Shown here: positions 1-64,000 of the stretch, piece by piece | How the letters are laid out: every line of letters begins with the position of its first letter | How positions within the stretch are numbered: the stretch's first letter is position 1 | Made by a program: the position numbers and the translations under genes | Assembly (NCBI GenBank): GCA_021324115.1 | Contig: JAJPJS010000018.1 | Location: 62,001-126,000, forward strand | Direction: 5' to 3' | Source: Nitrososphaerota archaeon | GTDB taxonomy: Archaea > Thermoproteota > Nitrososphaeria > Conexivisphaerales > DTJL01 | DNA length: 64,000 bases | Notes under the pieces: generated by a model | Database searches by the model: none | What the model saw: the letters and a program-made list of their open reading frames with translations, nothing else | What the model was told of the DNA's origin: nothing

Positions 1-1
1 G

Positions 2-616
2 TTGAATCCCAACAGCGCAGAAGCCCATTACAGATACGCTCTGCTGCTGCACAATCTGGGCAAGCATGATGAGGCCATCGAGGAAGCCAAGGTCGCCGAG
101 GAGCTGGATCCCCTATCTGTCTCTGTGACCCAGGTTTATGGGACGATCCTGTATTATGCTCTGCGCTACGGAGAAGCAATTCTGACCTTCCAGCGTGCGA
201 TTGAGATCGACCCTGGTGCCGCCCTGGCCCACAACAACATAGGATTGGCTTATTTTCAAACGGGTGATGCAGACAGAGGGCTGGCTGAAGTGAAGAAGGC
301 GATTGAATTGGACCCTGACAACGAAATGTTCAAAGTTGATCTTTGCTATATTTACACAAAGCTTGGCAAGACCGCCGAGGCTGCATCACTAGTTGAAGAA
401 GCGGAGAAGAGGTCACATCATGGCCATGTCTCTCCAGTGGCATTCGCCGGCATGTGCGCCTGCCTTGGGAAAGAAGACGAAGCGATGCAATGGCTTGAAA
501 AAGCATTTGCTCTGCATTCGCCTTATCTCTCTTCGCTCAAAACAGAAAGGTGGTTCGACCCGCTGAGGAAAAGAGAGGAGTTCACCGGGCTTCTGAAGAG
601 GATTCATTTGGCCTAA
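2..616 (+). CDS. TPR-repeat protein, C-terminal part
   Basis: The reading frame is open at the left edge of the window, so this is very probably the C-terminal part of a longer protein. The sequence holds about four tetratricopeptide repeats, with the usual W/LG-Y-A-P pattern visible around AHYRYALLLHNLGKHDEA and in a canonical repeat around residues 72-105. TPR arrays are protein-interaction scaffolds. No catalytic domain is visible in this part. The tail (around residues 160-200) resembles the ends of large TPR proteins fused to sensor or cyclase domains, but that is only a resemblance. It ends 5 bp from the convergent protease gene. Confidence 0.75.
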   Translation: MNPNSAEAHYRYALLLHNLGKHDEAIEEAKVAEELDPLSVSVTQVYGTILYYALRYGEAILTFQRAIEIDPGAALAHNNIGLAYFQTGDADRGLAEVKKAIELDPDNEMFKVDLCYIYTKLGKTAEAASLVEEAEKRSHHGHVSPVAFAGMCACLGKEDEAMQWLEKAFALHSPYLSSLKTERWFDPLRKREEFTGLLKRIHLA

Positions 617-621
617 GAGTT

Positions 622-1377
622 TCATCTCGTGATCTTGAATTTCCAAAAGTCGTGAGCAAGCTTTGCATCGAGAAGGTATTCGTATGGAATCGTAAAGTAT
701 CCGTTGATTCCCCACTCTCTCCCCCATGAGTTCCTGACTATGAACCAGCCGTTCAAATCATCATAACCGGCACAAAGCACCGCATGCAGGCCGATCGGTC
801 TTTCATTCTTCTTTGGCATCTTCAGATGTCCAGACCTTCTGACGGTTGCGCTTTGGAAGCTGGCAAATACCTTTATCCCAAACACAAACGGGAATCCCGT
901 GGCCAAACATGACTTGAGTTCGGCCAAATTATGCTTCATCCTTTCATACTCCACGGCCCTATAATGTCTGGCTGACCGGTAACACCTTTCTGGGGGCTTC
1001 TTGGCGAACTTTGTTTCCCGGTAGGGCCAAAGAGCTTCGGGACAATCTCCCTGCCTGATTATGGATTTGATTCCGTCTCTGATTCCAGCACCTGCATCCT
1101 TCGATACCTTCCCCTCGATGGCCCGTTCGTTGTAATAAATGAAAAGCCGTGAAGGTGTGAATACAGGTTTCACTCCCTGTACGATTTCGTCATACTCCAT
1201 CGCCCCCGCTATTGCGTTTGCGGTACAGCTGTTCAAATTGAGCTGATCGTATACCGGCGGCATGTTGGGTCGCAGGTCAACATTCTTGGGCAGCGATTTA
1301 ATTATATGCGAAGAAGGCGTGTAAATATGGTCTCTGCGGTCTGGTTCGTCCGGTACCCAACCAAAACCAAAACCCAT
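622..1377 (-). CDS. Papain-like cysteine protease (peptidase C1A family)
   Basis: This is a cysteine endopeptidase of the papain fold. The 251-residue sequence has the oxyanion Gln45 six residues before catalytic Cys51 (motif NSCTANA), His198 in the motif GLHAVLCAGYDD and Asn216 in VRNSWGREWG, in family order. There is no signal peptide and no evident long inhibitory propeptide, so it is probably made active or is cytosolic. That is inference. Related stand-alone C1 peptidases occur sporadically in archaea and bacteria. ATG start at 1377. It converges on the TPR gene. Confidence 0.88.
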   Translation of the reverse strand: MGFGFGWVPDEPDRRDHIYTPSSHIIKSLPKNVDLRPNMPPVYDQLNLNSCTANAIAGAMEYDEIVQGVKPVFTPSRLFIYYNERAIEGKVSKDAGAGIRDGIKSIIRQGDCPEALWPYRETKFAKKPPERCYRSARHYRAVEYERMKHNLAELKSCLATGFPFVFGIKVFASFQSATVRRSGHLKMPKKNERPIGLHAVLCAGYDDLNGWFIVRNSWGREWGINGYFTIPYEYLLDAKLAHDFWKFKITR

Positions 1378-1528
1378 GCTAACACATCATTCAAGTCCGC
1401 TATAAGACTTGGGGTAACGGATGCAATGAACCATCGCTGCCATGAATTCTTTTAACTTATACCTATCCACTCACTTTTCCCTCACACCGCGGTTTCAAAC
1501 GGGGAAGGAATTCGAACCAAAGACGGTG

Positions 1529-1552
1529 TGCGGCGAGCGAGATTTCGACCCT
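1529..1552 (-). repeat. Degenerate copy of the tRNA-Gly 3' end (possible att remnant)
   Basis: These 24 bases match the 3' end of the tRNA-Gly gene at 3353-3449 (acceptor strand, T stem and most of the T loop) in the same orientation, with about three differences. No 5' tRNA half is recognisable beside it. Integrases that use tRNA 3' ends as attachment sites leave exactly this kind of partial duplicate at the far side of the insert. The interval between the two copies holds the AbiE-like genes. Confidence 0.5.
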
Positions 1553-1829
1553 GAATCATGAGAGAAGCACCTTTGCAAGTGCTTCGGCACCGCTTGAGCA
1601 GCGTCAGCGAAGAGGTTTCTAAGCATGCGAGTTACACCCCAATATAGCGTAGGGATCAATAACGCGATCTTACTGGACTCGAAACAGGTCGGACTAAATT
1701 TCCAGTAATGAAACAGGTTGGTAATATTTTTGAAGTTGAGGTAAAGCAGTCTATCACAGATTAGATACAACATGCACATTCAACACAATTTCGATTCTAA
1801 TTCCAGATACCCATTCTAGGCATGCTTTC

Positions 1830-2120
1830 ATGCGCGTGTGCTTTTATAATAACAATCAACATGCACAGGTCAGCAAAGAAGTCAAGACGTTGGCTCTCCT
1901 GTCAATCATTTCGAGGCGAGGATACAACAGAGCAGATACCACGAAAAGGTTAGGACTCACGGAAAAGCAGATTTCAAGATATGTGCATGAGCTTCTCGCT
2001 GACGAGTATCTTGCGAGAGACGGTAATTCAGTGGTTATATCGGAGAAGGGAAAGAATCTCATCAAAGGTCTAACCGGCCCAAATAATGATCAATACGCTC
2101 TTCTCAGCAGGTCTGGGTGA
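1830..2120 (+). CDS. Small winged-helix DNA-binding protein
   Basis: Up to 96 residues long, with a helix-turn-helix around the sequence NRADTTKRLGLTEKQISRYVHEL followed by a wing (NSVVISEKGK). This is the layout of an MarR/ArsR-like transcription factor without an effector domain. A TATA-like TTTATAAT at 1843-1850 lies inside the longest frame, so the real start may be the TTG at 1890, giving 77 residues. The stop overlaps the next start (GTGA at 2117-2120), so it is probably translated with the AbiEi-like gene. It may be an additional regulator of that module (inference). Confidence 0.6.
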   Translation: MRVCFYNNNQHAQVSKEVKTLALLSIISRRGYNRADTTKRLGLTEKQISRYVHELLADEYLARDGNSVVISEKGKNLIKGLTGPNNDQYALLSRSG

Positions 2121-2860
2121 ATTCGACTCGTTGTTCGCTAATAACGAACATTAATAAAGTGGGACGAACATCAACCCGCAATATGAGGGTAACGAAGAAT
2201 ATATTCGAACCGAAGTCCTCAAGGGTTATCAGAATTCTCCTCTCTAACCCGGGCAAGTCATGGACCCTCAGGGAGCTGGCCGGCGAGGCGGGGATTAGCC
2301 TTGGGTATACGCATGCAGTCTGCTCAGCGCTCATCAACGGAGGGTACCTTGTCAGGAACGAAACGAACCAGTTGACGGTCGTTGACCCTCTGACCCTTCT
2401 CCGACGTTGGGCGGCCTATCACCAGTACAGCACTGCCAACACTTTCCTGGATTATTACTCATTCGAAAGGGAGGTCGACCGCCTGATAGAAGGATTCGGT
2501 AAAACCCGAGGTCGGTACGCGTTGACGGGCCTTTCCGGCGCTTGGTTGGTTGCACCTCACGTCAGACCGGTCATCGTCGAGGCTTACGTCAAAGGGAAGG
2601 AAGATGCTGGCGCGATCGCGGACCTACTGCGGCTAAAGCCCATCCCCAAGAACGGTAACGTCAGGTTCGTGCTTCCATATGATGAGGGGGTCTTTTATAG
2701 GGCTCAGAGCATAAAAGGTGTGAAAGTAGTTTCGAACACACAGCTGTACGTAGACCTCTTCAACAACCCAGCTAGAGGGGAGGAGGCATCTCAAGCGGTG
2801 TTGGACTTTATCAGAAATTCCTGGAGCAGGGTCCTGCTCGGTGGTTCCTCAAATGTATGA
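2117..2860 (+). CDS. AbiEi-like transcriptional regulator/antitoxin
   Basis: This 247-residue protein has an N-terminal winged helix (LRELAGEAGISLGYTHAVCSAL, about residues 52-75). After it comes the long C-terminal region typical of AbiEi-type regulators, including the late motif TQLYVDLFNNPARGEEAS, which closely follows the family pattern. In type IV systems AbiEi represses the operon and counteracts the nucleotidyltransferase AbiEii. The next gene has an AbiEii-like start, which supports the call. The start may be GTG 2117 (coupled to the previous gene) or ATG 2183, which has TTAATAAA 26 bp upstream. Family assignment is from motif memory, not a search. Confidence 0.7.
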   Translation: MNSTRCSLITNINKVGRTSTRNMRVTKNIFEPKSSRVIRILLSNPGKSWTLRELAGEAGISLGYTHAVCSALINGGYLVRNETNQLTVVDPLTLLRRWAAYHQYSTANTFLDYYSFEREVDRLIEGFGKTRGRYALTGLSGAWLVAPHVRPVIVEAYVKGKEDAGAIADLLRLKPIPKNGNVRFVLPYDEGVFYRAQSIKGVKVVSNTQLYVDLFNNPARGEEASQAVLDFIRNSWSRVLLGGSSNV

Positions 2861-3191
2861 CAAGAACCTGACGGAGGCTTCTAAAGGGGCGCTGGTCGAA
2901 CTCTGCATGGCTCTGAACCGGTATCGCAACGAATTCATGCTTGCTGGTGGATGGGCCCCCTTCTTCTTGACCAAAGGATACTTCGACCACTGTGGCTCTG
3001 TGGATGTGGACCTCGTCCTGAGGCCTAGGATAATGATCAGGTATTCTAGCATAAGGGAGGTGGTGAGCGGTCTGGATTATTCGCAGACGAACAACCCGCT
3101 TCCGTCAAGAATCTGGATAGTGTATTCAGAGTGCATACATACTTCGCAACCCTTCCGAGGCTTGTCCTCTGCGCCCTTGGCGCGTCTTTGA
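2853..3191 (+). pseudogene. AbiEii-like nucleotidyltransferase, truncated
   Basis: The first 85 or so residues fit an AbiEii-type nucleotidyltransferase. They include the GGWAPFF loop, then the Asp-x-Asp metal site in VDVDLVL, and then the motif YSQTNNP. Normal members run to about 250-300 residues. Here homology stops near base 3140, the frame runs on into unrelated sequence and ends at 3191 (113 residues from ATG 2853). The DNA past the junction reads sensibly on the other strand as an HTH remnant, so the gene was cut by recombination rather than by a point mutation. The toxin is probably inactive. It overlaps the AbiEi-like gene by 8 bases. Confidence 0.65.
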
Positions 3192-3216
3192 ACTCAGCTA
3201 TCTTCTTCTTGTCGCC

Positions 3217-3333
3217 TTAGGGTATACCGGAATCTCGGAGATGCGAGAGGGCCCAAACGACCCTTTTGTCGTACCCGTAGATGTCCGCTATCTGATTCGT
3301 GCTTCCAATGGATTTTTTCCACTTAAAAGACAT
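3217..3333 (-). pseudogene. Remnant of a small HTH protein beside tRNA-Gly
   Basis: The minus strand carries ATG at 3333 and 38 codons including the segment STNQIADIYGYDKRVVWALS, which looks like a helix-turn-helix. It stops with TAA at 3217-3219. In the same frame the following codons continue with lysine-rich, protein-like sequence (GDKKKIAEFKDAPR), suggesting a longer gene broken by this stop. It starts 20 bp after the tRNA-Gly 3' end, the classic position of genes carried on tRNA-targeting elements. I do not recognise the family. Confidence 0.4.
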
Positions 3334-3352
3334 CGCAGTGGACTCGTGGTTA

Positions 3353-3449
3353 TGGTGCGGCGAGCGGGATTTGGACCCGCGTTACCAGCGTGGCAGGCTG
3401 ATGTCCTAGACCAGGTTGTCTGGGTTGACGCCCTCTAGACGATCGCCGC
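3353..3449 (-). tRNA. tRNA-Gly (GCC) with a 19-nt D-loop intron
   Basis: The minus strand folds as a tRNA: acceptor GCGGCGA pairs with TCGCCGC, discriminator A, and an encoded CCA at 3353-3355. The anticodon loop is CTGCCAC (anticodon GCC). The T arm is GCGGG-TCCAAAT-CCCGC. The D loop carries 19 extra bases at 3416-3434. Around them the RNA forms a bulge-helix-bulge: GTCT pairs with AGAC, the 5' bulge is AG^A and the 3' bulge is AA^C. Cutting there leaves a normal D loop starting AGCCTGG. The intron lies in the D loop, not at the canonical position 37/38. Confidence 0.93.
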
Positions 3450-3477
3450 ACACTGGGAAGTCGAATTATTTGCTTAT

Positions 3478-4020
3478 TTATCGGTTATGGGATTCAGGCC
3501 AGGTCAGACTCGGATTTATGAACGGTATAAGCGCGAATACGATGGCATCTCTGTAGAGTTGTGTCCTGTCAATGGTGCCCTTGGTCAGTAATCCGACAGC
3601 TCCCGGCCCTCTTTTCGTGTCTTTCAATCCAGTGATTTCATCCATAGCGTCACCAAGCTCCTTTCCAGTATCTACAATTCTAAGTACTTCGAAGGGAATC
3701 GGAAACATGCCTGAAGCCGAGAAGGAGGTTCTTCCGTCCTTCGTCATCACGCATATGGCAGCGAATCCAAATTTCTTACCGTAAAAATCAATCAGGCCAC
3801 CTTCTATCCCGACGGAGTAATCTGAATCATGAGCCAGCAGTGCCTGCCTTGCTCTGTTTTGTGCTCCGACGAAAGTTTCTTCGCCGAAGGGTTGGTCAGA
3901 AACTCCGGAAGAGGCAGCCACACCGACCACCGTGGGCTCGAAGAATTTTTCGAAGGCCCGCCTTGCTGCTTCGATTTTGACCTTATTTGTACTCCCTACC
4001 GTTATCCTTGCCTTCTCCAT
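3478..4020 (-). CDS. Inosine/xanthosine triphosphatase (YjjX/DUF84 family)
   Basis: This is a house-cleaning NTPase that hydrolyses ITP and XTP. It begins with the family pattern VGSTNKVKIEAARRAF, followed by GVSDQPFGEE with the acidic metal site, GIEGG near residue 70, and GPGAVGLLTKG near the C terminus. The length of 180 residues is normal for the family. The ATG at 4020 is preferred over the TTG at 4035 because GGAGG lies 8 bases upstream and the family starts close to it. It is a single gene, downstream of and in line with the ECF operon across a 98-bp gap. Confidence 0.9.
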   Translation of the reverse strand: MEKARITVGSTNKVKIEAARRAFEKFFEPTVVGVAASSGVSDQPFGEETFVGAQNRARQALLAHDSDYSVGIEGGLIDFYGKKFGFAAICVMTKDGRTSFSASGMFPIPFEVLRIVDTGKELGDAMDEITGLKDTKRGPGAVGLLTKGTIDRTQLYRDAIVFALIPFINPSLTWPESHNR

Positions 4021-4118
4021 CCTGGATGCCTCCAATGTTGCGATTTATCAACTTGATTCAGCCGTCGTCGTTCTTAATCCAGTAAAATCAGATCCGGCTA
4101 CGTAAAACGGCAGCGGGA

Positions 4119-5147
4119 TTATCCGTAGCCTACACCACCACATGTGGAGCCTACGGCAGCATACGGTATTCCTCTTCCAAAGCCGTAAACGTTGGCTACC
4201 ACGGTCATCACCACAAGTGCAGCAAGGATGCCCCACATGATGTAGTCTCCGCGGGAAAATATCACGGGCCTGATGTATGTCCTGTCCTTAAATGCGCGAA
4301 ATGCGCGAGTGTCGGCAGAAATTGCCGTGTTTCGCGCCCCCCTGAAAAGGAAGGTCATCGCAGGCACAATTCCGCTCAGTGCCGCTCCAGCCAGATAGAA
4401 CACCTTGAGGGGGGAGGGGGCGTTGGACCCGTATCCCCTCATGAACTGGACCTTGACCGCGGTGTCCAGAGAATCAAATATCCTTGGCACCGTGCGCATT
4501 GCCACCACAAGAGAAAATATGATCAGTATGGGTAGCTTGACCTTTCTCAGCGCCCTGAGAATCTGTGAAGGGGTGCTGGTCATTATCAGTATCAGCGCAA
4601 CGATGAACACGGCCGCGGCCCTTGTAGCCACCTGCATCCCGTAAAATATGCCGCCAAGGGTGAGGAAAGGCTGGTACCCTATGAAAGTGAAGTATGCCGG
4701 CCAAGTCCAGATCGGACCCAGATTGCTGATATTCGTCACACTGGTTACACACTGATGGAAAAGTGCATATTCCAGCAGGGTGTACGGCGTGTTGGTGGCC
4801 CACCACCACATCAGCCCCACGGTGGACGAAAATGCAAGCGCGCCTCCGACCAGTATCTTCCTTCCTCCATTCTTCAGGGTCACGTATGTGAGAAGGGCTC
4901 CCAGGAGTATCGCCAGGTCTATCCACCACACGGTAAAGGCGACCACGAAGGTCACCACAATTGCAAGCGCAACCTTCGAGATGGGGTTCAGCCTGTAGTA
5001 GAACGTGGAGTGCTTCTGGTAGGACGAAATCTCCCTGAATCCTGTTAGCCCTATCGCGCCCAGAAGCAGGTAGAGAGGGAATGCAACATTGAAAAGAAAC
5101 AGAAACCAGCTGACAAAATTTACCACAAGCGCAGATAGAAGGCTCAT
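4119..5147 (-). CDS. ECF transporter transmembrane (T) component
   Basis: EcfT is the membrane scaffold that couples the two ATPases to a substrate-binding S component. The 342-residue protein has five to seven hydrophobic segments, the conserved central region with STPSQILRALRKVKLP, and the cytoplasmic coupling region with VQFMRGYGS and FRGARNTAISADTRAF. These resemble the Ala-Arg-Gly coupling helices of CbiQ/EcfT. Its ATG overlaps the ATPase stop by 4 bases (ATGA), so S, A and T form one operon. A paralogue lies at 11324-12223. Confidence 0.87.
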   Translation of the reverse strand: MSLLSALVVNFVSWFLFLFNVAFPLYLLLGAIGLTGFREISSYQKHSTFYYRLNPISKVALAIVVTFVVAFTVWWIDLAILLGALLTYVTLKNGGRKILVGGALAFSSTVGLMWWWATNTPYTLLEYALFHQCVTSVTNISNLGPIWTWPAYFTFIGYQPFLTLGGIFYGMQVATRAAAVFIVALILIMTSTPSQILRALRKVKLPILIIFSLVVAMRTVPRIFDSLDTAVKVQFMRGYGSNAPSPLKVFYLAGAALSGIVPAMTFLFRGARNTAISADTRAFRAFKDRTYIRPVIFSRGDYIMWGILAALVVMTVVANVYGFGRGIPYAAVGSTCGGVGYG

Positions 5148-6763
5148 CCGGACTGCACCTCGGTAACAAGTTTCGGCATGGGAAGCTCAGGATGCCTCAA
5201 ATAGAATTCCGTGGGAGGCACGATGGAGTAACGGTCCGATTCTCGGAACACCTCCTCCGGGGTGCCGTCCAGCACCTTTTTCCCCGAATTGATCACCACA
5301 ACGTTGTCGGCGTATTTGTAGACGAATTTTGCGTCATGGGTGACGATTATGAATGAATAACCTCTGTCTTTCAGCATGAGCAGCTCCTTACCGATCAGCT
5401 CCTTGTGGTAATGGTCCTGGCCGGACGTGGGTTCATCGAGCATGGCAATTTTGACACCCGAAGAAAGGGCAGCCGCCATGGCAACACGCCTTCTCTGCCC
5501 AACGCTCAGCATGAGAGGGTCTCTCTTCCTGACCGGCTGGAGAGAGAAGAGGGTCAGAAATTCTTCAACCCGTGCCTGGTAGTTCTTTTCATGCCGCTTC
5601 TTCATAGAATAGGCCACCTCGTCTTCGACACTCTTGTTGATCAGCATAAGGTCGAAACTCTGAGGCACATATGCAATGTACTTCCCCCTTTCCTGTATGG
5701 TTGACTTGCTGAGGTCCTTTCCATCGATGTAAAGCTGACTTTCGGAGAGCACATCCTTGTCCAGGAAGTTCATAATTGCCTTCAGGAACGTGGACTTGCC
5801 GGCACCATTTCGACCCATTACGGCCGTTATCTGCTTCTCTTTCAGCGACATTTCCGCGTCCACGAGCACCTTTCCGGCCGCCTGCACCTTGGCCTTGGCC
5901 TCCATGATTACCCTTCCGCCGGTGTCTCTCTTTGGAATTTCGAGCTCTATTCCGTCTTCAACTATTCTCTTTCTTATCGATTCGACATCCTCAGGGTCGA
6001 TTCCAAACTTCTTGGCATAGATGTAGTGTTCCGGGACATCCACCCCAGCCTCAAGTAATTGCTCGATATGATTTACAAGCTCGCTCTTCCTTATATCAAA
6101 AACCAGCCTTCCCTGGTCCACCAGTATGACCCGGTCGGCGAATGGAAGAACCCTTTCAAGCTTATGCTCTACGATTATGAGCGTATTCCTCCCCTTGAGA
6201 TGGGTAAGGGTTTCAAAAATCTGGGCAGTCCCCTCGGGGTCGATGTTGGAGGTGGGTTCGTCCATGATCAGCAGCTTGGGCCTCATCGATAAAACCGCGG
6301 CCAATGCAACCCTCTGCAGTTCACCACCAGAAAGCGTGTAGGTTTCCCTTTCAGCAAGGTTCGATATGCCTGTCGTGGACATCGCCTCGCCGACCCTTCG
6401 AAGTATATCATCAGGAGGGTAGCATAAATTCTCAGGACCAAATGCCACCTCCTCCTCCACCGTATAGTTCAGGACCTGAGTTTCTGGATCCTGGAGAAGA
6501 GTTCCAACTAGTGTCGAGAGCTGTGGCAGGGGTGTGTCCTTCACCGCCTTGCCATACACAGTTACGCCTGAAGGGTTGTTTCCCTTAAAGACGTGTGGTA
6601 TGATTCCATTGATGCAGTTCACCAGGGTGGATTTTCCTCCACCCGACTTTCCGACAACGAGTGCAACCTCTCCTTCCTGGACCGTGAACTGGTCCACTGC
6701 AAGGACATCCCTACCTGCCCCAGCATAATTGAAAGAAAGTTTGTTAATTTCTACGGGATTCAT
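5144..6763 (-). CDS. ECF transporter ATPase with two fused ABC domains
   Basis: This 539-residue protein is a tandem of the EcfA and EcfA' nucleotide-binding domains, which power vitamin or metal uptake. The first half has Walker A GKSGGGKS (38-45), signature LSGGELQRVALA and Walker B LLIMDEPTS. The second half has Walker A GRNGAGKS, a slightly divergent signature LSVGQRRRVAMA and Walker B IAMLDEPTS. Fusion guarantees one copy of each half per transporter. It overlaps the S-component stop and the T-component start by 4 bases each, so the three are translationally coupled. Confidence 0.94.
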   Translation of the reverse strand: MNPVEINKLSFNYAGAGRDVLAVDQFTVQEGEVALVVGKSGGGKSTLVNCINGIIPHVFKGNNPSGVTVYGKAVKDTPLPQLSTLVGTLLQDPETQVLNYTVEEEVAFGPENLCYPPDDILRRVGEAMSTTGISNLAERETYTLSGGELQRVALAAVLSMRPKLLIMDEPTSNIDPEGTAQIFETLTHLKGRNTLIIVEHKLERVLPFADRVILVDQGRLVFDIRKSELVNHIEQLLEAGVDVPEHYIYAKKFGIDPEDVESIRKRIVEDGIELEIPKRDTGGRVIMEAKAKVQAAGKVLVDAEMSLKEKQITAVMGRNGAGKSTFLKAIMNFLDKDVLSESQLYIDGKDLSKSTIQERGKYIAYVPQSFDLMLINKSVEDEVAYSMKKRHEKNYQARVEEFLTLFSLQPVRKRDPLMLSVGQRRRVAMAAALSSGVKIAMLDEPTSGQDHYHKELIGKELLMLKDRGYSFIIVTHDAKFVYKYADNVVVINSGKKVLDGTPEEVFRESDRYSIVPPTEFYLRHPELPMPKLVTEVQSG

Positions 6764-7572
6764 TGTCCAAGGGCTCTGGCTATCCGGTTGGCCACGACAC
6801 CCGCAAATCCGCCCACTATAACTCCGCCAGGGATGAACGCTGAGAGCAAAAAGTAGATAGTTTGCCAGTTAACCGTACCTCCTGTCAGGAAGGGAGCAAA
6901 GAACCCATCGTAAAACAACGGGTCGGGGAATGAGAACAAAAATCCTATGATCGCGCCTTCGATCACCATTAGGGCGACGAGCTTAGATGAGGATGCACTT
7001 GTTTGTGTCACTGTTGCAGTAGCCTGACCCTCTGGTGAAGTGGTCGCGATCTGGGCTGAGGCCTTGAGAGAACTCTTTACCGCGAATATGTTTCCACCTG
7101 TGACGGCTATCATAAGGTCAAGGAACAATCCATAGGTTAAAGCTTCGTAAAAGAAGTAGATCGGTTCTCCGCCGAATCCATAGTGGAACAGATCGCCAAG
7201 GAATGAATACACGACAAAAGAAATCATGCCAACTCCGACTTTTCTTACGAGGGCGGCAACAACCATCATTGTCAGTAACTGTCCGCCCCAGAACCCGATC
7301 GAGATGTATGTTGAAAGGCCTCTGGGAATGAATCCTCCAAGGAATGCTCCTATGAAGAACTCCCAGACCACAGCAAAAGCCGCACCGATGCCTATGAATA
7401 CGTAATCGAGCGTGGTGAATGAGCCGAGACCACCGGTCTTCTTACCGAGTACGAATGCTACGGCGAGAGCGATAAGGAAGTAGGCCACAATGATTTCCCA
7501 AGGTATCTGGCCAGGAACGCCAACCGCGCCGCTGATGCCATTGAAGGCCAACGTCGGTCGCACTGAAAACAT
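6760..7572 (-). CDS. ECF transporter S-component-like membrane protein
   Basis: This 270-residue protein has about six or seven membrane helices and a Ser/Thr-rich cytoplasmic linker near residues 170-195 (TSPEGQATATVTQTSASSS). Its position as first gene of an S-A-T operon, with 4-base overlaps, identifies it as the substrate-specificity subunit. The sequence does not let me name the substrate. Helices rich in Gly and aromatic residues (IGFWGGQ, GDLFHYGFGGEP) are typical of S components. It is larger than most S components (170-210 residues), the excess being the linker and an extra C-terminal helix pair. ATG at 7572. Confidence 0.72.
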   Translation of the reverse strand: MFSVRPTLAFNGISGAVGVPGQIPWEIIVAYFLIALAVAFVLGKKTGGLGSFTTLDYVFIGIGAAFAVVWEFFIGAFLGGFIPRGLSTYISIGFWGGQLLTMMVVAALVRKVGVGMISFVVYSFLGDLFHYGFGGEPIYFFYEALTYGLFLDLMIAVTGGNIFAVKSSLKASAQIATTSPEGQATATVTQTSASSSKLVALMVIEGAIIGFLFSFPDPLFYDGFFAPFLTGGTVNWQTIYFLLSAFIPGGVIVGGFAGVVANRIARALGQ

Positions 7573-7983
7573 ATTAAATGCTAATAAACTTTTATTTTTG
7601 TCTGTGCTAAATAATAAATAACAAGCACGAAATTCGTACCGTCTTCAACAATAAACGTTCCCGGTACTGATTTCAGTGTCCGGATCATATTGAAAGGATT
7701 TGACTTGATCGTTGAGAAATACAGTTGTTTCACGCACACGGACTGAAATCCAAATCAATTATGTTCTCTCTTGTATATTCAAGTTTTCTATCAGTCTTCA
7801 ATTCGCACGTGACTATTTCCATCCTTGCGGATAGTATTTTGAATTGTCAATTTTTTGCCTCGTTGGACGATTCCCAAGGCCCTTAATGAGTCAAAACGCC
7901 GATGATAATCATGTTGTCGAACAATAAATATCATCACTCTATCAAATAAATGGTTAAAAAAGAGTGTTCTGATAGATAAGGCA
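7573..7983. other. Divergent intergenic region with an inverted repeat
   Basis: This AT-rich 411-bp spacer lies between the ECF operon (leftward) and the 7984 gene (rightward), so it must hold both promoters. An imperfect inverted repeat is visible: GATTTCAGTGTCCG at 7669-7682 and CGGACTGAAATC at 7739-7750. The arms match over 12 bases with two extra bases in the left arm. No gene and no TPP- or B12-riboswitch consensus was found. Confidence 0.4.
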
Positions 7984-8511
7984 ATGCAAACTTCTCTGGC
8001 GGTCTCCACAGGTGAGCCGACCGCTACGAGCGCAAATACCACCGCACAGAAACAGATACCACGAAAGTGGCTTGCGTATGCAGACATGTTTGTGGGGGTG
8101 CTGTTTATCGTCGGAGTTCCGGCAGCCTTCTATTCATATTCAGTGATCAACTACAACGATATAGCCGTGGGCGTCGTGTTCGGACTGATAATTCTGCTGG
8201 CATCGGTATGGGACTACATGGGCGCGAAGAACAATCGAAGGAGTGTCGCACCTTACGTAATCCTTCTGCTCGGAATAATCTCGATATTTCTCTTTTCATA
8301 CACATTCGATACACCGTGGGTGAAAACGTATCATCTGTACATCGTACCGATAGACTTTGGTGGTTCGAGCAATCCATTCTACATACCCGCTTCACACGGG
8401 GAATATCATGTCCAGAATTATCTTTCATCCATAAGCACGATGGGCGGACTGATTCTTCTCATTTCATCGATATACGAGGTTACGCTGGTAAGAAAGCTCC
8501 CACGAAATTAG
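7984..8511 (+). CDS. Hypothetical membrane protein, four helices
   Basis: I do not recognise the family. The 175-residue protein has a polar Ser/Thr-rich N terminus of about 30 residues. Hydrophobic segments follow near residues 35-55 (MFVGVLFIVGVPAAFYSY), 60-76, 92-108 and 148-165. A loop between helices 3 and 4 (about 110-145) contains several aromatic and His residues and probably faces outside. It lies between the ECF operon and the secreted phosphoesterase gene, convergent with the latter at a 23-bp gap. Start ATG at 7984. Confidence 0.65.
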   Translation: MQTSLAVSTGEPTATSANTTAQKQIPRKWLAYADMFVGVLFIVGVPAAFYSYSVINYNDIAVGVVFGLIILLASVWDYMGAKNNRRSVAPYVILLLGIISIFLFSYTFDTPWVKTYHLYIVPIDFGGSSNPFYIPASHGEYHVQNYLSSISTMGGLILLISSIYEVTLVRKLPRN

Positions 8512-8534
8512 CTCGTCGGCTCGCAGCGGGCGAA

Positions 8535-9902
8535 TTACGTCCTTTTTCTCATCTTCTTAGAAGCTACGTATGCCAAAGCAAGAAGAATTACTGCAACGAT
8601 CAGAACAAAGGGAAGCGACTGGTAAATGGGGATATAGGTGGAGTTGCTCAGGACATATAACTGTGCACCAGCAGCCGAAAGGTGAAATGATGTGGATCCA
8701 GACCTGGCGTACGGTAGGTCGTTAAACGGTATCTGAAGCGGGGCAGGATAGATACTGTCGTTTTGCAGAATTTCTGGCTGCCTGACTAAGCCATTTACGG
8801 TTCCGTTGGAGGTGAAATCAAACATGTCCAGCGGTATGTTGGAATCTGCAACAAACCTGTTCAGTGCGGGCAGACCCCAGTTGTAATCTATGAACGCCAG
8901 GGTCGATGCATGGTTCATCACGGTATGAGAGACGTAATTCTCCTTGGAGTAGGGCGAGATCACAAAAAGTGGAACGCGGAATCCAAGCTGTATTCCGTCC
9001 AGTGCAGGTGGTGGTACATGGTCATAATAACCGCCGCCTTCATCGTAGGTGATAAAAATCGCAGTCGTGTTCCAGTAGCTGCTTTCCATGATGTGGTTCA
9101 CAACACCGTTAAGCCAAACCTCACCTTCCGTAACGTTGTCGGTTGGGTGTTGACTGAAATCCTGAGTCCCACCGAGAGGCATCACCCATGAAACAGAGGG
9201 GAGTGAACCGGTCGCAAGGTCATGCTCAAATTCGCTCACTGTTCCTACGTTTGAAGAATATTCACTGATGCCGTTGAAATATCCGAGGGGAAACGGCGTG
9301 CCTTCCAAATCGGGGACAAAATAACCCCAACTGATTCCGAACCTGCTCAACTCGGAGAAAATCGTCTGATTGACGGGCACATACGGGGGAGGTCCCTGGT
9401 CGCCCGTGAGTCCGGCGTTGTATCCCGATAGGGATATCAGTCTGTTTGGATTCGTCTCACACAGGCAGCCGGCAAAGTAATTATCCGCAATCGAGTAAAG
9501 TTCTGCCCAGTCCCACTCGATCGCGAGTTGACTGGATGTAAAATATGTCATCGCCTGTCTTCCCGAGTTCGACTGGAAGCCGTCCATCTTTCCGTTATCC
9601 CAGTCAGAGTAGTAGACACTCTCCACTGGGTTTGGTGTGGAGTAGGTGCCGTTGGGTACCGCTGAGAGGGATACGGTGGAATTCATGCCAAGGAGGTCGT
9701 TCGGCCGCTCGATCGTCGATGTGAAAGAGCTTGCGTTTGGATTAGGGTAGTATCCGAATATGTTGTCAAAGGAGTGATTCTCCATCATTATTATGACGAC
9801 ATGCTTGATTGGCGTTGCCGTCGATGCCTCAACGCCAAGCTGGGACCCTGCAAGGATCTGTGAGAGCAAAACTATGAGCAGCAGAAACGTCAGAATTTTC
9901 AT
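8535..9902 (-). CDS. Secreted, membrane-anchored phospholipase C/acid phosphatase
   Basis: This is a member of the phosphoesterase family that includes bacterial phospholipase C and acid phosphatase AcpA (PF04185). The signature KHVVIIMMENHSFDNIFGYY near residue 35 carries the nucleophile and metal region, and EGGGYYDHVPPP later supplies metal ligands. A signal peptide covers about residues 1-27. A C-terminal membrane helix (FVLIVAVILLALAYVA) followed by KKMRKRT anchors the enzyme with its catalytic domain outside. It shares a divergent promoter region of 49 bp with the 9952 phosphodiesterase. It would release phosphate or head groups outside the cell (inference). Confidence 0.9.
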   Translation of the reverse strand: MKILTFLLLIVLLSQILAGSQLGVEASTATPIKHVVIIMMENHSFDNIFGYYPNPNASSFTSTIERPNDLLGMNSTVSLSAVPNGTYSTPNPVESVYYSDWDNGKMDGFQSNSGRQAMTYFTSSQLAIEWDWAELYSIADNYFAGCLCETNPNRLISLSGYNAGLTGDQGPPPYVPVNQTIFSELSRFGISWGYFVPDLEGTPFPLGYFNGISEYSSNVGTVSEFEHDLATGSLPSVSWVMPLGGTQDFSQHPTDNVTEGEVWLNGVVNHIMESSYWNTTAIFITYDEGGGYYDHVPPPALDGIQLGFRVPLFVISPYSKENYVSHTVMNHASTLAFIDYNWGLPALNRFVADSNIPLDMFDFTSNGTVNGLVRQPEILQNDSIYPAPLQIPFNDLPYARSGSTSFHLSAAGAQLYVLSNSTYIPIYQSLPFVLIVAVILLALAYVASKKMRKRT

Positions 9903-9951
9903 ATTTATTGGTTAGCCCAAGTACATATTTAAAATATGGTATATCCGACTT

Positions 9952-11226
9952 ATGGCGCCTTCCCTGTTGACTGTCTTGGAGTTCGGTCCCGAAGCAAGGA
10001 AGCCGTTATACGATTCATATTGCATATCAAACATTGCAAATACAATCCTTTCACTGCTCAACGTGAAGAACAGCGGGCTTGAACTTCCAAATGATGTATT
10101 AGAAGGAATTAACAGCGAAGTCGAGAATGTTGTGCTCTTTGTGTTTGATGGACTTGGTTACAACGAGTGGGAACGGCAGAATGGTAAGGGCTTCTTTGGA
10201 GCCATGCAATCCGGGGGAAGAGTCACGCCGATAACCACTGTCTTTCCATCCACCACATCTACCGCACTGACCACCATCGCGACGGGTCTGACCCCGCAGG
10301 AACACTCGCTGATAGAGTGGTATCTCTACGTGCAGGAAATAGACATGGTAATACAGACTCTGCCATTCTCACCAATGGGCGCGCACGAAAGTGATCTGTT
10401 GCTGTCAGCTGCAGACCCGTCCCTGCTCTTTGAAGGAGAGACTATATTCAGTCGACTCAGGAGGGAGGGGATAGCCGTTGACTCGGTGATTCCGAAGCAT
10501 GTCGCATCAAGGTCGTACTCGAAACTCGCTTATGGCCAAAGCAAGATACACGGATATGAGTCGGTTTCAGACCTCTCTGTCATCCTGAGAAAGACACTCG
10601 AATCAAGAGCCGGGCCATCGCTTACATACGTGTACTATGACAAGGTCGATACCGTGGAGCATTCATATGGTCCAAACACAGAAGAAGCTTTTAGCGAAGC
10701 CAATCTTGCATCCCATGCACTTTACCAGTATTTGCTGAATAAGCTGAACAAGAACACGGCCAAGAACACACTCTTTCTGGCCACAGCGGATCATGGACAC
10801 ATAGCGAATATGATAAAAAACATGCACATGCTCAACGATATACCCCGTTTCAAGAGCTACCTGGCGAACAGCGTAAAGGGAAACAAAATTCCCCCATGGG
10901 GCGCCCCAAGGGATGTCTATCTGAGGGTAAACGATGATGTGCTGGAAGAAGCATTTTCCACCCTTTCAGAAGAATTGGGGCCGTTTGCTTCTGTAATTAG
11001 GACAAGAGATGCGGTGGATTCTGGTCTTTTTGGAAGGGGAAATCATGGAAAGAGGTTCCTCTCCAGAGTGGGTAATCTGATGATCCTGCCAAGGAACAAC
11101 AATCTCGTCTGGTACAGGTTCGAAGGTGTAAACTACCCAGCCATGCTCGGCCATCATGGAGGAATGCACAGAGATGAAATGACTGTACCGTTTGGGGTGG
11201 CCAATGCGGGCGATTTGCTGCAGTAG
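9952..11226 (+). CDS. Alkaline phosphatase-superfamily phosphodiesterase/pyrophosphatase
   Basis: A 424-residue enzyme of the type I phosphodiesterase/nucleotide pyrophosphatase family (PF01663). Metal ligands are visible in VVLFVFDGLGYNEWE (Asp near residue 65), the nucleophile in VFPSTTSTALTTIATG (Thr/Ser near 103-108), YDKVDTVEHSYGP, TADHGH and the C-terminal LGHHGGM. There is no signal peptide, so it is probably cytoplasmic, unlike its divergent neighbour. TATA-like ATATTTAAAATATG at 9925-9938 lies just upstream of the ATG, consistent with a leaderless transcript. Confidence 0.88.
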   Translation: MAPSLLTVLEFGPEARKPLYDSYCISNIANTILSLLNVKNSGLELPNDVLEGINSEVENVVLFVFDGLGYNEWERQNGKGFFGAMQSGGRVTPITTVFPSTTSTALTTIATGLTPQEHSLIEWYLYVQEIDMVIQTLPFSPMGAHESDLLLSAADPSLLFEGETIFSRLRREGIAVDSVIPKHVASRSYSKLAYGQSKIHGYESVSDLSVILRKTLESRAGPSLTYVYYDKVDTVEHSYGPNTEEAFSEANLASHALYQYLLNKLNKNTAKNTLFLATADHGHIANMIKNMHMLNDIPRFKSYLANSVKGNKIPPWGAPRDVYLRVNDDVLEEAFSTLSEELGPFASVIRTRDAVDSGLFGRGNHGKRFLSRVGNLMILPRNNNLVWYRFEGVNYPAMLGHHGGMHRDEMTVPFGVANAGDLLQ

Positions 11227-11323
11227 GTCATCCTCTCTCGCCCTTCAAAGGGAGGCCTGCATGCAGGTCGATGATGCACAGACAGCGACATACGTATATT
11301 CGACCCTGATGAGCTGAAAAACG

Positions 11324-12223
11324 ATGTGTGCCCTTGGCCTGGTGACGGCAGAATTTCTGGGATGGTCTCTATTCCTCATTGGAGCTGCCGTTCCAATTTA
11401 TCTTGTATTCGGTGTCATAGGGCTGGCCGGATTCCGGGAAATTACAAGATTCCAGCGGCATTCAACATTTTACTATAATCTCAACGCCGGAAGCAAACTC
11501 TGCCTCCTTGTTTCAATGGCGCTTTCCGCTCCATTCGAAAACTGGTGGGTAGGGTTACTCGTGCCCACTTTCGTCATAGCTACATACCTTTCACTGAAAA
11601 ATGGGATCAGAAAGTTCCTGATAGGATTATCGTTGACCGTTGCATTCATCTGGGCTACATCCTGGGGGGCTGTATCCGATTTCCTTCCTTCCCTTTTGGC
11701 TGGTAGGACATTTCGGGGCGAAAACGCCTGGAGTTTTCTATACCATTTTGCTTCGGTGAGTTTTTTGAATAACTTCAGGGTTGCGGGCGTCTTCCTGATG
11801 GCACTAATCCTGATAATGACAAGCACGCCAACAGAAGTTCTCCATGTATTGAGAAAGGTGAAGATGCCGAACGGTATCAGCTTTTCCCTCATTGTGGGCA
11901 TGAGAACGGTCCCAATAATATTTGAGAGCATAAATTCCATCATAAAGGTGCAGTTCATGCGGGGGTTCGGCTCGCTGGGACGAAGGTCCCTCTATCCAGT
12001 TTATGTGGTGTTTACAGCAGTGCTCGCCATAATACCAACGATGATATTTCTGCTGAGAGGAGCAAGAAACACGGCTATTTCCACCGGAACAAGAGCGTTT
12101 GGTGCCTATAAGGGGAGGACATTCTTGAATCCAATACTCTTTGGCAGAAATGATGTTGTCGTGATTCTCCTGGCTGCATTCCTTCTTTCCATATCTGTCT
12201 CACTTTCTGTCTTTGGCCTATGA
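11324..12223 (+). CDS. Second ECF transporter T component, solitary
   Basis: A clear paralogue of the 4119-5147 protein. Both share the N-terminal FREI-QHSTFYY-LN block, the segment ALILIMTSTP followed by EVLHVLRKVKMP, and VQFMRGFGS with FLLRGARNTAIS in the coupling region. It is 299 residues long, shorter by the C-terminal tail. No ATPase or S component is adjacent, so it presumably borrows the fused ATPase made from 5144-6763. The TATA-like sequence TATATT near 11294 sits about 28 bp upstream of the ATG. Confidence 0.82.
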   Translation: MCALGLVTAEFLGWSLFLIGAAVPIYLVFGVIGLAGFREITRFQRHSTFYYNLNAGSKLCLLVSMALSAPFENWWVGLLVPTFVIATYLSLKNGIRKFLIGLSLTVAFIWATSWGAVSDFLPSLLAGRTFRGENAWSFLYHFASVSFLNNFRVAGVFLMALILIMTSTPTEVLHVLRKVKMPNGISFSLIVGMRTVPIIFESINSIIKVQFMRGFGSLGRRSLYPVYVVFTAVLAIIPTMIFLLRGARNTAISTGTRAFGAYKGRTFLNPILFGRNDVVVILLAAFLLSISVSLSVFGL

Positions 12224-12392
12224 TTTTCCGGCGACCGACCGGTTTGTCGCCAATGTAGTCCGAGCTGGCATCTTTCATGAACTGGATGAATGCCGGGAGC
12301 AGAAAAGAATTCTCGGCTAGCAGAGATTTGACTGTACCCGACACACATAAGTTGTCTCGGGCTCGCGGCGCAAGAAGAAAGACAACAAAAGT

Positions 12393-13586
12393 TCATCGGA
12401 GCACGGAAATGAACTTGTCCGCTATCGCGAGAAGGTATTCATCTTCAAACGGCTTGCCACTCAGCATCAAACCTACAGGTAGCCCCGAGGAGTTTGTTGC
12501 CGGTATGGTTATCGAAGGGGCTCCGACAAGGCTGAACAGTTCTGTGTTTCCTAGCAACTGGTCTCTGTATCTTGTTTCGTTTCCAATTACATCGTCTATT
12601 AGAGGGGCTGTGATCTTCGTCGTGGGAGAGACAAGAACGTCCACATCTTTCATGATCATGTTATACTCGTTCGACAGCTCCTTTCTGGTGTTGAGAGCCT
12701 GTATGTAATCCACGGCCTTTACGCCCGAACCCCATTGAAGCGTGCTTCGCACATCCGGGAAATAATCATCTGCTCTGGTAGTTATCCATTTATGGTGAAA
12801 CTCCGCAGCCTCCGCATAGGTGATCGTGCGTCTCGCAGCGTTACCCCTCGTCTGCAGGCCAGGTATCTCGACCGTCTGTACATTGAATTCTGACGTGACT
12901 CTCCTTACAATCGGTTTCAGCGCCTCTGATGCTTCGTCGTCGTTAAACAGAAAGAGTCCAACATTCAGTTCCGATCTTTTATCGCGAGAATTTTTCAGGT
13001 CCCTGTACCTTTTGGAAACGATTGTTCTGAATGTCTTCCTCACAAGCTCTATGTCACGCGAAATTACTCCAACAGTATCAAGAGTCCTGCTAAGAGGGAT
13101 CACCCCCGAGTTTGAAATTATTCCAGTCGTCGGTTTGAACCCTATTACGCCACAAAGCGCGGATGGTGTTCTAATCGACCCTGCGGTGTCGGTTCCGAGT
13201 GCAACTTCGACCGCCCCAACCGCAACCGCCACTGCGGAACCACCGCTGGAGCCGCCACTTATCCTGCGCGGGTCCACAGGATTTTTCGCTGGGCCAGCTA
13301 TAGAGGATGTGTTAGTGATTCCACACGCGAATTCGTGCGTATTTGTTTTGCCAATTATTGTGCTTCCGGCTTCAAGAAGTGCATTTACAACCGATGCGTT
13401 AGCACTAGGAATGTTGTCTTCCAGTATTTTCGAGCCGGCGGTTGTTCTGACACCCGCCGTGTCAATTATGTCCTTGACAGCAGATCGGATACCAGCCAGC
13501 GTACCCGAAGACCTTCCCTGCAAGCTGTGGACCGTGATGAATGCATTCAGTTCCTTGGCCCCGAAGTCACGGCTTTTGGATTTCAT
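12393..13586 (-). CDS. Amidase-signature hydrolase
   Basis: A 397-residue enzyme of the amidase signature family (GatA-like fold). The Ser-cisSer-Lys triad is complete: Lys38 in AVKDI, cis-Ser113 in GGSSGGSAVA and nucleophile Ser137 in DTAGSIRTP. No gatC or gatB neighbour is present, and it is shorter than GatA (about 450-480), so a free-standing amidase acting on small amides is more likely than the tRNA amidotransferase. It overlaps the DUF429 gene stop by 4 bases (ATGA), so the two are cotranscribed. Confidence 0.88.
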   Translation of the reverse strand: MKSKSRDFGAKELNAFITVHSLQGRSSGTLAGIRSAVKDIIDTAGVRTTAGSKILEDNIPSANASVVNALLEAGSTIIGKTNTHEFACGITNTSSIAGPAKNPVDPRRISGGSSGGSAVAVAVGAVEVALGTDTAGSIRTPSALCGVIGFKPTTGIISNSGVIPLSRTLDTVGVISRDIELVRKTFRTIVSKRYRDLKNSRDKRSELNVGLFLFNDDEASEALKPIVRRVTSEFNVQTVEIPGLQTRGNAARRTITYAEAAEFHHKWITTRADDYFPDVRSTLQWGSGVKAVDYIQALNTRKELSNEYNMIMKDVDVLVSPTTKITAPLIDDVIGNETRYRDQLLGNTELFSLVGAPSITIPATNSSGLPVGLMLSGKPFEDEYLLAIADKFISVLR

Positions 13587-14212
13587 CTTCTTGAACCTCC
13601 TGTCATATGACTCTGATTCGAGGCGATATTTGGGATAATCATGAAGCCTTCTTCGGGGTCTCCAATTGCCCTGTAAGCTCCTGAGAGATACATTTTGCCC
13701 ACAACAGCCGACGTTATTGCGTCCAGTTCGTCGCCTGAGATCCTCTCATTCATGATTCCTCCCTTGATACCGTATTTGATCAGTGCCATTCTCAGGACAT
13801 CCAATCCCCTCTGCTTCCTGGGCATGCCGAGCAGGTCCTGGATCGCACCTGGAAAACTTTCAATGACGGAGAGGCCGGTTCGCTCGAGTTCACTCCTGAG
13901 CTTCATTCCGCGAGATGTCAGCATTCTCATCGGGCCCAGGGTTATCGGAAAGAATTTTATCCCCATCTTGAGGAGTTCCCTATCACAGCCCCTAAGGTGT
14001 GGGGGGCCGGTCTGCTCCAGGCTCAACCTCCCCTTTGGCAAAAAAAGTGGTGCGTCTATGCTGACGATATCCGGCGACAGTTTCAAAGTGTTGCTCAGTA
14101 TCTCTGAATCTGTATGCAGGATTGAAACAGAGCAGTTCAATTCATCATCCAGGACGCAGTAGCCGGTATTGCGAGATGGACTTCCGGCGAGGTCTATGCC
14201 GACACTTATCAT
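13583..14212 (-). CDS. DUF429 family protein (RNase H-like fold)
   Basis: The 209-residue protein starts with GIDLAGSPSRNTGYCVLD, the first strand-turn of a ribonuclease H/actin-like fold with its Asp. It continues with DIVSIDAPLFLPKG, a second acidic motif typical of DUF429, and ends with SGDELDAITSAVVGKMY, the family's C-terminal helix. DUF429 proteins are predicted nucleases or nucleoside-binding proteins, with no settled function. It is the first gene of a two-gene operon with the amidase. Start ATG at 14212. Confidence 0.75.
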   Translation of the reverse strand: MISVGIDLAGSPSRNTGYCVLDDELNCSVSILHTDSEILSNTLKLSPDIVSIDAPLFLPKGRLSLEQTGPPHLRGCDRELLKMGIKFFPITLGPMRMLTSRGMKLRSELERTGLSVIESFPGAIQDLLGMPRKQRGLDVLRMALIKYGIKGGIMNERISGDELDAITSAVVGKMYLSGAYRAIGDPEEGFMIIPNIASNQSHMTGGSRR

Positions 14213-14336
14213 CGCTCCACTGCCACCATCCTATGTGTGGTATGGAGCCGGTTATTTACCATGCTGATTAAGATCGAGGAGTCCCCTCACAGTACACCGG
14301 ATGCTTAATAATCACCTGTAGAACGGAGATGATGTT

Positions 14337-14846
14337 TTGACGAATTCCACGTTCGCAATTTATGGCGTGAGCCTCGAGGTGCCAGAAGATTGGACCGTGG
14401 AGGTGAATCCAAAGAGCAACAGGCAGAAGTGCGATATCGCATTCCACATGGAGGAAGGAAACAAATTCTACCTTTCTTGGGGAGTGCTGAATGAAGCCCA
14501 GGAGCGCTTCAAAACACTGGATGAACATGTGGATTTCAGCCTCAAGCAGGTTCAAAAGGGCAGGGATGTTGATTCGCTCGAGACCGTCGAAAGAAAGGAT
14601 GGAGAGGTCAATGGACACAGGTCGATCTTTGCAAGGGTTTCTGTGCTGGTAAGGTCTGGTTTCATGGGAAGAACGGCGACACGACGCGTATTCCTATCTA
14701 CACATTTTTACTGTCCGGAGACGATGAGATTTTATGTCGTATACCTGCTTTCCGGTAGCGCTCAGGTGGACGAGGAATCGATGATTACGACCTACAGGGA
14801 TGTGATGAGTTCATTCAGATGCCATCCTACTTCGAACCCCTCATGA
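14337..14846 (+). CDS. Conserved-looking hypothetical protein, 169 aa
   Basis: I do not recognise this protein. It is soluble, with no signal or membrane segment, and has mixed alpha/beta character. The pattern of an early YGVSLEVPEDWTVEV strand-turn followed by FYLSWGVL and a late STHFYCPETMRFYVVYLL resembles the small PsbP/DcrB-like beta-sheet proteins, but that is only a structural impression. The start is TTG at 14337, about 30 bp after a TTAATAAT element near 14306, fitting a leaderless transcript. It converges on the geranylgeranyl reductase gene with a 1-bp gap. Confidence 0.65.
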   Translation: MTNSTFAIYGVSLEVPEDWTVEVNPKSNRQKCDIAFHMEEGNKFYLSWGVLNEAQERFKTLDEHVDFSLKQVQKGRDVDSLETVERKDGEVNGHRSIFARVSVLVRSGFMGRTATRRVFLSTHFYCPETMRFYVVYLLSGSAQVDEESMITTYRDVMSSFRCHPTSNPS

Positions 14847-14847
14847 T

Positions 14848-16332
14848 CTAATGCAGAGGAGGAATTTCGCGTGGAATGAGAAACCGCTCGTAGGCTTCCT
14901 TCATGTGTCTCATGAGGCCTTTCTTCCACTCTTCCCATCCGGAAGGATTCTCAGGAAACTTCAGGTTGTGCTCAATGAGGCTCTGGCTCTTTTTGGCCGT
15001 GTATCTCAGGCCGCTTGCCAGCGAAGGTTCGTTCAGTATCCTGAACCACATCAAGGGATTCAGCATTCTCACCCTGTCGAATTCAGGATGCTGTCGCTTG
15101 GTGATATGGGCGATATCATCCTCGGAAAGAAAGTGTTTCATGCCATAGTTGATCTGGTCATTCGAGAGTGTCTGAAGATATGCCCTGAGCACTTCGAAGC
15201 TTGCCATCTGGTAGCCATACAGCCTCATGTAGTCAACGTTGTACTGCCACAATCCAGCTTCACTTGTATCGTTTGCCTCCAGCGCATGGGCCACCACCCT
15301 TCCCAAAATTACACTGGAATATATCGAGGGTCCGATCCCGCCTGCATCGATCGGTCTCGGCATCCAGGCGGCGTCGCCGACTAGTGCATACCCGTTGGCC
15401 ACCATGCAGTCGTTATGCCTTCTTACGGGTACCTGCCAGTTGCCCTTTGCGTTTCCTTCATCCTCAGGCCCCGCAGCAAGGACGGGGTTCTTGATCGCCT
15501 TGTTCTCGGAAACATACTGGTCTATGAGTGACTGAAGGTTGTCCTTCCTGCCATATTTTGAATTGCGTGCGTCCATGGCGGATTTCTGGACGCCCAGGCC
15601 GATATTCACCTTGTTCTTCCCCTTGGGAAATGTCCATTTGTATCCTCCCGGAGCAAGGTACTGGTCCAGGTGGATTATGGCATAATCCGGGTCAAACCAT
15701 GTGGTGTCGTCCACTCCAGTCTCGAAATTGAAGATGTACCGTCCCGTGCTTTCAAGGTCATCTTTGTCTATTTCCCTTTCGATCTTAGAAGAGATTGGCA
15801 GATGCTGTCTTAACTTTGTTGAAGAGCCGGCGGAGTCTATTACAACCCTGGCTGTCTTCGTGAAGGTCTCACCCGTTTTGATGTTTCTGCAGTTTACCCC
15901 TTTCACCCAACCATCCTCTGCGTACACGCCTTCCACGCTCACCCCAAAAATGAAATCCACACCCATCTTCTTTGCAATTTCCACCTGCTTTCGTGGAAGC
16001 AGCTTCCGGTTGAGAATGAATCCTTCACCCTCGAAAAGAACCTTAGTCTTTCTGTCTGGAGAAAATACCAGTACCCCCTTAACCGGATGTTCAAGCTCCG
16101 GACTGCCATACCTGATTCCAGTGTGTTTCGCCAGATATTCGAGGCTGCCCTTCGAAGTCGCATCGCCACACGTCCATCCATTGTTGGTCTTCTTGCCCGG
16201 CTGGTCCTCCGGGTTTCTGTCTATCACGACCACCCTTGCATTCTGTTTCGAAAACGAAGCCGTTGCTGCAGCAGTCAGAAGGCCCGACATTCCGCCTCCG
16301 GCTATTATAACATCATAATCGGTTGATTTCAA
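14848..16332 (-). CDS. Geranylgeranyl reductase family FAD enzyme
   Basis: A flavoprotein of the geranylgeranyl reductase family, which saturates the isoprenoid chains of archaeal membrane lipids. The FAD-binding Rossmann start is VIIAGGGMSGLLTA (9-22), with the acidic end of strand 2 at VVIDRNP. The second FAD motif is in YALVGDAAWMPRPIDAGGIGPS. At 494 residues it is longer than typical archaeal GGR (about 400), the excess being C-terminal. The start codon is TTG at 16332. It is divergent from the TrmB regulator, with a perfect palindrome in between that probably controls it. Quinone or carotenoid substrates are alternatives to lipids. Confidence 0.87.
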   Translation of the reverse strand: MKSTDYDVIIAGGGMSGLLTAAATASFSKQNARVVVIDRNPEDQPGKKTNNGWTCGDATSKGSLEYLAKHTGIRYGSPELEHPVKGVLVFSPDRKTKVLFEGEGFILNRKLLPRKQVEIAKKMGVDFIFGVSVEGVYAEDGWVKGVNCRNIKTGETFTKTARVVIDSAGSSTKLRQHLPISSKIEREIDKDDLESTGRYIFNFETGVDDTTWFDPDYAIIHLDQYLAPGGYKWTFPKGKNKVNIGLGVQKSAMDARNSKYGRKDNLQSLIDQYVSENKAIKNPVLAAGPEDEGNAKGNWQVPVRRHNDCMVANGYALVGDAAWMPRPIDAGGIGPSIYSSVILGRVVAHALEANDTSEAGLWQYNVDYMRLYGYQMASFEVLRAYLQTLSNDQINYGMKHFLSEDDIAHITKRQHPEFDRVRMLNPLMWFRILNEPSLASGLRYTAKKSQSLIEHNLKFPENPSGWEEWKKGLMRHMKEAYERFLIPREIPPLH

Positions 16333-16345
16333 GCACGATACCTCT

Positions 16346-16367
16346 TTTAGTAGCGAACGCTACTAAA
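16346..16367. promoter_or_regulatory. Perfect palindromic operator between GGR and TrmB genes
   Basis: Two perfect 10-bp arms, TTTAGTAGCG and CGCTACTAAA, are separated by AA. The element sits 14 bp upstream of the GGR start codon and immediately upstream of the TATA box of the divergent regulator gene. A dimeric winged-helix protein would fit such a site, and the neighbouring TrmB-family gene is the obvious candidate. Binding there would cover the GGR promoter and could modulate the regulator's own promoter. The sequence is seen and the role is inferred. Confidence 0.72.
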
Positions 16368-16371
16368 TCCC

Positions 16372-16380
16372 TATATATAA
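16372..16380 (+). promoter_or_regulatory. TATA box of the TrmB-family gene
   Basis: TATATATAA lies about 26 bp upstream of the TTG start at 16402, the distance expected for an archaeal leaderless promoter. It directly follows the palindrome. Confidence 0.65.
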
Positions 16381-16401
16381 GTTATTCCGAGGCAGAAACG
16401 T

Positions 16402-17118
16402 TTGACTGAAGAGGACACAGTCACGAAACTCGTACACCTGGGGCTGACAAGATATGAAGCAAGGTGCTACATAACGCTTGTCGGGCTGGGTACTTCGGAC
16501 CCGCGAAGCGTAGCAAGGGAGGCAGGCATTCCCCATCCGAATGCGTACGATTCACTGGGCAGGCTTGTGAGAAGAGGATGGGTGGAACTCGTACGCAAGA
16601 GACCTGCCCTGTACAGGGCAAGGAGACCACGCGTGGTTGAGGAACAGGTTGTCGGGGAGCTGGACGACCTGTTTGAAGGCCTTGAGAGATTATACAAAAC
16701 AACACCAGCATCAGATGCCGAACTCGTTTACACGATCAGGGAATCAAAAAATGTGATGTCGAAGATATTCGAGCTTGTCGCCGATGCCAAGGAATTCGTA
16801 CTGATGGTGGGGCCATGGGATTCGATTTCTGCTTTGCACCTGAATAACGTTCTGGAAGATGCTATGAAAAGGGGGGTTGTCGTTCGCCTGGTTACGGACG
16901 CCGGGCATAACACGCTGCCCAGCGGAGTGAGGATGAGACTGGGGAATCCTGTTGCCTTCGACCTGGTGGTGGACGGGAGCGTGGCGCTCATATCACTTCC
17001 TGACTTTTCGGCGTGCGGATGGGTGGACAGCCCCGCGGTGGCTCAACACCTGATGCAGTTCCTGGAACTTCTATGGCAGACATCAAAGAGCGTGCCGGAG
17101 AAGGAGGCAAAAGCGTAA
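16402..17118 (+). CDS. TrmB-family transcriptional regulator
   Basis: The N-terminal winged helix (VHLGLTRYEARCYITLVGLG, then DPRSVAREAGIPHPNAYDSLGRL) is the TrmB DNA-binding domain. The C-terminal part (about 110-230) resembles the phospholipase D-like effector region of the family, with strands LVYTIRESKNVMSKI, EFVLMVGPW and VVVRLVTDAG. TrmB proteins sense sugars or other metabolites in archaea. The start is TTG at 16402, preceded by a TATA box and palindrome. Its divergence from the geranylgeranyl reductase suggests control of lipid saturation or of itself (inference). Confidence 0.88.
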   Translation: MTEEDTVTKLVHLGLTRYEARCYITLVGLGTSDPRSVAREAGIPHPNAYDSLGRLVRRGWVELVRKRPALYRARRPRVVEEQVVGELDDLFEGLERLYKTTPASDAELVYTIRESKNVMSKIFELVADAKEFVLMVGPWDSISALHLNNVLEDAMKRGVVVRLVTDAGHNTLPSGVRMRLGNPVAFDLVVDGSVALISLPDFSACGWVDSPAVAQHLMQFLELLWQTSKSVPEKEAKA

Positions 17119-17148
17119 ATAATACCCTTCCAACACTTGGTGAACAAC

Positions 17149-17496
17149 ATGCAGACTGTCAAACCCCTGATTGAAGTTACCCCGGTTGCCAAGGCCAAAC
17201 TGGTCGAGGCGATGAAGGAGAAAAACAAGGAGGGTGCACTTCTGAGAATCGGAGTGGCGCGTGTGGGAGGATGCGCTTGCTCACCTGAGTATCAGTACTT
17301 TTTGAGTCTGAGAGACGCCCCCGAAGTGGAGGATGTCGTCGAAGAGGTTGATGGCATAAAGCTCGCAGCCGATAGAGCCGATGCAGAATTCCTTCGAGGC
17401 GCAAAACTGGACTATGTCGAGTCTCCTGAAGTTTCAGGGTTCAGCATAGATAACCCCAATGTCGTCGAAGGAAGCTGCGGATGCGGCGGTCACTGA
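17149..17496 (+). CDS. A-type iron-sulfur carrier (HesB/IscA/ErpA family)
   Basis: A-type proteins carry or insert Fe-S clusters. The 115-residue sequence starts with IEVTPVAKAKLVEAM, has the motif LLRIGVARVGGCACSPEYQYFL with one Cys ligand region, and ends with GSCGCGGH, the C-terminal Cys-x-Cys. The family has three Cys. Here there are four in two clusters, an extra one in the first site (CAC). ATG at 17149 is preferred over TTG 17137 because TAAATAATA at about 17116-17124 places the transcription start close to 17145. Confidence 0.87.
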   Translation: MQTVKPLIEVTPVAKAKLVEAMKEKNKEGALLRIGVARVGGCACSPEYQYFLSLRDAPEVEDVVEEVDGIKLAADRADAEFLRGAKLDYVESPEVSGFSIDNPNVVEGSCGCGGH

Positions 17497-17730
17497 CTCG
17501 CAACATTCAAGTTCAAGAATAAGTGGCATAGAACAGGATTCTGTATTTTTATCTTGTACCAGCGTGTGCTTTGCTACAAAGTCCTGCATGTCAAATTCGT
17601 TTTTTGACTAATTCCTCCGGGTTCAGGACGTTTGCAGCACGTGAAAGAGTCGCTCAGCGTGGCATGCTTTGGTCTTTTTAAACTCGGTGCGTTCTACCAT
17701 TAAATAGTTCCACCGGCATGCCCCAGCGAT

Positions 17731-18699
17731 TTGATACCGCCTGTTTCGGTAACACTTGCGGATATTCAGGATGCCGAGAATAGAATCAGGGGTATCGCCT
17801 GGAGGACCCCCACCGTACCTTCATCAAGATACGATACGGGTGATTTGTACCTTAAACTCGAATGCCTCCAGAGGACAGGGAGCTTCAAGATAAGGGGAGC
17901 CTGGAATAAGATGAGCAGGGCTACAGAGGAAGAGAAGAGGTCAGGATTCGTGACGGTTTCCGCAGGAAATCATGGGCAGGCCGTCGCGTGGTGTGCGATG
18001 AAGCTGAATTCGCCCTGCACCGTCTACGTGCCGGAAACAGCGGTGGAACGCAAGCTCGAATCCATGAGGTCGATGGGTGCAAAAATAATGAAGAAGCCCG
18101 TAACCGAAATCATGGCTTCTATGGCGGATGACAGGATGTACAGGACAGGCATGACGTACGTTCCACCGTTTGGAGATAACCTGATTGTTGCCGGACAGGG
18201 AACTGTGGGACTTGAAATTGCCAGAGAGGTTCAGGATATCGGCACGGTAATCGTCCCGGTCGGGGGAGGGGGTCTGGCCGCCGGTATTGCAACCGCTGTA
18301 AAAGCGCTCAAACCATCTGCTAAGGTGTATGGAGTTCAGGCCGAGGGAGCCGCACCCCTTCCACAATCGCTCAAGAGTGGTGCGCCCGTGGTGCTTGATT
18401 CAATCAACACCGTTGCCGATGGAATAGGTGCCAACAGAGTGTTCGATTTCATGTTTCCGATACTACGGGAGAAACTTGACGGCGTATTCACTGTCTCCGA
18501 TTCTGAGATCCTGCAGGCGATGAAACATGTCTTCTCCGAAGTCCACGCGGTGGCGGAACCTGCTGGAGCCGCGTCACTGGCAGCGGCGAGGAAGCATGAA
18601 AAGGAGATTGAACGGCCTGTGGTGTGCATAATCAGTGGCGGAAATGTGGACTCGAAACTGCTTTGCAATACCGTCTCGACGCCACAGCAAAACACTTAA
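17731..18699 (+). CDS. Threonine dehydratase/serine racemase-like PLP enzyme
   Basis: A fold-type II PLP enzyme that deaminates threonine (or serine) to the 2-oxo acid. PLP Lys53 sits in GSFKIRGAW, the phosphate and substrate loop is SAGNHGQAVAW, and the PLP phosphate is held by the glycine loop PVGGGGLAAG. The length of 322 residues without an ACT domain indicates a catabolic type not feedback-inhibited by isoleucine. Next to it is RidA, which disposes of the reactive enamine released by this reaction. The start is TTG at 17731, with TTAAATAG at about 17700-17707 upstream. Confidence 0.9.
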   Translation: MIPPVSVTLADIQDAENRIRGIAWRTPTVPSSRYDTGDLYLKLECLQRTGSFKIRGAWNKMSRATEEEKRSGFVTVSAGNHGQAVAWCAMKLNSPCTVYVPETAVERKLESMRSMGAKIMKKPVTEIMASMADDRMYRTGMTYVPPFGDNLIVAGQGTVGLEIAREVQDIGTVIVPVGGGGLAAGIATAVKALKPSAKVYGVQAEGAAPLPQSLKSGAPVVLDSINTVADGIGANRVFDFMFPILREKLDGVFTVSDSEILQAMKHVFSEVHAVAEPAGAASLAAARKHEKEIERPVVCIISGGNVDSKLLCNTVSTPQQNT

Positions 18700-18727
18700 T
18701 TCGACAGGGTGAGGGCTGTAGCTGCAA

Positions 18728-19102
18728 ATGCAGAAAAAGGTCATCATGACGAACAGGGCCCCGAAGCCGGCCGGCCCTTACTCGCAGGCTATAATCGTGA
18801 ATGATACGGTGTACGTCGCCGGGCAGCTGGGCATAGACCCTTCGACGGGGCAGGCGGTTGAGGGAGTTGAGGCGCAGGTGGCGCAGGCACTTGACAACAT
18901 TCAGGCCATACTTGAAGAGGCAGGCAGCTCCCTTGAAAAGGTTGCAAAGCTAGGCGTATTTCTAAGGGATCTTTCAGACTTTCAGGCACTCAACAAGGTG
19001 TTTCAGATGAGGTTTCCTGCTTCCCCCCCTGCCCGCACCACGGTTCAGGCCAGCCTTCCCGGCAAATTCCTGGTTGAAATAGATGCGGTTGCTACGCTGT
19101 AG
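18728..19102 (+). CDS. RidA family enamine/imine deaminase
   Basis: RidA hydrolyses 2-aminoacrylate and related enamines made by PLP dehydratases. The 124-residue protein has the family elements GPYSQAI, VAGQLGIDP, catalytic Arg103 in PARTTVQ and Glu117 in VEIDAVA. It follows the threonine dehydratase by 28 bp on the same strand, a logical enzyme and scavenger pair. Its 3' end overlaps the convergent aminotransferase gene by 11 bp. Confidence 0.93.
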   Translation: MQKKVIMTNRAPKPAGPYSQAIIVNDTVYVAGQLGIDPSTGQAVEGVEAQVAQALDNIQAILEEAGSSLEKVAKLGVFLRDLSDFQALNKVFQMRFPASPPARTTVQASLPGKFLVEIDAVATL

Positions 19103-20255
19103 ACCCGATCAGTTTCAGCGCTTCGTCAATCAGCTCCGTGGACTGTGTTAGGGACCATCTGACGTATCCTTCGCCCCCCTGACCGAACGCCGTGCCTGGC
19201 GTAACAAGCACACCCCTGTTCGCAAGCCTCTGTGCGAACTCCTCGGAGGTGCCATCCACCTTCTGCCACAAGTAAAAGGTTCCTGAAGGGGGTTTCACCT
19301 TGAAACCTAGCATATCTAGTCCACGGGCAAGTCTTTCCAGCCGGTCCCTGTACACGTTGACGAAAGACTGAACCACGGATGGTCTTGCTGAGCCGGTGTA
19401 ACTTTCCAGGGCTGCCTTCGCGGCATGCTGGATGAATTTCGGAGGACCTGAATCGACCTGACTCTTGACCTTCTTCAACCCATCGATCACCCTTCTGTCG
19501 CCAACTGCAAACCCTATTCTGAGTCCGGTCATGGAAAATGTCTTTGAGCAGGAATGAAATTCCACCAACCCTTCCCGGTCGCTTCTTGTCTGGAGAACAC
19601 TGGGGGCGACATAGTCCCCAAAGGTGATTTCTGAATATGCATTGTCGTAGCAGAAAATGGCCCCCTCGCCCGTGACATCCTCGGCGAGCCTGCTGAGATC
19701 ATTAATGGATATGACCGCCCCTGTTGGGTTGTTTGGATAGTTCGCAAAAACCACCTTCGCCCCCCTGAACAGGCTGCGATCCGCGTTTGGTCTGAATCCA
19801 TTCTCCTCGTTCAACCTGAGGCTCTTTGCTAAACCACCGATCAGAATGGCACTTCCATTCGCATACACCGGATATCCCGGATCAGGGCACACTACAATAT
19901 CCCCTTCATTAACGAACCCCCTTGATATGTTCGCAAGCCCCTCCTTGGAGCCTATCAGGGCACACACTTCTGAGCCAGGGTCCAGGTCCACGCCGAACCT
20001 CTTTTTGTACCAGGAGGCAACCGCTTCTTTGAACCAGGGTTCCCCGTCCGAAGAAGAGTATCCGGAATAGGCTGGGTCGCGGGCCGCCTCGGACATGGCA
20101 TCTAGTATGAAGTCCGGAGTGCGCAGGTCAGGGTCCCCTATGCTGAATGAAAGAACCTTGAGGCCCTTTCTTCTCCTCTCCCGGGCAAGCTGTTCCATCT
20201 TCACGAAAGGGTAGGGTGGGATCCTCTGAAGGTTTCTTGAGTACTCCTGTGTCAT
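19092..20255 (-). CDS. dapL: Aminotransferase of the lysine operon (LL-DAP aminotransferase-like)
   Basis: A class I/II PLP aminotransferase of 387 residues. PLP Lys238 is in SCSKTFSMTGLR, with YPNNPTG at about 173-179 and DNAYSE near 204. As last gene of a dap-lys operon that has no dapD or dapE homologue, it most likely converts tetrahydrodipicolinate directly to LL-diaminopimelate. Its sequence is closer to generic aspartate-type aminotransferases than to plant DapL as far as I can judge, so DapL2-type or DapC activity remains possible. ATG overlaps the lysA stop by 4 bases. Confidence 0.78.
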   Translation of the reverse strand: MTQEYSRNLQRIPPYPFVKMEQLARERRRKGLKVLSFSIGDPDLRTPDFILDAMSEAARDPAYSGYSSSDGEPWFKEAVASWYKKRFGVDLDPGSEVCALIGSKEGLANISRGFVNEGDIVVCPDPGYPVYANGSAILIGGLAKSLRLNEENGFRPNADRSLFRGAKVVFANYPNNPTGAVISINDLSRLAEDVTGEGAIFCYDNAYSEITFGDYVAPSVLQTRSDREGLVEFHSCSKTFSMTGLRIGFAVGDRRVIDGLKKVKSQVDSGPPKFIQHAAKAALESYTGSARPSVVQSFVNVYRDRLERLARGLDMLGFKVKPPSGTFYLWQKVDGTSEEFAQRLANRGVLVTPGTAFGQGGEGYVRWSLTQSTELIDEALKLIGSTA

Positions 20256-21553
20256 CTGTTCATCAACCTCGGAGGAACCTGCTCCCCTGCCACCAGGTCT
20301 GATATAATTTCTCTGCGTCGAATTAGGTCTGCCCCCTTACCGGATACCAGGACCTCGGCCGGTCTTGGTCTGTTGTTGTACTGGCTGGACATCGAAAATC
20401 CGTACGCCCCGGCGTTGAATATGGCGAGCAGGTCCCCGTCCTTAACCTTGGGCAGAGGTCTGTCCTTGGCCAGAATGTCTGTGTTTTCGCATATCTGCCC
20501 GCATATGTTCACCGGGTACTCCTGCTGCTCCTCCAGTTTGTTTGCTACCAGGATAGGATGATACGCACCATAGAGTGCCGGTCTGAGCAACACACTCATG
20601 CCGGCATCCAGTCCGACGAACGTCTTTTCCCTCTGCTTGACATGACAGACGCGAGACAGAAGGACGGTGCTGTCACCCACCAGATATCTACCCGGTTCGG
20701 CCGCCAGAAGCGGTTTCCCCATCCTGTATTCATCCAGCTTCCTCCTGAAAACTTCGACCACAGAAGAGGCGACCTCTTCTATGGGGAGTGGCACCTCGTC
20801 GGGTCTGTACGGTATGCCGAAGCCGCCGCCTATGTTCACGAATTCATATTCTATGCCGAGTTCCTGAGAGATCCTCCCGGCTATATCCATCAGAAGCTCC
20901 GTAATCTGAGCAAAATACCTTGGATCGAGCACGTTGGAACCTGTCATCATATGTATTCCGAATCTCTTCACCCCGATCTCCTTTGCCCTTCGGTAACCGG
21001 CCAGGGCCACCTTCTCGGGAGAGCCAAACTTCGAGTCAGGGCCGGCGAAGACAAGCCCCTCCTTCCCGCCCTTCCCCATACCTGGGTTTATCCTGAAGCA
21101 AACCATCTCCGGCTTCGAGCCGGACGGCAATTTATCTATCAGTGTGCCATCGTCAAAATTTATCGTTACGCCGGATTTGATGGCGAATTCGAGCTCCTCT
21201 CTCGAATTGTAGTTGCCGGTGTATAACATTCTTTCCGCAGGGAAGCCGGCCACTGAAGCTTCATAAATTTCCGCGGGACATGAACAGTCGACCCATCCCC
21301 CCTCCGACCTCAGGATGTTCAGTATGGCAAGGTTTGAGTTTGATTTCACGGCATAGTACAGCCTGAAGGGTGTTCGTTTCGAAAATTCGGAATAAAGTCT
21401 CCTGAAGTTGTTTCTGATTCTTGCCTCGCTGGTCACGTACAGAGGAGTTCCATATTCTGACGACAGTCGGGTTGCGGGAAGGTCCTCCACATAGAGCTCC
21501 CCCCCTTTGTTGCCGAATGTGTCCTTGAGAAGGTTGAGAATCCACCTATCCAA
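20252..21553 (-). CDS. lysA: Diaminopimelate decarboxylase
   Basis: It removes CO2 from meso-diaminopimelate to give lysine. The fold-type III PLP barrel shows Lys70 in YYAVKSNSNL, the glycine-rich phosphate site NIGGGFGIPY and the second-domain motif CGQICENTDILAKDR with the catalytic Cys. It is 433 residues long, normal for LysA. The start is TTG at 21553, overlapping the lysC stop by 8 bases. It is the fourth gene of the operon. Confidence 0.92.
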   Translation of the reverse strand: MDRWILNLLKDTFGNKGGELYVEDLPATRLSSEYGTPLYVTSEARIRNNFRRLYSEFSKRTPFRLYYAVKSNSNLAILNILRSEGGWVDCSCPAEIYEASVAGFPAERMLYTGNYNSREELEFAIKSGVTINFDDGTLIDKLPSGSKPEMVCFRINPGMGKGGKEGLVFAGPDSKFGSPEKVALAGYRRAKEIGVKRFGIHMMTGSNVLDPRYFAQITELLMDIAGRISQELGIEYEFVNIGGGFGIPYRPDEVPLPIEEVASSVVEVFRRKLDEYRMGKPLLAAEPGRYLVGDSTVLLSRVCHVKQREKTFVGLDAGMSVLLRPALYGAYHPILVANKLEEQQEYPVNICGQICENTDILAKDRPLPKVKDGDLLAIFNAGAYGFSMSSQYNNRPRPAEVLVSGKGADLIRRREIISDLVAGEQVPPRLMNR

Positions 21554-22718
21554 CCTTTACGCTCTCCTCCAGCAGCCTCAGGGCCGTGTCCACCACACCG
21601 TCTTCGATGAAGAGTGACATGCTTCCCTTGCTCGACGTTACCTCATATATGTTGATTCCGTTGAGTGAAAGTATCGTGGCCGCCTTTGCAACTATGCCAG
21701 GCTGATCCACCAGCCTGGGGTGGATCAGGGAAATGCAGCCGACACCGCCCCTGCCTGAGACTGCCTTCACCCCGGCCATGCCATGCACCTTTATGCAAAC
21801 GTCTTTCCAGTCAGGTCCCCTGAAGAAGAATGTCGTGCTGGTCGAAGCCGTTCCTATACCCACAAGATTTTTCTCCAGAATCTTGGTCACTTCGGGTAGT
21901 ACATTTCCACCCCCTTCCGTTACGATGGTCAGCTCCTGGAGCGACCTTTCCGTGGCAAATGCTGGCCTGTCAGGGTCCATGTATCCTGTCACCTCGGTAC
22001 CCCCCTCGTCCAGCCTGGTACCGAACTGAACGACCCTGAGCCTCTGGCTGGGCGACTTGTAGAACAGGGCTTCGGGCCTGACCACCTTCGCACCTCCATG
22101 TGCCAGTGCATACATTTCGCCTATCGATATGGTATCGACGCTGTGCGCATTGTTCACCACCTTGGGGTCTGCACTCATGACTCCAGCCGTTTCCTTGACT
22201 AGGATCACCTGCCCGGCGTCCAGACAGCTTCCAAGTACGGTCGCAGTTATGTCCGAACCCCCTCGTCCGAGCACGGTTACGCCCTGTGAGCACCTGCCCA
22301 CGAAGCCAGGCACAACCACGACCGATTTGCCCAGAAGGGGCAGAATCTTCTTCTGCACCGCCTTTCTTGTGGATTCCATGTCCACCACCGCATTCAGATG
22401 GTTTTCATCCGTGACAATGGGGAAGTCGGGATCCGCCGGGTCAAGGGTGGCGACAGGTATGCCGAGGGCTCTCAAGGCTGAGGAAAAGACTTTGACGGAC
22501 GTCCTTTCCCCCATTGAAAGTATCTCTGCATATTCACGCTCGTCGATTTTTTCTTCAAAGCTCGAAACAAGGTCCAGAAGCTGGTCTGTTGTCCTTCCAG
22601 GCGCCGATACGACGACCACCTTCTCCTCAAATTCTGCGTCACGGACAGCCTGCGCTGCCACGCGGACCTTTTCGCCTGTTCCCAGCGAGACTCCACCGAA
22701 CTTGATGACAACCCTCAT
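21546..22718 (-). CDS. lysC: Aspartate kinase
   Basis: It phosphorylates aspartate, the first step towards lysine, threonine and methionine. The start VVIKFGGVSLGTG is the amino-acid-kinase signature, followed by GRGGSDITATVLG near residue 150. Two C-terminal ACT segments (LTIVTEGGGNV and VDQPGIVAKAATILS) suggest feedback regulation. The longest frame extends to 22775, but the ATG at 22718 fits the family start and overlaps the dapB stop by 4 bases. Its position in the dap operon suggests the lysine-dedicated isozyme. Confidence 0.92.
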   Translation of the reverse strand: MRVVIKFGGVSLGTGEKVRVAAQAVRDAEFEEKVVVVSAPGRTTDQLLDLVSSFEEKIDEREYAEILSMGERTSVKVFSSALRALGIPVATLDPADPDFPIVTDENHLNAVVDMESTRKAVQKKILPLLGKSVVVVPGFVGRCSQGVTVLGRGGSDITATVLGSCLDAGQVILVKETAGVMSADPKVVNNAHSVDTISIGEMYALAHGGAKVVRPEALFYKSPSQRLRVVQFGTRLDEGGTEVTGYMDPDRPAFATERSLQELTIVTEGGGNVLPEVTKILEKNLVGIGTASTSTTFFFRGPDWKDVCIKVHGMAGVKAVSGRGGVGCISLIHPRLVDQPGIVAKAATILSLNGINIYEVTSSKGSMSLFIEDGVVDTALRLLEESVKVG

Positions 22719-23521
22719 TTCAGACCAAGCACGTCCTTCATTGTGTAGAACCCGGGACCCCTTCCAACCACCCATCTGGTGGCCGATAGGACTCCCCCGG
22801 CAAACGCGGCTCTTGTAAATGCGTCGTGCCCAATCGTAATCATCTCGTGCTGACCCGCAGCGATCACCGAATGCCTGCCGGCTATTCCACCTGCCCTCAC
22901 AGAGAAGACTTCCAGCTCATCCGGCCTTCTGCGGGAATCTCCTGAACGCCCGCTCACTATCTTCGTGTACCCTCTCTCTTCCATCAAGATTTCGGAGAGC
23001 CTCTTTGCGGTGCCGCTCGGGGAATCCGACTTCCCAGAATGATGCTCTTCGATTATGGAGAACTCGAATTCTTCGGGCAGGAGGGCCAGCTCGTGGGTCA
23101 GATGAAACAGAAGATTTGCACCGATGGAAAAATTTGATGAGTATACTACAGGAGAATTCTTTACACTCTCCTTCAGTGTGCGCATCTGTTCTTCTGTGAA
23201 TCCCGTGGTTCCAATCACGAGCGGGATGTTCTGTTCTGAGATAGCTGTGAGATTTGCCAACTCGGCCTGAGGTTTGGTGAATGATATTATGGCGTCCGAG
23301 TTTCTGGCGGCTTCCGGGAGTGCTAGGGGGCTCTGTACTTCGAGATCAAGGTCGCACACACCGGCTTCCCGGAGTTTTTTGCCTAGAGCAGGGCTGGAGG
23401 GGGAAGCGATTGCCGATACCAATTTAATGTCCGGCTTCGCACCCAACAACCTCGCTACTTCTCTTCCCATCCTTCCTGTTGCGCCAACCAGTGTTACACG
23501 AACTGTTCCTGAATCAGTCAT
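22715..23521 (-). CDS. dapB: 4-hydroxy-tetrahydrodipicolinate reductase
   Basis: An NAD(P)H-dependent reductase of the lysine pathway. The nucleotide-binding loop is VGATGRMGREV and the catalytic His/Lys region is IEEHHSGKSDSPSGTAKRL, both in family positions. The internal ATG at 23521 is preferred to 23563 because it begins just before the Rossmann strand, giving 268 residues, and overlaps the dapA end by 8 bases. Third enzyme of the pathway and second gene of the operon. Confidence 0.93.
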   Translation of the reverse strand: MTDSGTVRVTLVGATGRMGREVARLLGAKPDIKLVSAIASPSSPALGKKLREAGVCDLDLEVQSPLALPEAARNSDAIISFTKPQAELANLTAISEQNIPLVIGTTGFTEEQMRTLKESVKNSPVVYSSNFSIGANLLFHLTHELALLPEEFEFSIIEEHHSGKSDSPSGTAKRLSEILMEERGYTKIVSGRSGDSRRRPDELEVFSVRAGGIAGRHSVIAAGQHEMITIGHDAFTRAAFAGGVLSATRWVVGRGPGFYTMKDVLGLK

Positions 23522-24539
23522 AGGAAAGCCCTTCCAGGTTTTCGGCATTGGAGAGTCTTTCATCGATGGAAACCCCGAATGAAGATTCTATGGGTGCCAG
23601 TATCGACGGGTTTTTCTCCCAGACCGTCCGTAAGGCGTCAAGAATCAGATGAAGACCCTGTCTGTTGAGTCTGCCCAGTGGTCTTCTGCAGGCTCCCGAC
23701 GGCATGCCAAGAATACGGGCGATTGTTTTCACTGGAACCGGATTTCTGAACTTGAGTTGAGGTGAAGTGGAACTGCCATCCCCCGTCTTCACGGTTACGA
23801 CCTGAAAAAGGGGCTTGAGTGCTTCTGCAATCTGGCCGGCCTTCCCGGTTTCGCCATGATTCGCAGCCAGAACCATTTCGCTTACCGCCCGGGGGGCAAT
23901 GTTCGACATAACAGAAATCACCCCATCCGCCCGAATCTTACCGTCAGTCATCATCAAGAAGGTCCTGTCGTCATCCCCCGACAAAATTGAATAGGAATCG
24001 CCACACAGTCCCCTCAGCTCACGCGCGAAGGTGTCACTTCCTGTTGCATCCTTGACCACAGACACGTTGGGATGACCTGAGTATAGAATCGAAAGGTCAT
24101 GCGGGGAAATCTGGGTTCCGGTCCTCCCCGGTATGACGTAGGGGACGATCCTGACCTCCGGAAACGCTTCAGCGACAGGTTCGTAATACTCCTTCCTTAT
24201 TTCCAGGCTACTCGGACAGTTGTAGTACGGGTCCACCATCAGGACATTCCGGCAGCCGATGTCAGATGATTCTCTCGTCATTTTAAGCGTCTTTTCCGTG
24301 CTGTTCGAGCCCGTGTTAGCTACAACGCCGTCCCCGCCTGCAGACATTTCGAGCGTAGTAGAAACGAGATGCCTCCATTCATCATGCTGCACAGTCGGTC
24401 CTTCGCCTGTCGTACCGGCCACAACTATCCCTGAAACTCCCTCGTGAAGCTGAAAATCAAGCAGACGCCTGTATCCCTCCATGTCTACAGAGCCATCCGG
24501 TCCAAAGGGTGTGATTATTGCCGTTATACAACCTTTCAT
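23514..24539 (-). CDS. dapA: 4-hydroxy-tetrahydrodipicolinate synthase family aldolase
   Basis: A Schiff-base aldolase condensing pyruvate with aspartate semialdehyde. It has GCITAIITPFGPDGSVD at the start, the carboxylate loop GTTGEGP, Tyr in VPYVIPGRTG and Lys in VVKDATGSD. ATG 24539 fits the family start better than 24587. At 341 residues it is about 45 longer than typical DapA (about 295). The extra sequence is C-terminal, ending near GLSYD. The operon context with dapB argues for DapA over other aldolases of the NAL family. First gene of the operon. Confidence 0.88.
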   Translation of the reverse strand: MKGCITAIITPFGPDGSVDMEGYRRLLDFQLHEGVSGIVVAGTTGEGPTVQHDEWRHLVSTTLEMSAGGDGVVANTGSNSTEKTLKMTRESSDIGCRNVLMVDPYYNCPSSLEIRKEYYEPVAEAFPEVRIVPYVIPGRTGTQISPHDLSILYSGHPNVSVVKDATGSDTFARELRGLCGDSYSILSGDDDRTFLMMTDGKIRADGVISVMSNIAPRAVSEMVLAANHGETGKAGQIAEALKPLFQVVTVKTGDGSSTSPQLKFRNPVPVKTIARILGMPSGACRRPLGRLNRQGLHLILDALRTVWEKNPSILAPIESSFGVSIDERLSNAENLEGLSYD

Positions 24540-24650
24540 TGCGAAATCCGTGAACGCCTGAGTATGTCTGTTTATAACTCTTATCATTTAAGTACGTTTT
24601 TCGAACATCACGTCTATGCTCATTTGGTTTAGCTATTGCTCATACCTCTG

Positions 24651-25310
24651 TCAGGTCATCTGGATTATAATGTACAGAACACCGTCGTACGTACCAGGCG
24701 GCGTCCTGATCGTGAGCATAAGTGATGTCGAAGAGCCGGGGGATATCAGGACCCCCGATGATGGGGCGTAAGATACGAGTGTGAATCCCGTAGTCGCTAC
24801 AATGATCGAACTCACCTGCAGTGGCTGAGGTGTCGGGTTGGGAGGAATCGAAACGGGCAGGATGAACTGTGAATTCGAATATTCATAGTATGGTCCGAAC
24901 TTCGAGTCGGCAATCGAGCCAGCATATGATGTTGCGGCACCGATGAACGAATAATGAATATCGACCTGGCTTATTGTGATCGGATAAACCGTCCCCGGGG
25001 GGGCGGACCTCAGGAATCCGGTCGCAGCGAATGCGGCAATCACCACCAGAATCATTACGATTATCGCAGCCGGTGGTGGTGCCTGTCCAGCGTTCTTCCT
25101 CTTCTTGGGCAGTTCCTGAAGCGGGTTTTCCTGCGCCAGCAGGAATCCACATCGCGAACAGTAGCTGAAATTGGTCCCAACAGTCTCCCCGCACCTTGGG
25201 CACTCGATTCCCTTTTCCACAGTGAGCAAAGTCTGAAGGTTTCCCCTGCAACCAGAGCACACGGTCTGGTCTGCACGTATTCTCTGACCGCACTCTGGAC
25301 AGAAGGGCAT
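24651..25310 (-). CDS. Double zinc-ribbon membrane protein
   Basis: Two zinc ribbons occupy the N terminus: CPECGQ with CSGC (about residues 4-22) and CPRCGE with CSRC (about 37-56). A basic proline-rich linker and one membrane helix (IIVMILVVIAAFAAT, about 84-100) follow, then a Ser/Thr/Pro-rich, beta-rich domain of about 115 residues that would lie outside the cell. This architecture is common in archaeal hypothetical membrane proteins. No catalytic residues are seen. It lies upstream of, and divergent from, the small metalloprotease. Confidence 0.75.
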   Translation of the reverse strand: MPFCPECGQRIRADQTVCSGCRGNLQTLLTVEKGIECPRCGETVGTNFSYCSRCGFLLAQENPLQELPKKRKNAGQAPPPAAIIVMILVVIAAFAATGFLRSAPPGTVYPITISQVDIHYSFIGAATSYAGSIADSKFGPYYEYSNSQFILPVSIPPNPTPQPLQVSSIIVATTGFTLVSYAPSSGVLISPGSSTSLMLTIRTPPGTYDGVLYIIIQMT

Positions 25311-25377
25311 TCGACTGGGTTTGAAGGCGATGCAATAAAAATCTTAACGAGTATTCCGATGGGCAAAGGTCATAAAC

Positions 25378-25797
25378 GTGAAATGGGAAGTATGCTACTG
25401 CATGTCAGGTGACCCGGCCGGGGAAGATGATGCCGATGATCAAACTTTCAAACATGCAATCGTGCATATGATACTGACACGTGATACCGAAGCGGCGCTG
25501 GAGAGACTCGCGCAAAGGTATCATATCGCCCCTCCGGGGATACGGGTCGGACACTGGAGGGGGCATAAGAAGGTTCTAGCGGTTTACATAAGCAACCGAC
25601 GAACGATATTTGTGGCAAAAAATGAAGATATGTGGAACCCATTCGTCATACTTCACGAGTTCTATCATCATCTCAGAAGCAGGTCCGGGCAGCACAGGGG
25701 AACAGAAAAGTTGGCAGATGCGTTTGCCCTTGAGTACATCAGGGCTTACGGCGAACTCGAGCGCCGGAGGATGTCGTCCTCCACCTTTCATTCCTGA
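25378..25797 (+). CDS. Small zincin-like metalloprotease
   Basis: The 139-residue protein carries HEFYHH in the helix FVILHEFYHHLRS (His-Glu-x-x-His), and a downstream Glu in GTEKLADAFALEY could be the third ligand, as in ImmA/IrrE-like or other minigluzincins. No membrane helix or signal is present. The start is GTG at 25378. The last 59 bp overlap the convergent cobalamin-binding gene, so either the C-terminal tail ([11 protein letters not shown]) or that of the neighbour is dispensable. Substrate unknown. Confidence 0.68.
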   Translation: MKWEVCYCMSGDPAGEDDADDQTFKHAIVHMILTRDTEAALERLAQRYHIAPPGIRVGHWRGHKKVLAVYISNRRTIFVAKNEDMWNPFVILHEFYHHLRSRSGQHRGTEKLADAFALEYIRAYGELERRRMSSSTFHS

Positions 25798-26233
25798 CCC
25801 GTGTTTCGATATGCTCTATTATCGTCTTGAGCGGTGTGCCGGGCCCGTAGTTCCCGGTTATCCCCATCGACTCCAGCTTCTTTCTATCCTCGTCGGGGAT
25901 TATCCCGCCACCGACCACAAGTATGTTCGAACCTCCCCTGGCCTCCAGTTCATGCTTGACGGCCGGGAAGGCCGTCATGTGCGCCGCATTCAGCAGGCTC
26001 AGCGCAACTACATCTACATCTTCGTCAATAGCCATCTGGGCTACCTGCTGAGGAGTCGGAAGAAGCCCGGCATAAATCACTTCCATACCGGCGTCACGAA
26101 ATGCACGACAGAGAACCAGGGCCCCCCTGTCGTGGCCGTCGAGGCCCGGCTTTGCAACAAGGATCCTGATCTTTCTGTTCGCCCCTCCACGGGGTCCAGT
26201 ATCATTCTTCACAGCAATGGTGGTTCCGCCCAA
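25739..26233 (-). CDS. mcmA2: Methylmalonyl-CoA mutase, cobalamin-binding subunit
   Basis: The 164-residue B12-binding domain shows [15 protein letters not shown], where the His in DGHDRG is the lower axial cobalt ligand, then [13 protein letters not shown] (SxL motif) and [11 protein letters not shown] (GG motif). It is split from the catalytic subunit, as usual in archaea. The start is probably TTG at 26233, overlapping the end of the large-subunit gene by 25 bp. Together they isomerise methylmalonyl-CoA and succinyl-CoA, linking propionyl-CoA breakdown to central metabolism. Confidence 0.92.
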
Positions 26234-27948
26234 TTTCCGTACACCTCCCTTCCAACATTCATTATCTCACCAAGGGTGGCCCGCGCACGAACAGACTCTA
26301 TTATCGCAGGCATCGTGTCCCCATTGGGGTCCAGAAAGGCATTCCTGAGCTCCTCCAGAGCTCTCCTGACCTTCTGCTCGTCCCTGGTTCTCTTCAATCG
26401 TTTGAGTTTTTCTACCTGAACCCTCTGCGCCTTCTCATCTATCCTGAGAATGTTGATCGGTCTCTTTTCCTTTACAACATAGGAATTGACTCCCACGACC
26501 TTTCTTTCGCCAGTTTCCAATTCCTTCTGTGACTCGTACGCGGTGTTGGCTATCTCCCTCTGAAGGAAGCCGGTCTTTATGGCATCAAGGACGCCGCCGA
26601 GCCTCTCTATCTTGTCGAAGTATTCGTACGCACCGATCTCCAGCTCCCTCGTGAGCCACTCCAAGTAGTAAGAACCCCCCAGGGGGTCCACAACGTCAGG
26701 TACACCCGTTTCCTCCGCTATGATCTGCTGTGTGCGAAGTGCTACCCTGGCCGCCTTTTCGGTCGGAAGCGCCCACGCTTCGTCGTACGAATTGGTGTGC
26801 AGGGACTGGGTCCCACCTATCACGGCGGCAAGTGCCTCTATGGTGGTCCTGATTATGTTGTTCAGGGGCTGCTGCCAGGTCAGTGATACGCCTGAAGTCT
26901 GTGTATGAAAACGCATGAGCAGGGACCTGGGGTCCTTTGCATGGTACTTCTCCTTCATCACCGTGGCCCAGATCTTTCTGGCTGCTCTGAATTTGGCTAT
27001 CTCTTCGAAGAAGTTCATTCCACAGTCGAAGAAAAAGGAAAGCCTTGGGGCGAAGGAGTCTACAGGCAGCCCGGCCGATATACCAAGATCAACGTATGCG
27101 AAACCGTCTGCAAGTGTGAAAGCGAGCTCCTGCAGGGCGTTCGCGCCAGCCTCCCTTATGTGATACCCGCTTATGCTTATGTAATTCCAGAGAGGCATCT
27201 CACGCGTTGAAAACGACATCATGTCCCTGATTATTCTCATGTGAGCCTCCGGGGGGAATGCCCACTCCTTCTGGGCTATGTACTCCTTCAGTATGTCCGT
27301 CTGTGTGGTTCCCCTCAGATATCGCAGCGGAACCCCCTGCCCTTCGGCAACGACGACATACATTGCCATCAGAACCGCGGCGGGTGCGTTGATCGTCATC
27401 GATGTGCTGATGTCCCTCAAAGGTATGTCTGAAAATATCGTCTTCATATCGTCCAGCGTGCTTACGTTGACGCCACATTTCCCGACCTCCCCCATCGCCC
27501 TGGCATCGTCTGCGTCGTAGCCGTAAAGTGTGGGCATGTCAAACGCTATGCTCAAACCTGTTTCCCCATGTTTCAGAAGATACTTCAGACGGGCGTTTGT
27601 GTCTTCGGGCGTGCCATAGCCAGAAAACATTCGCATCGTCCAGAGTCTTCCCCTGTGCATTGTGGGGTATATCCCCCTCGTAAAGGGGTAAGAACCTGGG
27701 AAACCAAGGTCCTTTTCGTACTGTATGTCCTGTATGTCTTCAGGGGTGTAAACAGGCTTGAGAACAAAACCTGAAGTGTTCCTGAATTCTTTCTTGCGCT
27801 CCGGTGACATGCTGGCAAATTTCGAATAAACCTGTTTTTTCCAGGCTTCATAGCTCTTCGACGGACGTGGCGACTCGCTCTTCTTGCGTCTGATTTCCTT
27901 TAGCTTCAGAGCGTAATAGTTGGACGTGTTCTTCGAGTTCATCTTCAT
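26209..27948 (-). CDS. mcmA1: Methylmalonyl-CoA mutase, catalytic large subunit
   Basis: The 579-residue TIM-barrel subunit has the substrate region [21 protein letters not shown] near residue 90, a radical-enzyme core with [16 protein letters not shown] and [12 protein letters not shown], and [16 protein letters not shown], all family hallmarks. It carries no cobalamin domain, which is in the next gene. It is divergent from meaB (78-bp gap) with a shared symmetric TATA element, so mutase and chaperone are probably made together. Confidence 0.95.
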
Positions 27949-27989
27949 ACTGACATGATATCGTTATGGTTGTATTTCTCCTTTGTTGC

Positions 27990-28000
27990 TTTATATAAAT
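27990..28000. promoter_or_regulatory. Shared symmetric TATA element, mcmA1/meaB
   Basis: CTTTATATAAA lies in the 78-bp gap between the divergent mutase and meaB genes. It is 27 bp upstream of the meaB ATG, fitting a leaderless promoter, and its symmetry allows use in the other direction about 42 bp upstream of mcmA1. Confidence 0.55.
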
Positions 28001-28026
28001 GGGAATCAAAGTGAACTAATACCCCC

Positions 28027-29034
28027 ATGGTCAGGATGGAGTTGCAGAAGGATAAATACGGGGGCCAGACTGGAAGAGGCGTATTGACCGGCGAAGACCT
28101 GGCAGAAGGGGTGCTGAAGGGGGACAGACTCGCCATTTCAAGGACGATCACGGTCCTTGAAGACAACCTGCAGGGTTCGGGCTCCATCTACAGACGTCTT
28201 TCTCGCAAAGGTGGCAATGCCTTCGTGGTGGGCATAGCCGGCCCCCCCGGGGCAGGGAAAAGCACCCTGATCAACTGTCTGATCAAGGAGTTCAGAGCCA
28301 GGAACTCGAAGGTGGGGGTGGTGGCTGTGGACCCTTCATCGATTATCACGGGGGGAGCCCTGATGGGTGACAGGGTCAGGATGCTCGAACACTCTCTGGA
28401 TGCTGGTGTTTTCATAAGGAGTATGGCTTCCAGGGGTAACCTGGGTGGTGTGTCAACCGCAACAAGAAAGACGATACTTGTGCTTGACGCTGCAGGCTAC
28501 GATGTCATACTCGTGGAGACGGTGGGCGTGGGACAGACTGAGCTCGATGTCGCCAGCCTGGCAGACATGACCATCGTAGTTCTGATGCCCCAGACTGGTG
28601 ATGATGTTCAGGCTATGAAAGCCGGCCTTCTTGAAATCGGTGACGTGTTCGTGATGAACAAAGCTGAGCTCGAAGGGGCGGACCGGGCAGTGCTTCAACT
28701 TGTCCTCTCGGTCAAGGAGAGGAACGGTTGGAAACCACCCGTCCTGAGAATGTCCGCACAGAGATGCGCAGGGGTGAAGGAGTTGATGGAGGCGATAGGA
28801 AAATTCAGAGAAAGAATAACACCGGAACAGATGCTCAAAGTCAGAAGGGGAAGGGCCAGAGATGAATTGGTCCAGTCGCTCAGGAGCAAGATGGAAGAAT
28901 TGATGGAAGAAAGGCTTACAGGAGACGGAACACTCGAACGATTTGCAGACCTGATCCTTGCGGGCAGGTCGGACCCCGAAGAGGCCTCTTCGAAGCTCTT
29001 ATCCCGAATCTTCAAAGTGAAAAGCGAGAATTAA
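28027..29034 (+). CDS. meaB: Methylmalonyl-CoA mutase-associated GTPase
   Basis: MeaB (ArgK) is a G3E GTPase that loads and protects the B12 cofactor of methylmalonyl-CoA mutase. The P-loop is AGPPGAGKST (71-80). The switch motifs are VDPSSIITGG with DRVRM and VETVGVGQTE, and the guanine-recognition loop is VMNKAELEGAD. The 335-residue length is normal, and the C-terminal helical dimerisation arm is present. It sits divergently from the mutase genes and converges on the HMG-CoA reductase with a 4-bp overlap. Confidence 0.95.
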   Translation: MVRMELQKDKYGGQTGRGVLTGEDLAEGVLKGDRLAISRTITVLEDNLQGSGSIYRRLSRKGGNAFVVGIAGPPGAGKSTLINCLIKEFRARNSKVGVVAVDPSSIITGGALMGDRVRMLEHSLDAGVFIRSMASRGNLGGVSTATRKTILVLDAAGYDVILVETVGVGQTELDVASLADMTIVVLMPQTGDDVQAMKAGLLEIGDVFVMNKAELEGADRAVLQLVLSVKERNGWKPPVLRMSAQRCAGVKELMEAIGKFRERITPEQMLKVRRGRARDELVQSLRSKMEELMEERLTGDGTLERFADLILAGRSDPEEASSKLLSRIFKVKSEN

Positions 29035-30284
29035 TCGTGCTTGGATGATTCCTTTTCCGCCTTTATCTGTTTGACGACTTCTGACACGGTGTCAAACGTG
29101 ACTGCATGCCCGGTGCCCAGCCTTTTCACAACTTCGTCCAGCATATCGGGTGTCGCGCCGGCCAGGACAGCGAGGTTTCTTGAATGCAGCTTCATGTGTC
29201 CACGGTTGATGCCTTCCACAGACAGTGCTCTTAACGCCGCGAGGTTCTGGGCAAGACCAACCGATGCCATTACCGAAGCCAGTTCCTGTGCAGTTTTCAC
29301 ACCCATGATCTTGATGGCGGCCTTGGCCGCAGGATGAGTTGACGTGGCGCCACCCAGTATACCAGCAGCTATCGGAAGTTCGATGCTGCCCACAAGATTC
29401 CCGTCCTTGTCCTTGGCATATTTCGTGAGTGACTCGTATCCACCATTCCTTGCTGCGTACGAGTGAGCCCCCGATTCTATCGCTCTGGTGTCATTTCCGG
29501 TTGCAAGGGCCACAGCGGTTATTCCGTTCATGATCCCCTTGTTGTGAGTGGTGCACCTGTACTGGTCTGCCTCCGCAAAGGCGTAGGCATCCAGTATTCC
29601 CTCCACAACTTCATCCCCCCCTAGGCTTTCCTTGTCGAATGTGGCCCAGGCCCTCGCGAGCCGTTTGACAGCCAGGTTGGAGATTATTCTCAGCCTCACC
29701 CTGCCCTTTGTGAGTTCCTCGATGTATGGTGCGAGAGTCTCTGCCATGGTGTTCACTGTGTTTGCTCCCATGGCATCCCTGCAGTCAACATCGATCTCTA
29801 CTATAAGCATCTGCCCCCGAATGGTGTTTATGACCCTTGTGCGTACCTCTTTCGCACCACCGCCCACCTTCACGAGTGTTGGATTTGTGCCATTGCAGAT
29901 GTCCAGAAGCCTCTCGGATTCCGCCAGAACCCTCTGCGCCGCGGCATGCGGGTCAGGAACACCGAGTACCTGTATCTGACCTATCATCACGGGTGTCGAA
30001 GCCGTAGCATGGAACCCGCCCATGACCCTCGTCATTCTGGCTGCGTTGCTTGCAGCTGCTACAACGCTGGGCTCTTCTATTGCCATGGGTACCAGTATTT
30101 CCTTTCCGTTAACAATGAAGTTGGTTGCGATTCCGACCGGTATCTGAATGGCTCCCACGACGTTCTCTATCATTCTGTCTGCTAGGTCCCGTGGCAGTCC
30201 AGACATGGAGTAAACTGCTTCCGCTTCCGCGTCAGTGATGCCTGTAAACGCCTTGACCTTCTCGATCCTTTTGTCCATGGTCAT
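29031..30284 (-). CDS. HMG-CoA reductase, class II (bacterial type)
   Basis: It makes mevalonate for isoprenoid lipids (or could run in the degradative direction). Class II features are the N-terminal MDKRIEKVKAFTGIT and NFIVNGKEILVPMAIEEPSVVAAASNAA, followed by DCRDAMGANTVN with the catalytic Asp region and HNKGIMNG with the catalytic Lys. There is no membrane anchor. ATG 30284 fits the family start, and the longer frame to 30437 is unlikely. Published work describes bacterial-type reductases transferred into Archaeoglobus and Thermoplasmatales, which agrees with the suspected lineage. Confidence 0.93.
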   Translation of the reverse strand: MTMDKRIEKVKAFTGITDAEAEAVYSMSGLPRDLADRMIENVVGAIQIPVGIATNFIVNGKEILVPMAIEEPSVVAAASNAARMTRVMGGFHATASTPVMIGQIQVLGVPDPHAAAQRVLAESERLLDICNGTNPTLVKVGGGAKEVRTRVINTIRGQMLIVEIDVDCRDAMGANTVNTMAETLAPYIEELTKGRVRLRIISNLAVKRLARAWATFDKESLGGDEVVEGILDAYAFAEADQYRCTTHNKGIMNGITAVALATGNDTRAIESGAHSYAARNGGYESLTKYAKDKDGNLVGSIELPIAAGILGGATSTHPAAKAAIKIMGVKTAQELASVMASVGLAQNLAALRALSVEGINRGHMKLHSRNLAVLAGATPDMLDEVVKRLGTGHAVTFDTVSEVVKQIKAEKESSKHD

Positions 30285-30550
30285 TTTGTACAAATGACCG
30301 ACTGAAGCTTCCTGCATTCTTATTCGAACATGCGGTGATTCAGGGGATAAATAAAGTGATTGAGTGGCCGTTGAATTTTTCGTCAATAAGCTAAGAATGT
30401 CTGTTTTCCTACCATGGTCTTGTGCAGATGTGCCCAAAGTGAATTGATATCAGACGCTTGTGGTCACTTATTCCCAGAGGTGGAACCTGAAGGCTGGTTC
30501 GACTCCCAAAAATCCTTAAAAGAAGAACTTTCTCGCGGTTGTCATACAGT

Positions 30551-30640
30551 GGGCCGGTCGTCTAGTCTGGTCTTGGACGTCGCTCTGACACAAATAGCGG
30601 AAAACGGCGGAGATCACAGGTTCAAATCCTGTCCGGCCCA
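30551..30640 (+). tRNA. tRNA-Val (GAC) with a 14-nt anticodon-loop intron
   Basis: Acceptor GGGCCGG pairs with CCGGCCC, discriminator A at 30640, and no CCA is encoded. The D arm is GTCT...GGAC and the T arm is ACAGG-TTCAAAT-CCTGT. The anticodon stem TCGCT pairs with GGCGG (with G-T pairs), and the loop reads CTGACAC once 14 bases (30591-30604, or one base earlier) are removed at or next to the canonical 37/38 site. Anticodon GAC. The 30641-33100 scar begins directly downstream. Confidence 0.92.
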
Positions 30641-30692
30641 TCCTAATATCCGTGTGGGCTATATGTCGCCTTAAATATGGTTCAGACTCTGA

Positions 30693-30717
30693 GGGGGTGT
30701 CAAACAGGGTCACCCCC
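30693..30717. repeat. Hairpin downstream of tRNA-Val
   Basis: GGGGGTG and CACCCCC form a 7-bp stem with an 11-base loop. It starts 53 bp after the tRNA and could end its transcription or mark the border of the decayed island. No gene overlaps it. Confidence 0.4.
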
Positions 30718-30736
30718 CACTACCACCTGCCACTAA

Positions 30737-30755
30737 GTGTCACCTGACACTAAGA
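30737..30755. repeat. Left copy of a degenerate 19-bp direct repeat
   Basis: This element matches 32955-32973 in 15 of 19 positions, in the same orientation. The left copy contains a short palindrome, AGTGTC-ACCT-GACACT (30736-30751). The two copies bracket the integrase and transposase remnants. Confidence 0.4.
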
Positions 30756-30966
30756 GACATCCAGTACTTGAGCCGTTTTGTCGAGTCGCGCAAGTACATA
30801 AATCAAACTTCTGGTGCTGTGTGTACTCGGGTTGAAGGCACTCGATCAAAGGTCAAACATCTAAAACTCATCTAACAAATGAATAACAAAAGGAGTGCAA
30901 GCGGAAACGGTAACCCTTTGGTCGTACAACGGGTTGCCAGTCCAGGCCCGTCCTTCGGAAGGGGTG

Positions 30967-30981
30967 GGTCCCTTCCGGCCC
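30967..30981. repeat. Left copy of a 15-bp exact direct repeat, next to a hairpin
   Basis: GGTCCCTTCCGGCCC occurs here and again at 32816-32830. At the left copy it runs into a hairpin with arms CCCACCA (30979-30985) and TGGTGGG (30994-31000). The right copy has its own small hairpin, CCATCA-AA-TGATGG, just before it. Confidence 0.45.
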
Positions 30982-31024
30982 ACCACCATTTGCTGGTGGG
31001 TCGCATTTCTCACCGACCGATGGT

Positions 31025-31303
31025 TTACTCGTAGCTGTCATCCCTTCTAATGCTATCTTGAATCTCTTCATATGCATCAATGCCGATGTAAAAGGTTGGG
31101 TCCTTCCCGACATTCCTGCAGTATCTGTAGAGCCAGCTAAGGCAGCAATCCCTACTCCCCTCGCTCCTTATCCTTCTGGCGAGATGATTCATGAGCCTCT
31201 GGACACTCTTGTACTCACTCTTCCAGCCCGCCACCTTCAGGAATATCCCACACATCCTCTCCCCGTTGGTGAACGAGCCGTAGGCGGCCCGCTTCCGTGG
31301 CAT
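31025..31303 (-). pseudogene. Tyrosine recombinase N-terminal fragment (remnant)
   Basis: The 92-residue frame contains RIRSEGSRDCCLSWLYRYC and VGKDP, a pattern typical of the SAM-like core-binding domain at the N terminus of archaeal tyrosine recombinases. It ends at TAA 31025-31027 with no catalytic domain following (no R-HxxR-Y downstream). The region around has no other coding sense. It is most likely a dead integrase fragment next to a tRNA, the usual integration target. Assignment is by motif memory, not alignment. Confidence 0.45.
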
Positions 31304-31409
31304 TCCCGTCTGGCCTCCTTATGATGAGTGTTTGGGGCCACTTAACGGGGGTTCTGTTCGACACAATCCACGAATAAATAGGACTACGACCGGCAAGAGT
31401 CGAATCCCG

Positions 31410-31433
31410 GTGGGAGGAGGGAGTTCCTCCCAC
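31410..31433. repeat. Stable hairpin in the remnant island
   Basis: GTGGGAGG and CCTCCCAC form a perfect 8-bp stem with an 8-base loop, followed by a short T run. It could be a terminator for leftward or rightward transcripts, or part of a mobile-element end. It lies 55 bp upstream of the small zinc-protein frame. Confidence 0.4.
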
Positions 31434-31488
31434 GAGGGCTTTTGCTCACTACCCAGGTTAGTGTGGAGGTCCTTGTCGAGCGGTTCGG

Positions 31489-31626
31489 ATGTTCGTCTGC
31501 AGGAACGACCTGGAGTGCCCGGAGAACAAGAACTTCGACGAGCACTATCACTCATTCGAGAAGTGCGCCGTCTGCGGGAAGATGATCACCCGCGCTGAGT
31601 GTCTCTGTGGGGTCGGCCGCACTTGA
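31489..31626 (+). CDS. 45-residue zinc-finger-like microprotein
   Basis: An ATG frame of 45 codons encodes a protein with Cys at 4 and 10, His at 19 and 21, a CxxC (AVCGK) near 26-29 and CxC near 38-40. This is dense zinc-ligand spacing in a charged protein, unlikely in random sequence. It resembles small zinc proteins of archaeal viruses and plasmids, but I recognise no family. Its 3' end overlaps the convergent membrane-protein frame (31552-32031) by 75 bp. It is too short for most gene callers. Confidence 0.45.
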   Translation: MFVCRNDLECPENKNFDEHYHSFEKCAVCGKMITRAECLCGVGRT

Positions 31627-32031
31627 ACCTGCAATCTTGGTGGTGTTGGATGAAGGAGCTCGGGCTCGGAGCCACTGGATTACCGCCAGGACGACCGTGA
31701 AGAAAGGGATGAAGATTAGGAATTGCTGGATGCTGTATTTGCGGATGAGCTTCTTGGTCTCCGGATCTCTCATGTTTACGACATCGCCGTAGTTGTCCCT
31801 GAGACGCAGTGCATAGACGAGGAATGGCACGTAGTTGATTCCTAGCGTGAAGATATAGGCTCCGAACAACAGGAAGCCTCGAGGGACGAGCAGGCCAAGG
31901 ACCATTGGGACTGGGACTCCGAGGCCGAACTCGACTAGGATGAATGTAGATCCGTGGAGGCCCATGTCAAGCGCAACAAGGCGTCTAACGTTGAAGAACC
32001 TCCCTTCCTGTATTGGCGACCCCAAATGCAC
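31552..32031 (-). CDS. Hypothetical membrane protein, about four helices
   Basis: I do not recognise the family. The 159-residue protein has hydrophobic segments near residues 25-48, 50-72 and 100-118. Between them is a conserved-looking cytoplasmic loop, YGDVVNMRDPETKKLIRKYS. The last 30 residues are low in hydrophobicity and may be a read-through tail, since they overlap the zinc microprotein frame on the other strand. It sits inside the remnant island between integrase fragments and may be a survivor of the integrated element. Confidence 0.55.
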   Translation of the reverse strand: MHLGSPIQEGRFFNVRRLVALDMGLHGSTFILVEFGLGVPVPMVLGLLVPRGFLLFGAYIFTLGINYVPFLVYALRLRDNYGDVVNMRDPETKKLIRKYSIQQFLIFIPFFTVVLAVIQWLRARAPSSNTTKIAGSSAADPTETLSAGDHLPADGALLE

Positions 32032-32155
32032 TCTGCCAACTCAAGCAAGTATTAATAGATTCCTCGGCTGGAACCTATTTCAAAACCAAGTTGAGTTCAT
32101 GGTCTAGACCTTCTCTCCCACCTGCTCTTTCCCCCGGTGCGATCTACGCGCCTGC

Positions 32156-32221
32156 ATGAAATTCACCTGCATGGATGACGAGCTGTGGGAGGTTATCGAG
32201 CCCCACCTCCCTCCGTTTTCT
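32156..32221 (+). pseudogene. IS5-like transposase N-terminal scrap
   Basis: Twenty-two codons starting at ATG 32156 include DDELWEVIEPHLPP, the near-universal opening of IS5-family (DDE) transposases. Homology ends abruptly at 32221, exactly where the minus-strand integrase remnant begins. No terminal inverted repeats or further transposase sequence is found. This is the footprint of an insertion sequence that was mostly deleted. Confidence 0.55.
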
Positions 32222-32720
32222 AGTGACAGCGGGTCTTTGGCGGTGCATTCGAGAGGAAGACTGCTAGTTCTGAACCGGTCAAGGCCCTCTTGTCCCTCAG
32301 GGTGGGCGTGTCCCTTGACCTTCGGATCTTGATTCTGCCCTTGACCTCTGTGTCGTTGTGCGTCAGCCATGACTTCACAGCCTTGAGATTCGACTCGATG
32401 TAGCTCCCGGCTTTCTGTTCACCCTCAAGCTCGGTAACCACATCCATGAAAAAGCTGCACGCCCATCTTTCTCCGTTCGCGGTTGCTACTGTAGCAGCCT
32501 TTGTGGTTAGAAGCCCCTCGATTCACAGAGGTACCCCAAACGCCGGAGGTATACGTCGGGGGTGATCTTCAGCCATCTGCATACGTTGTCATATCATCGC
32601 TTGGTTTCGATATCATTCAAGAGATGCTTGTACTTGGGGACGGGCCCGACCCATCGAGGCCGTTTGATAGCCTCCGACGGCTCTTCCGGCGAGGTGGGCG
32701 ATGCCCAAGGTAGATTTGAC
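32220..32720 (-). pseudogene. Tyrosine recombinase (integrase) pseudogene, N-terminal half
   Basis: Read on the minus strand from about 32700, the codons give an integrase N-terminal domain. The first part contains KYKHLLNDIETKR, an in-frame TGA, then YDNVCR and DVYLRRLGYLCESRGF. After a frameshift near 32510 it continues with GSYIESNLKAVKSWLTHND and KGRIKIR, then DTPTLRDKRALT. It ends at the IS5-like scrap before the catalytic domain. The TGA replaces what is probably a Trp, so at least three lesions are present and the gene is dead. The open part alone is 32220-32447. Confidence 0.6.
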
Positions 32721-32815
32721 TCACTCCCTTAAGGCCGTGGCCCCCTATCTGTCTTGTTCACGCTTCTCTTGTTTTCTTCCGCATTTAAGCCGCGGCTCCC
32801 CATCAAATGATGGTA

Positions 32816-32830
32816 GGTCCCTTCCGGCCC
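32816..32830. repeat. Right copy of the 15-bp exact direct repeat
   Basis: GGTCCCTTCCGGCCC is identical to 30967-30981, same orientation. It lies just outside the integrase pseudogene. Confidence 0.45.
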
Positions 32831-32954
32831 GCTTGGCACTCTGAGTTCGATCCTGCCCTCGAGCACGTATGCATATCGATTCTTCTCGGGCCAGCTACCT
32901 CCCACAAGTTTGAGAGAGTTCGGACCGCTATTAGATTGACACGGTCCGGCCAAG

Positions 32955-32973
32955 GTGTCGCTTGTCACTAGGA
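32955..32973. repeat. Right copy of the degenerate 19-bp direct repeat
   Basis: It matches 30737-30755 at 15 of 19 bases. The segment 32721-33142 otherwise shows no convincing gene. Confidence 0.4.
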
Positions 32974-33142
32974 CTCGCTCAAAACATTAGACGACTCCGA
33001 CGGGACTCAAACCCTGTAAGAGTATATGATGAAATTCCGGCACGGCGTTTGGCTCGAATCCATTCTTTGATGAGTGTTGATTGGCGATGTTCATATATTC
33101 TGAAATTAATTATACAATTTTATTGAAATGGTGTGGAACAGG

Positions 33143-34057
33143 TCAAGGCTTCACATGGCTACCTGGATGGTTACTGTCCGGCCCATTAATTTTAGAAGAT
33201 GAGCCTGACCTCTGACTTTGAGTGTCTTTCTTTATGTCCGATAAGTTAGCTGATATCCAGGGGAGCACTTCGGTGATAAAACTGGGTCCATGGTGCGCAA
33301 GGAAATCCAATGGACCGGGCGTTTTCATATAGTTTCCTGACCTGATCGCGCGCATCCCCCTCCAGCCCCTTTTGTCTATCATACGTTCGAAGTCATTTCT
33401 ACTGAATTTCGAGTACATCTTAGCCTCGTAAACAAATACGTCGGGGTCCATTTCTTGAACCTTTGCCAAGTCGGGTGTGAGCCATTCAGACATCACACCA
33501 TCGAAAAGGGTCGAAGCACCAAGATAGCCGAAGGCGTCGACTATGTAGCTATAAGCACCGAAGCTCACTGGACCGCCAAGGTCTATCTCCACGTAAACCC
33601 TTGGCCTTGTTTGGACAGGTCTCAATTTAGCAAGACTTCGCAGTAAGGATGAAGCCAGATTCCTGGCTTCGTCGACCCTTCCAACGACGAGCCCAACCTT
33701 GATTATGGTGTCAACTATACCGGACACTGAGACCGGTAGTGCAATCGGATAAACAGAAAATTCATCCGTTAGTTTTAGTCCTAGCGGTCTCTGGTAGCCG
33801 GTAATCGTAAAAATCAGGTCGGGTTTCAGGCTTCTGAGCACATCGATATTCGTTGTGCTGTAGCTACCCACCTTTCTTTTGTTTCTAGCTTCCGGCGGTC
33901 TGGCACAGAAGGCGCTGACCCCGACGATCTCTTTGCCAAGCCCCAGAAGAAAGAGGGACTCCGTTATTGCAGGACTCAGACTCACTATCCTGTGAGGCTC
34001 TTCTGGTATTGGAACGTCCTTACCGAGCACCTCGTTGAAAACTGATCGCATCTTCAT
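33143..34057 (-). CDS. BtuF/TroA-like helical-backbone binding protein, no signal peptide
   Basis: The 304-residue sequence has the periplasmic B12/Fe-siderophore binding protein pattern: PHRIVSLSPAITESLFLLGLGKEIVGVS, then PDLIFTITG, a long backbone helix near 110-145 and RGWRGMRAIRSGNYMK near the end. This family delivers cobalamin or iron chelates to ABC importers. No signal peptide or lipobox is visible at the N terminus and no permease or ATPase is adjacent, so it may be an intracellular corrinoid-binding protein. Cytosolic relatives annotated 'cobalamin-binding protein' exist. The last 35 residues are hydrophilic and extra. Confidence 0.8.
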   Translation of the reverse strand: MKMRSVFNEVLGKDVPIPEEPHRIVSLSPAITESLFLLGLGKEIVGVSAFCARPPEARNKRKVGSYSTTNIDVLRSLKPDLIFTITGYQRPLGLKLTDEFSVYPIALPVSVSGIVDTIIKVGLVVGRVDEARNLASSLLRSLAKLRPVQTRPRVYVEIDLGGPVSFGAYSYIVDAFGYLGASTLFDGVMSEWLTPDLAKVQEMDPDVFVYEAKMYSKFSRNDFERMIDKRGWRGMRAIRSGNYMKTPGPLDFLAHHGPSFITEVLPWISANLSDIKKDTQSQRSGSSSKINGPDSNHPGSHVKP

Positions 34058-34182
34058 ATCATCAAATCCAGGCCAGATATAGATATTTACTGCAAGTGAA
34101 TATCTGTGAAAGGGCTCGAAGATGAATTGGATCCATCAGCAATGGAAGAGTTTATTTCAAGATTGATTGAGGAGCGCATTGT

Positions 34183-34272
34183 GGGCCGGTAGTTTAGGCT
34201 GGTAAAATGCTCGCTTCGCATGGGTTCGCCAGAAACAGCGAGAGTCCGCGGGTTCAAGTCCCGCCCGGTCCA
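34183..34272 (+). tRNA. tRNA-Ala (CGC) with a 16-nt anticodon-loop intron
   Basis: Acceptor GGGCCGG pairs with CCGGTCC, giving the G3-U70 wobble that identifies tRNA-Ala. The discriminator is A at 34272 and no CCA is encoded. The anticodon stem is CTCGC/GCGAG and the T arm GCGGG-TTCAAGT-CCCGC. The anticodon loop holds CGC, and 16 extra bases at about 34221-34236 follow position 37. The intron has its own short stem TGG/CCA. Confidence 0.93.
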
Positions 34273-34603
34273 CTAACTTCCTGTTCATGGTTCGGGTAAA
34301 AATGGCTGGACACGCATACACGCAACAGCTCCGTAAATCCTTTCGAAAATATTATTCAATTATATACCGACGAAAATAATTGCGGGGGTTTCATGGCAGA
34401 CTCCTGAAATAGCCTGGCCAGTAAGGTGCCTTTCCTCTTTCAAGTGATTTGGCAGATCATATGGAGGATTAGTCAACCAGGTTTCTGCTGAATGAACCAC
34501 ACCACATGAGCGGTCAATATTAGGAGTTAGAAACCATGAGATCTCACCAGAACGGTTGACGAACCAATTTTATATTGCAAGGTCGAAGGGCCCATTAAGG
34601 AAA
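34273..34603. other. Intergenic region with an orphan TATA box
   Basis: This 330-bp spacer contains TTATATA near 34357-34364 with a GC-rich stretch about 25 bp later (from about 34382), but no reading frame follows it: the first ATG there stops after three codons. A small non-coding RNA is possible. A second TATA-like TTTATATT at about 34568-34576 belongs to the LLM oxidoreductase gene. Confidence 0.35.
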
Positions 34604-35602
34604 ATGTCGTCCGAAAAGACCGAAACTCGATTTCCTGTTACCTCAGAAGAGGTTTCACGACTTCCCCTCAGAGAAAGAATCGGTGTCAGTATAAACGCAA
34701 AGGATGCTGTGGAGGGATTGAAGAGGGTGACTGAGGCTGAAGATGCTGGAGTTAAACAGGTTTGGATGACCTCGATGGCGGTGGGCGCCACCGACACCCT
34801 CTCCTTCTGCGCTCTGGCTGCAAGGCAGACAAAAGAGATAAGGCTGGGTACTTCCATCATGCAGATTTATTCACGCCATCCTGTCACCGCGGCGCAGCAG
34901 GCTCTGCTCGCTCAGGATGCTGCACCAGGACGCCTCAGACTCGGAATAGGAACCAGTCACCAGCATATCAATGAGGGGCAGTATGGTGTCTCTATGAAGA
35001 GGCCTCTTGCGTATCTGACGGAATACGTTGCGGTTCTTCGCAGCATACTTTGGCAAGGACACGTTGAATTTGAAGGCCGCTTCTTCAAAACAAAGTATTC
35101 AGCTCCTAGGGTGGCTCATGTTCCGATACTCGTGGCGGCGCTGGGAACCAGGTCATACGGGATTGCGGGACAAATATCCGATGGGGTGATTTCCTGGATG
35201 TGCCCACCATCGTATCTCTTCAGAAAGGCGATTCCAGCGCTAAAGGAGGGCGCGCGCGTCAGAAATAGGCCCGTACCGCCGGTGGTCGCACAGATTTCAG
35301 TCGCGTTCAGTGAAGATAAGGAAGCTGTATACAAAGCAGCAAATGCTGCCATAGGAAGATATCCAAAGCTTCCTTTCTACTCGCACATGATGGATGAAGC
35401 TGGTCTACCGGCTGGTGACGAAGTGACAAGGTTCAGGGCTGTGGTCGATTCCATGGTCATCTCAGGGAACGAGAATACTGTGAAGGAAGGGCTTCTGAAT
35501 TTAATTCGGCAAGGCCTTGATGAACTGCTCGTGATGCTTGTGCCGGTTTCAGACGAAGAGAATGAAAGAAAAAGACTTTACGAACTGGTGGGCTCGTTAT
35601 AA
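34604..35602 (+). CDS. LLM-class (F420-dependent-type) oxidoreductase
   Basis: A luciferase-like monooxygenase-fold protein. It has VTEAEDAGVKQVWMT at the first barrel strands, IRLGTSIMQIYSRHPVTAAQQA, RLRLGIGTSH and VPILVAALGTRSYGIAGQISDGVISW near the cofactor phosphate site. Many archaeal members use coenzyme F420, but the sequence alone does not settle F420 versus FMN. ATG 34604 is preferred over TTG 34556 because TTTATATT lies about 28 bp upstream and inside the longer frame. It is a single gene. Confidence 0.86.
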   Translation: MSSEKTETRFPVTSEEVSRLPLRERIGVSINAKDAVEGLKRVTEAEDAGVKQVWMTSMAVGATDTLSFCALAARQTKEIRLGTSIMQIYSRHPVTAAQQALLAQDAAPGRLRLGIGTSHQHINEGQYGVSMKRPLAYLTEYVAVLRSILWQGHVEFEGRFFKTKYSAPRVAHVPILVAALGTRSYGIAGQISDGVISWMCPPSYLFRKAIPALKEGARVRNRPVPPVVAQISVAFSEDKEAVYKAANAAIGRYPKLPFYSHMMDEAGLPAGDEVTRFRAVVDSMVISGNENTVKEGLLNLIRQGLDELLVMLVPVSDEENERKRLYELVGSL

Positions 35603-35626
35603 CAATCTGCCATATGGAGTCAGCTA

Positions 35627-36589
35627 TTATCTTCCTCTCGTAATATCTTCAACTGAAGAGTCTGTCCTGCCTTTTGGATTATGCCTGGCCAGAAAAGGTC
35701 GTAAGTAGAACGCGCCCAGGATTACAATTGCGAGTGCTAGAAACGCATAACCTAGGTACGTCAGATCACGTCCCATCTGAGCGAAGGGGTGGTAAGCTAT
35801 TTCCTCGTCGATCGTAGCTAAAGAGAGAGTCACTGGAGATTGAGACGGGTTTATCCAGACGAAGCCGATTGCAAAGTCGTTCGGCGGGATGGAAAACGTC
35901 AGGTCGGCGAAACCTCCCGGATTGTCCGAAGAAGCAAGGAATAGGGCACTGCTATGGTTTTGCATGACAGTTGTCCAATTCATGCCCTTCGGAACCCCGA
36001 TGACAGCAAAAACAAGCTGATAGGGTGGATTTGGGGTGGACCATTGAGCTATGATTCTGTAAACGGGTGGCGAACTCTCCGTGACGCCACCGGCAATAAA
36101 GACGCCTCCAGCAGGTATGATTCTACTGCTATTGGCGAGATTAGAGCCGGCAAATGAACTTGTGACCCCCTGTTGCCACGCCGTCTGACTGGCTAAGTAC
36201 ATCCCAGCTACGACGATGATAGAACCCACAAGGAGCAGCGCGATGACGATTGCAGCACCAGCCACATTTTTGACCCTTGAAACATTCGGGGTGATGGGAT
36301 TGGACCCGAATTCAGGCATTCTGGAAATGCGAAGGAACCTAATGGCTTCTCTGCCATCATCAGTAAGTGAATAATTACCATCTTCTGTGATCGATACCAA
36401 TCCCTGAAGTTTGCTCAGGTGGAACTGCAAATGGCCATTGCTTTGGATGCCTGTTGCCTTCTTCAGGTCGGAGAACCTCTTGCTGCCACTCTCTAGAGAT
36501 TCGAGTATCCGTACCCTGATCGGGTGGCTAAGAGCATCGAACAGTTCTGACTTCGAAGAGTCGCTGTCGTCAAATGGAGGTGCACTCAT
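35627..36589 (-). CDS. ArsR-like HTH protein with a membrane-anchored C-terminal domain
   Basis: Residues 12-90 form an ArsR-type winged helix (LFDALSHPIRVRILESLESG, then FSDLKKATG, HLQFHLSKL and a wing). A membrane helix follows at about 108-130, then an extracytoplasmic beta-rich domain of about 150 residues with several NxS/T sites, and a second helix near 282-300. One-component membrane-bound regulators of this layout are common in archaea and are thought to sense external signals directly. Target genes unknown. Start ATG at 36589. Confidence 0.8.
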   Translation of the reverse strand: MSAPPFDDSDSSKSELFDALSHPIRVRILESLESGSKRFSDLKKATGIQSNGHLQFHLSKLQGLVSITEDGNYSLTDDGREAIRFLRISRMPEFGSNPITPNVSRVKNVAGAAIVIALLLVGSIIVVAGMYLASQTAWQQGVTSSFAGSNLANSSRIIPAGGVFIAGGVTESSPPVYRIIAQWSTPNPPYQLVFAVIGVPKGMNWTTVMQNHSSALFLASSDNPGGFADLTFSIPPNDFAIGFVWINPSQSPVTLSLATIDEEIAYHPFAQMGRDLTYLGYAFLALAIVILGAFYLRPFLARHNPKGRTDSSVEDITRGR

Positions 36590-36988
36590 AAATTATGCTT
36601 CTTGACCCTGGTAATTAATGCTATACTACTGGACTTTGGAATAATCGGAAATCTCTCTTCAGTGCTACTTTGATAGACCTCACCTGTGCTTCGTATTCTC
36701 AATTCATTAGGAATGGAGTATAATAAATGGTGGCGACATCAAGATTCGGGTACGGACAGACAACGACAAAAATCGCCCAGAAGCAACAAGATAAGAATAT
36801 CTTGATCAGAAGCCGTCCCGCCTGATATCAGCGGGAAGCCAGCAACTCACCTACAACCTTGATTAACGTGGCAGGAACCATTTGTTCTTTAACCCGGCTC
36901 CAGGTCGTAGTCTTCATCCCCGCCCCGTGGAGTCCAGGGTGAGTCCGTTCGCCCGTCGTGGCGACCAAGAGCCTCTGGGCAGCGAAAT
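36590..36988. other. GC-rich intergenic region, possible structured RNA
   Basis: No gene is seen in 399 bp. The left 190 bp are AT-rich. From about 36795 the sequence becomes GC-rich and structured, beginning with a hairpin of arms CCCGC and GCGGG (about 36813-36832), preceded by an inverted repeat AAGATA-AGAATATCTT. This change of composition without a frame is typical of RNA genes, but it matches no RNA class I know (not SRP, RNase P, 5S or tRNA). Confidence 0.35.
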
Positions 36989-37381
36989 CTAGCCCTTTAC
37001 TCTCATTATCTTTACTTTGTCCAGAACGTTCCAGTACTCGACTTCTGTTCCCGGCTGAAGCTTGGGCTTCAACTCTTCTTCGACAGAGGATGTTTCGAAT
37101 GTTTGAAAAGTTTCCATATCCATTATCTGGTAGGTCCCCTGACCCACCGATATCACCTGACCGGACCTTTTGTCTATGGTGGGGATCTCGATCTTCGATT
37201 CGGCCGGTCCAACCATGCTTCTCTTCGAGCCGGTGAACACACCGATCGCGAAGAGCCTGATCTTTGCGCTACCATGTTTCCCGGGTTTACTTCTGTCCAC
37301 CTGGACTACACGGCATGGCTCCCCTTCGAGCAGGATATACGAACCTTCCTTTACGCTACCTAGGTCAGCTGGGTGACTCAT
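36989..37381 (-). CDS. eif5a: Translation initiation factor aIF5A
   Basis: aIF5A binds the ribosome and relieves stalling at polyproline and other stretches. The hypusination loop SKPGKHGSAK is intact, with the modified Lys35 between PG and HG counted from ATG 37381. The N-terminal SH3-like and C-terminal OB domains are complete in 130 residues. The upstream frame to 37405 adds eight residues not found in the family. It implies deoxyhypusine synthase elsewhere in the genome. Confidence 0.95.
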   Translation of the reverse strand: MSHPADLGSVKEGSYILLEGEPCRVVQVDRSKPGKHGSAKIRLFAIGVFTGSKRSMVGPAESKIEIPTIDKRSGQVISVGQGTYQIMDMETFQTFETSSVEEELKPKLQPGTEVEYWNVLDKVKIMRVKG

Positions 37382-37442
37382 TTCTAGACGACCACTACGT
37401 TCCATGAATCGTTGATATAAGGTTTCGACCTTTGGTGTGTAT

Positions 37443-37844
37443 TCATTTCTTTATCTGGTCTATCATCATGTAGGTGCCCAGCGCGACTGCAATTTCCCGG
37501 CCATCCTGGTCCACCACGGTGCAGGTTGCGAAAAGAAGATGTTCACCCTTCTTCAGAACCCTTGCTCTTGCTTCGATCCTTCCCCTGAAGGCAGGCCTCA
37601 TGAAACTCACCTTTAGTTCCACAGTAACAAGCGGATGCTTCGCGTTTGCGAAGGAAGCGTTTCCCATCGCGGTGTCCGAGAGTGTTGTGATCACGCCTCC
37701 GTGCACCACGCCAAGCATGTTCAGATGATGGTCCTTGACCTCCAGACTGATGGTGGTGGTATCACCTTCGAATACAGGCTGGCCCAAACCCAGGTAGGAC
37801 CCGAAATGTATTTGCGACAATCCGACCGCATCCGGTTGAGCCAA
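37443..37844 (-). CDS. PaaI-type hotdog thioesterase
   Basis: The 133-residue hotdog protein has NMLGVVHGGVITTLSDTAMG with the conserved HGG and catalytic Asp in the long helix, and KVSFMRPAF in the following strand, as in PaaI and YbgC-like acyl-CoA thioesterases. It hydrolyses acyl-CoA, preventing CoA depletion. It is divergent from the acyl-CoA dehydrogenase (58-bp gap), beginning the fatty-acid oxidation region. The start codon is probably TTG at 37844. Confidence 0.9.
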   Translation of the reverse strand: MAQPDAVGLSQIHFGSYLGLGQPVFEGDTTTISLEVKDHHLNMLGVVHGGVITTLSDTAMGNASFANAKHPLVTVELKVSFMRPAFRGRIEARARVLKKGEHLLFATCTVVDQDGREIAVALGTYMMIDQIKK

Positions 37845-37902
37845 GTAATAGATAACGTATTTCTCGCAAGAGATTAAAGCGGCTTCGACGGATGGTCAAG
37901 CT

Positions 37903-39114
37903 ATGGTATTCCCATTTAAGGGGTTATCAGACTATGAAATCAAATTCAAGCCAGAACATGAAATGTTCAGACAGATGGTCAAAGAATTTGCGGAGAAGGA
38001 AATAGCTCCAAGGGTCACCGAGATAGAGGAACACAACGAGGTTCCTCAGGACCTGGTGAACAAGATGCTGGCACAGGGGTTCCAGGGTGTGTCGATACCT
38101 CAGGAATATGGAGGCCAGGGCGGGGACCAGGTGATGCTTGCGATATTCTCAGAGGAGGTCGCCAAGGTTTCCCCGGCGATCGTCACTTTGATGGGGGCCA
38201 ATGGATTGTTCGTTTTCCCCGTGCTGCTCTTTGGTTCAGAGGAACAGAAGAAGAAATATCTGCCGCCAATAGCCAGGGGGGAGAAGAGAAGCGCTCATGC
38301 AACGAGCGAGGCTGTAGCCGGAAGCGATGTTGCCGGAATACAGACCAGAGCCGAAAAGGTGGGGGATGGCTGGAAGATAAATGGTAGGAAGGCATTCATC
38401 AGCGGTGGTGACGTCGCAGATTATTTCGTTGTGCTGGCGAGGACCAGCCCTATAACGAACAGAAAGGAAAGGTGGAAGGGGCTCACATTCTTCATCGTAG
38501 AAAAGGAAACAGAGGGTTTTCATGTAGCACGGCATATGGAGAAGATGGGACTCAAGGGTAGCCATATCGTTGAGCTCCAGCTGGATAATGTCGTCGTGCC
38601 GGATTCCAACAGGCTGGGGCCCGAGGGAGAAGGCTTCAAGATTGCAATGGAGACTTTTGACCATGGAAGAATAGGTGTTGCGGCTCAGGCGCTCGGCATG
38701 GCGCAGATTCTCTTCGAAAAATCACTGAACTATTCGATGCAGAGAACCACGTTTGACAGACCTTTGATTTCGCATCAGATGATAGATACCTATCTGGCCG
38801 ATATGGTCATGAAGCTGGTCAGCGCCAGGCAGCTGGTGTACTGGTCGGCAACTTTGGCGGACCAGGGAAGGGAGGAGTACAAGTTCGCAGCCTCTCTGGC
38901 CAAAGCGTATGCAACCGAGGCCGCGGAATGGGCTGCCGAGAAGGCAATAAGCATATACGGAGGAGCCGGGGTGATCATAGAAACCCAGATCGAAAGATTC
39001 CTCAGGGATGTCGAGATCACGAAGGTGTACGAAGGAGCCAACGAAATCCAGCGTCTTGTCATTATAAGGCAGCTGCTGAAGCTGTCGCTTGGCGTAGACG
39101 TGATGTCCATGTGA
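37903..39114 (+). CDS. Acyl-CoA dehydrogenase
   Basis: An FAD enzyme making the first alpha-beta double bond in beta-oxidation. The 403-residue sequence contains AHATSEAVAGSDVAGIQTRAEK (the FAD/substrate loop), a core with GFKIAMETFDHGRIGVAAQALG, and the C-terminal VYEGANEIQRLVI, where the Glu of EGANE is in the position of the catalytic base of many members. It is the first gene of the set ACAD-etfB-etfA, with 25 bp to etfB, so its electrons pass straight to the neighbouring ETF. Confidence 0.94.
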   Translation: MVFPFKGLSDYEIKFKPEHEMFRQMVKEFAEKEIAPRVTEIEEHNEVPQDLVNKMLAQGFQGVSIPQEYGGQGGDQVMLAIFSEEVAKVSPAIVTLMGANGLFVFPVLLFGSEEQKKKYLPPIARGEKRSAHATSEAVAGSDVAGIQTRAEKVGDGWKINGRKAFISGGDVADYFVVLARTSPITNRKERWKGLTFFIVEKETEGFHVARHMEKMGLKGSHIVELQLDNVVVPDSNRLGPEGEGFKIAMETFDHGRIGVAAQALGMAQILFEKSLNYSMQRTTFDRPLISHQMIDTYLADMVMKLVSARQLVYWSATLADQGREEYKFAASLAKAYATEAAEWAAEKAISIYGGAGVIIETQIERFLRDVEITKVYEGANEIQRLVIIRQLLKLSLGVDVMSM

Positions 39115-39139
39115 CTCTGAAAGGTATCGGTGCATGCAA

Positions 39140-39910
39140 ATGCCCCTCAGCATAGTGGTGCTCGTAAAACACGTCTACGATGAAGGACAGCTTAAGGTCG
39201 ATGCAGCCACCGGCTTGGTCTCGCTGCAGGGAGTTCCTGGCAAGGTCAGCACCTTCGACAGGAATGCACTTGAGGCCGCCCTCAGGCTGAAACAGAAATT
39301 CGGGGGGACTGTGACCACACTTACTCTTGGATCAGAAGAGGCGAACAAGAGCATACGCGAAGCGCTGGCCATGGGTGTGGACAATGCGTTTCTGGTCAGG
39401 ACGGATGATCTTCTGAAACTGGATTCAAGGCAGGTGGTGGAGGGACTTGCAGGAGGACTATCGAAGATGCCAAAGTGGGACATCGTGATGTGCGCCGAAG
39501 GCTCCACCGATGTGTACAGCTCGGTGATCCCGGCCATGCTGGCAGAGAAACTCGACGTGCCCTACCTTTCCTACCTCAGGAGCATAGAACTTGAAGGTCA
39601 GACGCTGAAAGGAGACAGATCCCTCGAAAAGCGCGTGGTCACGGTAGAATGCGAACTTCCTGCGGTTGTTTCTGTGGTGAGTGAAATATACGAGCCTCGC
39701 ATACCGACACTTCTTCAGATAATGGCCGCCATGAAGAAGCAGATAACAACCTTCGACTTCAGAGACATGAATGTTGAGGGCGAAGCAAGGTACAGCCTGG
39801 AGGGTATGTTTGCGAAGGCAGTGGACAGGAAGAAGGTGATGTTCGAAGGGAGTCCGTCTGAAGTCGCATCCAAACTTGTTGATTCGATGGCAAAGGAGGG
39901 ACTGATATGA
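39140..39910 (+). CDS. etfB: Electron transfer flavoprotein beta subunit
   Basis: EtfB pairs with EtfA to collect electrons from acyl-CoA dehydrogenase. It starts LSIVVLVKHVYDEGQLKVD and has NRNALEAALRLK-type residues, a nucleotide site near CAEGSTDVYSSVIPAMLAEKLD and the recognition loop LSYLRSIE. The length of 256 residues is normal. The ATG at 39140 is preferred over 39134. It overlaps etfA by 4 bases. The AMP-binding loop in the middle appears intact. Bifurcating types cannot be excluded without structure modelling. Confidence 0.93.
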   Translation: MPLSIVVLVKHVYDEGQLKVDAATGLVSLQGVPGKVSTFDRNALEAALRLKQKFGGTVTTLTLGSEEANKSIREALAMGVDNAFLVRTDDLLKLDSRQVVEGLAGGLSKMPKWDIVMCAEGSTDVYSSVIPAMLAEKLDVPYLSYLRSIELEGQTLKGDRSLEKRVVTVECELPAVVSVVSEIYEPRIPTLLQIMAAMKKQITTFDFRDMNVEGEARYSLEGMFAKAVDRKKVMFEGSPSEVASKLVDSMAKEGLI

Positions 39911-40863
39911 GTACAGACGTCCTCGTTTACTCCGAGGACCCTGAAATAGCTTCAGAAATACTCACCCCTGCACTCGAGTTCGCCCACTCCGGAGGCGGAA
40001 GGGTGGTGCTAATGAGCCTGGGTGGACACACAGACGGAGCTCCGAGTTTCGCGCCTGGAGCTGATGCTGTCCTGAAGGTTTCGCTACCCGGGGTTACAGG
40101 TGAGCCTACGCCGGAAGTGACGGCCAGGATCCTCGCCGACGTCTGCAGGCAGCGGGGGATCAGATTCGTGTTCACCGGGTCAACGAGAGATGGAAAGGAA
40201 GTTGCCGGGAGACTGGCCTTTTTGCTGGAAGCAGCCGTAGCCACCGATTGTATAAGTGTAAAGGCTGTAGACGGCAAAGTATCGATCGAAAGGATGGTCT
40301 TCGGAGGAAGGGCCGTGTCAAAAGGAGTTCTCAAGGCCACGTCCTGTGTGGTGGCGATCAAGCCCCGGTCTTACGCTCCACCACCGTCATCCGGACCATC
40401 CCCCACCGTGGAAGAAGTGGTGGTTCAGCCACTCACACAGAAGGTAAGGGTCGTCAGGGAAGGGGAGGTTGCTCGAGGTTCGGTGGACCTTACAAAGGCT
40501 GAGAAGATTGTCGCCGTGGGCAGGGGTTTGAAGAAGAAGGAGGACCTTGACCTGGTAAGGCAGCTGGCCGATGTCCTGGGAGCTTCGATAGGATGCTCAA
40601 GACCATTATCTTCAGACCTTGGCTGGCTTCCGGAGGATGCGCACATCGGTCTGACCGGCGTACAGGTGAAACCGAAGCTGTACCTCGCGGTAGGCATTTC
40701 GGGCCAGCTCCAGCACGTAGCCGGTATAAAGGAGTCGAAGTGCATCGTCGCAATAAACTCCGATAAGAGCGCCCCAATCTTTCAGAACTGCGACTACGGC
40801 GCGGTGGGCGACCTCTACCAGGTGGTACCTGAACTCATCAAACAGGTCAAATCGAGGAAGTGA
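39907..40863 (+). CDS. etfA: Electron transfer flavoprotein alpha subunit
   Basis: The 318-residue protein has an N-terminal nucleotide-binding-like domain and the C-terminal FAD domain with AVGISGQLQHVAGIKESKCIVAINSDKSAPIFQ and CDYGAVGDLYQVVPEL, an almost textbook EtfA ending. GRGLKKKEDLDLV begins the FAD domain. It passes electrons on to a quinone-linked oxidoreductase, for which the membrane Fe-S protein at 46021-47919 is the local candidate. ATGA overlap with etfB ensures equal synthesis. Confidence 0.94.
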   Translation: MSTDVLVYSEDPEIASEILTPALEFAHSGGGRVVLMSLGGHTDGAPSFAPGADAVLKVSLPGVTGEPTPEVTARILADVCRQRGIRFVFTGSTRDGKEVAGRLAFLLEAAVATDCISVKAVDGKVSIERMVFGGRAVSKGVLKATSCVVAIKPRSYAPPPSSGPSPTVEEVVVQPLTQKVRVVREGEVARGSVDLTKAEKIVAVGRGLKKKEDLDLVRQLADVLGASIGCSRPLSSDLGWLPEDAHIGLTGVQVKPKLYLAVGISGQLQHVAGIKESKCIVAINSDKSAPIFQNCDYGAVGDLYQVVPELIKQVKSRK

Positions 40864-40932
40864 AACGAGTCCAGACCTTTTGCCTAAAACAATGAAAAAC
40901 TATAAGGGCATCTCAAAGTATAACTCCAGTGT

Positions 40933-42618
40933 TTGACCACAACTTCTACGCTTGTTGCGGAGGGAAGACCTTGGTTCAAGCACTGGCCCAAGGATGTACC
41001 GATGCATATGGATTACCCGGAGAAAACGCTCTCCGACCTTCTGAAGGAAAGGGCGGCTCAGAATCCTGAAGGTGTTCAGTTCATATTTTACGACAGGGAG
41101 ATAACGTTTGGAGAAACCCAATCAGTGGTGACGAAGCTGGCCTCGTCCCTGCAGAAGGAGGGGATCAAAAAAGGCAGCAGGGTTGCTCTTATACTTCCAA
41201 ACTGTCCTCAGTTCGCATTTGCCTATTATGCGGTTCAGGCGGTGGGCGGGGTAGTTGTTCCAGTCAATCCGCTTTACACGGAGCATGAACTGAAACATAT
41301 CCTCGAAGATTCAGGGGCCGAACTCGCATTCGTCATGGATATGTTTTATTCTACCCTGAAAAAGGCGATGCCAGTTGGTAACCTGAGGAAGGTTGTCTCC
41401 ACGAACATTGCCGACTACATGCCTGGCGCGAAGGCTTTCTTGGGAAGATTGCTGAGAAAGGTTCCTTCTTCGAATGAACCGGACAGGGATGGCATAGTGA
41501 AATTCAAGGACTTCGTCAGGAATGGAACGGAGCCAGAACCGGTAACTGTAGATGTACACAACGACCCGGCGGTGCTCATGTACACAGGAGGCACGACAGG
41601 CACGCCAAAGGCTGCCATACTCACACCATTGAATCTGGTTTCCAACTGCATGATGAACCAGAAGTGGGGCTACCTAACCGAGCAGGACACCATGGTGGGT
41701 GTTCTCCCCTGGTTCCATGTTTATGGAATGAGTGTCGTGCTGAATTCGACACTCACCGCTGGTCTGAAGGTGATAGTGCTCCCAAGGTTTTTAACAAAGG
41801 ACACGTTTGAAGCCGTGAAGAAACACAGGCCCACATCGTTCCCGGGAGTGTTTTCCATGTACATAGCACTGATGGGTTCGCCACTCTTCCCAAGTTACAA
41901 GCAGTATTTCAGCGGAATAAAGAGGTGCATATCGGGAGCCGCACCACTTCCCGCCGAGGTGGCAAAGAATTGGAACAGCAGCACAGGCGCTCTAGTGGTG
42001 GAGGGGTATGGCCTGAGCGAGGCTTCACCCGTGACCCATGCGAATCCAATGGATGACCAGGCGAAGGTGAAACCGGGTTCGATAGGGATACCGTTCCCAG
42101 ATACCGACGCAAAGATAGTTGATTTGGAGACCGGTGAGAAACAGCTTGGTGTGAAGGAGGTGGGCGAGCTGGCCGTGTCCGGGCCGCAGGTGGCCAAGGG
42201 CTACTGGAACAATGAACAGGATACAAAGACCACATTCAGGAACGGATGGCTCTACACGGGTGACATAGCATACATGGATGAAGATGGATACTTCTACATC
42301 GTCGACAGGAAGAAGGATATGATAAACGTCGGTGGACTCAAGGTTTACCCGAGAGAAGTGGAAGAAGTGGCGTACACACATGAAGCTGTGAAGATGGCCG
42401 CGGTGGTGGGAGTGCCGGACCAGTTTCACGGAGAGGAGCCGAAGATGTTCGTGGTGTTGAAGGATGGATACAAGGGAAAGGTTACACCTGACCAGATAAG
42501 GGAGTTCATGAAGGGCAAGCTGGCACCCTACAAGATACCAAGGATCATAGAATTCAGGGATGAACTCCCCACCACCCTTGTTGGTAAGGTGCTCCGCCGT
42601 AAACTGAAGGAGAGCTAG
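40933..42618 (+). CDS. Long-chain acyl-CoA ligase (AMP-forming)
   Basis: It activates fatty acids to acyl-CoA. The 561-residue ANL enzyme has the P-loop YTGGTTGTPKAA, YGLSEASPVTH, GWLYTGDIAYMDEDGYFYIVDRKKDMI (A8 hinge) and GKVLRRKL near the C terminus with the catalytic Lys. The start is TTG at 40933, with a TATA-like CTATAAG about 30 bp upstream, so it probably has its own promoter although it follows etfA by 69 bp. It supplies the substrate for the acyl-CoA dehydrogenase upstream. Confidence 0.93.
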   Translation: MTTTSTLVAEGRPWFKHWPKDVPMHMDYPEKTLSDLLKERAAQNPEGVQFIFYDREITFGETQSVVTKLASSLQKEGIKKGSRVALILPNCPQFAFAYYAVQAVGGVVVPVNPLYTEHELKHILEDSGAELAFVMDMFYSTLKKAMPVGNLRKVVSTNIADYMPGAKAFLGRLLRKVPSSNEPDRDGIVKFKDFVRNGTEPEPVTVDVHNDPAVLMYTGGTTGTPKAAILTPLNLVSNCMMNQKWGYLTEQDTMVGVLPWFHVYGMSVVLNSTLTAGLKVIVLPRFLTKDTFEAVKKHRPTSFPGVFSMYIALMGSPLFPSYKQYFSGIKRCISGAAPLPAEVAKNWNSSTGALVVEGYGLSEASPVTHANPMDDQAKVKPGSIGIPFPDTDAKIVDLETGEKQLGVKEVGELAVSGPQVAKGYWNNEQDTKTTFRNGWLYTGDIAYMDEDGYFYIVDRKKDMINVGGLKVYPREVEEVAYTHEAVKMAAVVGVPDQFHGEEPKMFVVLKDGYKGKVTPDQIREFMKGKLAPYKIPRIIEFRDELPTTLVGKVLRRKLKES

Positions 42619-42627
42619 GCGGTACAT

Positions 42628-43809
42628 TTGCGCTCGGTTGCTGTAGTCGGCGCCGGCCAGTCAAAGTTTGGAAGGAGAAACGATGCCAGGCTGGATGAAC
42701 TGGCATGGGAGTCAGTGAAGCAGGCCATGGATGATGCGGGAATCGTACAGAATGATATTGACTCGTTCGTTGTTTCGACCGTGGGTGGATGGAGTGCAGA
42801 ATTACTGCCCGCCGTCTTTGTAGGCGAATACTGCGGACTGGAACCCAAGCCGACGATGAGGGTGGAGGCGGCGTGTGCTTCAGGAAGCGCAGCGATATAC
42901 CAGGCATACTCAAGCATAGCGAGCGGACTCGCGGACGTGGTGGCGGTGGTGGGGGTCGAAAAGATGACAGAATCCCCAACGTCCGTTGCGGTCGAGCTCA
43001 TAGGCAGGGCCGGAAACTACTTCTGGGAGTTCGAGAACTTCGGGATGACGTTTCCTGGTTATTATGCGCTTTATGCAACCGCCTACCTTTCAAAGTATGG
43101 TGCCACGGAGAAGGACCTGGCGGAGATCGCGATCAAAAATCATTATTATGGCAGCATGAATCCGAAGGCACAGTTCCAGAAGAAGGTAAACCTGGATGAG
43201 GTGATGTCTTCGAAGTACGTGGCATGGCCACTCAAGCTGCTTGATTGCTCCCCAATCACGGACGGGTCAGCGGCGGTGATTCTTGCGAGTGAAAAGATGG
43301 CCAGAAAACTCACGAAGGACCCGATCTGGATAAGGGGAATCGGCGCAGCATCCGGCACGGCAAACATGAGTCTGAGGGAAGATTTTGTCGGGCTCAAGGC
43401 CGCAAGGCTTGCCGCCAAAAGCGCGTATCAGAGGGCAGGTTTCGATGGAGACCCCAAGAAGTTGGACCTGGCGGAGGTGCATGACTGCTTCACCATCGCG
43501 GAACTTCTCGCATACGAGGACCTGGGTTTTTCCAGAAAGGGCGGTGGGTTCAAGATGGCCAGAGAAGGCCAGACGTACAAGGGGGGAGTGCTCCCGGTGA
43601 ACCTCAGCGGGGGGCTAAAGGCAAAGGGACATCCCATCGGCGCCACCGGGGTGAGCATGGTTGGAGAGGTTACCCGGCAGCTGAAATCCCAGATAAAAGG
43701 GGACAGGCAGGCAGACATAAGAAATGGCTGGGGGCTTGTTCACAATATCGGCGGTACGGGACATTATGCATATGTTACCCTGCTGTCACAGGATAAGGGC
43801 GGCCAATGA
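42628..43809 (+). CDS. Thiolase (SCP2/acetyl-CoA acetyltransferase type)
   Basis: The 393-residue condensing-fold enzyme has nucleophile Cys in VEAACASGSAA (near residue 90), LAEVHDCFTIAE, and GHPIGATGVSM with the active-site His. At the C terminus the usual Cys region reads HNIGGTGHYAYV, where typical degradative thiolases have a Cys (CxGGG). Archaeal SCP2-type thiolases share this variation. It is followed with a 4-base overlap by a DUF35 protein, its usual partner. In this cluster it would perform the last step of beta-oxidation. Confidence 0.9.
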   Translation: MRSVAVVGAGQSKFGRRNDARLDELAWESVKQAMDDAGIVQNDIDSFVVSTVGGWSAELLPAVFVGEYCGLEPKPTMRVEAACASGSAAIYQAYSSIASGLADVVAVVGVEKMTESPTSVAVELIGRAGNYFWEFENFGMTFPGYYALYATAYLSKYGATEKDLAEIAIKNHYYGSMNPKAQFQKKVNLDEVMSSKYVAWPLKLLDCSPITDGSAAVILASEKMARKLTKDPIWIRGIGAASGTANMSLREDFVGLKAARLAAKSAYQRAGFDGDPKKLDLAEVHDCFTIAELLAYEDLGFSRKGGGFKMAREGQTYKGGVLPVNLSGGLKAKGHPIGATGVSMVGEVTRQLKSQIKGDRQADIRNGWGLVHNIGGTGHYAYVTLLSQDKGGQ

Positions 43810-44324
43810 CATCAAAGTTGGTTTCCCCGAAGCAAAGGCAGAGGAAGAAACCTCTCACAGACTCACAGATTGTGGTCGATGAGAAAACACAGCTTCCACA
43901 GCTGGTTTCCAGAAGAGTGCTTGAGCAGAGGTACGTGATACCCGTAGTCAGGATAATGCCTTTCTACAGGAATCTGATGAAAGGCAGGCTCGTTGGAACC
44001 AGGTGCAAGGTGTGCGGCGCAACCTACTTCCCGCCAAGGGGGGATTGCTGCAAATGTGGAAGTTCCGACATGTCGGTTAAGAAGCTCTCCGAAAAGGGGG
44101 AGCTTGTTTCGTTTACAAAGATATTTGTCAAACCCTCCAGCTTCTCCCAATTCCCAGACTACATGGTGGGTGTGGCCAGAATGGAAGGTGACCTCAAGGT
44201 GCTGTCCTGGCTGAGAGGCGTGCAGCCAGACAGGGTGAAGGTTGGTATGAAGGTAGCGGTAAAGATTCAGAAACGGGTGGAGGACGGGGCGCTTGAGTAT
44301 TATTTAGAACCTGCTCCATCATGA
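43806..44324 (+). CDS. DUF35 zinc-ribbon/OB-fold acyl-CoA-binding protein
   Basis: The 172-residue protein has a rubredoxin-like zinc site (CKVCGATYFPPRGDCCKCG) followed by an OB domain with SFTKIFVKPSSF and VGVARMEGDLKVLSWLRG. DUF35 proteins form complexes with archaeal thiolases and, in some groups, HMG-CoA synthase, channelling intermediates. Its coupling to the 42628 thiolase (ATGA overlap) makes a thiolase complex likely. An extra polar N-terminal segment of about 35 residues precedes the zinc site. Confidence 0.9.
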   Translation: MTSKLVSPKQRQRKKPLTDSQIVVDEKTQLPQLVSRRVLEQRYVIPVVRIMPFYRNLMKGRLVGTRCKVCGATYFPPRGDCCKCGSSDMSVKKLSEKGELVSFTKIFVKPSSFSQFPDYMVGVARMEGDLKVLSWLRGVQPDRVKVGMKVAVKIQKRVEDGALEYYLEPAPS

Positions 44325-44328
44325 CTCG

Positions 44329-45516
44329 TTAATCGTAGAATCCTTTTCCCCTTGATGCGCCCACATCTCCTTCCTTTACCATCTTCGACAGCAGCGGTTC
44401 AGGTGTGAACCAGGGCTGGCCCATCTTTTTCTTCAGCTGTTCCAAATTCGATAAAACCGTATCCAGCCCCCACTCATCCGCCATGCGAAGAAGTCCCTTG
44501 GGGAACCCGAGACCGAGTTTGACGGAGAGGTCGATATCATCCCTGGTGGCCACGCCGTTTGACATGATCCATACCGCTTCATTCACCGCAGGGGAGAGAA
44601 GAAGCGAAGCCGATACCTTATTCGAAAGCTCCCTTGGGATCTCCGCCCTCGGCCGTTCCTTTGTATAGGTGTAGAAGCCGGCGCCGGTCTTCATGCCAAG
44701 CCTTCCAGATTCTACCCTCTCTTTGAGCATCTTCTGAGCGGTCACCTGAAAGCCCCTTTCCGCGAGGGCATTCTCCACGAAGTACACCACGTCCAGCCCC
44801 ACATAGTCCGCGAGTTCGAATGCGCCCATCGGCAGGCCTGCATTATACTTCAGGGAGGAGTCCACCTCTTCGACTGTGGCCAGGCCATTCTCCACTGCAA
44901 GCCTTGTGGTCACCATCATTCTGACGAGGATCCTGTTGACAATGAAGCCTGGAACGTCCTTATTCACCAGGACAGATTTCTTTCCGAGCCTGTCCGCGAA
45001 TTTAATCGCAAAATCAACCACTTCCTGCGAGGTGTCGTGCCCCCTTATGATTTCGATCAGCTGCATCACGGGGGGCGGGTTGAAGAAATGAAGACCCACG
45101 ACCCTTGAGGGGTCTGATACGGAGGATGCAATTTCACTTATCGGAAGACTGCTTGTGTTGGTCGCAAGAATGGTGCCGCGTGGAACAAGGCTGTCCAGCT
45201 TTCTGAAGGTTTCTTTCTTGATATCGAGCTTTTCGGGTACCGCCTCGACGACGAGTTCGGTATCCTTTACAGCCTTCGCGAAATCAAGCTCGAAGCTTAT
45301 TCGGGACAGAATGGAAGCGGGGTCTTCCCCGAGCTGCGATTTGGCAGCCATCCTCGAAAGACTCCATGATATCTTTTCCTTCGCATTATCAAGAAATCTC
45401 TGCTCTATGTCGGTGAGGGCAACACGGGCACCGGATATCGCTATCACTTCTGCGATTCCATGCCCCATCGTACCCGCGCCAACCACGCTCACCTTGGTCG
45501 GGGTATCAGGCATCAC
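44329..45516 (-). CDS. 3-hydroxyacyl-CoA dehydrogenase
   Basis: An NAD-dependent dehydrogenase of beta-oxidation. The Rossmann loop is VGAGTMGHGIAEV, then LATNTSSLPISEIA with the catalytic region, and GLHFFNPPPVMQLIEI with the active His. After the first C-terminal 3HCDH domain a second one follows (SPAVNEAVWIMSNG and LGLGFPKGLL), making 395 residues. Many archaeal homologues continue into an enoyl-CoA hydratase domain. This one stops before it. Its ATG overlaps the SCP2 gene stop by 4 bases. Confidence 0.93.
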   Translation of the reverse strand: MMPDTPTKVSVVGAGTMGHGIAEVIAISGARVALTDIEQRFLDNAKEKISWSLSRMAAKSQLGEDPASILSRISFELDFAKAVKDTELVVEAVPEKLDIKKETFRKLDSLVPRGTILATNTSSLPISEIASSVSDPSRVVGLHFFNPPPVMQLIEIIRGHDTSQEVVDFAIKFADRLGKKSVLVNKDVPGFIVNRILVRMMVTTRLAVENGLATVEEVDSSLKYNAGLPMGAFELADYVGLDVVYFVENALAERGFQVTAQKMLKERVESGRLGMKTGAGFYTYTKERPRAEIPRELSNKVSASLLLSPAVNEAVWIMSNGVATRDDIDLSVKLGLGFPKGLLRMADEWGLDTVLSNLEQLKKKMGQPWFTPEPLLSKMVKEGDVGASRGKGFYD

Positions 45517-45857
45517 TGGGCACCCTTAAGCAGATTGTTGAGCGCCATCGTCCTGAACACATCTCCCTGAACTTTGATTCTGCCAGAAAGAAATGCCTGG
45601 ACTCCATCAAGCTGACCGTTCATGAGTTGCTCCAAGTCGGCCGGGGACATCGTCATGGTGGAAACGGGGTTCGGGTGGTCCCCGGACTCCACCACGATGG
45701 CCTGACTGCTGAGCTTTATGACTGCAGAAAAGCCAGCGGTAGTTTTCAGCACGAAAACCTGCTCATTCGATGGCAGTTTGTCCTTGATCTTCGGGAAGTT
45801 TCTATCTGCCAACTCCTTGATTCTGCCCAGTAGGTCGTCTGGTCCAGAGGAGGACAT
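45513..45857 (-). CDS. SCP2 sterol-carrier-like lipid-binding protein
   Basis: The small SCP2 fold binds fatty acyl chains. The sequence has the expected pattern of FVLKTTAGFSAVIKLSSQAIVVESG strands, ADLEQLMNGQLDGVQAFLSGRIKVQGD and a final helix MALNNLL. ATG 45857 is preferred over GTG 45866 because AATAAATCC lies about 28 bp upstream. It is the first gene of a pair with the hydroxyacyl-CoA dehydrogenase, so it may carry long acyl-CoA to the enzymes (inference). Length of 114 residues is normal. Confidence 0.9.
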   Translation of the reverse strand: MSSSGPDDLLGRIKELADRNFPKIKDKLPSNEQVFVLKTTAGFSAVIKLSSQAIVVESGDHPNPVSTMTMSPADLEQLMNGQLDGVQAFLSGRIKVQGDVFRTMALNNLLKGAQ

Positions 45858-46020
45858 GGGTATCACTATTTCACCGGCCGGATTTATTGTTTGTGCAAGA
45901 AAGGAACGTTCAGATGATTATTCGACGACGTTCGATACCTCACTGGATTCAAAAGCAATAAGAGTGCGAGCTTCCAACCCGTTCATGTGATGCCTCCTCA
46001 CAACCGGAATTCCGGGCCAG

Positions 46021-47919
46021 TTGTGCCAAGGACTTCTTCCTGGGTCGGGGTTGAGTAACTTGTATCAGCCCTTTGGTTCGCTGGAATATGTTCTTCTTTA
46101 TGTCACGGCCGTTGCAACTGTTATCGCCCTTCTGGCCTCTCTCTTTTTGCAGGTCAGAAAGAAGAATGTCAAGCTGAAGTTCGATTCTCTGCTTCAGCTG
46201 GGAAGGGAGGAGGTTGCCCGTCTGTTCAGGAAGGATGCCGTGTTCATAATGCATGGATCAATAATAGCCGGAATCATCGTGACGATTGGATTAACGCTCT
46301 TTGACCCGTTTGAAGCATCGCTGTACATCATAAGATACATTCTCCTGGCTCTGACTGTCCCGGTTTTCGCAGGTCTTCTGGCTGCTTTGGTTTGGCGTGT
46401 CTTCAGGCTCACAGCCAGTACCAGAGTCCACAAAATGCTTGGTTCTGGCGGACGGTTTCGGCGCAGTTCAATCGTGCTGCAGTCCATACTTATAGTGATA
46501 ATCGCACTTACAATGCTTCAGGCATTTCTGGAGTGGTTTCCCGGTTTCAGGCTCGAGACCACATCGCTCGATGCGTTCAAGAATGTGCTGATCGCTGTTT
46601 TCTACGCTGGGCCGGCCGTAAACTTGCTGAAGAACTTTCAGAGACCAAGGTCTGATATCACCACACCCTTTCTCCTGAAGGATGTGCTGGAGGGAAGAAT
46701 GGACCCCTCCCAGGTCAGAATGGGTGTGACCTCAATCTCACAATTCCAGGATTATGAAACGACGTCCATAGATTCATGCGTCGAAATCGGAGCATGCGAG
46801 GCTGCATGCCCCGCTACTGCGGTTGACAGACCCCTGTCCCCCAGGGTTCTGGTACGGAAGCTCAAACTGCTGAAGAGCGACCATGAGAATGAATCACAGG
46901 TTTTCGATACGATAAATGAACAGGAGTTGTGGTCCTGCACCACCTGTGGGGCGTGCGTCGAAAGCTGTCCTGTCGGTGTGAGGCATGTCGATATGATAAT
47001 CGACATGCGCAGAAGCCTCGTGGCCGAAAACAGGCTGGACAAGAAGAAGTCAGACCTTCTTGCGAGTCTTAACCAGGTAAGGAATTCGCTCGGAATTCCA
47101 AACGCGGGCAGGAACAGCTGGCTCAGCGAAATGGGTTTGAAAACCGTGGATGAAAACAGGAGTTTCGAATACCTTGTCTGGGTCGGGTGCATGAGCAGCT
47201 TCGATGAAGGCTCGAAGGGCTCCATAAAGGCTCTCCTGGTTCTGCTCGGGCAGGCTGGAATTCTTGATAGATTCGCGATGCTTGGAGAGCAGGAAACCTG
47301 CTGCGGCGACCCGGCGCGAAGGCTGGGCGAAGAAAGCCTTTTCCAGGAAATGGCCCTCGGCAATATAGAACTCTTCAAGAAGTATGGCGTGAAGAAGATT
47401 GTTCTCACCTGTCCACACGGATGCAACACCTTTTCGAAGGAGTATCCGAATCTCGACCCTTGGATGAAGGAAGTCAAGGTGTATCATCAGGTACAGCTGC
47501 TGGAGGAGCTCGCTGCTGGTGGCAAGCTGGCTCTGGAGGATTCGGGCGAGAAGCTGACGATTCACGACCCCTGCTACCTGTCCCGCTACGGTGGTGTCGT
47601 GGACACACAGAGAAAGCTGCTCGGTAGAATTTCAGATGTGGTGGAGTCTCATCCGCATGGCGAAAAGACGTTCTGCTGCGGAGCCGGTGGAGCGAACTAC
47701 TGGTATGAGGTACCTGAACGCAAGAGAATAAGTCATGTTAGAATGGAGCAGCTGAACGATTCCGGCGCAGAGACGGTTGTAACGATGTGTCCCTTCTGTA
47801 ATGCGATGCTAAAGGATGCTTCGAGGTCGAAGAATCTCGACGAGAACAGGATCAAGGATGTTTCCGAAGTTATGATTGAATCCACAAAGACTTCTCATGA
47901 AACGAAAGATGTTAATTAG
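46021..47919 (+). CDS. Membrane Fe-S oxidoreductase (HdrD/GlpC-like, ETF:quinone type)
   Basis: About five membrane helices (residues 22-205) precede a two-cluster ferredoxin domain and two CCG domains (CCGDP and CCGAGGANYW, with the second CPFC). This is the layout of membrane proteins proposed to move electrons from ETF to menaquinone in fatty-acid oxidation. The first 4Fe-4S motif is altered: Cys253, Ile256, Cys259, Cys263, where Ile256 replaces the usual second Cys. The second motif is complete (306, 309, 312, 316). The start is TTG 46021. A later TTG is possible. Confidence 0.85.
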   Translation: MCQGLLPGSGLSNLYQPFGSLEYVLLYVTAVATVIALLASLFLQVRKKNVKLKFDSLLQLGREEVARLFRKDAVFIMHGSIIAGIIVTIGLTLFDPFEASLYIIRYILLALTVPVFAGLLAALVWRVFRLTASTRVHKMLGSGGRFRRSSIVLQSILIVIIALTMLQAFLEWFPGFRLETTSLDAFKNVLIAVFYAGPAVNLLKNFQRPRSDITTPFLLKDVLEGRMDPSQVRMGVTSISQFQDYETTSIDSCVEIGACEAACPATAVDRPLSPRVLVRKLKLLKSDHENESQVFDTINEQELWSCTTCGACVESCPVGVRHVDMIIDMRRSLVAENRLDKKKSDLLASLNQVRNSLGIPNAGRNSWLSEMGLKTVDENRSFEYLVWVGCMSSFDEGSKGSIKALLVLLGQAGILDRFAMLGEQETCCGDPARRLGEESLFQEMALGNIELFKKYGVKKIVLTCPHGCNTFSKEYPNLDPWMKEVKVYHQVQLLEELAAGGKLALEDSGEKLTIHDPCYLSRYGGVVDTQRKLLGRISDVVESHPHGEKTFCCGAGGANYWYEVPERKRISHVRMEQLNDSGAETVVTMCPFCNAMLKDASRSKNLDENRIKDVSEVMIESTKTSHETKDVN

Positions 47920-47939
47920 AGTTGGGGGATACCGCTGAC

Positions 47940-48362
47940 ATGGTCGGTGTATCCTCAAAGAGGCTTGAACGACTGGCCGCTGATGCATCGAAGCTAGCTT
48001 ATTCACCATATTCAAAGGTGAAGGTTGGTGCCGCTCTTTTGACATCCGATGGCAGGGTGTTCACGGGATGTAATATCGAAAATTCATCGTACGGCCTGAC
48101 GATCTGTGCCGAGAGGGTGGCAGCTGTGAAGGCGGTTTCTGAGGGCTCGAGAAAGTTCAAAAAAATTGTTTTGACCTCGAACCTACCCGGCTTTACCTAT
48201 CCCTGTGGGGCGTGCAGGCAGTTCCTTTCTGAGTTTTCTGACGGATTAAAGGTGGAGATCATTTCCCGTGATAGGAAGAGGCGAGAATTCGCGCTGGAGA
48301 AGCTGTTTCCCAATGCGTTTCTCCTGAGACAGAAAGAAAGAGCCGGTTCTGAAACAGACTGA
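47940..48362 (+). CDS. cdd: Cytidine deaminase
   Basis: It deaminates cytidine and deoxycytidine for pyrimidine salvage. Zinc ligands are Cys in TGCNIENSSYG with the catalytic Glu nearby in ICAERVAAVKA, and the pair in YPCGACRQFLSEF. The length of 140 residues from ATG 47940 is the small tetrameric type. The longer TTG frame from 47922 is less likely. It lies 20 bp after the Fe-S oxidoreductase and may be cotranscribed. Confidence 0.93.
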   Translation: MVGVSSKRLERLAADASKLAYSPYSKVKVGAALLTSDGRVFTGCNIENSSYGLTICAERVAAVKAVSEGSRKFKKIVLTSNLPGFTYPCGACRQFLSEFSDGLKVEIISRDRKRREFALEKLFPNAFLLRQKERAGSETD

Positions 48363-48378
48363 ATCCGGGCGTCGCTCG

Positions 48379-49179
48379 ATGAACAACATAGACCCGATAC
48401 TTTTCCTCCAACCATTAGCCTCGCTTCTGATAGGAGTGATACCACTCGTCTACATGAAGTTGAAGAACAAGACGTCGTTGTGGGCCTCATTGCTGATAGC
48501 GTCCGCTGCAGCCTATTTCTCCGCAATAGCAGCGAAGGTTGTGCTGCAGTATCTAACAGTAAGACCGCTGACGGCAATTATCGGACAGGGTGTCCCACTG
48601 GCTATCTATTTTGGAGTGCAGACATCCATCTTTGAGGTCGGATTCGCTTATCTGGTGATACGGTATGCTTCAAGAAAAGCCAAGCTTGATCCCCGGGACG
48701 GCGAGTTCTACGGACTCGGTCTTGCATTCTGGGAAAATGGGGTTTATCTGGGTGCCCTTTCGCTGATCAACCTGCTTTCAATCTACCTCATTCTGCAATC
48801 AAATTCAGCGCTGGCCGAGCAGACATACAAGATTCTGGTATCCACCAACCCTGCACTTTTCGAATTACCCGGCAAGCTTTTGGTTCCCGTAGCTGTATCT
48901 GCAGTCGAGAGGATTTCTTCCCTTCTTGCGCACTTCTCATGGGGTACCCTGGCGACGCTGGCGGTTCTGACAAAGCGCATCAGGTACCTTCTCTATGCGC
49001 TTCCGATGGGACTCGTTGACACATTTGCCGCCCTCTATCAGTTTCACATCGTCAGGCTGCTTCCCACCGAGGTTGTGGTGTTTGTGTGGAGCCTTGCGTG
49101 CTTCATCATAACCCTCATGGCACTCCGAAGTTCATACGTAACCCCTCTGAAGAATCGAGCGGCCGCTGCTCCCGCATGA
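48379..49179 (+). CDS. YhfC-family multi-helix membrane protein
   Basis: The 266-residue protein has about seven membrane helices and the conserved block GEFYGLGLAFWENGVYLG followed later by VERISSLLAHFSWGTLA, characteristic of the YhfC family (PF10086), which has been linked to intramembrane glutamic peptidases. Conserved Glu (FWENG) and His (LAHFSWG) lie in helices, consistent with that idea. Function unproven. It follows cdd by 16 bp and converges on the MFS gene. Confidence 0.8.
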   Translation: MNNIDPILFLQPLASLLIGVIPLVYMKLKNKTSLWASLLIASAAAYFSAIAAKVVLQYLTVRPLTAIIGQGVPLAIYFGVQTSIFEVGFAYLVIRYASRKAKLDPRDGEFYGLGLAFWENGVYLGALSLINLLSIYLILQSNSALAEQTYKILVSTNPALFELPGKLLVPVAVSAVERISSLLAHFSWGTLATLAVLTKRIRYLLYALPMGLVDTFAALYQFHIVRLLPTEVVVFVWSLACFIITLMALRSSYVTPLKNRAAAAPA

Positions 49180-49188
49180 TGTCAGGAT

Positions 49189-50328
49189 TCACAGCGGAAA
49201 CTCGGGTCCAAGTTTCCGCCTGCCCGCAATGCCTATCATTGCGGCAAGTATCATCATCAGTGCCGGAAGTGCAAGGGTGAGCGAGAGACCGCCAACCGCA
49301 ACGTAACCAGCGACCGCCGGACCCAGGAAGGTGCCCAGACCGATCGATGACTCGAACATGCCGGCAGCCCTGCCTCTGTATTCTACCGGACCCACCACCA
49401 TCTTGCTGATCGTCGCCGAATAGATGTAGCCTATGCAGGCACCGGTAAGGAAGGATGTAAGCGAATCGAGAGCGAAGAATGTGCCTACAAAAATTGCAGA
49501 AATCGGGAAGATTACGGCGATCGCGGAGAAGGACCAGAACATGTTTTGAAGACCGATTCTCTTCCTGACGTTTTCGGAGAAGATGAAGGCGACCAGCCTG
49601 CCAAGAAGAAAGAGGGAAACGACTGTGCCCCACTCCAGAACGGAGAAGTTCAGAGTGGTTGCATACCTGGGGTAGAAGGTGGTTACTATCTGGGCTGTCA
49701 CCCCGTACATAGCGGAGAAGTAGAGCGGAAGCAGGGGTATCCTTCTCCTGCTCGACTGTGAGAATTTGATCGTCTGTGACTCGATATGTGCTCTGTGCGG
49801 GGCGGGTGTCAGTCCAATGAATAGGGCCCCGAGAAGGGCGACAAGGGAAGACATCGCCAGGGTGAACCGTATCGATGTGGCGAGAACTATTACTCCGCCA
49901 AATATGGGGGCGAAGGCGGCACCCACCCCCCAGGCGATGTTGAATCTTGCCAGGCCCCTGTAAGGGTCCTCACTGCTCGTGCTCACCAGCGACTCGAGTG
50001 GAGGCCAAACCATCGACCAGCCGAACCCTTCGACCACCCTCAGCGGTATGAATAGCACGGGGTTTGTTATGAGGAAGTATCCTGCGCTAAGTATGCTCAC
50101 GGTCAGTGTTCCGGCTATGAGCATTCTCTTTTGTCCAACTCGGTCCGAAAGTCTGCCCATGATGAATGGCATCACCACATAAACGATAGAACTCGCCCCG
50201 CCGATGATTCCTACGGTTTCGTTGTTTGCTCCCAGATTGTACGCCCTGTATGGTATGTAGATGGAGAGGGTGGTTAGCGAGACCTCGGCGAAAAAGGCTA
50301 TTAAGGCAAGATTCCACGATTGCTTCAT
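49189..50328 (-). CDS. Major facilitator superfamily transporter
   Basis: Twelve hydrophobic segments in 379 residues, with the loop 2-3 motif MGRLSDRVGQKRMLIAG, are diagnostic of MFS carriers. The position-equivalent loop in the second half (GPVEYRGRAAGMFES) is also recognisable. Direction and substrate cannot be read from the sequence. Drug or small-acid efflux are common for this size. It is in line with, and 27 bp downstream of, the endonuclease III gene, so weak coupling is possible. Confidence 0.9.
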   Translation of the reverse strand: MKQSWNLALIAFFAEVSLTTLSIYIPYRAYNLGANNETVGIIGGASSIVYVVMPFIMGRLSDRVGQKRMLIAGTLTVSILSAGYFLITNPVLFIPLRVVEGFGWSMVWPPLESLVSTSSEDPYRGLARFNIAWGVGAAFAPIFGGVIVLATSIRFTLAMSSLVALLGALFIGLTPAPHRAHIESQTIKFSQSSRRRIPLLPLYFSAMYGVTAQIVTTFYPRYATTLNFSVLEWGTVVSLFLLGRLVAFIFSENVRKRIGLQNMFWSFSAIAVIFPISAIFVGTFFALDSLTSFLTGACIGYIYSATISKMVVGPVEYRGRAAGMFESSIGLGTFLGPAVAGYVAVGGLSLTLALPALMMILAAMIGIAGRRKLGPEFPL

Positions 50329-50355
50329 TTTGGCATCCCTGAAACCAGAAAATGA

Positions 50356-51066
50356 TCAACTACGTTTCTGCTTAAGAACCACCTGGTTGTAGTAGTCGCA
50401 CACGGGTCGAAGTGAACAGATGCTGCATCTGGGTCCGACGGGTCTGCATATGGTCTGTCCGAACCTCACAAAGAGCTCGTTGAGTTCCAGCCAGTATCTT
50501 TTGGGAACAACCTTCATCAGTTCCGTCTCGGTCTGCTCGGGGGTCGCGGTCCTGACCAGTCCTATCCTGTTTGATATTCTGTGCACGTGTGTATCGACCG
50601 GTATAGCAGGATGGCCGAAGCCGTAAACGAGAACACAGTTGGCAGTTTTTCTTCCAACGGAGGGCAGGCTCAGCAGTTGTTCCAGGTCATCTGGAACCCT
50701 GCCCGCGTATTTGGATACGATTGCCCTGGATACTTCGATGATGTTCCTGGCCTTGACGTTGTAGAACCCCGCGGGCCGAATGAGAGTCCTGACTTTTTCT
50801 TCGTCGGCGTGGGCAAGTTCCTGAGCGGAACCGTATACGCCGAACAGGTTGTCCACGGCCCTGGTCGTGTTCTCGTCTCTGGTCCTCTGCGAAAGGATGG
50901 TTCCGATCAGAATTCTGAAGGGGTCGTCCTCCTCCCTTTCCTTGAGTTCGGCCAGGGCTGTGGCTCTCCTGTCGGAGGAGGAGTCCACCATGCGCCTTAT
51001 CCGACCCAGGATCTGGGGGACACTCTTCTTCAATTCTCTTGGCACTTGCACCCTGTTGAGATTCAT
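50356..51066 (-). CDS. nth: Endonuclease III (DNA glycosylase/AP lyase)
   Basis: It removes oxidised pyrimidines in base-excision repair. The helix-hairpin-helix is [17 protein letters not shown] with catalytic Lys, followed by [14 protein letters not shown] with catalytic Asp. The C-terminal 4Fe-4S site is Cys-x6-Cys-x2-Cys-x5-Cys ([17 protein letters not shown]). ATG 51066 overlaps the M20 peptidase stop by one base (TGATG), while the longer frame starts with TTG 51069. Length of 236 residues is normal. Confidence 0.95.
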
Positions 51067-52238
51067 CAAGCACCTTTGTCCAGCAGTCTCAGCGTGCTCC
51101 TGTACAGGATTTCTACACCATACTTCAGTGCATCTTCATCCAGGTTGAATGTCGGGCTGTGGTGAGGGCTGGCTATCCCCTTCGATTCATTCCTGACTCC
51201 GAGAAAGAAGTATGCTCCCCTTCTTTCTTTGGTGAAGTAGCTGAAATCCTCTCCCCCCATTCTAGGCGGAGGGTGAAGGACGTTTTCCTTTCCCAGGAGT
51301 TCTGATGCGACATCATCGAACACCTTTGCAACACCAGGGTCATTCTCCAGTACCGGATAGCCATCCTCCCAGTAGAAGTCGTACGAAGCTCCAACCGGAA
51401 GGCATACCCCCTTCGCAACCTTCTCTATCTCATCCTTCAGTAGTGCTTTCATGTCATCGCTCAGCGTGCGCACGGTACCCGTGAGTTCTGCCCTAGGTGC
51501 TATCACGTTGTCCCGGTACCCCGCATTGAAAGTCCCCACGGATATGACCGCAGGGACTACAGGGTTCTTGCGTCTTGAAATGACCGACTGCAGGTTGACG
51601 ACGAACTGAGAGGCCAGTACGATCGCGTCTATCGTGTCGTGCGGCTCCGAACCATGACCCCCCTTTCCATGAATGGTGATCTTGAACATGTCAGCGTTGG
51701 CCATGCTTGGTCCATACCAGACCTCCACCTTCCCAGTTGGTATCGTCGAGTCAGTATGCTGGCCGATTACAAAGTCCACATCCTTCAGAACGCCTGCCTT
51801 GATCATTTCTATCGCTCCGCCAGGAGGACGTTCCTCCGCAGGTTGGAACAGAAGCCTTACGGTCCCTTTGAATCTGGTCCTGTCCTTGACCAGGAGTCGC
51901 GCGAGTCCGAGCAGCATTGAGATATGGCCGTCATGACCGCACGCATGCATGACACCCTTGTTTTCCGATACATAGTCGAAATGATTCTCTTCCACGATTG
52001 GCAGCCCATCCATGTCCGCCCTCACGGCCACCGTTCGCCCGGGTTCGGAACCCTTGATGTCCGCCACTATTGCCGTCTGGGTGACCCGACTTGGGACAAG
52101 ACCGAGGGATCTCAATTCAGACTCTATTTTGTTGGCTGTCTCAAATTCATTGAAACCCAGCTCTGGATGCCGGTGAAAGTGCCGCCTCAGCGACACAACA
52201 TAATCCGAGACTTCGGCTGCGGCAAGTTGAGATGACAT
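51066..52238 (-). CDS. M20-family metallo-amidohydrolase
   Basis: A two-zinc peptidase or amidohydrolase of the M20D (hippuricase/IAA-amino-acid hydrolase) type. The metal and catalytic residues are in [36 protein letters not shown] and the final HHSPTFN. The lid domain [21 protein letters not shown] is present. The 390 residues are typical. It removes acyl groups from amino acids or cleaves short peptides; the exact substrate is not deducible. First gene of a pair with nth. Confidence 0.92.
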
Positions 52239-52429
52239 ATTCTTTTACCCTGGAATACCATGGGCAGAATGAGTCGAGCCTATAAGCGCATCGAAACACC
52301 TGAGCTGCAAGGCGGCTGCATAGGCGAGAAGCATAAGGCTGCCGGCAAAATCGCCCATCAACGTATTCACACGGATGTGAAGGGGCTCTACGCTAACCTT
52401 TTGTGATCTCAAAAAATATTGGTTGCGAC

Positions 52430-52858
52430 CTACTTTGCTGGGAAAGACCAGTGATCGTGCACGATCTGCCATCTTGGCCCATGCTTTTCCCATACGGCTG
52501 TATGCCTGCCTGTTTCCTTCATCTTGGTGCCGTTTTTCAGCCTAGCGCTGAAGTCAATCGTGGAATGAGTAACTGCCACATTTCCCCACCTCATCACCTT
52601 GAAGTCGTCCTTCATGGCAAGCCTGCTTGCATTGGGAGGCATATTATCGAAGAACGTCTTCTTTACACCTGCAGCATACTCCTTCCAGCCAGTGTACTTG
52701 ATTGGTGCGAAGTCGAAAAAGACATGGTCCGGGTCCTTCGAGTAGAAACGCGATGGCTTTGAAACGTCCTGTGATTCCCACGCTTTGTAAAGTTCCGTCA
52801 CAAGTTTCTTGAATGCTTTTTGATCGGCCAGGTTCGACTTTTTATTTGAACCTTGCAA
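52430..52858 (-). CDS. NTF2/SnoaL-like small protein
   Basis: The protein has the NTF2-like cone pattern: an N-terminal helix (FKKLVTELYKAWESQD), then FFDFAPIKYTGWKEY, VMRWGNVAVTHSTIDFSA and a final WQIVHDHWS strand, as in DUF4440/SnoaL proteins used as enzymes or binding domains. The frame is open from ATG 52921, but TATATAAG (about 52883-52890) lies inside it. The TTG at 52858, about 26 bp after that box, is therefore the likelier start (142 residues). No catalytic residues can be assigned. Confidence 0.72.
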   Translation of the reverse strand: MQGSNKKSNLADQKAFKKLVTELYKAWESQDVSKPSRFYSKDPDHVFFDFAPIKYTGWKEYAAGVKKTFFDNMPPNASRLAMKDDFKVMRWGNVAVTHSTIDFSARLKNGTKMKETGRHTAVWEKHGPRWQIVHDHWSFPAK

Positions 52859-53007
52859 CTCGGTGTGAATTGATATTTTCAGTATATAAGAGAATGCTTG
52901 CCACTCTGATGAATACGTCAACAGACGAAGTGATTTTCTTCAAAGCAAGCACGCCCGGCTGTCTCATCACGTGAGCATTTTCATTATTCCGGCTTCCGAT
53001 TATGTTG

Positions 53008-53091
53008 CGCCGGGGATGGGATTTGAACCCACGAGGGCTTTCGCCCACAGACTTAGCAGGCCTGCCCCATACCAGGCTTGGGTACCCCGGC
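53008..53091 (-). tRNA. tRNA-Ser (GCT), no intron
   Basis: Acceptor GCCGGGG pairs with CCCCGGC, discriminator G, no encoded CCA. The anticodon stem CAGGC/GTCTG encloses the loop CTGCTAA (anticodon GCT). The long variable arm GGGC-GAAA-GCCC confirms a class II tRNA. T arm TGGG-TTCAAAT-CCCA. This is the only tRNA in the window without an intron. Confidence 0.95.
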
Positions 53092-53225
53092 CCATCTGCC
53101 CGTGTGAATCGGGAGTATTAATTACCTTTTCAGTTCTTGATTTTGACTCAGAGTTTTCAATTTTGAAAGGACCTGCTCCGCAGGCGAGCGTTCAGATAGA
53201 TTATGGCCTGAATTCAGATAGACGA

Positions 53226-53557
53226 CGGGCGACGGACCCTCCGGATTCCCATGACATACCCCCCGCTGTACCAAGACAGCGAATCGCCCACGTAGACCCA
53301 ACAGCGTAACCGCACCGCCTTAGTGCTGCTCCCTCCCGGGCCTGACACGTTTCGACGGTTCGGGGAATAGTCGCACTCCCTTCGAAGTGCCTTTTCCCTT
53401 TGCGACCACCCGTTGGGGCGCAGGTTCAGCTCCACCGGCTTGGCCTGGGCGAGAGGCATGCCATGTTAACCTGAAGGTTGCTGGTCCTCGCTTGTAGCCG
53501 GTTTCGAGTATGGAAGACGGCTGGCCTCCCGACCCTACCCATCGCCCAGTCCGACGC
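53226..53557 (-). ncRNA. ffs: Signal recognition particle RNA (7S)
   Basis: The minus strand carries the universal SRP S-domain motif, GTCAGGCCCGGGAGGGAGCA, at 53327-53346, which is the binding site of SRP54. The RNA is about 330 nt. Its 5' end (GGCGTCGGAC at 53549-53558) pairs with the 3' end (GTCCGTCGCC near 53228-53237) at 9 of 10 positions, closing helix 1/5 of an archaeal 7S RNA. A TATA box (53569-53577) lies just upstream. Several short frames overlap it but are not genes. Ends are approximate. Confidence 0.93.
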
Positions 53558-53568
53558 CGCTAGACCGG

Positions 53569-53577
53569 ATATATAAT
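53569..53577 (-). promoter_or_regulatory. TATA box of the SRP RNA gene
   Basis: ATTATATAT on the minus strand lies about 20-25 bp upstream of the predicted 5' end of the 7S RNA, the expected archaeal spacing. Confidence 0.6.
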
Positions 53578-53610
53578 GCTCTCTGACCTTGACTAACGAA
53601 ACATTGGGAT

Positions 53611-54579
53611 TCAGGATACGGGGGTCTCCACCGGAATCGATGAAGCTGGAAAGGTGGAAAGAAGTTCGCACGTGCTGCAAAGCTCCCCTGTCGAAGGACG
53701 GCCGCAGGAGACGCACCTGGTGGACTCCGTCCTGGACTGCCTGAACCTGTCGGCGACGCCAAGCGCTGATTTCAGCATCATGTTCTTTATCCCTGGGTGT
53801 GCTTCTTCCAGTGAATTCAGGTATATTCGAATGCTGCTTCGTATTCCCTCATCCATGTAGGGGCAGTGGGTTGACTGCATTGGCAACCCCGAGGCAAATG
53901 CATAAAGCGCTGCTTCCTTCTCGTATATCTCCATAAATGGATGTATTCTTCTGACCTTGAATCTTTCTGACTGGGACGTACCACCGAACCATCCGAGTCT
54001 CTTCAAGTCGCAGTTCATCAGGTTGATCATGAATGTCTGCACCATGTCATCCAGGTTGTGGGCCGTGGCAAGAACCTCTACACCAAGCTGGTCTGATGCG
54101 ACGTCTATTGCACGCCTCCTGAAGGTTCCGCACATCGCGCACGAAGTTACCTTTCCCGTACGGGTATTGATTGCCTGGTCCTGTGTGAACCCGAAAAGCT
54201 GCTTGTAACTGATCACATGGAGCGGCACGCCCAATCTTTCTGTCACAAGCCTCGCGTTTGATATTGATTCGTCCCTGTACCCATCTATCCCTTCATCCAC
54301 CGTTATAGCAACGAGCTCGGAGCCATGCTTGGGGACGATCTTTGCCATGATGGTGAGAAGGCTTAGGCTATCCTTTCCGCCCGATACAGCGACTGCTACC
54401 CTTTCGCCATGCTTCAGCATTCGATACTTCGATATCGTCCTCCTGACCTTGGATTCTATACTCTGCCTAAAGCAGGCCGAGCAAAGAGATTCGCCGGAGT
54501 ACCGTCTGGTGTAGAATACCGGTCCGGCACAATTCATACATTTCAGAGTCTGCATCGCCTGCGAGAATCTATGCCTCAT
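53611..54579 (-). CDS. tRNA 2-thiolation enzyme, TtuA/Ncs6 family
   Basis: A PP-loop ATP pyrophosphatase that adenylates a tRNA uridine before sulfur is added from a protein thiocarboxylate. N-terminal zinc site CMNCAGPVFYTRRYSGESLCSACF, PP-loop VAVSGGKDSLSLL, CAMCGTFRRR with the Cys pair for the Fe-S cluster, and TAHNLDDMVQTFMINL. C-terminal zinc site CVSCGRPSTGELCSTC. All typical of TtuA/Ncs6. ATG 54579 follows a TATA box at about 54614. A sulfur carrier for it may come from the 62511-63923 fusion (inference). Confidence 0.92.
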   Translation of the reverse strand: MRHRFSQAMQTLKCMNCAGPVFYTRRYSGESLCSACFRQSIESKVRRTISKYRMLKHGERVAVAVSGGKDSLSLLTIMAKIVPKHGSELVAITVDEGIDGYRDESISNARLVTERLGVPLHVISYKQLFGFTQDQAINTRTGKVTSCAMCGTFRRRAIDVASDQLGVEVLATAHNLDDMVQTFMINLMNCDLKRLGWFGGTSQSERFKVRRIHPFMEIYEKEAALYAFASGLPMQSTHCPYMDEGIRSSIRIYLNSLEEAHPGIKNMMLKSALGVADRFRQSRTESTRCVSCGRPSTGELCSTCELLSTFPASSIPVETPVS

Positions 54580-54638
54580 TCTTAAGTGGTTTCCTTGGGT
54601 GGTGGTGTCGATAAATACCCGCCCGGTCTCCAAGTTGG

Positions 54639-54917
54639 ATGAGCGTCAGCACATCCAATCTTACAGTGGTGGCTCAGCTGGGCGTCACCGCAAGAAGTAT
54701 CGTGGCAGCTGCTTCAGGTTTCATCAAGTTCGTGCTGGAACAGGTGGTACAGCTGCTTCTGAGCATAGCTCTGCCCCTTTCCATTGCCATGCTGTTGCTC
54801 GGAATCACGCTATACTTTACGCACCTGAACCGCAGGATGGGGAGGGATTTCATTGTTCTTTCGATAGTTCTGGCGCTCATCAGCCAGTTTTTCAACATAG
54901 AGCAGCTCATTGCGTGA
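54639..54917 (+). CDS. Small membrane protein, two helices
   Basis: Not recognised. The 92 residues contain an amphipathic N-terminal region (about 10-40) and two hydrophobic helices (about 38-58 and 72-88) separated by the basic loop HLNRRMGRD. ATAAATAC at about 54611-54618 sits 26 bp upstream of the ATG, supporting a real leaderless gene. It is divergent from the tRNA thiolase and its end overlaps the pelota gene by 11 bp. Confidence 0.65.
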   Translation: MSVSTSNLTVVAQLGVTARSIVAAASGFIKFVLEQVVQLLLSIALPLSIAMLLLGITLYFTHLNRRMGRDFIVLSIVLALISQFFNIEQLIA

Positions 54918-55962
54918 AGAGTTCATAGCGAAGCAGTGCTACGGCTCCCCCCATGTTGGTGATCTGCAGTCCAAGAACGGTGGTGGAGTCGAGAAGGATC
55001 ACGCTTGCACCTGAAGCTTCGGCGGTGTTCGCCAGCTGTATGATCTTCTCTTCATCCACAGACCTGAAAAGGCCGTCGGATATGAGCAGGACGTCTATCG
55101 CTCCGGCGGCAGCGGCCCTTTCGCAGGAGGTGTAACCCATGGCGAGACGGCCATCATTTTTAGCAAGTCTGACATGAGCCTCATCTATCCAGTTCTTCAC
55201 CTGGCTGTACTGGGTCCCCTCTCTCAGCTTCCTGAAGGACGGGTCGTTCAACGCCAGTCTCACCCCATCCTCACCCGCAAGGTCGTACCCTTCGATGACA
55301 TTCGCCTTCAGGCTTTCCCCCATCAGGTTGGACAGCTGAAGCTTTGTCTTCCCCGGTCCTAACAGCACGATCGTAGCGTCGACATGTCTGCCGGCCACGT
55401 CCCTTACCAGGTCCCTGACATGAGTCAGATATTGCTGTGTCAGTTTGGCGGTATCCTGTCGGTACATCTTGCCGGAAGCTTCCGAAGTAACCGTTCCGAA
55501 GTACTGCAGTGAAAGGCCGCGGAGAAGACCGACGCCTGCCTCCCTCGAATCCAAAGCCACGATGATGACCGGGGGCACTTCTCTCCTTTTGGCCAGGAGT
55601 GACCTCAGCCAGCCGGGATAATCCTCCTTCCAGAGCGAGAACTCCGTAGAGGGGGTTATTTCCAGCGAATGATAGGAACCTCGCTTCACCATTTCGCTGT
55701 TGCTGTCGACTATCTTTCCCTTTACCCTGAGCCTTCCCAGCTCGTTGTCAAATTTTATGTCTTCGACAGAAACCCTTACTCTGACCTTCACCCTCCTGCC
55801 TTTGTCAGGCCTGATGTAGTCCCCTTCGAGCTTCACCTCCCTCGTCGTCCAGGCTTCAACCAGGTCACCGGTTGAAATGATCCTCCTCACCGTCCAGAGG
55901 TCGTTTACATCGTCTGGAGTGATCTGAAGTGCCTTATGGCCATCCAGCCATCGGAAGTTCAA
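54907..55962 (-). CDS. pelA: Pelota (Dom34), ribosome rescue factor
   Basis: Pelota with aEF1A/ABCE1 splits stalled ribosomes. The 351-residue protein has all three domains: the Sm-like N terminus with DDVNDLWTVRRIISTGD, an eRF1-like central domain beginning PPVIIVALDSREAGVGLL, and the C-terminal L7Ae-like domain ending with DVLLISDGLF and SGASVILLDSTTVLG. It lacks the GGQ of release factors, as expected. The start is TTG at 55962, 9 bp after dnaG, so the genes are probably an operon. Confidence 0.94.
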   Translation of the reverse strand: MNFRWLDGHKALQITPDDVNDLWTVRRIISTGDLVEAWTTREVKLEGDYIRPDKGRRVKVRVRVSVEDIKFDNELGRLRVKGKIVDSNSEMVKRGSYHSLEITPSTEFSLWKEDYPGWLRSLLAKRREVPPVIIVALDSREAGVGLLRGLSLQYFGTVTSEASGKMYRQDTAKLTQQYLTHVRDLVRDVAGRHVDATIVLLGPGKTKLQLSNLMGESLKANVIEGYDLAGEDGVRLALNDPSFRKLREGTQYSQVKNWIDEAHVRLAKNDGRLAMGYTSCERAAAAGAIDVLLISDGLFRSVDEEKIIQLANTAEASGASVILLDSTTVLGLQITNMGGAVALLRYELFTQ

Positions 55963-55971
55963 GAATGAACA

Positions 55972-57153
55972 CTAGGAAAGACCGAGTGACGAAAATGTGT
56001 GAGCGTTCATCCCCGGCGGCACGCTGACGCTGTCGGGAACCTTGTACCCTATCAGTGTGGTCACACCACATTTCTTCGCTATATCGACGAGTCTTTGTGT
56101 TACGATTCCATCAAATATTACAGTCTTCGCACCGGAGAATCCTTCAAGCGAGGAAGCAAGGTCGCTTACGGGCACCTTGCCCAGCACCTTCAGGTTATCG
56201 TCCAGCACGTAGGCCTCCAGTGAATCCTTCAGTCCTGGGAATATTTCCTTGACTTTTGCGTCCAGCTTGCCTTCAAGCTTGACCTCCAGCTTGACGGATG
56301 GCTTCTGAGGGGCGGGTCTGGATGGGGTCGGTTGAGCGCGCTGCCTGTGCTCCTTTTCGGCGCCGCCCTTTAGTATCTCCAGCATTTCTACGGGAGTCAG
56401 CTCCTCGACCTCTCTTCCAGGGGGAGCCCTCAGTATCTTCTCCACATTCGCTACCTGCTGAAGTTCCTTCGAGATGAGATCGCCACCCCTGTCACCATCC
56501 AGGAAGGCGATGGCGCGTTTCTGCTTTGTGAGCTTCACCACCGATTCGGGTACCTTTGCCCCTCCTATCGCAAGGGTGTTGTTTATGCCTGCCCTCATCA
56601 GGTTTATCACGTCCGCCCTCCCTTCGACGAGAATGACCTCTGAAGCGTCGAATATGCCAGGGCCGGCGGGCAACTTCTCGGGTCCGTATGAAACAACGCG
56701 TCCGGGCTTTATGGATTCCGAGACGCTTTTGACCGCCTCCTCGCCCTCGGATGCCGCCTTGGAGGACCAGACCTTCAAAATCCCCTTCGCCCTTTCTTCG
56801 ATAAGCTTCCTCTTTGATGCCCTTACATCCTCGATCTCCATGAGCTGGAATTTTGCGGCGCAGGGACCCACCTTGTCGACACTCTCAAGTGCAGCGGCTA
56901 TCAGCGCGGCTGTCGAGATGTCCGTGGAAGCAGGAATGAATACCTCACCACTTGTTTGCGCATTCTTGGATTGGAGATTTATCTCGATCCTGCCGATCTT
57001 CCAGTTCTTCTGCAGCTCATTCAGGTCCAGTTCTGGCCCGAACAATCCTTCAGTCTGACCAAAGATGGCGCCTATAACGTCGGCCTTTTCAACAACGCCG
57101 TCGATGGTAAACTTCAGCTTCACCATATACTTTACGACACTTGAATCGTTCAA
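55972..57153 (-). CDS. dnaG: Archaeal DnaG-like primase
   Basis: Archaeal DnaG makes short primers and also associates with the exosome. The Toprim core has Glu in ILVEGRADVINL and the Asp pair in FLDGDRGGDLI, the metal-binding triad. The N-terminal archaeal domain (VEKADVIGAIFGQTEGLFG) is characteristic. There is no zinc-finger or helicase-binding domain as in bacterial DnaG. The 393-residue length is typical. Start TTG at 57153. It precedes pelA in the same direction. Confidence 0.94.
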   Translation of the reverse strand: MNDSSVVKYMVKLKFTIDGVVEKADVIGAIFGQTEGLFGPELDLNELQKNWKIGRIEINLQSKNAQTSGEVFIPASTDISTAALIAAALESVDKVGPCAAKFQLMEIEDVRASKRKLIEERAKGILKVWSSKAASEGEEAVKSVSESIKPGRVVSYGPEKLPAGPGIFDASEVILVEGRADVINLMRAGINNTLAIGGAKVPESVVKLTKQKRAIAFLDGDRGGDLISKELQQVANVEKILRAPPGREVEELTPVEMLEILKGGAEKEHRQRAQPTPSRPAPQKPSVKLEVKLEGKLDAKVKEIFPGLKDSLEAYVLDDNLKVLGKVPVSDLASSLEGFSGAKTVIFDGIVTQRLVDIAKKCGVTTLIGYKVPDSVSVPPGMNAHTFSSLGLS

Positions 57154-57246
57154 TTTTTTTCAACTCTTTTGACACACGTAAGATTTTAAGCGTGATATCA
57201 TATGGCTGGAATTCATATTAGATAACTCTTTTCCTTGATTTGGATT

Positions 57247-57648
57247 TTACTCGGTTGAGTATTTGTCCAGGTCTTCCACATGCTTTAGCTCACCATCCGT
57301 GACCGCCCTCAAAGCGTCCCTGAACCTTGAATCTGAAGCGATACCCTTGCCATGCATCAGCTTCAGTGCGCGAGCAAACATGTATCTTCCCTTCCTGTCG
57401 TAATCAAGAAGCAGAATCACCTTCCTCCGGGATTCTGCGAGTTGAAGGAACTGTGGAAAGCCACCCTGGGAAATTTCAAAGCAATCTCCGGTGAATCCAA
57501 AACCTCTGAGGGCCATGGTATCCTTTTTGCCTTCGACGACCAGCAGGGCACCATTTTCCACCTCCTGATTCAGGTCGTGCACGATATTCTTCAGTCTGGT
57601 GACCATTTCGGCCAGCTCTTCCGGCCGGAGTCCTTTCTTTCGAGTCAA
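57247..57648 (-). CDS. Small Toprim-domain protein (RNase M5-like)
   Basis: The 133-residue protein is almost only a Toprim domain: Glu in LVVEGKKDTMALRGFGF and the Asp pair in VILLLDYDRKGR, with FEISQGGFPQF between. Such small Toprim proteins (COG1658-like) process RNA or are of unknown use in archaea. It lies 93 bp upstream of dnaG in the same direction, a second Toprim protein in tandem. Start TTG at 57648. Confidence 0.82.
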   Translation of the reverse strand: MTRKKGLRPEELAEMVTRLKNIVHDLNQEVENGALLVVEGKKDTMALRGFGFTGDCFEISQGGFPQFLQLAESRRKVILLLDYDRKGRYMFARALKLMHGKGIASDSRFRDALRAVTDGELKHVEDLDKYSTE

Positions 57649-57869
57649 CCGAGTCAGGTGGTTACCAGAGGATGATTTTTTATTTGTTTATTTATTGTAT
57701 GAACTACAAAACGAAGAATAAAATTGTTGTAGATTGAATTTATGCCCCGCCTCTGACGGCTTCGACATCATCGTTTGGCGTGAGCCAGCTCTGGGAAGCT
57801 CTTTTACGGGGCATCGTGGATGCCTCATACTCGGCTAAATTGTTTTCTCGACAGGAAATTGTGCTCCGA

Positions 57870-58649
57870 TCAGAGGTAACCACGGCTGTTGACTGCCAGC
57901 TCCTGACCTCCGTCTATCGTAAAGACCTGTCCTGTGATGCTTGCACCAAAGTCACTACATAGAAAGACGACAAGCTCGGCAACCTCATCGGGCGTGACCA
58001 GCCTTCCCGTCTTGGTGTTCTTGGTTGCCCACTCTTGTTCGTTAAGGTTGAGAAATGAAATCAGGCTTTCACCCATCCTGGTCCTGACGAGTCCAGGCGC
58101 CACCGCATTTACAGTCACGCCTGAAGGAGCCTCTGAAGCAAGGCTCTTTGTCATCCCGATCAGGCCAGCCTTGGCCGTGCTGTAAACGGAAAGAAAGGGG
58201 ATGCCGTGAATCCCGGCGACGCTCGACAGATTAACTATCCTTCCCCAGTTGGAACCTCCAAATCGGGCGAGGTATTCTCTGCAGCACATGTAGGTACCCT
58301 TGAGGTTGACATCTATCTGCTTGCCAAGGTGCTCATCTGTGACACCGGTTACGGGTTCGGCTATGCCAAGACCGGCGCAGTTGACGAGTATGTCCACCTT
58401 TCCCTTTTCAGATGCGGCGTCGAATAGACCGGTTACGGTCTTCGGGTCTGATATGTCCCCCTTCACCATTTCGCATTTGCCTCCCGATGACCTGATCGTC
58501 TCAGCTGTCTGTTTGGCCTCTTCGTCCCTCTTCCTATAGCCTATTATTGTGAAGCAGCCATTCTGCGCCAGCTTCACAGCTACGGCTGCACCTATCCCTC
58601 GGCCGCCCCCAGTTATTATCGCAACGCGCCCCTGCAGTCCAGGATACAT
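57870..58649 (-). CDS. Short-chain dehydrogenase (FabG-like)
   Basis: The 259-residue Rossmann enzyme has the cofactor loop TGGGRGIGAAVA, NCAGLG, catalytic Ser in VNLSSVAG and the Tyr-x3-Lys in SVYSTAKAG, and the C-terminal FLCSDFGASITGQVFTIDGG. It is closest in pattern to 3-oxoacyl-ACP reductases. With no fatty-acid synthase in archaea it may act on acyl-CoA, a sugar or a polyol. It lies 34 bp downstream of the Snf7-like gene in the same direction. Confidence 0.9.
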   Translation of the reverse strand: MYPGLQGRVAIITGGGRGIGAAVAVKLAQNGCFTIIGYRKRDEEAKQTAETIRSSGGKCEMVKGDISDPKTVTGLFDAASEKGKVDILVNCAGLGIAEPVTGVTDEHLGKQIDVNLKGTYMCCREYLARFGGSNWGRIVNLSSVAGIHGIPFLSVYSTAKAGLIGMTKSLASEAPSGVTVNAVAPGLVRTRMGESLISFLNLNEQEWATKNTKTGRLVTPDEVAELVVFLCSDFGASITGQVFTIDGGQELAVNSRGYL

Positions 58650-58683
58650 CCGTTTCTGGAGGTTGCGCGCTGATTAATAACTT

Positions 58684-59241
58684 TCAGGCTTCTTCCTGTT
58701 CCGCCTGCTTGATGTCTGTAGGAGTCTCCGGGAAACTGTTCTTTACATCCGCCTCTGCTGCAAGCTGTGCTTCGTAGATTATCTTCTCCGCCTCTTCGTT
58801 TGAAAGCTGAATGTCTGGCGTGATTCCTGTCAGATGGCCTGTTTCTGACATCATGCTGGACATATCCTGGAAGGATTCGCTCAGCGACCTGGTTGCTTCT
58901 GGAATGGTTGAGGCAAGAGCCTTCGAAACAGACGCGGCTACCTGAACCGCGGGTCCAAGGGTCATGGCCAGGTCACCCAGGTCCTTCGTGGTTTCGAGTC
59001 TCTGGACTATGCTTTCGATCGCTATCTTTGAACCCGCCAGCGACTTTTTGGTTCTTCTTATCTGGGAAAGTTCATTCGCAAGCATTGTGGCCCGCGCGAC
59101 ATTCCCCTGCTGCTTTGACCTGACGATTTCGTTGAAGATTTTGGTATCCTTTTCTGCCAAGTTGGTTTGCTTCACATCGATCTGTCTGGTTACCGTTACG
59201 AGGGTGTTTATCGTGCTCTGTATCTTTTCCTTTATACCCAT
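58684..59241 (-). CDS. Snf7/CdvB-like ESCRT-III family protein
   Basis: ESCRT-III proteins polymerise on membranes for abscission. The 185-residue, highly helical protein shows the core coiled coil (IKEKIQSTINTLVTVTRQIDVKQTNLAEK), a basic second helix with NVARATMLANELSQIRRTKKSL, and an acidic C-terminal tail with a short amphipathic helix (LSNEEAEKIIYEAQLAAEA). This is the Snf7 fold pattern. No CdvA or Vps4 (CdvC) gene is adjacent. ATG 59241 is preferred to GTG 59253. A generic coiled-coil protein remains a weaker alternative. Confidence 0.75.
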   Translation of the reverse strand: MGIKEKIQSTINTLVTVTRQIDVKQTNLAEKDTKIFNEIVRSKQQGNVARATMLANELSQIRRTKKSLAGSKIAIESIVQRLETTKDLGDLAMTLGPAVQVAASVSKALASTIPEATRSLSESFQDMSSMMSETGHLTGITPDIQLSNEEAEKIIYEAQLAAEADVKNSFPETPTDIKQAEQEEA

Positions 59242-59316
59242 TTCTTTTGGCACATTAGTTCGGCGGAGCCTTCGCTTCCTGCGGTTAAGAAATAGTCGAG
59301 CAAATCATGGTGACAA

Positions 59317-60378
59317 TCAGGTCGAAGAATTTGTCACAAAGAAGCTCAGGCTCGTAAATGTCTCCTGATGATTTCCGGATGGGGGGAATGCGATGTATAT
59401 CGTGTACACGCCCGGACCATCTGTGGCGATCACATTCTTCATGTTGAAGGCAATGATGAAGCTGCTGCTCGAGATCTGCCATATTGAGGGGTTTACGGTA
59501 GTGCCCCCCTGGACCTGAAAGCCAGGCTGCACCACACCCCCGACAAACGTCCCCTGGTTATAGCTTCCATCGTATGGTGGGTTGGCCAGGTCCTGCCTGG
59601 TAAGAGGCGTAGGAGTCGGGTCGTAAAATATCTGAACCATCTGGATGCTCCTTGACAGGGGGAATGAGCCAGACAGAATGACTTGGCCGGACGAACTTAG
59701 TGAAGGAGTCTGTGTCCAGTTGATCAGCTTGTTCTCAAAATCCTGCACCAGGTACACATAATTCAGGTTGTATGCTACTCCAATCGTAACCATGTTGTGG
59801 TAAGGGTCGAGAATGTTGTCACGGTGTCCATAGTTGTGTCCGGCGTCGTCGTACACCATGTCATACTCCATCTGCTTCAGAGCCTGCTCCACGGCTGCGG
59901 TGTTGGTGAATTTACCGTTGTACTGTTCGTAGGCCACATTTTCGTCCACAGAGCCCGTTCCACCGGCGATCGTGTACCTCATGTATGGTTTGTATCCCTG
60001 GGTATCCCAGTGGCTGAAGTAGTTGTTCACAAGCATGCTGTAAGCATGCTGTTGCGCGGCCGGGTTGTAATCGAGCGTGACATTCGAGGTTACATTGTTT
60101 GCCATCCTGTCGTTGTTGATCAGGTTGAGCATGTACTGGGCTAGTGTTACATAGTCGGCAGGCTTTGGAGCGTTGTAGTAAAGAAGCGGCGGCTCGCCGG
60201 GTGTTGCATTCGTCTGCCCGTTCGGGCCGTACTGGATAGCGGCGCTGACCCCGCTGAACACGGAGGTAAATGTTGCACCGAACATGGGTCCCAGCATGAA
60301 GGCGAATACGATCATCAGTACGATGACTGAGAGAAAGAGGGCGTAGACAAACTTCTGTACTCCCCGTCGCCGGTTCAA
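59317..60378 (-). CDS. CAP-domain (SCP/PR1) exported protein
   Basis: An N-terminal membrane helix (FVYALFLSVIVLMIVFAFML) anchors a CAP domain at about residues 75-205. It includes NLINNDRMANN, AQQHAYSMLVNNYFSHWDTQG, DENVAYEQYNGKF and HNYGHRDNILDPYHNMVTIGVAY, where the His/Glu residues of the CAP cleft are present. A beta-rich C-terminal domain of about 130 residues follows. CAP proteins bind lipids or act as proteases in some cases. Here the function is unknown. Start TTG at 60378. Confidence 0.85.
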   Translation of the reverse strand: MNRRRGVQKFVYALFLSVIVLMIVFAFMLGPMFGATFTSVFSGVSAAIQYGPNGQTNATPGEPPLLYYNAPKPADYVTLAQYMLNLINNDRMANNVTSNVTLDYNPAAQQHAYSMLVNNYFSHWDTQGYKPYMRYTIAGGTGSVDENVAYEQYNGKFTNTAAVEQALKQMEYDMVYDDAGHNYGHRDNILDPYHNMVTIGVAYNLNYVYLVQDFENKLINWTQTPSLSSSGQVILSGSFPLSRSIQMVQIFYDPTPTPLTRQDLANPPYDGSYNQGTFVGGVVQPGFQVQGGTTVNPSIWQISSSSFIIAFNMKNVIATDGPGVYTIYIAFPPSGNHQETFTSLSFFVTNSST

Positions 60379-60570
60379 TTTGAAGCAACTCTATGATTTG
60401 GTAATTTATAGGTTACCACACATCCGCAACTGCTCCGAGCCGTCCAGAACCTTTTCTACCATTCTGCTTGTTTGAATGTGGCGGCTGGATAAGCTCAGTT
60501 GATACCCAGAAGATTAAAAATTGTTGCATCAGCTGCGGTCGTACACTTACTCTCGTAGGCATGTATATTG

Positions 60571-60693
60571 TGGCGCCCTGGGCGAGAATCCCAGCAGCGA
60601 GAGCTGCATTTGGACTCGCGTCGCCCGCGTGACAGGCGGACATACTAGACCGGATTGCACGGGCCTTTTTACGACCCCCTATACTACCAGGGC
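60571..60693 (-). tRNA. tRNA-Asp (GTC) with introns in both the D loop and T loop
   Basis: Acceptor GCCCTGG pairs with CCAGGGC, discriminator G, and CCA is encoded (60571-60573). Anticodon stem TCCGC/GCGGG with loop CTGTCAC. Intron 1 (24 nt, 60655-60678) is in the D loop: GTAT pairs with GTGC, bulges AG^G and AA^T. Intron 2 (21 nt, 60588-60608) is in the T loop: TCCA pairs with TGGG, bulges AA^T and AT^T, flanked by GCAGC/GCTGC inside and GCGAG/CTCGC outside. Splicing restores D loop AGTCCGGTCTA and T loop TCCAAAT. The anticodon loop itself is uninterrupted. Confidence 0.94.
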
Positions 60694-60901
60694 GCGATTT
60701 CGAACTGAAGAAAAAAGCGTTTTAAACCTTTTGGGGAAGAGCGGGTTCACCGGTCAAAATCATTTCTGACTGGTGGATGGAGTTTTGATGAGGATCGAAT
60801 ACTTTCTCTTTCGATTCATCGTGCAACCTGATGCCGGCAAGTGCTCGAACTGTGAAGCAAAACGTTCAACTTTATTACCGAGCGTCGGGCTGGTCCACCA
60901 A

Positions 60902-62071
60902 ATGACTGGAAAATCCACCAGGGCAATTCACGGGCACGGATATTACGATAAAACTCTGGGAGTGTTCAAGCTCCCCATCTACCAGACCGTCGTATTCGAG
61001 CATCCAGAAGAAGGTGGGGTTCCCCGAAAAGGGGACAGAGGATTCGATTTGAAATATTCGAGGGAGGAGAACCCGACGGTAAGGGGCCTCGAAAGGACCA
61101 TAGCGGAGCTGGAGGAAGCTCCATACTCCCTGGCTTTTTCAAACGGAATGTCCGGTATTTCAACGCTTTATCTTTCGTCGCTGCAGTCGGGGGACACCGT
61201 GCTCATAGGGAAGGAGTCGTACGGGGTAACGCAGGAACTCGCCCTGGACCTTTCCAGATTCGGGATCAAAACAATTTTTGGCGGACCAGAAACGGACGCT
61301 CTCATCGAAAGGATAGACCGGAATGTACGCATGGTGGTCGTCGAGACGATGACCAACCCCCTGCTCCGTGTTCTGGACATAAACAGGATAGCACGGAGAT
61401 GTAAGGAAACAGGTTCGCGGCTGGTTGTGGATGGAACGTTCACCACGCCGCTTCTGTACAGACCACTCAAGAACGGCGCCTGGGTTTCTCTGCACAGCAC
61501 AACAAAGTATCTGTCAGGGCACAACGACTCTTTGGGTGGTGTTGTATCCATCAATTCCGAAGACGACCTCCAGGAACTATGGAGTATGAGAAGGAAGGTA
61601 GGCTCAATCATCACACCCTTTGAAGCCTTTCTGTGCATTCGTGGTCTGGCCACACTCGAAGCAAGGTTCGAAGCGCAGAGCAGAACGGCTCTGAAGCTGG
61701 CAAACTTCCTTTCATCTCACCCAAGAATAAAGGAAGTCTTCTACCCAGGCCTGAAAGGGAGTCCTTACAGGAAGGTGGCCGATAGGTTATTTGAAAGACG
61801 GATTTATGGAGGCGTGCTCAGCTTCAAGGTGAAGGGAGGACAGAAGAAGGTTATGGATGTGATGAAGAAGACCAAGGTCATCAAACCGGCACCGAGCCTT
61901 GGAGGGGTGGAGTCTCTTTTGACCTATCCCCTCCTGGGTCCGGCGATGACCATGAGTGAAAAACTCAGGCAGGAGCTGGGCATCGATGAGAGCCTGATGA
62001 GACTTTCTGTGGGGCTGGAGGATGAAAAAGATCTTGAAGCAGACCTGGATGCGGCGCTTCGTTCCTCCTAA
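60902..62071 (+). CDS. Cys/Met-metabolism PLP enzyme (MetB/MetY/MetZ family)
   Basis: A fold-type I PLP enzyme of 389 residues. STRAIHGHGYYD and PIYQTVVFEHP begin the family sequence, YSREENPTVRGLE holds the Tyr/Arg phosphate region, and PLP Lys is in HSTTKYLSGHNDSLGG. Members act as cystathionine gamma-synthase/lyase or as O-acyl-homoserine sulfhydrylase. The next genes supply a sulfur carrier, so a sulfhydrylase using protein thiocarboxylate is attractive. ATG 60902 fits both the family and a TTTATTA box about 28 bp upstream. The longer frame from 60773 is unlikely. Confidence 0.88.
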   Translation: MTGKSTRAIHGHGYYDKTLGVFKLPIYQTVVFEHPEEGGVPRKGDRGFDLKYSREENPTVRGLERTIAELEEAPYSLAFSNGMSGISTLYLSSLQSGDTVLIGKESYGVTQELALDLSRFGIKTIFGGPETDALIERIDRNVRMVVVETMTNPLLRVLDINRIARRCKETGSRLVVDGTFTTPLLYRPLKNGAWVSLHSTTKYLSGHNDSLGGVVSINSEDDLQELWSMRRKVGSIITPFEAFLCIRGLATLEARFEAQSRTALKLANFLSSHPRIKEVFYPGLKGSPYRKVADRLFERRIYGGVLSFKVKGGQKKVMDVMKKTKVIKPAPSLGGVESLLTYPLLGPAMTMSEKLRQELGIDESLMRLSVGLEDEKDLEADLDAALRSS

Positions 62072-62073
62072 AG

Positions 62074-62514
62074 GTGAGGTGGTACTTTATCAGGTTCCTC
62101 TCCGGCTTAATTCATGATATCGTGCAGCATTCCGAAGAAGGATATCCTGAGGAGGTATGTGGCGTCATGCTTTCACCCAGCGATACATCCGACCTGGTCA
62201 TTTCTCTCCGTAGGATGAAAAACTCGCATGATGGACCCAGGCAGAGCAGATACTCCATCGACCCGATGGAACTGTATGCAGCGGATAACGAAGCAACCAA
62301 AGAGGGAATGCTGATTGTTGGAATATATCATTCTCATCCTGATTCTCCGGCCAAACCCTCGAAGTTTGATTTGGATCATTCTTTTCCATGGTACAAGTAC
62401 GTTATAACGTCGGTTGTGGAGGGCAAGGTAAAGGATACGAGGTGCTGGGCCATGAATAACGACCGAACTGCTTTTATGGAGGAGGCAATTGTGGAGGTGG
62501 AAATTCGGAAATGA
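62074..62514 (+). CDS. JAMM/MPN+ metalloprotease (Mec+/HcyD-like)
   Basis: JAMM proteases cut isopeptide or peptide bonds after the C-terminal Gly-Gly of ubiquitin-like proteins. The site is complete: Glu27 in YPEEVCGVML, His86 and His88 in YHSHPDS, Ser96 in KPSKFD and Asp99 (HxH-x10-D). At 146 residues it is the minimal domain. GTG 62074 lies 3 bp after the PLP enzyme and its end overlaps the next ATG by 4 bases, so all three proteins are translated together. In Mycobacterium Mec+ frees cysteine from the CysO carrier, a useful precedent. Confidence 0.88.
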   Translation: MRWYFIRFLSGLIHDIVQHSEEGYPEEVCGVMLSPSDTSDLVISLRRMKNSHDGPRQSRYSIDPMELYAADNEATKEGMLIVGIYHSHPDSPAKPSKFDLDHSFPWYKYVITSVVEGKVKDTRCWAMNNDRTAFMEEAIVEVEIRK

Positions 62515-63923
62515 AGGTCAGGATATCGATACCCGGCACGATCAGGCAGCGTGTTGGAGGGAAAGGTGAATTTGTTACGGATGCCGGGACCGTGAAGGAG
62601 GCCATGTCTGCCCTCGTCTCTCAGTATCCTGACCTGCGGGACTACCTGTTTTCCGGAGAAGAACGATTGAGGAACTTCATAAACATGTACGTCAATGGAG
62701 ACGATATCAGGACCATGGGTGGGCTGGACACAAAGCTGAAGGATGGTGACACGATAATCATCGTACCCTCTGTTGCGGGAGGCGGTCCCGAATCTGAGCT
62801 GACACTGAATGAAATAATGAGGTACGACAGGCATCTCATCATGCCAGAAGTTGGCGTAAACGGGCAGAAGAAACTCAAAGCGGCAAGTGTTTTGGTGGTG
62901 GGTGTGGGTGGGCTGGGAACTCCTGCAGCCACATATCTGGCGGCCGCTGGAGTTGGCAGAATAGGACTGGTCGATTTTGACCGTATAGAATTCAGCAACC
63001 TTCACAGACAGGTCCTTTATTCAGAAGAAGATGTTGGGAAGTCAAAGGTAGAAGTTGCCAGAACCAGATTGATGGCTGTCAACCCAAACGTCGTTATAGA
63101 GACCTATCCGGTTCGGCTGGATAGCTCAAACGCACTGGACATAATAAGGAACTACGATGTTATTCTTGATGGCACGGATAACTTTCCCACAAGGTATCTT
63201 GTAAACGATGCGAGCGTCCTGGTCGGGAAGCCTGTGGTTCACTCGAGCATATACAGGTTTGAAGGACAGGCCTCCGTTTTCATGCCCGGAAGGGGGCCAT
63301 GCTACAGGTGCCTCTACCCCGAGCCACCACCACCTGGACTTGTTCCATCATGCGCAGAAGGGGGCGTCTTCGGAGTCCTACCGAGCGTGATGGGAAGTAT
63401 TCAGGCGGTCGAATCATTGAAGTTGATCCTTGGTGTTGGGGAACCCCTCATCGGCCGCTTGTTGATTTTTGATGCTCTGGAAATGCAGTTCAGGGAGCTG
63501 AAGGTCAAGAAGGACCCATCATGCCCCATATGTGGGTCGAATCCATCCATAAAGGCACTGATCGATTATGAAGAATTCTGCGGACTGAACCGCAACATCA
63601 ACTCGGATGAGGAAATCGAGTCCGATTTGCTTCAAAGCTGGTTGAAGGAAGGAAAGCGTGTTGAAATTCTGGACGTCAGGGAACCCTATGAGAATCAGAT
63701 CTGGCAGATTCCCGGTGCGAAGCATATCCCCCTCAGTCAGCTGCGGAATCGTTTGAACGAACTTGATCCAAATGTTCCGGTCGTCGCATACTGCCAAGTC
63801 GGTAGCAGAAGTTTGGCCGCCGTCAGGCTACTGAAGGAGAAGGGGTTCGGCACCGCAAAGAGCCTCCGTGGTGGCATTGATGCATGGGCTGTGAAGGCTG
63901 ACCAGTCGGTGCGGGGCCATTGA
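62511..63923 (+). CDS. Fusion: MoaD/ThiS-like ubiquitin fold + E1-like enzyme + rhodanese
   Basis: One 470-residue protein with three domains. Residues 1-91 form a beta-grasp sulfur carrier ending in VPSVAGG (Gly90-Gly91). Residues about 98-345 form a ThiF/MoeB/UbaA-type adenylyltransferase: VVGVGGLGTPAA (ATP site), NLHRQVLY, DGTDNFPTRY, zinc pairs CYRC and CPIC, and the crossover Cys in SCAEGGVFG. Residues about 375-462 form a rhodanese with catalytic Cys in YCQVGSRS. E1-rhodanese fusions are known (MOCS3/Uba4). The N-terminal carrier with an internal Gly-Gly is the unusual part. Confidence 0.9.
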   Translation: MKVRISIPGTIRQRVGGKGEFVTDAGTVKEAMSALVSQYPDLRDYLFSGEERLRNFINMYVNGDDIRTMGGLDTKLKDGDTIIIVPSVAGGGPESELTLNEIMRYDRHLIMPEVGVNGQKKLKAASVLVVGVGGLGTPAATYLAAAGVGRIGLVDFDRIEFSNLHRQVLYSEEDVGKSKVEVARTRLMAVNPNVVIETYPVRLDSSNALDIIRNYDVILDGTDNFPTRYLVNDASVLVGKPVVHSSIYRFEGQASVFMPGRGPCYRCLYPEPPPPGLVPSCAEGGVFGVLPSVMGSIQAVESLKLILGVGEPLIGRLLIFDALEMQFRELKVKKDPSCPICGSNPSIKALIDYEEFCGLNRNINSDEEIESDLLQSWLKEGKRVEILDVREPYENQIWQIPGAKHIPLSQLRNRLNELDPNVPVVAYCQVGSRSLAAVRLLKEKGFGTAKSLRGGIDAWAVKADQSVRGH

Positions 63924-64000
63924 TCAAGCGGTGGTGCATGTCCTTGCTTTATTGTGTCTGATACCTGCATGCGCCGGTAAAGTGTGGAAAGATGCATTTG

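Follow-up and report, generated by a model that had tools for sequence, protein, structure and literature searches.

A stretch of 64,000 nucleotides from a Nitrososphaerota archaeon (the window) carries what is, with a probability of roughly 0.88, a working tRNA-Asp(GTC) gene, the only one detected in its genome, in which two introns ancestral to the family form bulge-helix-bulge (BHB)-type motifs that would be cut by an (alpha-beta)2 splicing endonuclease. The gene lies on the minus strand at 60571-60693 and is interrupted at 15/16 (24 nt) and at 59/60 (21 nt), with no intron at 37/38 in the anticodon loop and with G73-CCA at the 3′ end; an earlier note, made from the sequence alone, had read two non-canonical introns here, one of them in the T loop, and its sequence and coordinates proved right. 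Read on the minus strand from 60693 to 60571, with the introns in brackets, the letters are GCCCTGGTAGTATAG [GGGGTCGTAAAAAGGCCCGTGCAA] TCCGGTCTAGTATGTCCGCCTGTCACGCGGGCGACGCGAGTCCAAA [TGCAGCTCTCGCTGCTGGGAT] TCTCGCCCAGGGCG CCA, and removal of the bracketed introns leaves a 75-nt tRNA-Asp(GTC) with G73, followed by CCA. In particular, exon 1 (60679-60693, tRNA positions 1-15) holds the 5′ strands of the acceptor and the D-stem, intron 1 (60655-60678) falls in the D loop, exon 2 (60609-60654, positions 16-59) holds the anticodon, intron 2 (60588-60608) falls in the T loop, and exon 3 (60574-60587) runs from position 60 to the discriminator G73, all on the minus strand. The encoded CCA (60571-60573, minus strand) is not conserved, the full triplet being absent in two of the three relatives that share the gene structure (G002 and G003). 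A TATA-box-like promoter element, GTTTAAAAC, is found on the same strand at 60719-60727, 26 bases upstream of the tRNA 5′ end, and the element TTTAAAAC appears at about the same distance in all three relatives (G001, G002 and G003) as well as in the source genome. A split or permuted tRNA was considered for this locus and is not needed, as the exons are all contiguous and in order. The locus is a genuine and apparently functional example of a known archaeal intron class, and its interest lies in the family-wide density of such introns and in the unusual C55 bases.

The tRNA-Asp gene was missed by ARAGORN and also by Rfam at its gathering score, and an annotation relying on these alone would overlook the tRNA-Asp of this genome altogether. 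A purpose-written solver, which scores the cloverleaf together with the BHB geometry and was not supplied with the cut sites, chose exactly the 15/16 and 59/60 cuts with anticodon GTC, reaching a score of 36.6 against a best score of 18.1 among 400 random stretches of the window. After splicing, the canonical cloverleaf was restored with the GTC anticodon and a solver score of 32.2. Moreover, in 100,000 shufflings of the intron letters with the exons fixed, a motif that matched the real one in quality was obtained twice for intron 1 and nine times for intron 2, and never for both introns together.

The earlier note had described both introns as complete BHB sites, which holds in part. A central helix of 4 bp between exon and intron is present for both introns throughout the four family genomes, every central pair being standard, and intron 2 is a complete BHB of the strict hBHBh′ type, with outer and inner helices closing two 3-nt bulges: the outer helix is the T stem itself (GCGAG/CUCGC, 5 bp), the central helix is UCCA/UGGG, the bulges are AAU and AUU, and the inner helix is GCAGC/GCUGC (5 bp). 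Intron 1, which has no outer helix (0 bp), is not of the closed two-bulge type; it is a relaxed HBh′ motif, with the central helix GUAU/GUGC, formed with the D-stem 5′ strand (positions 10-13), the inner helix GGGUC/GGCCC (5 bp), the 5′ bulge AGG and the 3′ site AA^U. This relaxed HBh′ type of intron has been described in the literature (PMC6379350). In the best solutions, the outer helix is absent from all the 15/16 introns of the source genome, namely those of tRNA-Asp, tRNA-Glu(TTC), tRNA-Gly(GCC) and tRNA-Arg(CCT), and because none of them shows it, these introns make up a consistent class; inspection of the four by eye for kinship revealed no likeness other than the complement that the D-stem imposes. 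On the other hand, the geometry of the T-loop motif is that of the canonical 37/38 site: in both, a 5-bp stem carries a 7-nt loop, which pairs with the intron through its bases 1-4 and is cut between its bases 6 and 7. An alternative pairing of intron 2 given by the minimum-energy fold (GAGUCC/GGAUUC) was set aside; the BHB central pairing is found, with a paired change, in 4 of the 4 genomes.

A DNA search of 61 genomes gave full-length matches, with identities of 79-81%, in the other three family genomes (G001-G003), so that both introns occur at identical sites in all four family genomes, which represent three genera. Among these, the exons are near-invariant, and the introns vary in their letters and in total length (38-46 nt) with the sites and the central pairs kept. 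In intron 2, a paired change involves position 55, where U55-A in the relatives becomes C55-G in the source genome, and paired changes also occur in the inner helices, with A-U, G-C and G-U pairs among the family genomes. A more distant relative from the same class (G039) has an intronless tRNA-Asp that aligns without gaps, which fixes both insertion points. Within the same order, the tRNA-Asp genes of the sister families are intronless in four genomes (G006, G008, G010 and G012) and have only an anticodon intron in four others (G004, G007, G009 and G011), its position at 37/38 being confirmed for G004. The simplest reading of this distribution is that both introns were probably gained on the stem of the family, since losses elsewhere are possible and cost more steps.

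Three other explanations were weighed against this reading. The first holds that the locus is a decaying pseudogene, a disused copy of tRNA-Asp whose intact counterpart lies in the roughly 5% of the genome missing from the assembly. The assembly is 95% complete, which leaves room for such a gene, and U55 is near-universal in the tRNA T loop, position 55 of the mature tRNA-Asp being C instead, which would be unusual. Nevertheless, C55 is present in other, otherwise normal tRNAs of the source genome and of G001, the exons are near-invariant over three genera, the BHB pairs are preserved by paired changes and the promoter element is preserved. When a covariance model of the spliced tRNA-Asp was searched against the 95% complete draft genome, this gene was the best match (E = 1.8e−12) and the next one was a tRNA-Gly, with no second tRNA-Asp; the two-intron gene was also the best match to the model in each of the other three family genomes, one of which is 99% complete. 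This tRNA-Asp itself was absent from the results of a search with a general tRNA model (E-values up to 10), which hence gives no evidence either way on the number of copies. Within the 95% complete genome, neither a loss of structure nor another intact gene reading the same codon was found, and the pseudogene envisaged by the earlier note is therefore not favoured: the sole detected tRNA-Asp and the conserved TATA box argue against it, and we consider it highly improbable.

Recent intron gain had been another suggestion of the note; as a gain confined to this species and tolerated by a permissive endonuclease, it agrees with the lack of these two introns in the sister families, of which four genomes are intronless and four have the anticodon intron only. 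However, the introns occupy the same sites in the four family genomes and three genera, so the gain predates the family; as all four share both sites, the introns are old in the family and not recent, and a gain in this species is the least credible of the explanations. The third alternative accepts the same splicing and proposes that the introns have been kept for shielding the T arm and the D arm from insertion or integrase recognition. These arms are common targets of integrating elements, the introns fall within tRNA arms throughout the gene set, and the idea is present in the archaeal tRNA-intron literature. Furthermore, mobile elements at a tRNA locus have been discussed for Caldiarchaeum (PMC3293823). 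Neutral persistence nevertheless fits the data equally well, and a shielding role is regarded as very unlikely. The preferred reading remains that of a working gene with two introns ancestral to the family.

The source genome has two PF01974 genes encoding separate subunits, the C26 protein and the C9 protein. The C26 protein has the triad Tyr119, His127 and Lys158 and aligns over its length with the alpha subunit of the Aeropyrum pernix (alpha-beta)2 endonuclease (PDB 3p1z, chain B, E = 3e−47; see also 3ajv), while the catalytic histidine is absent from the C9 protein. Lys38 of the C26 protein, invariant in six aligned sequences, corresponds to Lys44 in the Crenarchaea-specific loop of the A. 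pernix protein, a loop lysine needed for broad specificity (PMC6379350). In contrast, the beta subunit matches M. jannaschii EndA better than the A. pernix beta subunit. The subunit-type check proposed by the earlier note accordingly returned one catalytic subunit and one without the histidine, and its idea of an endonuclease with relaxed specificity gains support from the two subunits, the Tyr-His-Lys triad and the A. pernix-type loop lysine; taken together, these features suggest a two-subunit (alpha-beta)2 enzyme of broad specificity, the pairing of the subunits being assumed from homology. An RtcB ligase gene lies immediately upstream of the beta gene (C9), on the same strand, in all four family genomes, and the two genes are divergent neighbours in G004 and G007 (loci L010, L012 and L076-L078 for both arrangements).

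On this basis, a course of expression can be proposed, whose steps after transcription follow established archaeal tRNA splicing. Transcription would start from the TATA element, and the precursor would fold into the two BHB-type motifs, with the D-loop intron paired to the D-stem 5′ strand, such that the D arm could form only after its removal. With bases of the D-stem and the T loop engaged by the introns, both the D arm and the contact between the D loop and the T loop would be blocked before splicing. The (alpha-beta)2 enzyme would then cut both motifs, the relaxed one in the D loop requiring broad specificity, and RtcB would most likely join the exons, after which normal maturation and charging could proceed.

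The organism comes from hot springs, is related to ammonia-oxidising archaea and belongs to the Nitrososphaeria, and its genome is not of the euryarchaeal type that had been supposed from the sequence; the relatives of its catalytic endonuclease subunit are in records named Nitrososphaeria and Thaumarchaeota. The Conexivisphaerales are treated as one order of the Nitrososphaeria (PMC10833072), and the source organism probably belongs there. A census of its tRNA genes, in which our solver was applied to candidates from model matches and genome stretches and about six of the expected tRNAs were missing, gave about 40 genes, 15 of them intronless and 25 with about 38 introns, of which about 26 are not at 37/38; five genes were corrected by hand from homology or reading (Asn, Ile/Met-CAT, Leu-CAA, Lys-TTT and Val-GAC). 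The sites include 8/9, 13/14, 15/16, 22/23, 24/25, 30/31, the variable loop, 53/54 and 59/60. For comparison, about 44 tRNA genes of the order-mate G004 contain 11 introns in total, of which 4 are non-canonical; its tRNA-His, too, is interrupted at 59/60. Introns per tRNA gene average 0.21 across the archaea as a whole and 0.84 among the Thermoproteales (PMC8450103), and the density in the source genome, about one per gene, is like that of the latter.

Members of the Thermoproteales such as Pyrobaculum likewise have several short non-canonical BHB introns per tRNA and a two-subunit endonuclease; P. islandicum tRNA-Pro(UGG), for example, is interrupted at its canonical site as well as at 25/26 and 56/57. 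Among the positions named in one passage on such introns, 59/60 is listed and 15/16 is not (PMC4090602), and the lineage is another one. Closer by descent, the Thaumarchaeota analysed with tRNAscan-SE 2.0 belong to the same broad lineage and have 107 non-canonical introns over all the thaumarchaeal genomes of that set (PMC8450103), compared with about 26 in the source genome alone. Similarly, Caldiarchaeum subterraneum has introns in 13 of 45 tRNA genes, three of which have several, in the D, V and T arms (PMC3293823), versus 25 intron-bearing genes out of about 40 here. A burst of tRNA intron gain of the family's own, independent of the Thermoproteales, is the somewhat favoured account of these numbers. 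The enzyme alone does not explain it, because the order-mate has the same two-subunit endonuclease type with the same loop lysine. If true, the burst would offer a second, naturally replicated case in which to study why tRNA introns proliferate in the presence of a broad-specificity endonuclease, and Thermoproteales-like interruption of tRNA genes is in any case found also in a deep Nitrososphaeria branch, with low-intron sister families available for comparison. No paper on tRNA introns in Conexivisphaera was found in a literature whose coverage was partial.

Regarding position 55, C is encoded in 5 of 40 tRNAs of the source genome (Asp, Gly-GCC, Gly-CCC, Val-CAC and Thr-TGT), recurring for Gly and Val in G001 and in one tRNA-Gly of G003, and in none of the 24 tRNAs checked in the order-mate G004; tRNA-Phe has C54. 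The loci concerned are tRNA-Asp (60609-60654), tRNA-Gly(GCC) (3353-3449, minus strand), L026, L029, L031, L254, L261, L273 and L274. The presence of C55 may reflect loss of psi55 or C-to-U editing. The same tRNA-Gly(GCC) gene has a 19-nt intron at 15/16 (3416-3434) and likewise escaped both ARAGORN and Rfam when the latter was run at its gathering score. A further gene in the window (34183-34272, plus strand) was called tRNA-Arg(tcg) by ARAGORN, and removal of a 16-nt canonical intron turns it into a tRNA-Ala(CGC) with a homologue in G001. Elsewhere in the genome, a tRNA-Lys(TTT) is interrupted three times, at 30/31, in the variable loop and in the T loop at 59/60 (L205, C19 133900-134330), and a tRNA-Asn(GTT) has introns at 8/9 and 30/31 and, judged by eye, a probable third one of 12 nt at 37/38 (L039, C27 22920-23190). 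Box C/D guides are known from archaeal tRNA-Trp introns, and two tRNA-Trp genes (L207 and L266) have a D-loop intron together with a 61-63-nt intron at 37/38 holding GATGA-like and CTGA-like boxes, which by analogy is perhaps a box C/D guide.
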